DNA from: a virus | IMG/VR virus record: IMGVR_UViG_3300042343_000421 | Coordinates: 1-41,701 of that record | Length of the DNA stretch: 41,701 bases | Strand: one strand, 5' to 3' | Shown: positions 1 through 41,701 of the stretch, one piece after another | Layout of the letters: each line of letters begins with the position of its first letter | How positions within the stretch are numbered: the first letter of the stretch is position 1 | Notes under the pieces: model-generated | Told to the model about the DNA's origin: nothing | What the model saw: the letters and a program-made list of their open reading frames with translations, nothing else | The model's database searches: none | Translations under genes and position numbers: made by a program

Positions 1-689
1 AATTTTTCTTCAGGAATATCGATATAGTGTTCTTCGAATACGGTTTTTAAAGACTCAATAAAGCCTTCTGCAATTTCAGTTCTTAAACCTGATTCAACTG
101 CTAATTTATTTTCTTCCATCCAAGATTCAGTAACGTAATCTAGATATTCATCAACTTTATTAGTAAAATCTTCTTTCATATCTTCATAAGCTTCTTCGAA
201 TTGAGCAACATAATGTGCTTCTAATTCTTCAGCTAATTCTCCAACTTTTGATTTTACTGCAGCTTCAAAGATAGCAGATGCTTTACGTTTGAAACTTTCT
301 GATAAGTTTTCGCCAGCCATTAACGCTGCGATATCTTCATTTACTTCATCTTCTTCGTCATCTGGTTCGCCTTCTTCATTAACACCTTTTTTAGGATGAA
401 GATTTACTTTTGTGTTAGCTTTTGAAACAGTGTCAGCTGGTTGTGGTGGTAAATGTTTAGCAGGTTCTTGTCCAACTGGTGGTGTTTGTCCTGGAGGAGT
501 TGCTGTTGGAGCTTCAACATATGGTTTTTCCCAATCTGCATTTCCTGTATCGCATGCTGTGGTTTTATTAGCTGTGTCATGCAATTTTTGACCTTGACCA
601 AATGAATCTTGTTTTGTATCTTTGTCTTTTCTGTTGCCGTTTAGGATATCCATTGCAGCTTCAGAAAGATTTAAATTTTTTTGTGACAT
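1..689 (-). CDS. gp22: Prohead core scaffolding protein (gp22-like), 3'-truncated by the window edge
   Basis: Internal scaffold around which the T4-type prohead shell assembles; in the family it is later degraded by the gp21 protease. The frame is open from ATG at 689 to base 1, giving 229 residues without a stop (T4 gp22 is about 270). Visible regions: a polar N-terminus, a Pro/Gln-rich linker at about 61-85, an acidic patch at 105-119, then a long charged helical region from about 120 (FKRKASAIFEAAV, VDEYLDYVTESWMEENKLA, GLRTEIAEGFIESLK), which is the part typical of gp22 scaffolds. An AGGAG Shine-Dalgarno lies 8 bases before the ATG, and a late promoter lies at 721-728. It follows gp21 in transcription, as in T4; the major capsid gene would be expected just beyond base 1. 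The assignment is by recognition of the C-terminal half and by gene order. Confidence 0.9.
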   Translation of the reverse strand, partial: MSQKNLNLSEAAMDILNGNRKDKDTKQDSFGQGQKLHDTANKTTACDTGNADWEKPYVEAPTATPPGQTPPVGQEPAKHLPPQPADTVSKANTKVNLHPKKGVNEEGEPDDEEDEVNEDIAALMAGENLSESFKRKASAIFEAAVKSKVGELAEELEAHYVAQFEEAYEDMKEDFTNKVDEYLDYVTESWMEENKLAVESGLRTEIAEGFIESLKTVFEEHYIDIPEEK

Positions 690-720
690 CAAATATCTCC
701 TATTAGATTTTTATAATAAT

Positions 721-728
721 TATTTATA
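721..728 (-). promoter_or_regulatory. T4-type late promoter for gp22
   Basis: TATTTATA on the plus strand is TATAAATA on the minus strand, the exact T4 late promoter -10 element. It lies in the 55-base gap between gp21 and gp22, 32 bases before the gp22 start codon, leaving room for a short leader carrying the AGGAG at 697-701. Confidence 0.75.
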
Positions 729-744
729 TAAATTAATTTTTGTA

Positions 745-1386
745 TTAAAGTTTTCTTAAAAAGTTTTCGAAGATTTTAAGAGCCATTGGTTCAACTTCTT
801 TTGCTGATAGTTTTCTTAAAGTATCTCTTGATTCTTCTAGATATTGTTCAACCCAACCTTTTCCTTCAACAAACATCCATTCTTTTCCTTCCATTAAACC
901 TTCAACATAACAATCTTTACCTGATGGATCTAATACAATATCAACTGTTACTAAACGAAAATCTGGTTGGACATATTTAATTCCATTTGATTCTTTAATA
1001 GACCCCAATCCTCTGGTAGAAACCCCGAAATTAACTCCAGCATCAATAAATGATTTTACGATATTACCATTAGGAGTATCTAAAACTTTAGCTTCTCCAA
1101 AACAACGGTGATCATCAAAATCTAATTTAGTGATAAGATGCGATACTTTATCTGGGTTAATTTGAGGACCTTCTGGGTGAGATAATTCACCTAAAGATCT
1201 ACGAGTATCTATATAATCTCTTTTATATCTTGCAACTTCTGGCATCATATGTTCTTTAACATATACTCTGCCATTTCTATTTTGTTCGTTGCAATGAATA
1301 AAATATCCTTTAATAGTATGGTTCTTTTTACCGTTAGCTTCTTCTACTAGAACTTCTGTTTCGGTAAACTCATTTAACAATTTCAT
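745..1386 (-). CDS. gp21: Prohead core protein protease (gp21-like)
   Basis: Serine protease that is packaged in the T4 prohead, cleaves scaffold and shell proteins and then itself. The 213 residues match the gp21 (herpesvirus-assemblin-like) family: an N-terminal strand region ending GYFIHCNEQNRNGRVY, the GELSHPEG block with probable catalytic His70, and the GVSTRGLGS block with probable nucleophile Ser123, followed by DFRLVTVDIVLDPS. The His and Ser assignments come from motif recognition, not a structure. The start is ATG at 1386 with AGGAG about 9 bases upstream, inside the preceding 144-residue ORF, so the two genes overlap by 17 bases and are probably co-translated. Length is close to that of T4 gp21. 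Position between portal and scaffold genes is the T4 order. Confidence 0.93.
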   Translation of the reverse strand: MKLLNEFTETEVLVEEANGKKNHTIKGYFIHCNEQNRNGRVYVKEHMMPEVARYKRDYIDTRRSLGELSHPEGPQINPDKVSHLITKLDFDDHRCFGEAKVLDTPNGNIVKSFIDAGVNFGVSTRGLGSIKESNGIKYVQPDFRLVTVDIVLDPSGKDCYVEGLMEGKEWMFVEGKGWVEQYLEESRDTLRKLSAKEVEPMALKIFENFLRKL

Positions 1387-1804
1387 CGTTTGTTAACTCC
1401 TGTTGTTGACCAGATTCTTCCGATAAATCTGTTGATTCTAATTGAGCAGCCTGTTCCAAAATTTCTAAGAAACTTTTATCCGAAACGTGTAATTGTTCTG
1501 CTAATTCTTCGTTATTGCTAATAAAATTTAAAATTACATCAGCGCATTCTTTATTTATATTTAATTCAGATAAATCATTAAATATAATAGACTGAATATC
1601 ATCATTCTCTGATATTTGAGTTAATTTTTCTAATACAGATTCTGATGTATTAGAAAATTTAGATCCATCCAATGGAACAGTAATATATTGATTTAAATGC
1701 TCTGAGTGATACAGTGCAACTTGCTGTCCATTAGGAAATCTTTGTATATAAGTTCTTTTTAGGATTAATACCTGCGGTAAATCTCTATGTATTGTCTTAG
1801 TCAT
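1370..1804 (-). CDS. Small protein between portal and protease genes, unknown function
   Basis: A 144-residue acidic protein that I cannot assign to a family with confidence. The N-terminal third (ITVPLD, HRDLPQVLILKRTYIQRFPNG) looks like a small beta domain; the C-terminal two thirds is Glu/Gln/Ser-rich and probably helical (ILEQAAQLESTDLSEESGQQQ). It overlaps gp20 by 8 bases and gp21 by 17 bases, so it is locked into the head-assembly operon and is real by layout. In T4 the same slot holds the small prohead core proteins gp67 and gp68. A core or assembly role is plausible by position only; no sequence similarity to gp67 or gp68 was visible to me. Confidence 0.75.
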   Translation of the reverse strand: MTKTIHRDLPQVLILKRTYIQRFPNGQQVALYHSEHLNQYITVPLDGSKFSNTSESVLEKLTQISENDDIQSIIFNDLSELNINKECADVILNFISNNEELAEQLHVSDKSFLEILEQAAQLESTDLSEESGQQQELTNDEIVK

Positions 1805-3476
1805 AGTACGGATTCTTTTTATCAGTAGCTGATTGTTTATTTGGTTTTGTTGTTGGACGACCTATAGATGGATCTTGATCATTTGCATCTTGATCATTTG
1901 GAACTCCATCACCATCTGAATCTAGGTTAGGATCGCCGCTAGGGAAACCGCCATCTCCACCTAAACCTGCCATTGGGTCATTAAGTAATTTTGGATCAGG
2001 ATACAAATTATTAGCAATTTCTTGCTCAATTTCTTTTTGCATTTGGTCAATTTCATCTTCGTCCATTTTCAAGATATTTTTCTGGATCCAAGCTTGTGAA
2101 TAATATGTACCTTTATATGGATCAACTACCGCTAATAAATTTAATCTATTTTGCAATAGTTCAGCATCTTTCATTTCAGCATAATTATTATCTCTAACAA
2201 AATCATAATTGAAATCTTGTTTATAGACATCAAATTCTTCGTCAGAACAAATACCTTTTAATTGACACTGAACTTTTAATGCTTGATCAAATACATCAGT
2301 AAATTTATTTCTTAACCTTTGAATTGCTTTATCAAATTTAATTTCATCTCTGGAAATTACTTGATTAGTTCCAACATCAAATGCGCTATCTGGTTGTACT
2401 AATCTAGAGAATGGAACTCCAAGAGCTTTATATAATTTCTTCTCAAAATATTCTACCATTGACATATCATCAAATGCAGCTGATGATGGTAATGTTGTGA
2501 TTTCTGTTGATTTATTATCAGAACGTCTAGGAAGCCAAAAATCATCCATCATAGAAAGGAATCTTCTATCGTCTCTGATTTCTCCAGTAGATGCATCATA
2601 AACAACTTTATTTTTATATTTGGTCATAATATCTTTAAGATATTGTTCTGCCTTCATTTTAGGCAAATTACCAACATCAATATAAAAAATACGTCTTTCT
2701 GGCGCTCTTGATACTTTATAAATTACACTAGCATCTTCAATCATTCTTAATTGGTTAAGAGGTTTAATTGCTTTGTGTAAATTACTTAATACTATTGAGC
2801 GTTTTGCGTCTAATATTCCAGATGTAACACTAATCATTGAATCTGGAGCGATTCTTAATCCTGAATTTGTTAGGTTTGATTTTGTTGAAATAACATCTGA
2901 ATAGATATAATATTCGACATAACCCGCAACAATATCATATCCAGTTGTTTTGTCTTTTACTTTTTTAATTTCGCGAATTTTTGTTATTTTACGTGGATCC
3001 GTGTAACGCAACTCTTGAATACCACCAGAAGTATTTTCTTTATCAAGAATGATATTGTAATACATTCTTCCATCGATATAAAATCTTCTAAAAATATCTT
3101 GACCCAATTGTTTAAAATTTAAAAGAGTCAAGATATTATCAAATTCATCTTCAATAGCTTTTTTAATTTTTGGGGTAACTTTTAAGTTATCTAAATTTAA
3201 TTTTACAATAACCCCTTCTTCGTTTACAATTGCTTCATTGACGATATCGTCAACTGCGCTTTCAATTTCTGGCTGCATAGCCATTTCGCGATATCTAGTA
3301 ATTAACTCAACATCGTTTTTGTAATTTGAATCTAGGTCAATCGATGTGCCATAATGTGCTGCTGCAGTAATAGTTACTGCACCATCATCTAATACTGGCG
3401 CTGAAAAAGAAGGTAGCACTTCCTGTGCTGGTGTATCTTTCCCTATTTTAAAACCGAATAATGAAAATTTAGCCAA
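1797..3476 (-). CDS. gp20: Portal vertex protein (gp20-like)
   Basis: Forms the dodecameric portal at the special head vertex, which nucleates prohead assembly, conducts DNA during packaging and joins head to neck. The 559 residues (T4: 524) show the gp20 pattern: APVLDDGAVTI near the N-terminus, the YREMAMQPEIESAVDDIVNEAIV helix, the RAPERRIFYIDVGNLPK stretch, and YDASTGEIRDDRRFLSMMDDFWLPRR. The start is a TTG at 3476; an in-frame stop lies four codons upstream and no ATG lies near the N-terminus, so TTG is the only reasonable start, with AAAAAGG about 11 bases before it. The C-terminal 50 residues carry an unusual Asp-rich stretch with DSDGDGVPNDQDANDQDP at about 519-536, absent from T4 gp20 as I know it. 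Confidence 0.95.
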   Translation of the reverse strand: MAKFSLFGFKIGKDTPAQEVLPSFSAPVLDDGAVTITAAAHYGTSIDLDSNYKNDVELITRYREMAMQPEIESAVDDIVNEAIVNEEGVIVKLNLDNLKVTPKIKKAIEDEFDNILTLLNFKQLGQDIFRRFYIDGRMYYNIILDKENTSGGIQELRYTDPRKITKIREIKKVKDKTTGYDIVAGYVEYYIYSDVISTKSNLTNSGLRIAPDSMISVTSGILDAKRSIVLSNLHKAIKPLNQLRMIEDASVIYKVSRAPERRIFYIDVGNLPKMKAEQYLKDIMTKYKNKVVYDASTGEIRDDRRFLSMMDDFWLPRRSDNKSTEITTLPSSAAFDDMSMVEYFEKKLYKALGVPFSRLVQPDSAFDVGTNQVISRDEIKFDKAIQRLRNKFTDVFDQALKVQCQLKGICSDEEFDVYKQDFNYDFVRDNNYAEMKDAELLQNRLNLLAVVDPYKGTYYSQAWIQKNILKMDEDEIDQMQKEIEQEIANNLYPDPKLLNDPMAGLGGDGGFPSGDPNLDSDGDGVPNDQDANDQDPSIGRPTTKPNKQSATDKKNPYYD

Positions 3477-3518
3477 AATAAATTACCTTTTTAATTATTT
3501 AATAGTATATTCTATATA

Positions 3519-4073
3519 TTAGGTTGTAACTTGAGTCGCGCCAGCTGCGCCAGCATATGCTTCCCAATATTGATATGAGAATGTAACATTAAATTCTTCA
3601 ATTCTGTCATTAGAACCCCAATCAAGACCAATTGGATCAATTGTTGATGGGAATAGTCCAACAAATTTATATGTTTTTATTTGTGATCCATCTTTACCGT
3701 ATTGTGTGACAGTAGCGTCAGCAGAATAAGTTGTAGAATTAATTGCTCCAGTAGCACGAACATTTAAACTATGGCTATTTAATTTATCAGACCAAACTTC
3801 AAATGCATTTCTTACGATAAAGTCTTCGTCATTAATAACTGTAATACTCCAATCAGGAAATTGTCTATCTCCAGGAAATTTTACTTGACGACCGAAATAA
3901 TATTGTGATGCAACACCAACAATTGATGGAGGCAATGATGTTGCATGTGCCATAAATGTTAATTTTGATGACACACCAGTTGAAAATGGAAACGTAACTG
4001 AAACTGAAAATAGATTAGGTCTTGCCCCATCCTTTACCATTTCAGATCTAAATTGATTTATATTGAACGCCAT
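3519..4073 (-). CDS. gp19: Tail tube protein (gp19-like)
   Basis: Hexamers of this protein stack to form the inner tail tube through which DNA passes. The 184 residues (T4: 163) open with MAFNINQFRSEMVKDGARPN followed by FSVSVTFPF, the typical gp19 start, and contain the GRQVKFPGDRQFPDWSITV block and the FNVTFSYQYWEA C-terminal strand shared by gp19-type tubes. ATG at 4073 is preceded by ACAAGGAGTA, an excellent Shine-Dalgarno, also used by gp18. A late promoter lies 45 bases upstream, so gp19 can be transcribed apart from gp18, which fits the need for many copies. It is followed by gp20 after 42 bases. Confidence 0.94.
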   Translation of the reverse strand: MAFNINQFRSEMVKDGARPNLFSVSVTFPFSTGVSSKLTFMAHATSLPPSIVGVASQYYFGRQVKFPGDRQFPDWSITVINDEDFIVRNAFEVWSDKLNSHSLNVRATGAINSTTYSADATVTQYGKDGSQIKTYKFVGLFPSTIDPIGLDWGSNDRIEEFNVTFSYQYWEAYAGAAGATQVTT

Positions 4074-4117
4074 GTTCAGATACTCCTTGTTTTAAAATTG
4101 TGTAATATTCTTTTAAT

Positions 4118-4125
4118 TATTTATA
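4118..4125 (-). promoter_or_regulatory. T4-type late promoter for gp19
   Basis: TATTTATA on the plus strand gives TATAAATA on the minus strand, 45 bases before the gp19 ATG and just after the gp18/gp19 intergenic hairpin. It is an exact match to the T4 late -10 element, in a 97-base intergenic gap. Confidence 0.75.
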
Positions 4126-4129
4126 AGGG

Positions 4130-4157
4130 TTGGCGGCAAAGTTTCCTCTACCGCCAA
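4130..4157 (-). promoter_or_regulatory. GAAA-capped hairpin between gp18 and gp19
   Basis: Read on the minus strand, TTGGCGGTAGAG pairs along its full 12 bases with CTTTGCCGCCAA, with two G-U wobbles, closing on a GAAA (GNRA-type) tetraloop. It begins 14 bases after the gp18 stop codon. No run of T follows it on the minus strand, so it is not a standard intrinsic terminator. An mRNA 3'-end stabiliser, a processing site or a weak attenuator are the likely roles. Confidence 0.7.
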
Positions 4158-4170
4158 AAAATCATATTAC

Positions 4171-6303
4171 TTAAAATTTACCAGCAACTTCAGTAAAGTC
4201 AACTCCAGTACGAACTGCTACGAAATTCAATTGGATGAAGTTAATAGATCTAGCTGGTTTGATATAAATATCACCAATAAATCTATTGGTATCAATAACT
4301 TCAGGAGTATTATTTGATTCGTCGCAAATAACTTTGAAGTCATAAATCCCTCTACGACCTTTTACATCTCTTAAGAATGGTTCAACCATAGCTACGAATT
4401 GTGCTCTTGTGAACGCATCGTTGAATTCAAATAGAGAGTATTTTGCTGCAATTGCAATAGCTTTTTCTAAAACAATAAACAATCTACGAACATTGATTCT
4501 ATCGAATGCAGATGGTTTTTTCTGCATAGTTTTATCGCCATAAAGAATAATACCTTCTCCTGGAAATGCTAATACAGGATTAATACCATTTTTATATAAT
4601 TCGTCTCTTTGAGCTTTAGTTGGATTATATGATACTTTAATTGCGTTTAGAATTTGACCGCGATTAAACCCTGCAGGCGACCACCATGGATCTCTGGTAT
4701 TATCAGTTCTTGCACATAAACCAGCAATATCACCATTTAATGGAACATAACGATATTTATTGTTATATTTATCAAATTGATATTTCCAACCAGAATCAAA
4801 TACTGAATATGAAGTTGATGGGGATAATCCATTTCTATATTCAATAATTTTATCAATATCAACTGCTGATACTGCGTCTGCTCTTTTTGGAGAAACGAAT
4901 GCAACGCAATCTTTTCTTTCATTAGCAATACTTAAACAGCGAGATAATGTTCCAGGACGTTGACTGCAATCACCAGTAATTAATAATGAAATATCAGATT
5001 CATCTGCATTTTGGAATAAATTATATGCTGTTATATAATCAGAATCAAGAGCAGAATCATCTGTTCCATTTGATAATTTTACAGAATAGTTTGGTAATTT
5101 GTCATAAGAAAGACCGTTATTTGTAACTAATCCCCAATTAGAAGAACCTGATACATGATTTGCAACATAAATGTATTTTGATTCATTAAAGATTCTAGTT
5201 GCATAATAATTTGGAGAACCATCATCTGTTGTAGCATTATCTGCTTTAGATAGATGTGCAAATTTTTCTAATACAGTTCCTCTTTCGCCTGTAAATTTAC
5301 CATCAGTATCAATTACAATAACGTGTAATTCATCATTTGATGAACCTTTTGATTCAACTGTTGATGATGTAGATGGAGCGCTATCAAAATTGTCCGCATA
5401 TGCCCATTTTGTTGTAGCTGTTGCGTTATTTTTTTGAGTTTCTGCGCCTGTAGTTAATGTAATATTTGTAGAAACTAAATTAGTTGAACCAATGCTACCT
5501 ACAGTATATGTATAACCATCAATGGTAATACTATCTCCTGCATTTAAGAATGTATTAGCTAATCCAGTATTTAAAACTGCACTTGTACTATGTAAAGTAG
5601 TATTTGCTGTTAATCCAGTTCTTCTAAATGCGTTTTCAGAAGAACAAACTGAAACTGTTAAAGAATTACCGAAATCTCCTGGATAACGACCATAAAACGC
5701 ACCGAATTTAGGATGTTGACCAAGTGAGAAATTAATCTCATAATCTTCTTCATTAGCAATACTAACATTAGTTTCATATGTTGGTAAAGTAATTGAACCT
5801 GCAGTTGCATTTCCTATTAAATTATTAACAACAAGAGCTGTATTGCCGTTATAAATTTCGACAACTTCTAATACAGATGTATTTGCTCCGTAAGATATTG
5901 TAAATTCGTCTCCGCTTGCCAAATAATCTGCTATATCAGTATTAAATCTAATATAATTGTTACCACTAGTTGCATCAGCAGCTACTGTTTCAAGATCTAT
6001 CAATTCAGAGATAGATGTTGCATTAAACGTAGTAGTATCGTTGATTGCTCTGACAACTCTAATGTTATTGGTATATGCCAAGAAATTAGCAGCAGAAAAA
6101 AATGATGTGTATGTGTTGCTATCGTTATTAGGTTTACCGAAAATAGATACTAATTTATTTTCTGAATCTACTAATGTTCTGATATTTGCTGGTCCCCAGC
6201 TGAATTGTCCAGCGAATGCTCCAACCGATGAACTAACGCCTGGAACGACATTAGTCAAATCAATTTCAGATACATTTACTCCTGGTGATAATTGAAACCC
6301 CAT
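4171..6303 (-). CDS. gp18: Contractile tail sheath protein (gp18-like)
   Basis: Forms the contractile sheath around the tail tube. The 710 residues (T4: 659) begin MGFQLSPGVNVSEIDLTNVV, the characteristic sheath N-terminus, followed by SSVGAFAGQFSWGP. The C-terminal third holds the conserved sheath core: DPWWSPAGFNRG, NGINPVLAFPGEGIILYGDKTM, INVRRLFIVLEKAI and the closing INFIQLNFVAVRTGVDFTEV strand. The central, variable part (about residues 80-330) is Thr/Asn/Ser-rich and probably forms the outward domains. ATG at 6303 has ACAAGGAGTA upstream and a late promoter 48 bases away. A GAAA-capped hairpin follows its stop codon. Confidence 0.95.
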   Translation of the reverse strand: MGFQLSPGVNVSEIDLTNVVPGVSSSVGAFAGQFSWGPANIRTLVDSENKLVSIFGKPNNDSNTYTSFFSAANFLAYTNNIRVVRAINDTTTFNATSISELIDLETVAADATSGNNYIRFNTDIADYLASGDEFTISYGANTSVLEVVEIYNGNTALVVNNLIGNATAGSITLPTYETNVSIANEEDYEINFSLGQHPKFGAFYGRYPGDFGNSLTVSVCSSENAFRRTGLTANTTLHSTSAVLNTGLANTFLNAGDSITIDGYTYTVGSIGSTNLVSTNITLTTGAETQKNNATATTKWAYADNFDSAPSTSSTVESKGSSNDELHVIVIDTDGKFTGERGTVLEKFAHLSKADNATTDDGSPNYYATRIFNESKYIYVANHVSGSSNWGLVTNNGLSYDKLPNYSVKLSNGTDDSALDSDYITAYNLFQNADESDISLLITGDCSQRPGTLSRCLSIANERKDCVAFVSPKRADAVSAVDIDKIIEYRNGLSPSTSYSVFDSGWKYQFDKYNNKYRYVPLNGDIAGLCARTDNTRDPWWSPAGFNRGQILNAIKVSYNPTKAQRDELYKNGINPVLAFPGEGIILYGDKTMQKKPSAFDRINVRRLFIVLEKAIAIAAKYSLFEFNDAFTRAQFVAMVEPFLRDVKGRRGIYDFKVICDESNNTPEVIDTNRFIGDIYIKPARSINFIQLNFVAVRTGVDFTEVAGKF

Positions 6304-6350
6304 AAATTGTACTCCTTGTTATAAAAATAGAAAGTCAGTTTTCATAGAGG

Positions 6351-6358
6351 TATTTATA
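6351..6358 (-). promoter_or_regulatory. T4-type late promoter for gp18
   Basis: TATTTATA on the plus strand, TATAAATA on the minus strand, lies in the 72-base gap between gp17 and gp18, 48 bases before the gp18 ATG. The spacing is almost the same as for the gp19 promoter. Confidence 0.75.
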
Positions 6359-6375
6359 ATTTCTAGCATTTATGA

Positions 6376-8091
6376 TTAATAGTAAAAACCAGCAGGTTCA
6401 ACTACTTCCCATAAATCTCCATCTTCAAGATTATATTTGTCCATTAAAGTATTACTAAATTGTGGCATAGGAGGAACATCAATATCATCTTCTTTTGCAT
6501 AATTATTTTCTATTTGTAAACGCTTACGAATATCTGTTGATGATAATTCTATAAATAATTTTTGAGTTGATAACCAAGCAAAAATAACAAGAGTCATTGC
6601 TAAATCATCATTTGCTCCTTCTTCAGCTGCAAATGAATTATTTGTTGCAATAAAACGAGTTAATTCATATATAGTTTCACTAGAATTAATTCTTAATTTA
6701 TCAGTTTCAATTAAAGTTTTTAATGTAGTACAACCAACACGTTTTACTAATGGGCTCATATTAACGCCATTTTGTGTTGCTTTACCATTCTCACTTATTT
6801 GTTGAGCTTTTTTGTTTCCTGCATAAACTTTTAATACATTTTCGTATTCTAAATCTTGAAATAGAGTATCAGCAACTGTTGGGTTATTATTTACCTCAAT
6901 TAATACATATGCATTATTGTAATATTCTCCAGCCATTTTAATAATATCTGGGAATAACATTGGATGCAATTGATTATTTCTATATGTAGCTACTTGTGTA
7001 TATGGAATCGTTGATACGTCAAAAATAGAAAATGCAGCATAGTCTAGATTTTTGCCCTCTGAAACATCAACAGTCATAGCATAGATATGATCTTTATCTA
7101 TTTGTTTTTTAGTTTCATCATCAAAAGATTCTTTAACTGGAGGAATAAAAATATCCATTTCATTTGGAATTGTTACTCCAGAAAATATTTCATCATCAGT
7201 GTCTAATGGATCTATTGCAACAAGAGTTTGTAATTTGGAACCATCTATTAGCGTATTTGTAGAACCTAAAAATTCGCAACCAAATTCTTGATTAAACTGA
7301 CGAGCAGATGTATTTCTAATCGTAGTTTCTTTCCAGTTTTCATCACGACCTGGAACTTTAGACCAATGAATATCAACAGCTTTATAATCACTTTTTTTAT
7401 TAACCGCATCCATCCACATTTTGTAGTATAAATTCATACCACGCGGAGTAGATACAATAATAATTTTTGTTGTTTTACCGGATGAAATTACAGGATATGT
7501 TGAAGTAAAAAACTCTTCAGCTAAGTTATTATGAACGTGAGCAAATTCGTCCATAAATACAAGATTAAATGATCCACCACGAACGGAACTGGCAGCAGTA
7601 GAAGCTGCTAACATCTTTGAACCATTTTCTAGTTCAATACTACCTTTATTCCATATGACAATACCTTGTTGAAGCCACATAGGTAAATTTTCATACGCTA
7701 ATTGATATCTAGACAGAATCTCAACAGCTAATGATTTTTTATTTGCTGTGATAGCAATATTATAATTTTCAGTAAATAATGATAACCATAAAAGATACCC
7801 AACAGAAGTTGTTGTTTTACCTGACTGACGACCAATCCTTACAATAGAAAATCTGTTGTCATGAAATGCTTGAACCATTTCTTCTTGATAATCGTGCATG
7901 TCAAAATACACAAGACCTTCATCAAGATTAATAATTTTTACATAATTGCGAATAAAATATATTGGATCATTAATGCATTTTCTAAGTTCATCTTTTTGAT
8001 GCTGCTCGTATTCCCAATTTTCAATACCAGCTCTTCTTAGATTAGGATTATCCCTATAATATAATTTATTGCTACCCTCAAAATCTATCAT
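6376..8091 (-). CDS. gp17: Terminase large subunit, packaging ATPase and nuclease (gp17-like)
   Basis: Motor that docks on the portal, drives DNA into the prohead and cuts the concatemer. The 571 residues (T4: 610) carry a complete ATPase: Walker A GRQSGKTT at 87-94, Walker B LVFMDEFA at 177-184 with Asp181 and Glu182, and the STPRG coupling motif at about 214-218. The C-terminal RNase H-like nuclease has its acidic triad: Asp342 in MTVDVSEG, Glu399 in VLIEVNNN, and Asp495/Asp496 in GANDDLAMT. All expected catalytic residues are present, so it should be active. ATG at 8091 overlaps the gp16 stop as ATGA, indicating coupled translation of the two subunits. Confidence 0.97.
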   Translation of the reverse strand: MIDFEGSNKLYYRDNPNLRRAGIENWEYEQHQKDELRKCINDPIYFIRNYVKIINLDEGLVYFDMHDYQEEMVQAFHDNRFSIVRIGRQSGKTTTSVGYLLWLSLFTENYNIAITANKKSLAVEILSRYQLAYENLPMWLQQGIVIWNKGSIELENGSKMLAASTAASSVRGGSFNLVFMDEFAHVHNNLAEEFFTSTYPVISSGKTTKIIIVSTPRGMNLYYKMWMDAVNKKSDYKAVDIHWSKVPGRDENWKETTIRNTSARQFNQEFGCEFLGSTNTLIDGSKLQTLVAIDPLDTDDEIFSGVTIPNEMDIFIPPVKESFDDETKKQIDKDHIYAMTVDVSEGKNLDYAAFSIFDVSTIPYTQVATYRNNQLHPMLFPDIIKMAGEYYNNAYVLIEVNNNPTVADTLFQDLEYENVLKVYAGNKKAQQISENGKATQNGVNMSPLVKRVGCTTLKTLIETDKLRINSSETIYELTRFIATNNSFAAEEGANDDLAMTLVIFAWLSTQKLFIELSSTDIRKRLQIENNYAKEDDIDVPPMPQFSNTLMDKYNLEDGDLWEVVEPAGFYY

Positions 8092-8525
8092 TCATTATTC
8101 TCATTTTTAATAGATCGAATCAAATCTTTAGTTGAACCAACAAAAACTGCATTCTTAATATTTTGGGTAACGTTTTCTTTTTTTCCTGTAATATCACGCA
8201 TTTTCTTTTGAACTTCAAGTAATTCTTTTGATGCGTCAACGACAGTTTTGATCATATTACCAGCAACTTCAAAATCTCTAGCTTTTTCTGATTGTCGTGC
8301 AATTGCTAACATATCATCAATAGCTTCAGTTCCTTTTGCAATCAACGAATCAATACTTTCCCTAGTTTTTTCATAATCAGTTTTTAAATCGTGATCTAGT
8401 AAAGTAGACAAATCATGAGTTGATTGTTCTGCGGGCAAAAATTCTGCGAATTCGGTTTCTTCTTCAATCACCAATGGAGGAACATTAAATATTTCCTCCA
8501 TTGTTTTATTAAATTTAGATGTCAT
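8088..8525 (-). CDS. gp16: Terminase small subunit (gp16-like)
   Basis: Regulatory subunit that recognises DNA for packaging and stimulates the gp17 ATPase. The 145 residues (T4: 164) begin with an acidic tail (MEEIFNVPPLVIEEETEFAE) and are then mostly helical, with long charged helices (DYEKTRESIDSLIAKGTEAIDDMLAIARQSEKARD, in pieces; VVDASKELLEVQKKMRDITG) as expected for a gp16 oligomerisation core. It sits between gp15 and gp17 as in T4, starting 2 bases after the gp15 stop in gene order and overlapping gp17 by 4 bases. Assigned by N-terminal motif, helical pattern and position. Confidence 0.9.
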   Translation of the reverse strand: MTSKFNKTMEEIFNVPPLVIEEETEFAEFLPAEQSTHDLSTLLDHDLKTDYEKTRESIDSLIAKGTEAIDDMLAIARQSEKARDFEVAGNMIKTVVDASKELLEVQKKMRDITGKKENVTQNIKNAVFVGSTKDLIRSIKNENNE

Positions 8526-8527
8526 AA

Positions 8528-9484
8528 TTAAGCTGTGTAATCCAAGTTAGTTTGATTTACTGTATATGGTCCAACAACAGGATATGTATTTGGTGATGGG
8601 GTAACACCTGTATCATATGCTAATCCATTATTAGGTAATTCACCTATAATATATTGAGCTGATCCAGTTAAGTTTGTTATAATAGAATTAGCAACAAAAT
8701 TTCCAGTAACATTTTCAAGCGTTAATATCTCATTATTTGCATTCCAACCAACAACGCTACCTCTTGCTGTAGATCTATCATATGAGTATCCTTGATAAAC
8801 GCTTTCTCCTAATGTGAAATTTCCGTTTCCAGTTGTAAGTTGATAATTTGCAATAGCGCTTGGAATATATATAAACGAATTTGCTTGTAAAATAGGTTTG
8901 TATTCTTGCGGTGGTTGAAAAATATAACTTCTGGCAGTAAATGTTAATGTTCTAAAAACAGACCTAACTGGAGAATCGTATGAACCAGTTGAATCTTCTT
9001 CTTCAGATTCACCATTAAAAGTTATTGGTACATTTTTTATTATTCCTGCTTCAGGAACCATTACAATTTTTAAATTGTAATCTGGAGTAAAATGCGATAA
9101 AATATACTCCATTATTTGATTAGCATCTTCAATATTTCTTGTATATAATACTAACTCCAAATTGAAATTATATGGTATAGGAGAATTTACATATACATCT
9201 CCAGTTCCAGCGCAACCCATTAATTTATTTGCACTATTTAATTTTCTACTAGCATCATATTCCATGTTAGTAAGACCGTATTCAATACGAGGAAGTGTAA
9301 TCTGTACTTTTTCGTGTTCAATATCTAATCTTTTAACATATTTTTCTTTATCGCCATAAATTATTGGTACGATAATTCTCTCAACTTCATTACCTTGTGC
9401 GTCATATTTTATAAATGGAATATCTTTAAATAAGCTTGCAAAGGCAATTGTAGTTTTTCTTATTGATTGTAATCTATAATTCAT
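8528..9484 (-). CDS. gp15: Proximal tail sheath stabiliser / tail terminator (gp15-like)
   Basis: Caps the head-proximal end of the tail and stabilises the sheath before joining the neck. The first ~200 of 318 residues (T4: 272) match gp15: MNYRLQSIRKTTIAFASLFKD, IIVPIIYGDKEKYVKRL and RIEYGLTNMEYDASRKLN. The C-terminal ~100 residues are an addition: at about 218-285 a module with GNGNFTLGESVYQGYSYD, a region of the form VxxWNANNEILTLENVTGNF, and TGSAQYIIGE. The same kind of module sits at the C-terminus of gp14 and of gp8 in this window. ATG at 9484 follows gp14 by 9 bases. Confidence 0.92.
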   Translation of the reverse strand: MNYRLQSIRKTTIAFASLFKDIPFIKYDAQGNEVERIIVPIIYGDKEKYVKRLDIEHEKVQITLPRIEYGLTNMEYDASRKLNSANKLMGCAGTGDVYVNSPIPYNFNLELVLYTRNIEDANQIMEYILSHFTPDYNLKIVMVPEAGIIKNVPITFNGESEEEDSTGSYDSPVRSVFRTLTFTARSYIFQPPQEYKPILQANSFIYIPSAIANYQLTTGNGNFTLGESVYQGYSYDRSTARGSVVGWNANNEILTLENVTGNFVANSIITNLTGSAQYIIGELPNNGLAYDTGVTPSPNTYPVVGPYTVNQTNLDYTA

Positions 9485-9493
9485 ATTTTACCT

Positions 9494-10360
9494 TTAATAT
9501 CTTAGGCTACCGTAACCATCAGAAGTATCAATAAATCCAGATACTTCATCAAAGATTGGTAAATTATCGAATTGTGATTCTCGTACTTTATTATCAACAA
9601 CTGTTAACGAATAATTTGAATTGCTAGTTGCTCCTGTTATATGTAATGCAGAAGTATTTGAGAATAATCCATTAACATTCATTATAGTTAATATTGAATT
9701 TGCTTTATCCCATGCAGCAACTTCAGCGTGTGCAGTATGATTATTTGCATCACCTTGATATATAGTTTCCCCAACAATATAATCGCCAGTTCCATCTTGT
9801 ACGTCAAGAATTGATTTTGATGCTTCAAGTAATTCAATCATATCAATACCTTCAATACCAGTATCAAGGCTTTCATCGTTATATTTGAATGGTTCAAGAG
9901 ATAACTCATAATAAAATGGTCTAATTCTTCCTAAAGTGTATAAATCTTTTGATGTGTTAACAAACTTAATTTCAAATAATTCCCCAGAATCTTTCATAAA
10001 AGGTATAAAAATTAAATTACCTTCTTTTGGAACTTCAAACTGATTATTTGTTCTCTTCATAAATTCTTTAAATGAGAACTGTATTTTGGTTTGATTTCTT
10101 ACTTCTAATCCAAATTTAGAAAAGAAGTCTTGTTCATCACCATAATCCATGGTATTGACTAAATACATGTCTAATTTATAAGCATCATCGAAATGCTTTA
10201 AAGGGTCATCTCCATATATCAAATCTCGCCCTTGGACGTTGGTATTTGGAATATAGTACCCACTGAAGCCTTGTATGTTTATCGCCTCGTTATAGAGATC
10301 CTCGATTAAATTAATCTCGACTGCAGGTTTACCATAATTTTGAAAATATTTGCTAGGCAT
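9494..10360 (-). CDS. gp14: Neck protein (gp14-like)
   Basis: With gp13 it forms the neck that seals the portal and connects the head to the tail. The 288 residues (T4: 256) begin MPSKYFQNYGKPAVEINLIE, followed by NIQGFSGYYIPN, a recognisable gp14 start, and have the FGLEVRNQTKIQFSFKEFMK block. The conserved part ends near residue 185. Residues ~188-257 form an added module (GTGDYIVGETIYQGDANN, then WDKANSILTIMNVNGLFSN) closely resembling one in gp15 and gp8. After it the typical gp14 end resumes (FDNLPIFDEVSGFID), so the module is inserted just before the C-terminus. It follows gp13 by 5 bases. Confidence 0.92.
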   Translation of the reverse strand: MPSKYFQNYGKPAVEINLIEDLYNEAINIQGFSGYYIPNTNVQGRDLIYGDDPLKHFDDAYKLDMYLVNTMDYGDEQDFFSKFGLEVRNQTKIQFSFKEFMKRTNNQFEVPKEGNLIFIPFMKDSGELFEIKFVNTSKDLYTLGRIRPFYYELSLEPFKYNDESLDTGIEGIDMIELLEASKSILDVQDGTGDYIVGETIYQGDANNHTAHAEVAAWDKANSILTIMNVNGLFSNTSALHITGATSNSNYSLTVVDNKVRESQFDNLPIFDEVSGFIDTSDGYGSLRY

Positions 10361-10365
10361 AAATT

Positions 10366-11112
10366 TTATCCAACCAAAAACGCAGGAGGTAATTCATACT
10401 TATCTGCCATTTCTGTTTCTAATCTTTGTATTTCTGACATAGCTTCATCAAAGGTTTCTTTTCCATTAAGAGTTAACCCACCTGGAAGTTGAATACCTCC
10501 AAATTTTTTCATATTATCCCCCCATTGACGTTTAAACAAAGAAGTAACATATTCTTTTAACCAACGGTCATTATATACACTTTCAAATGTTTCTGGATCA
10601 ATTGCTTTATAACCTTCAGCAACAACAGTCATACCTAATGGAGCTTGTAATGAACCCCATCCCCAATCCGGATATAATCTATGTGTATGTCTTTGAAATC
10701 TAATTGGAACATCTCCAGTAAACATTTCGCTTAGGTTTTGTAGATGTTGCATAGTAATAGAAAAATTAGTATATGATGTTGATGTAAAATCATATAATTC
10801 ATGCAAACGAAGTTGATACCTTAAATCAAACATATTATTTTTTGTAATAGTATCATTTAATGGAAAAATCTTAGTAATACCTAAGATTCCTGGATCTATT
10901 TTAAAATATCTTTGATTAATATCTTCTTGTGTTATTGTATGAACCCAGTAAAAAGATTCAGTTGCATCAAAATGATAATCTTGATAGAATTGAAGTGCAT
11001 CATCAATTCTATCTTCCAATTGGTCATCATCAACATTAATCTTTATTACTGGAGCACCTAATCTTCTTAGAGCATAATCTTTTAATTCATCTCTTGTTGT
11101 AACTTGAGCCAT
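10366..11112 (-). CDS. gp13: Neck protein (gp13-like)
   Basis: Head-completion neck component that binds the portal after packaging. The 248 residues (T4: 309) match the gp13 family: ELKDYALRRLGAPVIKINVD, a helix DRIDDALQFYQDYHFDAT, FKIDPGILGITKIFPLN, and a C-terminal WLKEYVTSLFKRQWGDNMKK helix. It is shorter than the T4 protein at the C-terminus. The ATG at 11112 comes 13 bases after the fibre gene's stop codon, with only a weak Shine-Dalgarno (AAAGGAA). Confidence 0.92.
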   Translation of the reverse strand: MAQVTTRDELKDYALRRLGAPVIKINVDDDQLEDRIDDALQFYQDYHFDATESFYWVHTITQEDINQRYFKIDPGILGITKIFPLNDTITKNNMFDLRYQLRLHELYDFTSTSYTNFSITMQHLQNLSEMFTGDVPIRFQRHTHRLYPDWGWGSLQAPLGMTVVAEGYKAIDPETFESVYNDRWLKEYVTSLFKRQWGDNMKKFGGIQLPGGLTLNGKETFDEAMSEIQRLETEMADKYELPPAFLVG

Positions 11113-11125
11113 TTAAGTAATTCCT

Positions 11126-14100
11126 TTAAATTAATGGGTATTCATATTGACCATTACCACCACCAGCATTAACAATATCTGAAGCTGTAACCCAAGAATA
11201 ATTTGTTCCATCATAATACAAATAACTAGGTACATTTGGCGCGTTTATAAATGAAGTTACGCTTGGTCCTAATTGGTATGGAATTTGTTTTGCAGTTCCT
11301 GCTACAATATTATTTGCAGTATTAGCTTGATTGTATGCGGAGTTAGCTTGATTGTATGCGGAGTTAGCTTGAACAAATGCAGCTTGACCTATCGTTTCGG
11401 TATTTGCTCTAGAAAATGCTGCTTGACCTATAGTTACTCCAGTGTTAGCAACTCCAAATGCTGCTTGTCCTATTGTAACGCCAGTGTTAGCAACTCCAAA
11501 TGCTGCTTGTCCGATGGTTTCTGTATTTGCTCTCGAAAACGCTGCAGTAGCAATTGTTACTCCAGTATTAGCTTGAGTAAACGCAGATGTAGCAATTGTT
11601 ACTCCAGTATTAGCTTGAGTAAACGCAGATGTAGCAATTGTCGTTCCAGTATTGGCTTGAACAAATGCAGCATTAGCAATTGTTACTCCAGTATTGGCTT
11701 GAACAAATGCAGCATTAGCAATTGTTACTCCAGTATTAGCTTGAGTAAACGCAGATGTAGCAATTGATACCCCAGTATTAGCTTGAGTAAATGCAGATGT
11801 AGCAATTGTCGTTCCAGTATTAGCTTGAGTAAATGCAGATGTAGCAATTGTCGTTCCAGTATTAGCTTGAGTAAATCCAGCAGTAGAAACTGTTACTCCA
11901 GTATTAGCTTGAGTAAATGCAGCAGTGGCAACTGTTACTCCAGTGTTTGCTCTATCGTGTGCATTACCAGTTAAGTTAATATAATACGTTCCTTGTTGTC
12001 CATCTAATAGATCACTATTAAGATTAGCTACAACTGTATTCGACACGACAGTAAATGGAGCAATACTAATAGGAGCAATAAAATTCGGAGAAAGTATGTT
12101 TGCGCTATTAGAAAATACTGTATTACCAGTTCCGGTTTTTGTTGACATCATTGCAAAAGTAATAACAGAATTATCACCTGTAGAAATTAATGTTCCTGTG
12201 TTGTTAGATAACGTTAATACTGCATTATTTGCATAAGCATTTGATTGAACTACTGTATTACCTGAAGTTGATCCATTAAATATAACAAACTTACCATTTG
12301 TTAATGCCAAGTTCTCAGAACTAGTCCATGCTGATAAACCTGCAATACTAGCCCAATTAAAAGTTTTATCTACAGTACCTTTAATTGTTATTCCGCCACC
12401 ATTTGCAGTAACATCTGTCACACCACCAATAATAGCTGCAAATGAACCTACAGTAAGATTGTTACCATTTGCAGTAATTTGTGTTGCAGAATCAACTGAA
12501 ATTATATATGCCCCTTGTGTAGGATTACCCGTACCACTATCTTTTCCAATAGTCATTCCAGGTATTAACCCAGAAGTACTGGTTGTTGTCATAACTCCAT
12601 TAGAAGTAGATAAAACAGTAAGCGTAATATTTTTGCTAGCAACATCAGCCAACGTTATATTTTTATCATCAACAGATAAAATATTGGTATTTATTGTAGT
12701 CGTTGTACCATTAATTGTTAAATTTCCGCCAACCGTAACGTCTCCGGCAAAAGAAGCTGAATTACTAAAAGTTACTGGGTTAGTAAATTTATTATTAATC
12801 AGATTACTTAAAAATGTATTCGCGCCATCTAATTCATTTTTTGTGGTAATTTTATAAAATGTTGTTGGGCTATCAACATCTCTTACTTGCCATTCTTTTC
12901 CTGCATTATACCATCTAAGTACAGCATTAGCTCCAGTATATAAAGTATTTGCTGATCTATTTACAATAATATTAGTATCTGGAGATACAGTAGAACCAGT
13001 ATTTGCTTGAAACAAATATTCATTTGAGTCTGATGTTGTAGAACCGAAATTGGTAATACCGCCAAGAACCTGTAAAGTTTTTACTGTTAATGTATTAGCG
13101 CTTACTTGTGGAATAGTAATTAAAGATTCTTTGTTATTTGAATACGATATGAACGTAGAATTTGCAAATCCTGAAAATGCATTAAGAGACACATTTGTAT
13201 TAGCAAGATCGCTTCTTATTGCAGTATTTACATCATTTAAATCTTTAGTTGATATTATTGGATAATATGAGTTATCTAAATTTTTAATTAATGCATTAGT
13301 TGTATTGATGAATACGTTAGAATTTGCTTGAAAAGAACTTGTAAATATATTCGAAGAAGAAATTACTGTATTACTTACAATAGATCCATTAGCGCTAATA
13401 GAAACCTTTTCGCTTGGATTTGAATATATTGTATTATAAAATACAACATTTCCAGAAACATTTGTGTTACCAGATAAGACAAATGTTCCAGATAAATTTG
13501 TAACTCCAGTTACTATTGTATTACCAGATAATTGTGTATTTCCTGTTACAGCAGTATTGCCAGAAATATTTGTATTTCCTGTTGCAACTGTATTACCAGA
13601 TAATCTATTATATCCAGAAATAAACGTATTACCAGATAATTGTGTATTACCAGAAAAAGAGGTATTACCTGTTGCAACTGTTGTGCCAGAAATGTTATTA
13701 TTCCCAGATATATTTGTATTACCTGTTGAAATTGTATTTCCGGATAATTGGGTGTTACCAGAAATAAAGGTATTTCCTGTTGCAACTGTTGTGCCAGAAA
13801 TGTTATTATTCCCAGATATATTTGTATTACCGGAAAAAGAGGTATTTCCAGTAACAACAGTGTTGCCAGTAACAAAAGTATTACCAGATACAAACGCTAT
13901 TCCTGATACTACAGTATTTCCCGATATATTTGTATTACCAGTAACAAAAGTGTTACCAGATACAAACGCTATTCCTGATATATTTGTATTTCCTGCTACA
14001 AAAGTGTTGCCGGTAACAAAAGTGTTGCCTGATACAAAAGTTATTCCCGATACTGCAGTATTACCAGATATGGTTGTATTTCCGGATACGTCAGTGGAGC

Positions 14101-15010
14101 CAGAAATATCTGTACTTCCGATTATTATAGTGTTTCCTGATACTAAAGTATTACCAGCAATATTTGTATTTCCTGAAATATTTGTATTTCCTGTTGAAAT
14201 TGTATTTCCAGATAATCTATTATTTCCCGATACTGCAGTATCTCCTGAAATTGCAATAATTCCATTTATTCCAGTATTTCCGTTTACTATTGTATTCCCT
14301 ACAATAATGGTATTTCCTGATACATTGGTATTACCAGCAATATTTGTATTACCTGTTACTATTGTATTACCAGATACTTGAGAATTACCTGTTACTATAG
14401 TATCACCAATAATGATAGTATTTCCTATTACTTTAGTATTTCCTGTGACTAAAGTATTACCAGATATATTTGTATTACCTGTTGAAATTGTATTTCCAGA
14501 TAAACGTATATTACCAGCGATATTTGTATTACCTGTAATATTTGTTAATCCGAAAACTGCTACATTTCCAATAAATGAAGAATTTCCTGTTGAAATTGTG
14601 TTACCTGTAATACTAACATTTCCAGTTAGTATTGTAGAATTTGCAACAGTAAGTTGATTATTTACTGTAGTATATCTTGAAAATGTATTAACAGAAGAAA
14701 TTGTTGTATTAGATTTTATTGCACCGTTAGCATTAATACTCACGGCAGAACTAATGTTAACGGTGTTGTAAATATTAACTGGTAGAGAAATTTCTACTGT
14801 TCTATTTGCCGCGCCATTAATTGTAACGTTACCAGCAAATAATGCTGAATTAGCAACATATAGTCCAATATTAGGAGAATTAATAGATAGTGTTCCACTA
14901 ACTTTTTCGTAGTCTCCATATTTTAAAGTATTGACTTCTGTTACTAGTTGATTAGTGGAAACTAACCAATGAGAAAATGTATTAGAATATGTAATCTGAG
15001 ATATGGCCAC
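11126..15010 (-). CDS. Long repeat-built fibre or whisker protein
   Basis: A 1294-residue elongated virion fibre. It opens with QITYSNTFSHWLVSTNQLVTE, like fibre N-termini in marine T4-like phages. Residues ~127-522 are about 65 consecutive six-residue repeats of the form (S/T)GNT-x-(I/V), which suggests a beta-helix or triple-stranded shaft. Next come a head-like middle part (GNLTINGTTTTINTNILSVDDKNITLADV) and, at ~1020-1235, a run of 14-residue repeats like ANTGVTIATSAFTQ. The C-terminus (NGQYEYPLI) has no recognisable intramolecular chaperone. The start is GTG at 15010 with AAAGGG upstream; a late promoter lies at 15043-15050. It sits where T4 has gp12/wac (short fibre/whisker), so host adhesion or a neck/baseplate fibre is inferred. 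No receptor-binding domain could be recognised. Confidence 0.85.
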   Translation of the reverse strand: MAISQITYSNTFSHWLVSTNQLVTEVNTLKYGDYEKVSGTLSINSPNIGLYVANSALFAGNVTINGAANRTVEISLPVNIYNTVNISSAVSINANGAIKSNTTISSVNTFSRYTTVNNQLTVANSTILTGNVSITGNTISTGNSSFIGNVAVFGLTNITGNTNIAGNIRLSGNTISTGNTNISGNTLVTGNTKVIGNTIIIGDTIVTGNSQVSGNTIVTGNTNIAGNTNVSGNTIIVGNTIVNGNTGINGIIAISGDTAVSGNNRLSGNTISTGNTNISGNTNIAGNTLVSGNTIIIGSTDISGSTDVSGNTTISGNTAVSGITFVSGNTFVTGNTFVAGNTNISGIAFVSGNTFVTGNTNISGNTVVSGIAFVSGNTFVTGNTVVTGNTSFSGNTNISGNNNISGTTVATGNTFISGNTQLSGNTISTGNTNISGNNNISGTTVATGNTSFSGNTQLSGNTFISGYNRLSGNTVATGNTNISGNTAVTGNTQLSGNTIVTGVTNLSGTFVLSGNTNVSGNVVFYNTIYSNPSEKVSISANGSIVSNTVISSSNIFTSSFQANSNVFINTTNALIKNLDNSYYPIISTKDLNDVNTAIRSDLANTNVSLNAFSGFANSTFISYSNNKESLITIPQVSANTLTVKTLQVLGGITNFGSTTSDSNEYLFQANTGSTVSPDTNIIVNRSANTLYTGANAVLRWYNAGKEWQVRDVDSPTTFYKITTKNELDGANTFLSNLINNKFTNPVTFSNSASFAGDVTVGGNLTINGTTTTINTNILSVDDKNITLADVASKNITLTVLSTSNGVMTTTSTSGLIPGMTIGKDSGTGNPTQGAYIISVDSATQITANGNNLTVGSFAAIIGGVTDVTANGGGITIKGTVDKTFNWASIAGLSAWTSSENLALTNGKFVIFNGSTSGNTVVQSNAYANNAVLTLSNNTGTLISTGDNSVITFAMMSTKTGTGNTVFSNSANILSPNFIAPISIAPFTVVSNTVVANLNSDLLDGQQGTYYINLTGNAHDRANTGVTVATAAFTQANTGVTVSTAGFTQANTGTTIATSAFTQANTGTTIATSAFTQANTGVSIATSAFTQANTGVTIANAAFVQANTGVTIANAAFVQANTGTTIATSAFTQANTGVTIATSAFTQANTGVTIATAAFSRANTETIGQAAFGVANTGVTIGQAAFGVANTGVTIGQAAFSRANTETIGQAAFVQANSAYNQANSAYNQANTANNIVAGTAKQIPYQLGPSVTSFINAPNVPSYLYYDGTNYSWVTASDIVNAGGGNGQYEYPLI
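11305..11955 (-). repeat. Tandem 42-bp coding repeats in the fibre gene
   Basis: About ten consecutive 42-bp units encode ANT-G-V/T-T-I-A-T-S/A-A-F-T/V-Q, followed by a few shorter variants (ANTETIGQAAFGV, ANSAYNQ). Neighbouring units are nearly identical at the DNA level, for example the cores at about 11553-11636 and 11795-11875. All keep the reading frame, so copy number could vary without breaking the gene. Confidence 0.85.
13445..14630 (-). repeat. Array of about 65 18-bp hexapeptide-coding repeats
   Basis: Uninterrupted six-residue periodicity (SGNTNI, TGNTIV, AGNTNV, SGIAFV and so on) over roughly 1.2 kb. Units are degenerate in sequence but strictly in phase; some longer blocks recur almost exactly, such as the pair at about 13670-13740 and 13780-13850, which points to internal duplication. 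Confidence 0.85.
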
Positions 15011-15042
15011 TTGTAATTCCCTTTAAATAATTTTTTTACCTA

Positions 15043-15050
15043 TATTTATA
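15043..15050 (-). promoter_or_regulatory. T4-type late promoter for the fibre gene
   Basis: TATTTATA on the plus strand, TATAAATA on the minus strand, overlaps the stop codon of the 78-residue gene (15046-15048) and lies 33 bases before the GTG start of the fibre gene. It could start a transcript carrying the fibre, neck and terminase genes. Confidence 0.7.
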
Positions 15051-15282
15051 AATTAGGTTTTATAAATTGTAGTAAAATATTTTTAATATCTTTAATGTCT
15101 GTTTTTAATTCTTCCAATTCAGTTTTGACATTAGTTAGATCTTCTTCCATATTATTTATTAGCATATTTTTTCTTCTATTTATTTTATACTGTTCTAAAG
15201 AAGATAAATCTGTATTTAATATAGCTTTAGAGGCTGGATCTTTAACCCAGCCTTCTACATTTTCAATTTTTAACTTTTCCAT
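15046..15282 (-). CDS. Small coiled-coil protein of the baseplate/fibre cluster
   Basis: A 78-residue protein of unknown function. The N-terminal half has VKDPASKAILNTDLSSLEQYK, a pattern I associate with small conserved ORFs of marine T4-like phages. The C-terminal half (MEEDLTNVKTELEELKTDI and onward) has heptad spacing of Leu/Ile/Val and is probably a coiled coil. The start ATG overlaps the stop of the 513-residue gene as TAATG, so it is translationally coupled. A structural linker or an assembly factor for the adjacent fibre are both possible; this is inference from position and the coiled coil only. Confidence 0.75.
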   Translation of the reverse strand: MEKLKIENVEGWVKDPASKAILNTDLSSLEQYKINRRKNMLINNMEEDLTNVKTELEELKTDIKDIKNILLQFIKPNL

Positions 15283-16823
15283 TATACTGTAGCGATAGCT
15301 CTTAGATTTTTAATAGTAGGAATTACTGTTGAATTATCTGAATAGAATACTACTTTGATTGCAAGTTGATTAAATGTATTATATTCAGCTCCACCCGAAT
15401 AATATACAATATTTAAATCTTCGTATGTTTCTTGCGCATATTCATCAGATAAAAGTGCAGGAGTTTCAGTTGTTTTTTTCGTCATTCTATACCAACGAGA
15501 ATCCGAAAATGCAACGCTTGCATCATATCTGTTTAAAATTCTATAGAAAATTTCAATTTCAGTTCCAATTGGTTTATTAACATCAACGTAAACTGTAATA
15601 CCATCAGCATCAAATCCTTCATTTAATACAACAGGTCTGGTCATATATTTGGCAAAAGCTTCTATACCATTTTTTGATGGAGGCAACAATTCTGCATCAG
15701 ATATTTCAGTAGAATATGGATCAATATAATTTCTAGTTAATGTAACACCAGCACGCGTATCGATTGTAGGAGTTACTTTTGAATTAGTATTTGTTAGCTC
15801 AACCGTAAACGTTAATCCGTCAGTAATGTTTAATGATGATGTGTATGGGGATATTACTCTAGAATTAATTGGAGTTTGAATTGTTGTCATAACATCAGTG
15901 TTAAATTTATTAACGCTGGCTGTTGAATTACTAATATATGCAATTTCATTGATTTGTGATGTTGTGACGTTTAAATTTAATTCGTCATATGGAAAATCAA
16001 CATCTTGTTTTGGTATATTAAATGTTATTGATTCTGTTCCAACTGCAAATTCTGCTCTATTTATTTCAAAGCATAAATCTTTTGTTGGGTCAATAACCCA
16101 AGATTCTCCTTGACTAGAATAAATAAAGTCCCCCAAATACGGATTAGAAAGTATATTTCCTGATACAAGAGTAGGTTTTCCGCTTTCGCTAATATAAACT
16201 TCATAATTTTTAGAATTTGTTGTTAATGTAAAACAATAATACGCGCCTTCAGCACCAGGTCCTCCAGATGACAAATATACTGGATATTCAAATTCAAACT
16301 CTCTTTTTGACAATTGGTCTGAAGGATTGGTTAATGGTGCTGGATCCCAAATTTTTCTTTCTGCAGCAGTAACTAATATATTGGGTAATGGTTGTACAGT
16401 TGTTGACCCTAATGGGAGCGCATCTGATGGAATACCATTAACTAATGGTCTAATATCAAGAGTAAGCGTTGCCGATTCGTCTTCAATAGCGGTGAACACT
16501 GCAATAGAAGATATATAGATACCATATTCATTACCCTTTTTCGGTATATAAAATGTCTGTCCAATATAATTGTTTTGCGGTATTGTTAGAGCAGATTTTG
16601 AATGATCTATGCTATAGGTTTTGTCAAATTCAGTATCAAATAACGTAGAACCTGTGCTCATATCCCAATTTGAATTACTAATTAATGTTGTCCAATATTC
16701 AACTTCTTCTGGTCTAAATTTAGGCGTACCAGATGGTGCACCATCTGGTAACGTTCTTCGTTTTATATATTCTGAATTTGTAAATTTTAATTGAACTTTA
16801 CTTCTAATTTCATCTTTTGTCAT
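15282..16823 (-). CDS. Virion structural protein, probably baseplate periphery
   Basis: A 513-residue protein, mostly beta-rich and without membrane segments. Its C-terminus (FNQLAIKVVFYSDNSTVIPT then IKNLRAIA) resembles the ends of structural proteins coded beside DUF4815 proteins in marine T4-like phages. The middle part has Thr/Ser-rich strands (LNITDGLTFTVELTNTNSKV) and an aromatic ESWVIDPTKDLCFEI segment. It occupies the slot of T4 gp9-gp11, between the wedge genes and the fibre/neck genes, so a role in anchoring fibres at the baseplate rim is inferred. I see no direct similarity to T4 gp9, gp10 or gp11. It is preceded by a near-consensus late promoter at 16859-16866. Confidence 0.72.
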   Translation of the reverse strand: MTKDEIRSKVQLKFTNSEYIKRRTLPDGAPSGTPKFRPEEVEYWTTLISNSNWDMSTGSTLFDTEFDKTYSIDHSKSALTIPQNNYIGQTFYIPKKGNEYGIYISSIAVFTAIEDESATLTLDIRPLVNGIPSDALPLGSTTVQPLPNILVTAAERKIWDPAPLTNPSDQLSKREFEFEYPVYLSSGGPGAEGAYYCFTLTTNSKNYEVYISESGKPTLVSGNILSNPYLGDFIYSSQGESWVIDPTKDLCFEINRAEFAVGTESITFNIPKQDVDFPYDELNLNVTTSQINEIAYISNSTASVNKFNTDVMTTIQTPINSRVISPYTSSLNITDGLTFTVELTNTNSKVTPTIDTRAGVTLTRNYIDPYSTEISDAELLPPSKNGIEAFAKYMTRPVVLNEGFDADGITVYVDVNKPIGTEIEIFYRILNRYDASVAFSDSRWYRMTKKTTETPALLSDEYAQETYEDLNIVYYSGGAEYNTFNQLAIKVVFYSDNSTVIPTIKNLRAIATV

Positions 16824-16847
16824 AAGAAAACCTTTTTATTCCTTGTA

Positions 16848-19800
16848 TTATACTATACTATTTATTTTTGCTTGAAACGAATTTATCAAATCTTGTTGAT
16901 ACGCACTCGCAGCAGCTAATAACGGATCTGGAGAAGTTTTGCTATTTTTTGTATCTATTTTGCTTTTAAACTCAGTTATTGTTGTTATTTGTTTAGTATA
17001 GTAATCTCGTAATTCTTGTTTTCTCGTCACATCAGCTTGCGTTGGAGAATAACTTGTATATGTACTTTCTATATCATCTGGATATGGGCTAACGGGATAG
17101 GACTTTCCATTAACAACCATATGTACTGCATCATATACAGCTTTTCTGTGGAAATCATCAGTAGTCGTTTTTGATGGAATATACTCAAAACTCTGGTCTA
17201 AAATTTCCGTAGTTTTTAATACTTCGCCTTGTTGGACATAATTATCAGTTCTAAACGTTCTAACTTCTGTATATTGTTCAATAGTATCAGTAATTTTAAA
17301 TCCTGGAGTAGGATCTAAATAAACCCCTTTTATGTTATAAGTAGACATAACAGGAACTTTTTTTGTTGACGAACCTGCCCCTCCGTGCAAATAAATATCG
17401 AAAATTGCTTTATCTTTTGTTATAGATTGAATCGTGCCATAATACGTTTCCCCGTGATTTGGGTCATCTTTTGGTTTAGTTTCATATGTTATATCTGTAT
17501 GTTTAGAGAAAAAGCAATCAGCATTTGATCCTCTAGTTAATTCGACTCTAACTGTTGTATTTCCTTGTTTATATCTTTTAGTGTCGGAACCATATGAAGC
17601 TGATGTTAAATTTGCAGATACTTGTAGTTTAATAGATCCAGGACTTGTTGAGCTACCTGAATCTACTGATATAATTTGTGCTTTTGGGTTTTCAGCTTTT
17701 CCTGTTTTAACTACTTTTATTGTTGCACTTGATACTGTAAAATCAGGAGCCCATCTTGAAACTTCTCTTATTTTTCCTGGTCCGATTAATGGAGCAGCAG
17801 TTACTGTTCTTGTTGAAAAATCATTATATACTTCTTTAATAGTAGTTGGAGTACCATATTTATGATTTGTTGCATCAATTGAACCTGTTCCATTCCATTC
17901 AGAAGGAACTAATTTAGCATTAGTAACAGTATTCCATTCTTGAGATTCGTAATTTATTTTGTAATTAATATCTCCTTCAGTTGAACCTTCAATATCTATC
18001 CCTTGTACTTGTACAAATTGAGGAATAAATTCAGTTCCATATGTAAATGTTAGCGTTACTGATGTGGCAACACTTCCACCAAATAAAACATTTCCTCCTT
18101 CTGTAGTATTTCCTGATGTGACAAATACTTTAACTACTTGTCCAAAATTTAATTTTCTACTTAATATAAATTGTAAAGTAACTACTTTAGTTTCTTTAGA
18201 AGTTATTAATTTTGCGTTATTTTTGCTAACATAAGATACTTTTACTTCACCCGCAATATCGATATAATCTATATTTGTTAATTCTACCGATTTAGTTTTA
18301 TTATTATAGTTTCCATCAGAAGATGTAGCTTTTAAATAAACGTTGTATGGTATAGTATTTTGTTTATCAAAATTTGTTGGGTCGTTTGTTCCAGTAACAA
18401 CAATTGATTTCATCTGGTTCCAATCAGAAGTAGAGAACGAAATTGTATTTCCGCTAACTAACTCAACTCCATTATTGGATACGTTATAGATATTTCCTCC
18501 ATTAAGGATAATAGATGAATTTGCTTTAATAGATACAGCAGATGCCGGTTGCGTGCTTAGAGTTACGCCAATAATATTAGTTCCACCTTTTGAATTTGTT
18601 ACTCTAGGAGCACTAACTTGTAATCCTTCTTTGGTAGAAGCAATAACATTATTATGCACAACTATATCAGGGGTTGCAGTTGTTAATGCTGCGCCTACAG
18701 TTACAGAAACAGTTTTTGATAAACCATTCCATGGAGCGTATGCTGATATTGTAGATACAGTTATATTTGTCGTTCCTTCTACTAATCCTCTAACATAAAA
18801 TTTAAAAGATAAAACTTGATGATCAGGTTTATTTACAATTAATATTGGACCAGATTTTACAACATTAGAATCAACATCTGTATATTCTGATCTAATTGCT
18901 TCTACTTTTGCAGGACTACTATCTGTAGTAAAACTAAATGTTAATGGATATGGATTATTAGCAGTTTGACTCCACCAACCAATATCATTTCCTCCGCCAT
19001 ATGTTACTGTTATAAATCCTTCTCCGCCAACAACAGGAAATGCTTGATCTATAGTTGTAATATCAACAAAAGGACTAGTTGCAGCAGAAGGTCCAGCTTT
19101 AGGGTCATACACTTTATATGGAGATAAATGCACTGAGCTGACACCAATTACGGGACTTGGTAATAACCAAGATCTAAACGGTAATGCGGTATCTGGATGA
19201 TTGTATGCTGGATCAGCCGATTCTGAATAAAATTCAACATACGAAGGTAAGTTATTATCTAAGTATTGTTTTACATTATTTCTATCGGTATATTCTTTTC
19301 TTGTTCCCAGATTATATGCAATTGAAACTTCTTGTGGCGCATTCCAATTTGACCCAGTAAAAGTTAATGTTGTTGGTGAATATGATGTTATTGCAGATGC
19401 TTGTGATTTATCTTCAGAAGCATTCGGTAAAAATCTTACTGTAACATCACTTGTTGGAAGAGCGCTTAAATATACAGGAATTTTAAGGGTTCCATTTTGC
19501 ACGTCAGATGCATATGTTTTTCCATAATGATATATTAGATATTGCAAGCTTGCTGGAACGCAAATACGTTTTCCACTTGATGGTAATGGTGGTTGAATTG
19601 TTCCTACAGCTTTTGATATTACTGGTTCTCTTATTGAAAATATAGTTTTTTCCACATATTTTGTCGATGAATAAAAAGTTGCATGAGCATATGCCAATGA
19701 ATTTTGTAAATCGCCATGAGGAGTGTCGCTTATTGCTATTACTAATTCACCCTTTTGAAATGATATCAAACCATTGGGTAAATCTAAGGTTCCTCCGCAA

Positions 19801-22800
19801 ATACCAGATCTATTTGAATATAAATACGAACCTTGTACTGGAACAGTAGATACTTGAACATCTGCATTTGCTGTAGGTACAACTGAACTAGAAACACTTG
19901 AAATAATAGTATTCATAGTTGAATAATCAGAGCCAAAATTAACTATGGATGCAGTTTTAATAGAACCGCTATCTGTTGTTAATTTAAATGTAGCTGGGTT
20001 GTTAGAAGTATCATTTGATATTACTAATGTTGGAGAAGTACATGCTCCATATCCAGCACCTTTATCTAATATATTGAGAGTAGTGATTGCGCCTTTTGGA
20101 TTTTCATGTGGGGTAACATACGCATTTACCATTTGTCCATTAACATATACAAACATTTTAGTTAATGGAGCCAACCCACTTGCTAAAAAATTTATATGAA
20201 TAGATCTAGTTGTTGGGTGTATGTTTGTAGTTAATGCAACTTCAGCAGTATCTTCTCTAAGTTTTTTTGTTGATGCTGTTATTGTATATGTATCGTTATT
20301 AATATTTACTTTAGTTGCCGGTTGAGAATTATCCGTAACTGAATAAATTTTACTTGTTTCTTGACGTAACAATCCAGTAGAATCTAATAATATTCCTGGA
20401 ATTTCAGAAGCATTCATAAATGCTGTAGTATTTTCATCAATTTTGTTTACGGTTGAAACAACATCAGTGTATATATCTTTTTGAGGGTCTAATTCCATAG
20501 AACCAAGATAAGATATTGCATTAAATTGATTTATTTTTATATACGAAGTTGCAGCTGTTTGTGTTACTAATGGAACTTGTTCGTATGTAAACCCAACTAA
20601 TTTATTTCTTCTAAGATCTAATAATCCAGAAGAAGATACAGATGTAGTTAAATTGAATGTTTTATCTTTAAACGAAGCTGTAGCTTCGTTTTTATCTAAA
20701 TCAATAGAAAATGTATTATTACGATTCTGGATATCGCAAATAGTAAAATTAGTAAACGAATCAACAATAAATCCATTTTTTAATCTTGTTCCATACTGAT
20801 CAATGATATTAGTGCTTAGTGCAGATTTCTCGCCAATAGTTAATGCAGTATAATATTCAACATTTTGAATGCGTTCTTCTAATCCACCAATATCATCCAT
20901 AGTATATCTACGGTGTTTTTCGTAGTTTATTTTTATAGATTTTAGATCTGGTGTAAATGGATCAAATTGAATTGTCGCAATAGTCATTGCGTCAGGTAAA
21001 TCTCGTGGCGGAATATAATTTCTATACGAAGATTTGCCAGTCAACCACTGTAATTTTCTATCATGAGATAAAATTAATTTATCAATTCTTCCCATATAAT
21101 AAGTCATATTATATTTCAATGAAGAATTAGTTATAGAAGATGGAATATTATATGAATTAAATTCTCCAGTAATAACATTATTAGTAATATCTTTTTTTCT
21201 TGGTCTAAAATCAATATAATTTTTTAATTCATATGAAATATTATTGATTTTTACGACAGGAATATCTTTATAATCCATTGAATATGAATCAAAAGCAATA
21301 TATTGACCATTTTCTGAATGTGTAAAATAATCAAACAATACAAAAACAGTTTTTGCAAAATTTGAAGTTTGTGCTGTAATAGTTGCATGATCATACATAT
21401 ATTCGCGTTGACCATTATCAGTTTTATATTGTTTTGTCACATCATTCAATTGATTCCAATATGACGATCCTCTTGATGGATCTTGACCTGTATTATCGCT
21501 AACAGCTATATATAATTTTTCGCTAAATGGTACAACAGTTCCTTTCGTATATGATGTTGAAGAATTCCATGCAGAACTAGAAAAGCTTGTTACCGGAGTT
21601 GAAGCTGCAAATATACCTTTAAATTTAACAACATCAGCATAACCGATATTTGTTGGAACAGTTTTTGCTGTAACTTGTGCAACTTTATTTTGTACTAATG
21701 TTTTTTGTTTTTTAGTTGCGTTTGTATACGATAAACTATATTTTACATCAATTTTACCCGAATATTCATATCCAGTTAAAAATTCAATAGTTGTTTTATA
21801 TCCAGTTGTAATATCTTCAATTTTAATTTTAACATGAGATAAATCAATATATTGACCAACTGTATATCCATCAACGGCAGTTTTTGCAACAACAATATAA
21901 TTTTGATTTTTTAATTCTAAAGATAAATCTGTTGATGTTCCAGTAGCAAAATTAATAGTTGGGCTATCTGTTATAATATATGCTTTATTTGTTGTAACTT
22001 GTAAATCTTGAACAAATGAATCTAAAGTTACCAATACATTTGATAATGATGCTGGATTTGAATATTTTAATTTAAATAATAATTTATTTGAATTTGTATC
22101 TTGAACTTCAGTTGTTCCTGTTGTTGATAGTATTGTATTCGCTAGGAAACCACCAACAGCTTTTACAGATTTAATTTTTAACATTTCTTTTTGTGAAATG
22201 CTTGAATCGTACAAATATAACCCGTAGTTATCTGTATCAATAAAATCCATATTTCTTATGTAACCAAATCCTAATTTACCTGCATCAGATATCTGAGTTT
22301 TTGTATTTGCAAAAAATTCTACCTTTGTTCCTAATTTTGGATACGGTAATCCACCAGATAGACTTTTTACTTTTATGAAATTACCATAATTTGTATTAGT
22401 GATAACATTTGATTCTGACGCAGTTTCTCTTGCTTTAGTAATATTTGTTAAATTTGTAGGGAATGTTGCATTGTATGGATATCCATAAACGTATGCTCTT
22501 CCTGCAGCAACGCTACAATTTAACATAGTTTCATTATTTCTAAAATCAGAATTATTAAATGAAATTGTGAATGGAGAAATAATAAAATTACCTGCGTGAT
22601 CATACATTTGTTTTGCAAGTATTTCTTGCAATCCGCCTAAAACTGGACTAGTATTATCTGAAACAATAACGCCATTTTTTAATCTTAATAGTTCAATAAA
22701 TTTAGCTGTAGTTAACGATGATTGTTCTATTGTCCCATAAACTAATGGTTTAGATACTAAGTTTAAATAAATTTTATATCTATCTGATCCAGGAGCTGTA

Positions 22801-23717
22801 TAGTTGTATGAACCTTGTGCTGGATCTAATAATGATGGATCATCAACATAATCTAAAATTGTTTCGACAACTTCATATCCAACTACACAACTTGGGTATT
22901 GTGTTGCTGAATTCGGAACTATACTTTGTGGCAATGCTTTTACAAACGTGTTGTTTGTAAAATAAACACCCTCAGAAAAGCTAACTTCTTGTACTGTTTT
23001 TGATGCATATTGTAATACTGTAAATGTTTTACTTACATAATCTTCTGTTAGTTGTCTATTAACAATAACAGAGCCATTGGTATCCGCAAGTTTTTCTGTT
23101 ACGATATAATCAGTTTGAGTTGCTGTATTATAATTTGCAGATAAAGTATCGCCAACTTTAACACTAACCGGAACTCCAGTTAATATTGTTGAATATCTAG
23201 TTCCGCTTAATGAAACAGAAAATGGAGTAGGCTCTGTAAATAATGTTGCAGTATAATCTGGTTGGATTAAATTATTAGTTAAATAATCATACGCCAATTC
23301 TTTTGTTGAAAATATTAATAGAGTTTCCCCTGATTGATATTTGCTTACTGCATTAGTTATTGGTTTTACAACAAGATAAAAGTTTAAAATATCAACAGAA
23401 ACAATTAAACTCACGCTAAGAGAATTCTCTCCAACAACTACCATACCATCAAAATTTAAAATATCATCTGCAATTGTACCTACATTAGCGATATTTAAAG
23501 ATCTGACATTAGTATCAATAGAATATTTTCCGCCTGTGACATTAGAACCATCTGATAAAACAAATTTTCCTAATTTTCCTATTTGATCTTGAAGAATAGT
23601 TTGTGCTTGAGTTAGCTCTCTTGCTTGGACAGCTACTCCAGGCTTAAATAAAATTCTGTGAAAATTCTTATCTTCGTTAAAATCATCATAGTATGGATGT
23701 ACATTAAAATTTAGCAT
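16848..23717 (-). CDS. Giant DUF4815-type virion structural protein with adhesin-like modules
   Basis: At 2289 residues this is the largest gene here. The N-terminus (FNVHPYYDDFNEDKNFHRIL, then FKPGVAVQARELTQAQTILQDQIG) matches DUF4815-type structural proteins of T4-like marine phages; that part runs to about residue 950 (GGLEERIQNVEYYTALTIGE). Within it, residues ~715-757 form a sugar-binding-like W/Y module (SAWNSSTSYTKGTVV ... YWNQL). At ~1200-1270 there is a GAGYGA module shared with gp6, gp7 and gp8. From ~1400 to 1920 are at least three Ig/Calx-beta-like beta units, two with the signature LTFTGSNWNAPQEVSI and SFSTSDWNQMKSIVVTGTND. The C-terminus is helical (LRDYYTKQITTITEFKSKID). It follows gp8 in the baseplate operon. 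A large peripheral baseplate component that contacts the host surface is the best inference. Confidence 0.85.
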   Translation of the reverse strand: MLNFNVHPYYDDFNEDKNFHRILFKPGVAVQARELTQAQTILQDQIGKLGKFVLSDGSNVTGGKYSIDTNVRSLNIANVGTIADDILNFDGMVVVGENSLSVSLIVSVDILNFYLVVKPITNAVSKYQSGETLLIFSTKELAYDYLTNNLIQPDYTATLFTEPTPFSVSLSGTRYSTILTGVPVSVKVGDTLSANYNTATQTDYIVTEKLADTNGSVIVNRQLTEDYVSKTFTVLQYASKTVQEVSFSEGVYFTNNTFVKALPQSIVPNSATQYPSCVVGYEVVETILDYVDDPSLLDPAQGSYNYTAPGSDRYKIYLNLVSKPLVYGTIEQSSLTTAKFIELLRLKNGVIVSDNTSPVLGGLQEILAKQMYDHAGNFIISPFTISFNNSDFRNNETMLNCSVAAGRAYVYGYPYNATFPTNLTNITKARETASESNVITNTNYGNFIKVKSLSGGLPYPKLGTKVEFFANTKTQISDAGKLGFGYIRNMDFIDTDNYGLYLYDSSISQKEMLKIKSVKAVGGFLANTILSTTGTTEVQDTNSNKLLFKLKYSNPASLSNVLVTLDSFVQDLQVTTNKAYIITDSPTINFATGTSTDLSLELKNQNYIVVAKTAVDGYTVGQYIDLSHVKIKIEDITTGYKTTIEFLTGYEYSGKIDVKYSLSYTNATKKQKTLVQNKVAQVTAKTVPTNIGYADVVKFKGIFAASTPVTSFSSSAWNSSTSYTKGTVVPFSEKLYIAVSDNTGQDPSRGSSYWNQLNDVTKQYKTDNGQREYMYDHATITAQTSNFAKTVFVLFDYFTHSENGQYIAFDSYSMDYKDIPVVKINNISYELKNYIDFRPRKKDITNNVITGEFNSYNIPSSITNSSLKYNMTYYMGRIDKLILSHDRKLQWLTGKSSYRNYIPPRDLPDAMTIATIQFDPFTPDLKSIKINYEKHRRYTMDDIGGLEERIQNVEYYTALTIGEKSALSTNIIDQYGTRLKNGFIVDSFTNFTICDIQNRNNTFSIDLDKNEATASFKDKTFNLTTSVSSSGLLDLRRNKLVGFTYEQVPLVTQTAATSYIKINQFNAISYLGSMELDPQKDIYTDVVSTVNKIDENTTAFMNASEIPGILLDSTGLLRQETSKIYSVTDNSQPATKVNINNDTYTITASTKKLREDTAEVALTTNIHPTTRSIHINFLASGLAPLTKMFVYVNGQMVNAYVTPHENPKGAITTLNILDKGAGYGACTSPTLVISNDTSNNPATFKLTTDSGSIKTASIVNFGSDYSTMNTIISSVSSSVVPTANADVQVSTVPVQGSYLYSNRSGICGGTLDLPNGLISFQKGELVIAISDTPHGDLQNSLAYAHATFYSSTKYVEKTIFSIREPVISKAVGTIQPPLPSSGKRICVPASLQYLIYHYGKTYASDVQNGTLKIPVYLSALPTSDVTVRFLPNASEDKSQASAITSYSPTTLTFTGSNWNAPQEVSIAYNLGTRKEYTDRNNVKQYLDNNLPSYVEFYSESADPAYNHPDTALPFRSWLLPSPVIGVSSVHLSPYKVYDPKAGPSAATSPFVDITTIDQAFPVVGGEGFITVTYGGGNDIGWWSQTANNPYPLTFSFTTDSSPAKVEAIRSEYTDVDSNVVKSGPILIVNKPDHQVLSFKFYVRGLVEGTTNITVSTISAYAPWNGLSKTVSVTVGAALTTATPDIVVHNNVIASTKEGLQVSAPRVTNSKGGTNIIGVTLSTQPASAVSIKANSSIILNGGNIYNVSNNGVELVSGNTISFSTSDWNQMKSIVVTGTNDPTNFDKQNTIPYNVYLKATSSDGNYNNKTKSVELTNIDYIDIAGEVKVSYVSKNNAKLITSKETKVVTLQFILSRKLNFGQVVKVFVTSGNTTEGGNVLFGGSVATSVTLTFTYGTEFIPQFVQVQGIDIEGSTEGDINYKINYESQEWNTVTNAKLVPSEWNGTGSIDATNHKYGTPTTIKEVYNDFSTRTVTAAPLIGPGKIREVSRWAPDFTVSSATIKVVKTGKAENPKAQIISVDSGSSTSPGSIKLQVSANLTSASYGSDTKRYKQGNTTVRVELTRGSNADCFFSKHTDITYETKPKDDPNHGETYYGTIQSITKDKAIFDIYLHGGAGSSTKKVPVMSTYNIKGVYLDPTPGFKITDTIEQYTEVRTFRTDNYVQQGEVLKTTEILDQSFEYIPSKTTTDDFHRKAVYDAVHMVVNGKSYPVSPYPDDIESTYTSYSPTQADVTRKQELRDYYTKQITTITEFKSKIDTKNSKTSPDPLLAAASAYQQDLINSFQAKINSIV
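16859..16866 (-). promoter_or_regulatory. Possible variant late promoter (AATAAATA)
   Basis: Minus-strand AATAAATA, one base off the TATAAATA consensus, lies 36 bases before the start of the 513-residue gene, overlapping the last codons of the giant gene. The position resembles the exact promoters, but AT-rich DNA produces such sites by chance. Confidence 0.35.
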
Positions 23718-23729
23718 CTTTTTTTAAAC

Positions 23730-25094
23730 CTAATAATTAAGTGTTAATCTAAATTGTTCTAGCCCAGAAGGATTTCTTTGTGCTTTTGTTCTGTTTTCGA
23801 TATAAAGTATATTTCCGGAATATGGTATAATTTGTTCTATAACTTCTTGTAGTGCAATTCTTGATGCTTGTGTACCATATATTCCATCAAATAACTTTAT
23901 AGTTCCTTGAGTATTTATAAGGTACAATAAATTATTTGCTCTATCAAAATTTAAAACTTTACCTGAATATGACGGATTATCTCTAGTTCCTTGGAATACT
24001 ATTTCGTCTTGTTCATAAATGCCAGACCCATTAGAAACTGTTACATCATGAGTTGCTTTGTAAATAGAAGAATTTGCGAAAATAGCTTTTCCATTAAGTT
24101 CTATTTCAGGATTAGCAATCAAACCAATTTGTCTATAATCAATATCTGTTGGTAATACACCAGTTTCTGACCCGTTAAATTCAGCAGTAACCATAACAGC
24201 TTTGCAACCTAATTCAGCTATAAGGTTGTGACCGTGACCGCCTATTGGAGAAACTTCCGGAATTAATATTGCTCCACTACCAGCATAACCGGAAGATGGT
24301 ATAAGTTCTGCTGTTGCATAAGTATATCCAGAACCAGTATTTGCCATTACAATTTTTATTGCTGTATTATTGTCAATAATGGCTGCTGCTGCAGCTCCTG
24401 TGCCATCTCCAGTAATTTTTATTGTAGTTGTTGTATTTTTTCCAATATCATCAGTATAATCATCACCGCCATTATATATGTTAATTACTGAAACTTCGCC
24501 AAATCCAACCTTACTTGTTGAAATTGATTCTCTATGCGTTGTAATAGATATTGGCATCCAATTATCATCAAAAAACTTTACTTTGACTCCAGGATCTATA
24601 GTATATAAATATTTCCATTTGTATCCATCATCAGTATCAATTACATCACTAACAAAATTCGTGGTAAAATCAATTATTGGTTGTCTAATTGATTGCGATC
24701 CGGCTGTTGATGTTTCTGTTGTTCCATTAGATAAACATTTAAATATTTGATCGTAAGAATTTCTAACATAATAATTGGTATTTCCTGCTACGTTTGATGC
24801 ATATTGGTTATAAATTACCCCATATGTCCAATCTATTCTTTTTATAACTGGACAAATATCGTTAGTGTTTATTCTTTTTAGAGCCACCAAATTTCTAGTA
24901 ATAGATTTTAAATAATAATCTGAGTCCACAGGAACAGGGGGATTATTTTCATCATCCCATGGGTCAATTTTTGCAATAAAGCAATATAAATTTAAGAACT
25001 CGTCTCCACTATTTTTTAATACTAAGTTTGGAGAATAGTAGTATTTTAAAAGTTCTTCAGAGTACCCAGAATGCGGGACTAAACCATTAATCAT
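23730..25094 (-). CDS. gp8: Baseplate wedge protein (gp8-like)
   Basis: Wedge component that in T4 dimerises and joins gp7 and gp10. The 454 residues (T4: 334) contain the gp8-type DEFLNLYCFIAKIDPWDDEN and CPVIKRIDWTYGVIYNQY segments, followed by the YVRNSYDQIFKCL block. The protein is longer than T4 gp8 because of two added modules: at ~198-258 the GG-x-Y / GDGTGAAAAA type, and at ~355-418 the VFQG type (SNGSGIYEQDEIVFQG) also seen in gp14 and gp15. It then closes with IIPYSGNILYIENRTKAQRN. The start lies 2 bases after the gp7 stop. Confidence 0.88.
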   Translation of the reverse strand: MINGLVPHSGYSEELLKYYYSPNLVLKNSGDEFLNLYCFIAKIDPWDDENNPPVPVDSDYYLKSITRNLVALKRINTNDICPVIKRIDWTYGVIYNQYASNVAGNTNYYVRNSYDQIFKCLSNGTTETSTAGSQSIRQPIIDFTTNFVSDVIDTDDGYKWKYLYTIDPGVKVKFFDDNWMPISITTHRESISTSKVGFGEVSVINIYNGGDDYTDDIGKNTTTTIKITGDGTGAAAAAIIDNNTAIKIVMANTGSGYTYATAELIPSSGYAGSGAILIPEVSPIGGHGHNLIAELGCKAVMVTAEFNGSETGVLPTDIDYRQIGLIANPEIELNGKAIFANSSIYKATHDVTVSNGSGIYEQDEIVFQGTRDNPSYSGKVLNFDRANNLLYLINTQGTIKLFDGIYGTQASRIALQEVIEQIIPYSGNILYIENRTKAQRNPSGLEQFRLTLNY

Positions 25095-25096
25095 AT

Positions 25097-27811
25097 TTAC
25101 ACCGTTTTAAAAATTGTAATGTTATTAGAAACCAATTCTTTAGTTACAGAAATATTTGCTGTAACTGCTCTAGAACCGCTCTGATTTAAATCGTTGGCAA
25201 AATACAGTATATTGTTATCTGTATCAATTCCAGTAACTATACTATCAATATTTGTTCCCATATCTATTATATCCCCAATACCAACTAAAGATAAAATATC
25301 ATATCTACTACTTTTGTAATTGTTAAGTAATACAGCAATAGAGTTTGAACTAGTATATCCATTGTACACATTAGGAAATTTGTATTGAATATAATCTGAT
25401 AATGTTATTTCATTACTGGTTTCATTAATGTTAGAAATGGTTGAATACACATAAAAATTACTTTCAGAAATTGCTATTCTATCATTTACAGCAAATAAAT
25501 TAGTTATTTCAACATCTAAACTTTCAAATCGCATTGATAATGTATTTGAGAAATTATAATTAGTTGGATCTGTTAATTTTAACACAGCCATAACATTACT
25601 TCTATTAATACCATCATTTAACACAGTATTTGGCGTTGATTTTAATTCAGTATTTGATTTTATTAAATTTCTAGTTATAATTTGTGTGCCAATAGGATGT
25701 AATAAGTTTTTAACTACATCTTTATACGCACTATAATCTTTTTCTGTTGACAATATGTATGTAGATAAATTGTATATATCACTCTGTAGAACGGAATGAG
25801 CAGATGGTTGTCCATCTGTATTTAAATATCTTCCTGCATCTTCTATCAATCCATTTAAAAATTTAGCTGATGCCAACGCAGTTCCATCCCCATACATTTT
25901 TATACCATTAGTATATGGATCTGTTGAATATGTCGAATCTAAACTCAGCTCATGAGTTGATGTTTCAGTGATTGTGCTGTAAACATTAATAGACGAAACT
26001 GGATCAATAACGCCTTTGTAATCATAAACTCTAATAGAAAATAGTTCTACGTCTGTTATTGCGTTATATGAAATAGGAGTTATTGAACTGATATTGCCAT
26101 AAAATGTTTGATTTTGTAAAGTTCCTTGATATAAAAGAGAGGTTGAGTTTTCTATTGTATCAATATTTAGCCCAGTAATAACAATATCTTGCATTCTAAG
26201 GGAAACGTTTGGAGCAGAGATATAATCTTCTCCATTTTCGCTTAATGTAATTTTAGTTATTGCTCCAATTTTATCGGTTTCCATGGAATATTTTACGCCA
26301 CTACTTAAAATACCAGGAACAGATAAATTTGCACCAGATCCGGTTAAAGAATTTACGATTATTGTAGGTAGGTTATCATTTGAATATCCCATGCCACCGA
26401 TACCATATGGAATATTAGGGTTATAATAATACTCTACTTTTGATATTGCTCCATCTTCGTCAACGCTATGTATTTGAGCAAATGCATAAAACCCTCCTCC
26501 ACCAGAAACAGTTATAGTATCATCTAAAGTATAATTTTGTCCTCCATCATTTATTTGTATTGGAGCTAACATACCTAAATCTTCTAAGAATTCTGTATAT
26601 TGATTTACTGTATTTGCTTTGAAAGTTGAATGAAATTGTATAGATGGTATAGCATCATAGCCACCACCGCCATTAACTACAGTTACGCCAACGATTGGAT
26701 ATGTTGGGTATGTTAAAAATGAAAAGCAATCTTCTAATTTTGTATCTATATCTGCAGGAAAAGAAAAATTATAATTAACACTATCTAATTCAGTAAATAA
26801 ATTTTCTTCAATACAATCGTTTGAAATATAAGCAACATTTGCCGGTTTTGTTTCATCTACAAAGGAAACAATACAGCTAGCATTTGGATCAACTTCTCCA
26901 TCAGATTTAACAACATCAATTATAGAATTTGGAGATACAGTAAATCCATATCCACCATTATTAATTAATATATTTGTTATTCTGCCTGTTGTTACTTCAG
27001 AAACATATGCAGTTGCGCCAATTGGATCTGTAATATATTTTGATAATCCGCCAGTAATTACAACTGGATCTCCAGTGCGATAATATGCTCCTCTTCTAGA
27101 CGGATTTATATCAATACTAGATAAAGATCCTATAATTTTTGAAGTTAAAAGTATGCCTCCAATTGGTGGAGTTTTTTCGTATGGTGCATATTTACCATTT
27201 ATAAAATATACGTCTTTATCATCATAATCTAAAATTCTAATTGGTTCACCAGATGAGAATAATCTTCTTATATTAGATAAGTAAATCTGAATATATTTTC
27301 CATGAACAACACTTTTTTCTATTGTACCAACAGATTTGGAAATTTCGCCTAATACTTTAAAGTTATCAATATTAAGAAAAACTTGATCAGTAGATTTTAT
27401 TTTAATTGATTTCGGTGCAATCCATTTACCGTCACTTGCCCTTAAAATAAATTTACTAGTTTCTTGTATTTCTACATTAGAATTGTATAATGCTTTGAAT
27501 AAAAATTTAAATGAGTCTGGAATACCTTTGGATTTATATAATTCTTTTGCTATTTTTATTAATTTTACTTTATCAGTGGCAATAGTATCAATATCTGGAA
27601 AATTTGGTAAAAAATCTTGCGCATAATATGCATAAAATTCATTAAATCCAGAATCTATATCTAATTTATCCCCTAAACCATAAATATCATAAGTGTCGTC
27701 AAACCACTCATAGTATGCATCAAAAAATTGAATAAATCTTGTGTATGATGGGTCGTCCCTGATAAAAGCAGGAAGTTTGTGTTCAAAAATTGTAGAATAT
27801 CTAATTGACAT
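25097..27811 (-). CDS. gp7: Baseplate wedge protein (gp7-like)
   Basis: Large wedge subunit that in T4 binds gp10 and clamps gp6 and gp8. The 904 residues (T4: 1032) begin with ISRY-like MSIRYSTIFEHKLPAFIRDD, then FIQFFDAYYEWFDDTYDIYG, a helical N-terminus typical of the marine T4-like wedge protein coded after gp6. The middle part is Gly-rich and repetitive: several GGxGY-type units at roughly 227-287, 364-384 and 417-520 (VNGGGGYDAIP, NDGGQNYTLDD, GIGGMGYSNDN). The ATG overlaps the gp6 stop as TAATG. I place it as gp7 from gene order and N-terminal pattern; the central part bears little likeness to T4. Confidence 0.85.
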   Translation of the reverse strand: MSIRYSTIFEHKLPAFIRDDPSYTRFIQFFDAYYEWFDDTYDIYGLGDKLDIDSGFNEFYAYYAQDFLPNFPDIDTIATDKVKLIKIAKELYKSKGIPDSFKFLFKALYNSNVEIQETSKFILRASDGKWIAPKSIKIKSTDQVFLNIDNFKVLGEISKSVGTIEKSVVHGKYIQIYLSNIRRLFSSGEPIRILDYDDKDVYFINGKYAPYEKTPPIGGILLTSKIIGSLSSIDINPSRRGAYYRTGDPVVITGGLSKYITDPIGATAYVSEVTTGRITNILINNGGYGFTVSPNSIIDVVKSDGEVDPNASCIVSFVDETKPANVAYISNDCIEENLFTELDSVNYNFSFPADIDTKLEDCFSFLTYPTYPIVGVTVVNGGGGYDAIPSIQFHSTFKANTVNQYTEFLEDLGMLAPIQINDGGQNYTLDDTITVSGGGGFYAFAQIHSVDEDGAISKVEYYYNPNIPYGIGGMGYSNDNLPTIIVNSLTGSGANLSVPGILSSGVKYSMETDKIGAITKITLSENGEDYISAPNVSLRMQDIVITGLNIDTIENSTSLLYQGTLQNQTFYGNISSITPISYNAITDVELFSIRVYDYKGVIDPVSSINVYSTITETSTHELSLDSTYSTDPYTNGIKMYGDGTALASAKFLNGLIEDAGRYLNTDGQPSAHSVLQSDIYNLSTYILSTEKDYSAYKDVVKNLLHPIGTQIITRNLIKSNTELKSTPNTVLNDGINRSNVMAVLKLTDPTNYNFSNTLSMRFESLDVEITNLFAVNDRIAISESNFYVYSTISNINETSNEITLSDYIQYKFPNVYNGYTSSNSIAVLLNNYKSSRYDILSLVGIGDIIDMGTNIDSIVTGIDTDNNILYFANDLNQSGSRAVTANISVTKELVSNNITIFKTV

Positions 27812-29847
27812 TACGCTTTCGTCTGTATATTAGTTATTATCGACGAATCATCCATTATATCCAATGTTATTATTTTATCTTTTGTTGATGAAAATATAGT
27901 GGATTTAGGAGATACAGTTATAGAGAATTGCCCTAATACATTATTTATATTGTATGGAATAAAATTAGTAAGATACACTGTTCCAGCAGAATAATTTATT
28001 TCACCAATATTTTCTTGCACAACAGTTTTTACATTATTTGCGTAATAATAGCTTCGTAATGTAACTTTATTTCCGGTTAAAACTGGAATAGCAATTGCTC
28101 CAGATCCATCACCAATAATAACAGCAATTGCTTGTGTATAATTATTTCCAGGAGAAACTACAGTAATTTTTTTAATTACGCCATTAGTAACTTCTGCTGT
28201 AGCTAATGCTCCAGTTCCATCTCCATAAATTGAAACTAATGGAGTAGAAACATATCCCATACCACCACTTATTACTTGTATTGAATCTATAACATTAGAT
28301 ACAACTGGGGATTCTTCTATTTTTAATGATGTGTGTATAATTCCAGACTCATCAACGTAATCAAAGTAATCGCTATCCAGAGAACCTTTTTGTATTGTAG
28401 TTTCAAAATTAAATGTATTTGAATTAGTAGTTCTAAATATTGGAGTAAACTTCTTTTGTATTTGTATGTTAGATTCCGAACTTATTATTGACGCATCAAT
28501 AGATTTCACCGTTGTTATTAAATCTGGTAAAACAAATACAGAGTCGAATGTATTTAATGTTCTATTACAAAAATCCAAAACTCCTAACTTTATCAAACTC
28601 GATAATTGAGCAGAATCAAAGATAGATTTATTTTTATCGAAAAGTATATTATTAGTTATTTTTATAAACGTATAATCTACATCAACAATTTCTGGATTAA
28701 TCGTAATCATACTAAATGGTTTAATATATTCGTTTATTAATCTATATTTTTGTGATGCCGTTAGTGTATATCCACCATTGGGTTTGACGCAAATAAACAT
28801 TTTTCCATATTGAGGAGGATCTACATCTTCTCCACCCCAAACATTAACAGCCTGAATTGGAATTATAGAATTATCTCTTTTTAATAACTCTAAATAATCG
28901 GATTTAGTTACTGCTCTATTTTGAGAAGAATATGCCTTTGGAGCTGAAAATTTTATTGACTGGATAGATTCTTTTTCTTGCCCACCAAAAGCAGGAATAA
29001 CATTGTTAATAACAACGCCATTATAATTACCTATTTTATCCATTAGCGTGAATTTATATGCGCCATTAGGATCCATTCCATTAGTAACAAGATATTCAAC
29101 TGTAATAACATTTCCAGTTTTTAGTGCTTTACCTAAAATTCCATCACCAAAATATATTTCAAAATTGCCATCTAAGCCTTCTTGTATAAAATATACGGGA
29201 GATTGTTCGTTTAGTAACAGGTGATTAGAAGCAAGCTCAAATTTAGTAAAAACTGTAGATTGTGTACTATCATAAACCAATACTTGCAACGTCGTTGTAT
29301 CTACACTATCATCTGGAATAGAATAAATTCCAGATGGATTTTGCATTGTATTAACTTGATATGTGTATTTTACTGGTTGTCCTTGATATAAAGGAATACT
29401 GTAAAATTGCGCATAATTACCCGTTGCTGTTACTGTTACTGATTCCAGTGTAACAAAAGGGTAATTTACGTTGTCTATTGCTTGAGAATAGAATTTTGTA
29501 TATTTCGGAATTGTTAAATTTGGTGCAGTTGTACCATTAAATTTTATATCCAAAATAGCTTTTGATGCTCTTTTAGATGATGGTACATAATTTAAAAGTT
29601 TTGCATGAGAAACTACTGAGCTTCTTTTTACTGCTGTATCTAAAAATGCTTCATTTGCAACCATGTTTAGATAATATGCATTATAATGAGTATTATAAGA
29701 TAATAAATCTAATACAGTAGAAATAACTGAACTTTCAAAGTCAAAATCTGAAAATTTATCTTGACCTCTTAAGTAATTTTTAAAATTATTTTTAATTGCA
29801 TCAAAATCTAATTCTGCAATATTAATTGATGAATTGGCATTAGCCAT
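27811..29847 (-). CDS. gp6: Baseplate wedge protein (gp6-like)
   Basis: Core wedge protein, of the baseplate J family, whose ring holds the six wedges around the hub. The 678 residues (T4: 660) start with INIAELDFDAIKNNFKNYLR and TVLDLLSYNTHYNAYYLNMV, then NEAFLDTAVKRSSVVSHAKL, a textbook gp6 pattern. It also has the EQSPVYFIQEGLDGNFEIYF and GDGILGK sites found in the family, and ITKSDYLE-like AVTKSDYLELLKRD. Residues ~520-590 carry an added pair of GG-x-GY / GDGTGA units (ISGGMGYVSTPLVSIYGDGT). A near-consensus late promoter precedes it at 29874-29881. Confidence 0.95.
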   Translation of the reverse strand: MANANSSINIAELDFDAIKNNFKNYLRGQDKFSDFDFESSVISTVLDLLSYNTHYNAYYLNMVANEAFLDTAVKRSSVVSHAKLLNYVPSSKRASKAILDIKFNGTTAPNLTIPKYTKFYSQAIDNVNYPFVTLESVTVTATGNYAQFYSIPLYQGQPVKYTYQVNTMQNPSGIYSIPDDSVDTTTLQVLVYDSTQSTVFTKFELASNHLLLNEQSPVYFIQEGLDGNFEIYFGDGILGKALKTGNVITVEYLVTNGMDPNGAYKFTLMDKIGNYNGVVINNVIPAFGGQEKESIQSIKFSAPKAYSSQNRAVTKSDYLELLKRDNSIIPIQAVNVWGGEDVDPPQYGKMFICVKPNGGYTLTASQKYRLINEYIKPFSMITINPEIVDVDYTFIKITNNILFDKNKSIFDSAQLSSLIKLGVLDFCNRTLNTFDSVFVLPDLITTVKSIDASIISSESNIQIQKKFTPIFRTTNSNTFNFETTIQKGSLDSDYFDYVDESGIIHTSLKIEESPVVSNVIDSIQVISGGMGYVSTPLVSIYGDGTGALATAEVTNGVIKKITVVSPGNNYTQAIAVIIGDGSGAIAIPVLTGNKVTLRSYYYANNVKTVVQENIGEINYSAGTVYLTNFIPYNINNVLGQFSITVSPKSTIFSSTKDKIITLDIMDDSSIITNIQTKA

Positions 29848-29873
29848 TATTATCCCCTAAATCCTTTTAATAA

Positions 29874-29881
29874 TATTTATT
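29874..29881 (-). promoter_or_regulatory. Possible variant late promoter for gp6
   Basis: Minus-strand AATAAATA lies in the 34-base gap between gp25 and gp6, 27 bases before the gp6 ATG. It differs from the T4 late element at the first base only. The location in a true gap favours function. Confidence 0.45.
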
Positions 29882-30280
29882 TTATCTTAATCTAGACAAG
29901 ATAAAGTCTGCTGTAAATGGTTCAACCAAATTTTCAATATAAAAATATATTGTAACTTGATATACATTATCGTCATATAAAGCTGTCACATTAACTGACT
30001 TAAGAGAAACTCTATGATCAAAGTTTTTTATGACATATTCTACTTCTTTAGCCAATGCAGACGAAGTTATTGGGCTCATTGGTTCAAATAATAATTTACG
30101 AATATTTGAACCGTATTCTGGTTGAAATGGTTTTTCGTAATAATTTGTTAATAATAGATTTTTTAATGCTCGTACAACAGCCAATTCTCCAGTTGAAATC
30201 ATTAAATCTTTTTTGGCTGGATGAGGAGCAAATGTTAAATCTAAGTCAGTATATCCGCTAAAATTTTTTATTTTATCCAT
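29882..30280 (-). CDS. gp25: Baseplate wedge protein (gp25-like)
   Basis: Small wedge protein of the GPW/gp25 family, conserved in all contractile injection systems, which connects wedges to the sheath base. The 132 residues equal the T4 length. Typical parts: YTDLDLTFAPHPAKKDLMI, AVVRALKNLLLTNYYEKPFQ and PEYGSNIRKLLFEPMSPI, the last being the EPR-like family signature in its local form. Despite its historical T4 description as lysozyme-like, nothing here suggests enzyme activity. It is placed between gp5 and gp6, unlike T4, where gene 25 is in another cluster. Confidence 0.95.
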   Translation of the reverse strand: MDKIKNFSGYTDLDLTFAPHPAKKDLMISTGELAVVRALKNLLLTNYYEKPFQPEYGSNIRKLLFEPMSPITSSALAKEVEYVIKNFDHRVSLKSVNVTALYDDNVYQVTIYFYIENLVEPFTADFILSRLR

Positions 30281-30281
30281 A

Positions 30282-31247
30282 TTAGTTTAAATTGATAGTT
30301 TTACCTTTTTGGGTTAAAGTTCCAGCAACATTAATATTCATATTACCGCCGACTGTTATATTATAATCTCCATCAACTGTAACATTACTATCACCAACTA
30401 TGTAAACTGTAGAACTTCCTTGAACAGTCAAAGAACAGCTACCCAAAATAGAAACCTTATCGTCTTTCATAATAATAGTATATTTATCTTTAACTATCTT
30501 CTCCACCTGAGAGCCATTTGGATGGGTCTCTACGAACGTTCCAGATCTATGGTATAGATGTACTCGTTCGTATCCAGGCGTATCGTCAAGCTCAAAATAA
30601 TGCCCTGATTCGGTGCTTATAACTTGATTGTATGGATATTTTGTATTATATGGAGAAGCTGGTTCTGACCAAACATTTGCTCCATCTGGACCTTGTTCTG
30701 TATATAAAGTTCTATTTTTTATACCAATAACTGTATTTGCAATATCTTCATTTCTAGCCAATCTACTTGTAGTTGGCTGATTTATTCTATTTGGATAAGT
30801 ATTAGCTGATGGATATTCACTAAGAACCATTCCTGAACCATCTTCATTATACTGCATAAGTGCTGGTTTTCTTGGAGCAGCTTTTAATTGCACATCTGTT
30901 CTCGGGTCGTTAAACCCAATTTCTCTATCTGGGTTATCTTCTGGAATTCCATGAAACATACCCATTATGATTGGAAATTGTGTACCATTTCCATCCATAA
31001 AAAACCCCATAACAAAATCACCTTCTTTTAACGTAGAAGGCGTTGATGTAGATCCATTAATAGAAAAAAGAGGTTGAGCCCATGGCAATGTATTTGTTGG
31101 AATAGAATTTTTATCTTTTGAGTGTAATCCTTGGATTCTTACTCTGCAGCGACCTAAGTTAAGAGGATCCATTCTGTCCTCAACAACGCCAATCCACCAA
31201 ACAAAACCGCTGTGCCCTATAAAGTTTCCTCTACTGTTATTTCCCAT
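30282..31247 (-). CDS. gp5: Baseplate hub spike protein (gp5-like) without lysozyme domain
   Basis: Central spike that pierces the cell envelope. From ATG at 31247 it has 321 residues; T4 gp5 has 575. An N-terminal OB-fold part (FVWWIGVVEDRMDPLNLGRC, RVRIQGLHSKDK, LPWAQPLFSI) is followed by a VgrG-like region (STESGHYFELDDTPGYERVH) and a C-terminal beta-helix with short repeats (VQGSSTVYIVGDSNVTVDGD, YNITVGGNMNINVAGT). No lysozyme domain lies between them, which explains the short length. I prefer the start at 31247 to an ATG six codons upstream because it forms a TAATG overlap with the preceding gene and has AAAGGCG about 8 bases before it. Confidence 0.9.
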   Translation of the reverse strand: MGNNSRGNFIGHSGFVWWIGVVEDRMDPLNLGRCRVRIQGLHSKDKNSIPTNTLPWAQPLFSINGSTSTPSTLKEGDFVMGFFMDGNGTQFPIIMGMFHGIPEDNPDREIGFNDPRTDVQLKAAPRKPALMQYNEDGSGMVLSEYPSANTYPNRINQPTTSRLARNEDIANTVIGIKNRTLYTEQGPDGANVWSEPASPYNTKYPYNQVISTESGHYFELDDTPGYERVHLYHRSGTFVETHPNGSQVEKIVKDKYTIIMKDDKVSILGSCSLTVQGSSTVYIVGDSNVTVDGDYNITVGGNMNINVAGTLTQKGKTINLN

Positions 31248-32602
31248 TATCTTACGCCTTTCCAACCAGAATCGGAATTATCAAAATTGCTAAATTTATT
31301 TGGATATGAATCTTTACAAAGTTCTAATACTGTTGTAAATTTATGCTCTTGTGTTATTGTATGTCTAACCGCAGTAACAAGATATCTTCCTGAATAAAAC
31401 GGATCCGCAACTTTTTCTTTACTATTTGGGTTATTATAACTAATTTCTGGTTTGTTAAATTCTACAATTTTACCAATAGTTAATTCAACATCTCCTGGAA
31501 CTAATATTTTAATTCTATTTGACCACATAAGAGATAATTGAGCAGACCTTATAGATGAAGTTTCCTCTGGTCTATATTCATTAACATGTACTTCTTTGTC
31601 TTTAATATATTTATTTTCGCTTTGTCCAGAAGTAGAAACGCAAAATTTAATTGCACCAAAAGTTTCGTTTATTTTGTCACCAAGTCTATTTGTTGCTGAA
31701 TTTGGTATATTTTGTTTATCTAAAGATTGAACATCTTTTATGTATTTGTTATAATCGTAATTTTTTTCATCAAATTTTAATCGTAATGGATCAATAGTTA
31801 TTGTTTTATTTGCCATTGCACCAGTTTTTACTGCTGTGATAGAATCAAAAGAATTAACATGTTCAAATGCAATAACATTAACGAATTCTTTTTCTAAATC
31901 AACAACCAAATCATTTTTATTAGATTTTAAATTTTTTTCTTCATATTGATATTTTCTAAAAATAGGTTGTTTATATAAATTTAAAACTGATTTAAAATTA
32001 AACCCTGCTTTATCTTCATAAAACAAATAAAATGCTCCAGCATTTTTATCTTGATCTGCTTGAGTAAATGTAGTTAGCCAATTTATAGCCTGTAAAGGTT
32101 TAAGATTTGGTATAACTATATTTTTAACACCAGTTGTTTCATCATAATTTTTAAAATATTTTTTATCTACTTTTAATTGATTTATAACTATATCTTTTAC
32201 AATATCTAAAATCTTCACATTAGCATATGCTTTTGAAATTTTATATTGTTCACTTAGCATTGCTTCTTCGGAACAAAAGTGTAAAATATAATTTTCATTA
32301 GAAGTTTTTGTTTGTGTTCTTCCGCTGTGTTTATAAATTCTACAAACTTTTTCTAAAGGTTTATCTAATCCAGGTTTGTCGATTGATAAAAATAATACTT
32401 CTTGACCTTGAAACTCGAACATTTGTATACAACCAATAGAATCGTTGACAACTAATGCCCCATTAACAAAATTAGAAAAAATATCCTCGAAATAATTTAT
32501 CTCAACAACAATATGTCGTATATCAATAGGATTTCCGCTTGCGCCAACAATCCTGCACGAATTTATTGTTATATCCTGAGAATAACCTAAACCATCAGCC
32601 AT
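31247..32602 (-). CDS. gp27: Baseplate hub protein (gp27-like)
   Basis: Probable hub ring protein joining the gp5 spike to the tail tube. The 451 residues (T4 gp27: 391) begin with a beta-rich domain (IDIRHIVVEINYFEDIFSNF, VNGALVVNDSIG), the typical start of hub proteins of this kind, then AYANVKILDIVKDIVINQLK and PNLKPLQAINWLTTFTQADQ, and end in HTITQEHKFTTVLELCKDSY, like gp27/gpD-type hubs. It is translationally coupled to gp5 by TAATG, which supports a one-to-one complex as for T4 gp27-gp5. It overlaps gp53 by 8 bases. Likeness to T4 gp27 is in pattern and position, not close sequence. Confidence 0.75.
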   Translation of the reverse strand: MADGLGYSQDITINSCRIVGASGNPIDIRHIVVEINYFEDIFSNFVNGALVVNDSIGCIQMFEFQGQEVLFLSIDKPGLDKPLEKVCRIYKHSGRTQTKTSNENYILHFCSEEAMLSEQYKISKAYANVKILDIVKDIVINQLKVDKKYFKNYDETTGVKNIVIPNLKPLQAINWLTTFTQADQDKNAGAFYLFYEDKAGFNFKSVLNLYKQPIFRKYQYEEKNLKSNKNDLVVDLEKEFVNVIAFEHVNSFDSITAVKTGAMANKTITIDPLRLKFDEKNYDYNKYIKDVQSLDKQNIPNSATNRLGDKINETFGAIKFCVSTSGQSENKYIKDKEVHVNEYRPEETSSIRSAQLSLMWSNRIKILVPGDVELTIGKIVEFNKPEISYNNPNSKEKVADPFYSGRYLVTAVRHTITQEHKFTTVLELCKDSYPNKFSNFDNSDSGWKGVR

Positions 32603-33602
32603 AATAAGTTTCCATCAAAAGTTTAAATTCTTGTTCTAATTGCGGAACATACTCTTTTCTAATTAATTTTATTTCTCTTTTATCTTCGTTCAATTCTTGT
32701 TCATACTGAAAAATTGATATTCTTTCTTTTGTTGTAGAAACAACAATATCTTGTCCATATTTTATTTCATTAGCATAATTAAATGCGCTTGAATTTTCTA
32801 CTTCCGTGTAAATATCATTCAATGGATTGGTATCTAAATTAGTATATCTACCAACATAAGAATTATCATCTATGTAAAATTTTTGATCAGTAGAAGTTCC
32901 ACTATTTTGATCAGTTGTTGTTATAATTGCTCTATATCCATATGGAGTTATAGAAGCATATTCTATTGCATTATTATATGTTTTCCAATAATCGCTGTTA
33001 GAATAAGTTATACCGTTAGCTGTATTTGATGTATGATTTTGTAGCGAAATATAAATTGTGTATTGATTTTTAACAACATCATCTTTATTATATTCGGTAT
33101 CATTTTCCCATAAATCTTTCCAGTAAACACCTTCATAAATTCTTTCCCAATAATTATTAGCTAAATCTTTGGTAAATATTGTTGGAGTATGTGTTTGTCT
33201 ACAAATATATGCAGTATTACTATAAACAACAACATCTGAATAAAGAATATTGTTGTTGGCATTCCAATCGCCTCGCCAATTAGAATTAGCCCAAATATTT
33301 AAACTATTCGCTTGATTTTTATATTTTTGTTCAATATATTTGTTAAATATTTGATAATCTAATGCAAAGTCATAAAAAGGATTAACAATATTATTAGCCA
33401 ACATTACTATCCAATGTCTTTCTGGGTCTCCATAATATTTTGATGCAATAATCTCTGGAGTATCACCTTCTTGTAGAGTATATGGATAAAAAATTGATAA
33501 TTTATCTGAATATTTATCTCTAATTACTGATCTAGCAATTAAATCAGTTACTAATTTATTATTAACAATAAATTTAGGATATTTCGAAAAGAATGATGCC
33601 AT
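32595..33602 (-). CDS. gp53: Baseplate wedge protein (gp53-like) with two inserted W/Y modules
   Basis: Wedge protein that in T4 joins adjacent wedges. The 335 residues far exceed T4 gp53 (196). Residues 1-95 hold the family N-terminus with a LysM-like part (YTLQEGDTPEIIASKYYGDP, ERHWIVMLANNIVNPFYD). Residues ~280-335 are the family C-terminus (RKEYVPQLEQEFKLLMETYY). Between them are two tandem ~48-residue modules, 109-155 (WRGDWNANNNILYSDVVVY ... YWERI) and 161-208 (WKDLWENDTEYNKDDVV ... YWKTY), each of the W-x-Y-x-DVV-Y-x-YI-x-H-YW layout of CBM5/12-like sugar-binding modules. A related module is in the giant DUF4815-type protein. Confidence 0.88.
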   Translation of the reverse strand: MASFFSKYPKFIVNNKLVTDLIARSVIRDKYSDKLSIFYPYTLQEGDTPEIIASKYYGDPERHWIVMLANNIVNPFYDFALDYQIFNKYIEQKYKNQANSLNIWANSNWRGDWNANNNILYSDVVVYSNTAYICRQTHTPTIFTKDLANNYWERIYEGVYWKDLWENDTEYNKDDVVKNQYTIYISLQNHTSNTANGITYSNSDYWKTYNNAIEYASITPYGYRAIITTTDQNSGTSTDQKFYIDDNSYVGRYTNLDTNPLNDIYTEVENSSAFNYANEIKYGQDIVVSTTKERISIFQYEQELNEDKREIKLIRKEYVPQLEQEFKLLMETYYG

Positions 33603-33605
33603 ATA

Positions 33606-35027
33606 TTAATATCCTTTTGAAAGAATTGTTTCTTGGGTTATAATTTCGGTTTCTTTAAATTGCAAAGTTAAACGAGTTTTAACTGGCATACCATCATTAA
33701 ATGCAACCCAACCTACTTCTGGAGCATAATCAACAATAACAGTTTCTAACACACAAGGAGCAAAATTATGTAAATTTTCATTATGAGATTCTAAATGCAT
33801 ATATTCTATTTTAAATACTGATGGAGTATTAAAATATCTACCAGATTCAACATTTGGATTTGATGGGGAAGAATGTACTCTAAACAATTTTATTATATCC
33901 CTAATTGTTTGTGCTTCTTCTGGACTTTTTGGAGTAAATGTAAAATCAAATTGAAATTTTCTAAAATCCATTTGAGTAAATACAACTTCAAATTGTGGAT
34001 TTAGTGCATAACCTGCTTTTTTTAATAAAAATCTAGATACAGCTCCGCCATTTGCAACAATTCCTGCTGCGCCAGCTCCTGCTCCTAGTCCTTCGATTGC
34101 AAGAGGTGGTGCTCCAATTTCTCCGGTTTTGAATTTATTATAAGTTCTTAACGTAGAACCCATTATATCATTTTTATCGAAATTATCATAAATTGAATTC
34201 GTTGCATCTTTAAATTGCCCAGCTTCATCCATTCCTTCCATGAACCCACCTAATGCACCTAATGCCTCAGTCATACCGATATCGCCGTATGATGCATGTT
34301 GAGCCATTGATACCGTATCAGGCATATAAAGATTAATATATCCAGATGGTTTCATTGTAGCAGGAGAAAACTTTGGTCCAGTTGTATCTGTTGGAGCTTG
34401 ATCTCCGGTTGGTGCTCCACCACTTATAGATTTAAGAGGGTCGTTTAAGAAGTTTTTAATTGAATCAAAAGCATTTGAGGCAGCTTGCATTGGATCATTT
34501 AAAAAGCCAGAAACTCCAGGAATATTAGAAATAGTTGATGCAGCTGAAGTTACTGAATTAATTGCACTAATCGATCCGGTAACAGCACCGAAAGCAGTAG
34601 TCGCCGAACCAACAGCAGATACAGAAGATGCAGCACTAGAAACTGCCCCAGCAATGGACGTTGCCGTTCCAACAACTTGTGATGCTGTGGTAAGAGCTTG
34701 ATTGGCTACACTTGCAACTTCACCTATCGTAGAAGTAATAGACCCTAAAGTTGAACTGGCATCAGCTGCTGCTTGCGTTGCAGTTGTTGCAGCAGAATTA
34801 AATGACGTTTGCGCATCATTTACTAGCGAAGTAACGCTAGGGGGAATTACAGATGACGAGACACCAGTTGCCGGCATCTTATATGTTGATTTTGTTGGAA
34901 TCAACACAGAAAATGTTATAAAATGCCCTTTTCTTGCTGAACCCAAATCATGGGGATACATTAAGACTGGCATATCATTTTTATTTTGATATAAATCTTT
35001 TAACGGTGAATTTGGATCTATTGCCAT
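33606..35027 (-). CDS. gp48: Baseplate tail tube cap (gp48-like)
   Basis: Caps the hub and starts tail tube polymerisation with gp54. The 473 residues (T4: 364) have a conserved C-terminal half: NPQFEVVFTQMDFRKFQFDF, TFTPKSPEEAQTIRDIIKLF, RVHSSPSNP, and VLETVIVDYAPEVGWVAFND. The N-terminus (PVLMYPHDLGSARKGHFITF) is also of the cap type. Residues ~70-185 are an inserted Ala/Ser/Thr/Val-rich stretch with few charges, which T4 gp48 lacks as far as I know. It is the first gene of the minus-strand block, led by a late promoter at 35063-35070. Confidence 0.87.
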   Translation of the reverse strand: MAIDPNSPLKDLYQNKNDMPVLMYPHDLGSARKGHFITFSVLIPTKSTYKMPATGVSSSVIPPSVTSLVNDAQTSFNSAATTATQAAADASSTLGSITSTIGEVASVANQALTTASQVVGTATSIAGAVSSAASSVSAVGSATTAFGAVTGSISAINSVTSAASTISNIPGVSGFLNDPMQAASNAFDSIKNFLNDPLKSISGGAPTGDQAPTDTTGPKFSPATMKPSGYINLYMPDTVSMAQHASYGDIGMTEALGALGGFMEGMDEAGQFKDATNSIYDNFDKNDIMGSTLRTYNKFKTGEIGAPPLAIEGLGAGAGAAGIVANGGAVSRFLLKKAGYALNPQFEVVFTQMDFRKFQFDFTFTPKSPEEAQTIRDIIKLFRVHSSPSNPNVESGRYFNTPSVFKIEYMHLESHNENLHNFAPCVLETVIVDYAPEVGWVAFNDGMPVKTRLTLQFKETEIITQETILSKGY

Positions 35028-35062
35028 AATTTTATTTCTTTTTAATGGAATTAACTAAATAC

Positions 35063-35070
35063 TATTTATA
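35063..35070 (-). promoter_or_regulatory. T4-type late promoter for the minus-strand baseplate operon
   Basis: TATTTATA on the plus strand reads TATAAATA on the minus strand, 36 bases before the gp48 ATG in the divergent gap. It faces the plus-strand promoter at 35080-35087, only 9 bases away, so the two could compete for the late sigma factor and sliding clamp. Confidence 0.75.
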
Positions 35071-35079
35071 TTAATAATT

Positions 35080-35087
35080 TATAAATA
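35080..35087 (+). promoter_or_regulatory. T4-type late promoter for the plus-strand operon
   Basis: TATAAATA, an exact late -10 element, ends 7 bases before the gp4 ATG. By T4 spacing, transcription would start at about 35093-35095, giving a leader of nearly zero length for gp4. Confidence 0.75.
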
Positions 35088-35094
35088 TTTCATT

Positions 35095-35538
35095 ATGGCT
35101 AGAAACTATAAACAAGGAATTTACCCTCCTAAAAACCCAAGCAAATATAAAGGTAACGCAAGCAATATTGTTTATCGAAGTAGCTGGGAATTGCGGGTTT
35201 TTAAATGGATGGATGATAATCCATCAGTGTTGGAATGGGCATCGGAAGAATGTGTCATTCCATATAAATCCCCAGTAGACCAAAAATTACATAGATATTT
35301 TCCGGATATTTGGGCTAAAGTTAAAGGAGCTGATGGAAGAATAAAAACATATTTGCTTGAAATAAAACCAGAATATCAAGCAAATGCTCCTGAAATTAAA
35401 AAACGAATTACTAAACAATATATAACAGAAGTGTGTACTTACGCAATAAATCAAGCTAAATGGAAAGCAGCAAGAGAATATTGTATGGACAGAAAGTGGG
35501 AATTTAAAATTCTTACTGAAAAAGACCTAGGATTATAA
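35095..35538 (+). CDS. gp4: Head completion protein (gp4-like), PD-(D/E)XK nuclease-like
   Basis: Needed in T4 for completing filled heads before tails attach. The 147 residues equal T4 gp4 length (150). The sequence contains NIVYRSSWELRVFKWMDDNP, then a PD-(D/E)XK-type set: Glu32 in SSWELR, Pro70-Asp71 in RYFPDIW, and Glu89-x-Lys91 in LLEIKPE, as in TnsA-like nuclease folds. The catalytic-type residues are all present, so nuclease activity is possible; the function in phages is known only as head completion. No Shine-Dalgarno is visible and the promoter is very close, so translation may be leaderless. Its stop codon is directly followed by the next ATG. Confidence 0.93.
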   Translation: MARNYKQGIYPPKNPSKYKGNASNIVYRSSWELRVFKWMDDNPSVLEWASEECVIPYKSPVDQKLHRYFPDIWAKVKGADGRIKTYLLEIKPEYQANAPEIKKRITKQYITEVCTYAINQAKWKAAREYCMDRKWEFKILTEKDLGL

Positions 35539-36174
35539 ATGGATAAAAATAAACCGGCTGGACCTGCTGAACCTTTAGATTCTAAATTTCATCATAAATT
35601 TTTATTAAAAAGTGCATTTGAGGCAATAAATTGGTTTAAAAATGCAATTAAATCGTTAACGAATCCAACAGCAAAAGAAAAAACTGAAAAAGAACAAGAA
35701 AAAGCTGATTTATTACGACCTGGAACATATAAAACTGAAAAATTTGAAGTTGGAAAGATGTATCTATTTCATTATGATCCAAAAGGAAGAAAGACTTTAC
35801 CATATTATGATACATTTCCTTTAATATTATTAACAGGTATTCATCGTGGTGGGTTTACAGGATTAAATTTACATTATTTGCCGCCTGAACCAAGATTGAT
35901 ATTGTTAAGTAATTTAACGCAGAAATCGGTTTTTTTAGATGGAAAATTAGAAAGGTTAAATATTAAGTATGATAACTTAAAAGGAGTTCAAGAGTTTGCA
36001 TTTTTTGAACCTTGCTTTAAACAATATTTAAAATCTAATATTAGGTCAGAAATCAAATTAATCCCGCCAGAAGATTGGGCATATGCTGCTGCTCTTCCAA
36101 TAGAAGCTTTTGTTAAGAAAACTAAACAACAAGTTTGGAAAGAATCTATGGCTACACAAGATATGACACTTTAA
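35539..36174 (+). CDS. Conserved T4-like phage protein next to gp4, unknown role
   Basis: A 211-residue protein I cannot assign firmly. The N-terminal 60 residues are charged and helical (NPTAKEKTEKEQEKADLL). The remainder is a compact domain with GKMYLFHYDPKGRKTLPYYD, TFPLILL and GFTGLNLHYLPPEPRLILLS, a pattern I have seen in conserved proteins of marine T4-like phages. The C-terminal part is basic (EAFVKKTKQQVWKES). It begins on the base after the gp4 stop codon, with which it must be coupled. T4 keeps gp2 (DNA end protector) and gp3 (tail completion) near gene 4, so either function is a candidate by position only. Confidence 0.75.
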   Translation: MDKNKPAGPAEPLDSKFHHKFLLKSAFEAINWFKNAIKSLTNPTAKEKTEKEQEKADLLRPGTYKTEKFEVGKMYLFHYDPKGRKTLPYYDTFPLILLTGIHRGGFTGLNLHYLPPEPRLILLSNLTQKSVFLDGKLERLNIKYDNLKGVQEFAFFEPCFKQYLKSNIRSEIKLIPPEDWAYAAALPIEAFVKKTKQQVWKESMATQDMTL

Positions 36175-36184
36175 GGGAACACAA

Positions 36185-36988
36185 ATGGGAATAATGGATA
36201 GTGTATCAGAACTAATGAATGGTTCTGCACCAAAAACAACTAATAACATGTTAGAAGGTTTATCAGATTTGCGAAAATATGATGTAGGAAGATCTTCATA
36301 TTTTAAAGTAGAAGTTTTTAACGTCCCTTTTACTGGAGTGGCTCCATCATCAGGAAATGATCCAAAATCTTTAAGTTATCTTTGTCATTCAGCGGAACTT
36401 CCAGGAGAATCTACTGCAACAGTATCACAAAAAATTTATGGTGTTAATGAAAAGTTTTCTGTTATGACTGGATATAATGATATCCAATTAGCATTTTATA
36501 CAAGAGGTTCTGGTGATGAAATGGTTAGAAAGTTTTTTCAATCTTGGATAGCATTTATTACTGGAAGGGATGAAACAGTAAAACAAATTAACCTAGAAAC
36601 AACATATAATGTAAAATATAAAAGTGAATATGCAGCATCAATAAAAATTACACATTATGCAATATCAGGAGATCCATTATTAGAAGTTACGCTATTTGAT
36701 GCATTTCCATTATCAATTAATCAAATACCTCTTTCTTGGTCTTTACAAAATCAAGCACAATCATTAAATGTTGTATTTGCATATACTGAATATCAATACG
36801 ATTTTAAATATGTTATTGGTATGAAACCTTATGCAAAAGGACCATTAGGACAATTATTAGAAACAACAAAAAATTTAACAGGCGCAGCAGAAACAATCCA
36901 AGGATCTATTAAATCCGGAAATTACTCAATGTTGGGATCAGTAGCACCTAGCATGGGTTTATCCAATTTTTCAGTATCTAGAGGTTAA
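36185..36988 (+). CDS. gp54: Baseplate tail tube initiator (gp54-like)
   Basis: Sits on gp48 at the baseplate and templates the first ring of the gp19 tube, with a tube-like fold. The 267 residues (T4: 320) have YFKVEVFNVPFTGV, SYLCHSAELPGESTATVSQK and YGVNEKFSVMTGYNDIQLAF, followed by FFQSWIAFITG, and later VTLFDAFPLSINQIPLSW and LNVVFAYTEYQYDF, the same order of strands as in tube proteins (compare YQYWEA of gp19). ATG at 36185 has TAAGGGAA 8 bases upstream, overlapping the previous stop. Placement beside gp26- and gp51-like genes is consistent with a tail-start cluster. Confidence 0.88.
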   Translation: MGIMDSVSELMNGSAPKTTNNMLEGLSDLRKYDVGRSSYFKVEVFNVPFTGVAPSSGNDPKSLSYLCHSAELPGESTATVSQKIYGVNEKFSVMTGYNDIQLAFYTRGSGDEMVRKFFQSWIAFITGRDETVKQINLETTYNVKYKSEYAASIKITHYAISGDPLLEVTLFDAFPLSINQIPLSWSLQNQAQSLNVVFAYTEYQYDFKYVIGMKPYAKGPLGQLLETTKNLTGAAETIQGSIKSGNYSMLGSVAPSMGLSNFSVSRG

Positions 36989-37019
36989 ACAAAATTTATT
37001 TAGAATAGGATTATAAAAT

Positions 37020-37742
37020 ATGAGTTTATTACCAAAAATCGAAGCACCAATCCATACAGTGAAATTACCTATATCTGGTTTACAAGTAAGATACAGACCA
37101 TACTGTGTAAAAGAGCAAAAACTTTTAGCAATGGCGAAAGAATCAGATGAAAAAAATGCGTTAATTGACGCGATACTACAATTATTAACAAACTGCGTTT
37201 TAGATTCAACAAATGTTAGTGAACTACCATTAACTGATGTTGAATATTTATTTTATATGTTAAGAGCTAGATCTGAATCAGAAATTGTTGAAATGAAGTT
37301 TAGATGCGAGAATTCAGTTGATGATGGTACATGTAATAATATAATGAATTACGATTTAAATTTATTAACCGACTTAGAAGTAATAAAAGGTGATGTATCT
37401 GATTTAATAGAAGTTACAGATAAAGTTGGATTAAAATTAAAGTACCAACGTTTTTCGCATGATACAATAGGAGATAAAATACCAACTCCTCAAGATATTT
37501 TAGAAATTATAGCTAAAAATGTTGATTATATTTATGATGAAAATTCTGCATATGGACAAAATGACGTTCCATTACAAAATATTGTTGACTGGATTGGTCA
37601 ATTGCCTCCAGAAAAATATAAAAAGATAGAAGAATTTTTTGACAATGAACCAAAAATTATTAAAAACGTAAAGATTAAATGTAACAAATGCGGGTTTGAT
37701 CATGTTATTACAGTAACGGATATTTTTGATTTTTTTATTTAA
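37020..37742 (+). CDS. gp26: Baseplate hub assembly / tail assembly chaperone (gp26-like) with Cys motifs
   Basis: Member of the T4 gp26 type: PKIEAPIHTVKLPISGLQVR, YRPYCVKEQKLLAMAKESDE and LPLTDVEYLFYMLRARS are characteristic. The 240 residues exceed T4 gp26 (208). Cys96 and Cys105 (RCENSVDDGTCNN) and Cys221-x-x-Cys224 (KIKCNKCGFDH) suggest a four-cysteine zinc ribbon. AGGA lies about 9 bases before the ATG. The gene ends ...GAT TTT TTT ATT TAA, forming a T_TTT_TTT slippery heptamer just before the stop, and the -1 frame beyond it is open (next entry). Position before the tape-measure-like gene is that of the frameshifting tail chaperone pairs of lambda-type phages. Confidence 0.88.
   Translation: MSLLPKIEAPIHTVKLPISGLQVRYRPYCVKEQKLLAMAKESDEKNALIDAILQLLTNCVLDSTNVSELPLTDVEYLFYMLRARSESEIVEMKFRCENSVDDGTCNNIMNYDLNLLTDLEVIKGDVSDLIEVTDKVGLKLKYQRFSHDTIGDKIPTPQDILEIIAKNVDYIYDENSAYGQNDVPLQNIVDWIGQLPPEKYKKIEEFFDNEPKIIKNVKIKCNKCGFDHVITVTDIFDFFI
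37730..37736 (+). promoter_or_regulatory. Probable -1 ribosomal frameshift site (T_TTT_TTT)
   Basis: Seven T in the exact X_XXY_YYZ phase: codons GAT-TTT-TTT of the gp26-like gene. A one-base slip leads to TAT TTA ATT CTT GGT in the -1 frame. The zero-frame TAA is only 3 bases after the heptamer, and a -1-frame TGA lies directly before it (37727-37729), so the -1 frame opens exactly at the heptamer. No structure is seen at the usual 5-9 base spacing; a strong hairpin lies 50 bases downstream. Confidence 0.75.
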
Positions 37743-37933
37743 TTCTTGGTAATGTTAACCTTTCAACATATTATAAGACAAACTTTTCCATGATGCAACA
37801 TCATGGATATAGCTTGAATGAGTTGGAAGGTATGATCCCTTGGGAAAGGGAAATTTATATTGGGTTGTTAATACAGTATCTAAAAGAAAAAGAAGAAAAA
37901 CGTAAACAACAAGAAGCTAATAGGAACAGTTAA
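37730..37933 (+). CDS. gp51: gp51-like tail chaperone extension in the -1 frame
   Basis: Too short for routine gene calling. The -1 frame is open from the slippery heptamer to the TAA at 37931-37933 and encodes about 65 residues after the shift (YLILGNVNLSTYYKTNFSMM, then QHHGYSLNELEGMIPWEREI, then YIGLLIQYLKEKEEKRKQQE). The SLNELEGMIPWEREIYIGLL stretch is of the gp51 / tail-chaperone T-domain type found in T4-like marine phages. No Shine-Dalgarno precedes the first ATG pair at 37790-37795, and those codons lie inside a 9-bp hairpin, so expression as a gp26-gp51 fusion by frameshift is likelier than free initiation (which would give 47 residues). Its stop overlaps the next start as TAATG. Confidence 0.78.
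   Translation, partial: FFYLILGNVNLSTYYKTNFSMMQHHGYSLNELEGMIPWEREIYIGLLIQYLKEKEEKRKQQEANRNS
37787..37807 (+). promoter_or_regulatory. Perfect hairpin over the alternative gp51 start codons
   Basis: TCCATGATG pairs with CATCATGGA through 9 perfect base pairs closing on a CAA loop. Both candidate ATG codons (37790 and 37793) are within the left arm. It could block internal initiation, or act as a distant stimulator of the frameshift. Confidence 0.6.
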
Positions 37934-40689
37934 TGGCAGATAATTCAAATTCATCGTTTTTGGATAAAGTACGAGGGTTGCCTGAAATGGCAACCAATCA
38001 GGTAAAACACGATTATACTCAAGTTATGCAAAATAGAGCAGATCGTGAAGCTATTATAGCCAGAGAAAATAAATCTAATGCATTAACTTCAAGCCAAAAA
38101 GAACAATTATCATATATTTCTAATGCAGCAGATGCACAGAAATTTGTTGATGCTTCTATGTTGGGGAACGAAAATGGAGATTATACTGCTGGTCAAAACG
38201 TTTATAAAGAATCACTAAAAAGTTCAGCTGGGGCATGGGGAGGTCTTGCTGCAAATGCTGCAGAATTATATGTAGGTGGAGCATTAACAAAAGGTATTTT
38301 TTCTGCAGGATCTAAAATATTTGGATCATTATCAAAAGGTTCTCGAGTAGCTGAAAGAATAGAACCCACAATGGGAAAGGCATTCGAAAGCGAATTTTCA
38401 GCAGCACAAAAAATTAAAAGAGAACAAGAAGCTATACAAAAAGCACAAGCAGATGGCGGATATTGGAAAAATAAAATAGGAAAGGGTACTACAACAAATA
38501 CTGAGCGAGCTGGACAAACAGTAAATCAAGAAAGAAGAGCTGCACAAGAAGCGGAAGAATTACGAGCTGATCAAAGCAGAAACCCATTTAACAATAGAAT
38601 GCCAAGAGAAACAACAGAAAGTTCTTCAGGTAGCAAAGGTATTTTTGGTTCAATATTATCTGGTACATGGGGTGCAACAAAATTTGCTGCAAAATCTATT
38701 CTAGGAACAGGATTAGGGTTAACTGCATTAGGCGGAGGATTGGGTTATCTAGGCTATAAAAACAAAGATTACCTACAAGGAAAAGCCAGTGAAATGGGAA
38801 CTGATTTAATTAATAAAAATGTTCCTGATTATTTGCAAGAACCCGCAACAAAAATATTAAATGATGCAATTTATGGCGAGAAAAAAGAAGGTGGAGAAGA
38901 AGGTACAAATGATGGAGAAACTGGAAGTGGCGGAGAAGGGAAAGAAAGAGGTCCAAATTTAATAGAAAAAATTGGAGCTGGTCTTGTTGGTGCAGGTGTT
39001 GCTACTGGTAGTAATCCATTTAAAGGTATTAAAGGTTTAGTTGGAGGAGTTGGTTCTTTATTTCCATCAAGAAATTCGTCAGAGGCAATGTTAAGTTCTA
39101 TGCCATCGGGAGGAGATTCAGGAACTGTTGGGGAAGGGCATTTTGCAGAAGGTGGGTTAGCTGGCAATACAGTTCTCGAAGTATTGAATAAAATATATCA
39201 AGTTTTATCTTCAACTAGAAATATAACGGAAGATATGGCAAGAAATGTATCTGCTTTAGTCCGAGCACAAAGTCAACAAGATACATCAAGAGATTTAATG
39301 TCTTCCAATTTATCTGCTAGACAAAATGAAGGAGGATCTGCTTCTATACTTAGTTCTGGTGGTGGGGGAAGAGATGACGATAATGATAATTCATCTAGTT
39401 CAAAAAAAGAAGGTGGTGGAATACTTAATTCTTTAATGTCAGCAGCAGGAAAAGCTGGTGATTTTGCGAAAAAATGGAAATACCCAATAGCTGTTGCAGG
39501 CGGAGTTACTGCATCCATGTTTTTTGGAAAAGAAGCTAACGCAAGTGAAGCTACAAGCGATTTTAAACAAATGCCTAAAACTTTAACTCCAATAAAAGGT
39601 AAATTATCATCAGAAAGTAAACAAGGCGGACTTAGCACAAAAGAATTTGACGAACGAGTAATATATGCTAAGAAATTCTTTCTGGAAGCAGGTTGGTCTG
39701 AAGCGCAAGCATCTGGTATTATAGGCAATCTAATAGGAGAAAGTGGATTACAGTCAGCACCAAAACCTGGAGATGGTGGAACGTCATATGGTATTGCGCA
39801 ATGGCATTCTCCTGAAAGACAAGCTAAATTTAAAGAAATTATGAAAGTTTCCATTAATGACGCAACATTTGGTCAACAATTACAATTTGTTGATTGGGAA
39901 TTAAAAAATTCAGAACAAAAGGCTGGAAATTTATTAAAAAGTCAAAAAACTGTATCTGGTGCAACTGGAGTTTTTGAAAAATATTTTGAAAGAGATAAAC
40001 AAAGTTCCGGACCAAATGGTAAAATCTCTAAAATAAGAATACAAAGCGCAGAAAATGTAATGCAAGCCAAAAGTCCTTCTTTAGAATCTAATTCTACTGA
40101 TATGACTCCAGAAGAAATTGAACATAGAAGAAGAGGAGCAAATATTGATGAAATTAAAGAAACTCCACAAGAAACATCAGATAGAGAACAAGCTTGGAGT
40201 AAATATGACAACGAAGAACCTACAAATAAAGAAAAAGGTTTATTAGATAAATTTACTGATACTTTCGATTTCGCTCCTAAACAAACAGCAACTCCATTGG
40301 ATGCTGAAGTTAGTGAAGTTGATACACAAAAAGCTGTATTACAAGAAGAAAGAAATAAACTTGCTAAACTTTCTCCTAGTAATGAAAAAGATATGACTGC
40401 TCAATTAGATCGTTTAAATGATATTAACACAGAAATGGTAGCATTAAATAAAAGACGTAATGATGTAACAGGAAGCGCAGAATATCAAGCAAACATGGAA
40501 AATAGAAAAACAGCAGGAATGCAGCAAGCTTCAATGAAACAACAGCAACCTTCTATGTCACAGCAATTACAAGGTCCAAGATCTCCTGCTGGTGTAAGTA
40601 AAGCTGTACCAAAAGTAAGAAATGATGATCCAACATTAATGAAAGTTGAACAAGGTAATTTATGGAATACCAATTCACATAACGCATAA
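37933..40689 (+). CDS. Tape-measure / hub protein with tail lysozyme domain (gp29 position)
   Basis: A 918-residue protein directly after the chaperone pair, the normal place for the tail length-determining protein. The N-terminal ~230 residues are polar and helical (AAQKIKREQEAIQKAQADGG). Hydrophobic Gly/Ala-rich helices at ~245-280, ~340-375 and ~510-530 resemble the membrane-active parts of tape measures. Residues ~572-690 form a phage tail lysozyme domain: FLEAGWSEAQASGIIGNLIG then ESGLQSAP, with probable catalytic Glu603, and GGTSYGIAQWHSPERQAKF, the pattern of the Phage_lysozyme2 family. The C-terminus is Gln/Met-rich. T4 gp29 (590 residues) has no such domain. Likely ejected first to open the cell wall. 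Start ATG overlaps the previous stop as TAATG. Confidence 0.78.
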   Translation: MADNSNSSFLDKVRGLPEMATNQVKHDYTQVMQNRADREAIIARENKSNALTSSQKEQLSYISNAADAQKFVDASMLGNENGDYTAGQNVYKESLKSSAGAWGGLAANAAELYVGGALTKGIFSAGSKIFGSLSKGSRVAERIEPTMGKAFESEFSAAQKIKREQEAIQKAQADGGYWKNKIGKGTTTNTERAGQTVNQERRAAQEAEELRADQSRNPFNNRMPRETTESSSGSKGIFGSILSGTWGATKFAAKSILGTGLGLTALGGGLGYLGYKNKDYLQGKASEMGTDLINKNVPDYLQEPATKILNDAIYGEKKEGGEEGTNDGETGSGGEGKERGPNLIEKIGAGLVGAGVATGSNPFKGIKGLVGGVGSLFPSRNSSEAMLSSMPSGGDSGTVGEGHFAEGGLAGNTVLEVLNKIYQVLSSTRNITEDMARNVSALVRAQSQQDTSRDLMSSNLSARQNEGGSASILSSGGGGRDDDNDNSSSSKKEGGGILNSLMSAAGKAGDFAKKWKYPIAVAGGVTASMFFGKEANASEATSDFKQMPKTLTPIKGKLSSESKQGGLSTKEFDERVIYAKKFFLEAGWSEAQASGIIGNLIGESGLQSAPKPGDGGTSYGIAQWHSPERQAKFKEIMKVSINDATFGQQLQFVDWELKNSEQKAGNLLKSQKTVSGATGVFEKYFERDKQSSGPNGKISKIRIQSAENVMQAKSPSLESNSTDMTPEEIEHRRRGANIDEIKETPQETSDREQAWSKYDNEEPTNKEKGLLDKFTDTFDFAPKQTATPLDAEVSEVDTQKAVLQEERNKLAKLSPSNEKDMTAQLDRLNDINTEMVALNKRRNDVTGSAEYQANMENRKTAGMQQASMKQQQPSMSQQLQGPRSPAGVSKAVPKVRNDDPTLMKVEQGNLWNTNSHNA

Positions 40690-40715
40690 AAAAAGGGAGC
40701 CGAAGCTCCCTTTTT
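40690..40715. terminator. Bidirectional intrinsic terminator between the lysozyme gene and gp32
   Basis: AAAAAGGGAGC and GCTCCCTTTTT form an 11-bp perfect stem around a CGAA loop. A-run and T-run on both flanks make it work on either strand. It starts on the base after the plus-strand stop codon and ends 3 bases before the gp32 stop, closing both convergent genes. Confidence 0.92.
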
Positions 40716-40718
40716 CAT

Positions 40719-41651
40719 TTAGTCATCATCACCGACTAATTTACTGAAATAACTCATATCATCATCTTCCTCATCATCAATTACTGCTGCGGCAAATGAA
40801 GCAGTAGTTTTCTTTTCAACTACATTTTGCACGAATACATCATCTTCAACCTCATCGAGAGATTTTGTTGTATAATCTTCAGCAGTTTTATATTTTGCTT
40901 GATTAGTTAGACCAAGAACTCTTTTTAAACGATTATCTAAATCTGTATAAGATTTAAAGTTTTTAGGTTCTAGCAATTCCTGTAAAGAATATTGAGATTT
41001 CCAAAGTTTTTCTAATTTATCATCATCGTCAAATAATGGACCAGCGCTATCAAATTCAGCTAAATCGTAGTTTTGATAACCATCAACTTTACGAACTTTT
41101 AATTTGAAATTCGCTCCAGTCCAGAAATCAAATGGATCAATTGGTTTATCATCTTCGAACTGAGGATTCATGGCTTGAGTAATTTTTTCAAAAATTTTCT
41201 TGCCGTATGTATATTTAAATACTTTTCCTTCGTGTTCTGGATGTTTTGTATCTTTAACTACATAGATGTTAGAAACATAATGCAATCTACGTTTTTGAGT
41301 ACGTGCTTGTGCCTTGTTAGCCTCAATCCCTGATTCCCATAGTTCGCTATTATATTTACCTAACGGATCGTCAAGACCGATTGACGTTAAAGATTTCTCG
41401 ATATACCAACCACCTGGTCCTTGGAAGCCATGATCATAATATTTTATCCATGGAAGACCATCTGATTCTGCATCTTTTGGAGATGTTGGAAGAAAACGAA
41501 TAACTGCATAACCATTACCAGATTTGTCTAACTCACATTTCCAATATTCGTCTGCATCGCTATTTTGATTACCACCAGCCATTTGCTCAACAGCTTTAGC
41601 CATTTTTTCTAAGTTTGAGCCTGATGATTTTTTTAATTTAGAAAAGTCCAT
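40719..41651 (-). CDS. gp32: Single-strand DNA-binding protein (gp32-like)
   Basis: Coats single-stranded DNA in replication, recombination and repair. From ATG at 41651 it has 310 residues (T4: 301). The N-terminus (MDFSKLKKSSGSNLEKMAKA) has the basic KK-SS motif used for cooperative binding. The OB-fold core includes EYWKCELDKSGNGYAVIRFL, the HGFQGPGGWYIEKSL block, and KLKVRKVDGYQNYDLAEFDS. The C-terminus is strongly acidic (DDEEDDDMSYFSKLVGDDD), as in T4, for partner protein binding. The zinc-binding cysteines of T4 gp32 (77, 87, 90) have no counterparts; only one cysteine is present. I prefer 41651 to an ATG seven codons upstream because AAGGTG sits about 9 bases before it and the T4 N-terminus aligns there. 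It is convergent with the structural operon, and no late promoter is visible before it. Confidence 0.95.
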   Translation of the reverse strand: MDFSKLKKSSGSNLEKMAKAVEQMAGGNQNSDADEYWKCELDKSGNGYAVIRFLPTSPKDAESDGLPWIKYYDHGFQGPGGWYIEKSLTSIGLDDPLGKYNSELWESGIEANKAQARTQKRRLHYVSNIYVVKDTKHPEHEGKVFKYTYGKKIFEKITQAMNPQFEDDKPIDPFDFWTGANFKLKVRKVDGYQNYDLAEFDSAGPLFDDDDKLEKLWKSQYSLQELLEPKNFKSYTDLDNRLKRVLGLTNQAKYKTAEDYTTKSLDEVEDDVFVQNVVEKKTTASFAAAVIDDEEDDDMSYFSKLVGDDD

Positions 41652-41701
41652 ATATAAACACCTTATTAACAATTAATTTAAACAATGTATTAACAACTTA
41701 A

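Follow-up and report, generated by a model that had tools for sequence, protein, structure and literature searches.

A probable programmed −1 frameshift joining gp26-like and gp51-like parts of a tail assembly chaperone in T4-like phages

The window analyzed here (G000) is a 41.7-kb IMG/VR virus fragment (41,701 nt), and all features described below lie on its + strand. A tail tube protein (36185–36988; Pfam Phage_TTP_2, E 2.3e-10; PHROG 45 tail tube, E 3.4e-21) precedes a gp26-family gene (37020–37742, zero frame, 240 a.a) encoding the putative short tail assembly chaperone (TAC-N), which matches PF12322 (T4_baseplate; E 2.3e-48, residues 11–239) and PHROG 150 (E 7.9e-52). The 3′ end of this gene reads GAT TTT TTT ATT TAA, which places a T_TTT_TTT heptamer (37730–37736) in phase with the zero frame (GAT TTT TTT), with a single sense codon (ATT) separating this heptamer from the TAA that ends the short form (37740–37742). 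As the first-pass annotation had noted along with this phasing and 3-base spacing, the −1 frame is closed by a TGA (37727–37729) that abuts the heptamer and is open from 37730 to 37933. The −1 frame extension (37736–37933) comprises 65 codons (37736–37930) and a TAA (37931–37933) overlapping the ATG of the next gene at 37933, and would form the C-terminal part of a long chaperone (TAC-NC), the predicted fusion being 304 a.a (239 + 65). This stretch contains SLNELEGMIPWEREIYIGLL, matches PHROG 634 ("baseplate hub assembly catalyst", gp51; E 9.3e-28) as well as the C-terminus (240–280) of the gp26 profile PHROG 150, and has tblastn matches in 559 phage records. The sole in-frame ATGs in the extension form an ATG ATG (37790–37795) within its conserved part; no purine-rich ribosome site is seen in the sequence before either of them (37790, 37793), which bears out the earlier statement that the gp51 part lacks one of its own, and they are probably not a genuine start. 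The next gene (37933–40689, 918 a.a) lies at the putative tape-measure position.

The window (positions 1–41701) is strongly depleted of seven-T runs, with 21 found versus about 70 in dinucleotide shuffles, as if homopolymers were avoided except where used. Across its roughly 12,900 ORF codons, the in-phase form T_TTT_TTN is found at just six places, and the junction heptamer alone among these sits 10 nt before a stop. A chance T run at the junction is excluded by its conservation in relatives and by the synonymous-site test, both presented below.

The relationship between the two parts becomes clearer on comparison with phage T4, where gp26 and gp51 both match PF12322 and PHROG 150, and the C-terminal PHROG 634 extension is found in gp51 alone of the pair. 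T4 gp51 is thus composed of a gp26-like domain plus the extension found in the −1 frame of the window, and the terminus of T4 gp26 (LKEFFELL) coincides with the position where the short form of the window ends. The T4 pair therefore amounts to one protein in two lengths, each encoded by a complete gene of its own; the genes lie on opposite strands and lack a slippery run at the junction. The window, by contrast, appears to encode the same short/long pair from one start codon. While the window carries both the PF12322/PHROG 150 domain and the PHROG 634 extension of the gp26/gp51 family, its −1 frame piece, earlier described as gp51-type, corresponds to the extension and not to a whole gp51, since T4 gp51 includes the gp26-like domain; the label "gp26 + gp51" likewise names two parts that are present but hides the same domain in both T4 genes. 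The T4-type layout of separate, complete short and long genes was not encountered in the window record, which holds a single PF12322 match and, being a 41.7-kb fragment, could have a second copy lying outside it. The T4 arrangement is also seen in Thanatos and Marfa, and the fused form is encoded by a single ORF in T4 gp51, in the long genes of Marfa and Morganella phage vB_Mm5, and in contig L034.

We assembled loci from 80 viral contigs matched by the −1 piece, further scans, and named phages (DLP6 gp51 as a query against the viral contigs found nothing), giving 193 loci in which both gp26 and gp51 parts could be placed. The gp51 part lies in the −1 frame in 191 of these, and every one of the 191 carries an in-phase TTTTTTN (TTTTTTC in 151, TTTTTTT in 33, TTTTTTA in 6, and TTTTTTG in 1), located 10 nt from the gp26 stop in 153. 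The probable programmed −1 frameshift that the first-pass annotation proposed for the window is, on this comparative genomic evidence, strongly supported, and we regard it as very likely. Named phages sharing the heptamer include S-PM2, P-SSM2, S-SSM6b, S-WAM1, S-CREM2, Mosig, Melnitz, phi-pp2 (KVP40 type), Aeh1, phiM7, DLP6, Mendera, Milchi, pf16, Cr30, Atu_ph04, and AF3; their genomes range from 33 to 55% GC and their hosts are cyanobacterial, pelagibacterial, methylotroph, Vibrio, Aeromonas, Sinorhizobium, Agrobacterium/Rhizobium, Caulobacter, Pseudomonas, and Stenotrophomonas. In a dereplicated set of 109 sequences (at most 80% anchored identity), the −1 frame is stop-free for at least 48 codons in all 109, and in the +1 frame at the junction a stop follows after a median of 5 codons.

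The two loci without the −1 arrangement are S-SCSM1 (L103), discussed below, and L034, a 236-kb contig in which gp26 and gp51 form a single in-frame ORF (L034:2290–3183, 297 a.a) with the junction TCT TTT TGG, the T run being down to five. This natural fusion would yield the long form only, unless another process gives the short one. It could also be taken as a hint that the frame relation elsewhere is a sequencing or assembly error, i.e., a true in-frame fusion misread in a homopolymer; however, many separate projects contributed to the 191 loci that show the same relation, some of them isolates with a final C in the run (TTTTTTC) in place of a pure T7, and the number of independent sources leaves such an error virtually no probability.

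Further support for the slippery site comes from synonymous codon choice at the junction. The in-phase TTTTTTN is kept in 109/109 dereplicated sequences, where the codon preceding the Phe-Phe pair encodes Ser, Asn, Asp, Ala, or Thr and always ends in T (109/109), the Ser codons including the unrelated AGT and TCT, and where the first Phe of the pair is always TTT (109/109), compared to 64% TTT among upstream Phe codons. When clustered at no more than 55% identity, 17 clusters are left, all of which keep the run; the probability of this by synonymous choice is about 1e-12, a figure that gives the order of magnitude, as the clusters retain some dependence on one another. At the A site, all four bases occur (C, T, A, G), exactly the freedom permitted by a −1 slip, and because variants changing the A-site Phe to Leu retain the slippery run, it is the nucleotides, not the residues, that are held. 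A need for Phe-Phe in AT-rich genomes, with an incidental −1 ORF, would be in keeping with the conservation of this pair at the C-terminus even in the non-frameshifted gp26 of T4 (EFFELL), but T4 and Marfa, which need no slip, write it as GAG TTC TTT, so that the pair itself does not call for a T run. Phages of the frameshift arrangement, by contrast, always use T_TTT_TTN at up to 55% GC, and their −1 frame codes a conserved domain over those 48 or more codons. With the synonymous-site test already refuting it, we give this explanation practically no credence.

A different possibility is that gp51 is made as a separate small protein, either reinitiated after the gp26 stop or begun at the ATG ATG at 37790. 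A small gp51 CDS is indeed annotated in many records, starting at an ATG just past the gp26 stop in S-PM2 and at an internal Met in Melnitz and Mosig. In S-SCSM1 (L103:2465–2520, NC_070962.1), the heptamer is intact but the −1 frame runs for a few codons before it reaches a stop, an indel having shifted gp51 into another frame, where it has its own ATG in front. The S-SCSM1 case reflects either an assembly indel or a true loss of frameshifting. Against separate translation, in the stretch from the heptamer to the gp51 domain a start codon is present in 56/109 relatives and absent in 53/109, with an SD-like (ribosome-site-like) stretch before it in only 1/109, and the ATG at the internal place has such a stretch in 2/94. 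The −1 coding sequence also starts at the heptamer and is conserved 5′ of the internal ATG, and separate translation leaves the T_TTT_TTN constraint unexplained; we therefore consider it quite improbable. These counts also bear on the junction check suggested by the first-pass annotation: the conservation of the heptamer held in all −1-arranged loci, whereas the expected absence of a gp51 start codon held in about half of the dereplicated sequences. Its refuting case, a broken heptamer with gp51 keeping its own start and ribosome site, occurred in none of the 191 loci of this kind, the nearest exception being S-SCSM1, which keeps the heptamer and has a changed gp51 frame.

No joined gp26–gp51 CDS is present in the annotation tables of the named phages examined, and a gp51 feature is missing altogether from those of S-SSM6b, S-WAM1, and Atu_ph04. 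Because the fusion is unannotated, and the gp51 part is in several of these records missed or given an internal-Met start, the predicted long chaperone is missing from annotations on which proteomics and structure work rely.

Based on its arrangement, we think it highly probable that the locus in the window encodes a tail assembly chaperone pair from one start codon via a −1 slip. Most ribosomes would stop at the TAA at 37740 and produce the short gp26-type chaperone (240 a.a), while a minority would slip back one base on T_TTT_TTT with tRNA-Phe occupying both sites, bypass this stop, and run to 37931, producing a long form of about 304 a.a whose C-terminal helical extension would be the gp51-type domain. 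We infer both that this slippage occurs and that it is infrequent. By analogy with lambda G/GT and P2 E/E′, the labour may be divided such that the short form would coat tape-measure/tube components in tail assembly and the long form would help recruit them. The slippery site of lambda is G_GGA_AAG, as opposed to the T_TTT_TTN seen here. Frameshifted tail chaperones are known in lambda (G/GT) and P2 (E/E′) (Levin 1993; Christie 2002; Xu 2004); as predicted for the window, short and long forms share one start, with a −1 slip shortly before the short ORF ends, and the pair sits upstream of a tape-measure-type gene. Two G/GT hallmarks are seen in the window: a canonical X_XXY_YYZ heptamer (37730–37736) phased to the zero frame close to the 3′ end of the short ORF, and an open −1 frame, conserved in relatives, whose C-terminal extension has no start of its own. 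In gene order, a tail tube gene lies directly upstream, and the downstream protein of 918 a.a has a tape-measure match confined to its lysozyme domain. A chaperone function for the gp26-type proteins is plausible from naming in the literature as well: a 2010 review listed gp26 and gp51 among hub assembly chaperones, the family is named baseplate hub/assembly, and a 2022 title from the Davidson group calls the T4-like genes tail assembly chaperones.

The first-pass annotation expected such a frameshift to be new to T4-like phages, which does not stand, as the mechanism is already credited there to Vladimirov, Gautam and Davidson (2022; Virology 566:9–15), who, as cited in PMC10885494 and PMC12846349, identified T4-like tail chaperones in the same gene family as the window. 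A later paper attributes poly-T slippery sites in these chaperones to their work, and frameshifted T4-like chaperones are therefore not a new idea. As relayed in the PRFect paper (PMC10885494), their work also has some T4-like phages obtain the two forms without frameshifting, one from a short gene and the other from a fused gene separate from it. Their title puts the stress on a non-frameshift mechanism, which fits T4 but not the phages studied here. A similar case in contractile-tailed phages, argued by the same comparative method, is described in PMC12846349 for the chaperones of Vandenendeviridae/Andersonviridae, with a −1 shift at a T-rich motif (GTTTTT), although these are other phage families with another motif. 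New here, as computed in this study and with possible overlap with the 2022 paper, are the breadth of the survey, the synonymous-site test, and the profile of stimulatory elements.

Upstream of the heptamer, an SD-like core begins 12–15 nt away and lies in this region in 78/109 relatives. Hybridization of the upstream region with the 16S tail exceeds that of synonymous recodings (Stouffer z −10), and the GAG:GAA ratio at the SD-like codon is 46:18, compared to 80:222 elsewhere. No SD-like stretch was found upstream of the heptamer in the window. Downstream, folding energy was compared with that of recodings preserving the −1 protein, which revealed an excess of hairpin stability in relatives with a peak beginning 5 nt past the heptamer. 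Three of four sequence groups show this peak sharply, the S-PM2-like group with the greatest strength (mean z about −3), and the group to which the window belongs has a broad, weak peak; strong stems begin mostly 5–8 nt past the heptamer (29 observed versus 6 expected). The near hairpin in the window is weak (−4.6 versus a null of −3.0 kcal/mol). Across relatives, no fixed-register covariation of the near hairpin was found and RNAalifold predicted no shared structure in the downstream region, and Rfam returned no match. A common covariation is lacking because sub-lineages use differing stem registers, and energy relative to synonymous recoding was therefore relied upon for the near hairpin.

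In the window, a candidate stimulatory RNA structure (37759–37830) begins 22 nt past the heptamer, comprising an outer stem (37759–37767 with 37822–37830) and an inner hairpin (37787–37795 with 37799–37807), with an MFE of −25.3 kcal/mol (z −4.0). Paired changes in this structure number 8 versus 3.5 in shuffles, from only 9 sequences, and the two-part distal stem is similar in relatives L004 and L006 and unstable in L001 and L005. It is a candidate, unproven, for the stimulatory structure of the window's lineage.

Taken across the phages, the recoding signal is essentially universal in cyanophages, pelagiphages, and many proteobacterial T4-like phages, and it is the textbook model T4 that departs from it by encoding both forms separately. 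One tentative reading, to which we give slightly less than an even chance, is that frameshifting is ancestral in T4-type phages as a dnaX-like cassette (SD-like stretch, T_TTT_TTN, and hairpin) with lineage-varying stimulators; the T4 branch would have duplicated the gene to give gp26 and gp51, and the lineage of the window would have swapped the near hairpin for the stem 22 nt downstream. This fits the distribution, as the KVP40- and Aeh1-type members of the T4 family have the frameshift arrangement, which T4, Thanatos, and Marfa lack. Having frameshift, duplication, and a single fused ORF (L034) as natural alternatives offers a direct test of the importance of the short:long ratio. In Morganella phage vB_Mm5 (L093:1934–3216), a long chaperone gene is directly followed by a short one on the same strand, a tandem-duplicate arrangement that differs from the divergent order in T4.

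The most distant members of the family, Ackermannviridae, together with Vibrio phage D493 (L100:3245–3289, L199, L200, and L201), have, after the gp26-type gene, an open −1 frame with a gp51-like tail, mostly unannotated. The junction in these phages is ATT_TTC or CTT_TTC, not T_TTT_TTN, and is possibly a non-canonical slip site; the ATT_TTC form in Ackermannviridae does not offer the canonical pairing in the P site.

A search of PDB sequences found no relative, and the single-sequence fold of the window gp26 reached a pLDDT of 37; the fold comparison therefore used an aligned model of the L034 long form (pLDDT 87). This model matches viral baseplate hub/gp26-type models well and HK97 gp13 (2ob9) weakly (rmsd 2.7 over 62 columns, prob 0.57, E 1.9). 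In the downstream 918-a.a protein (37933–40689), the tail lysozyme domain (Pfam Phage_lysozyme2, E 2.9e-22) lies in the second half, and the match to the PHROG 9570 tape measure (E 3e-22) is limited to the lysozyme region; one protein may thus combine cell-wall digestion with the tape-measure position in the window's group.
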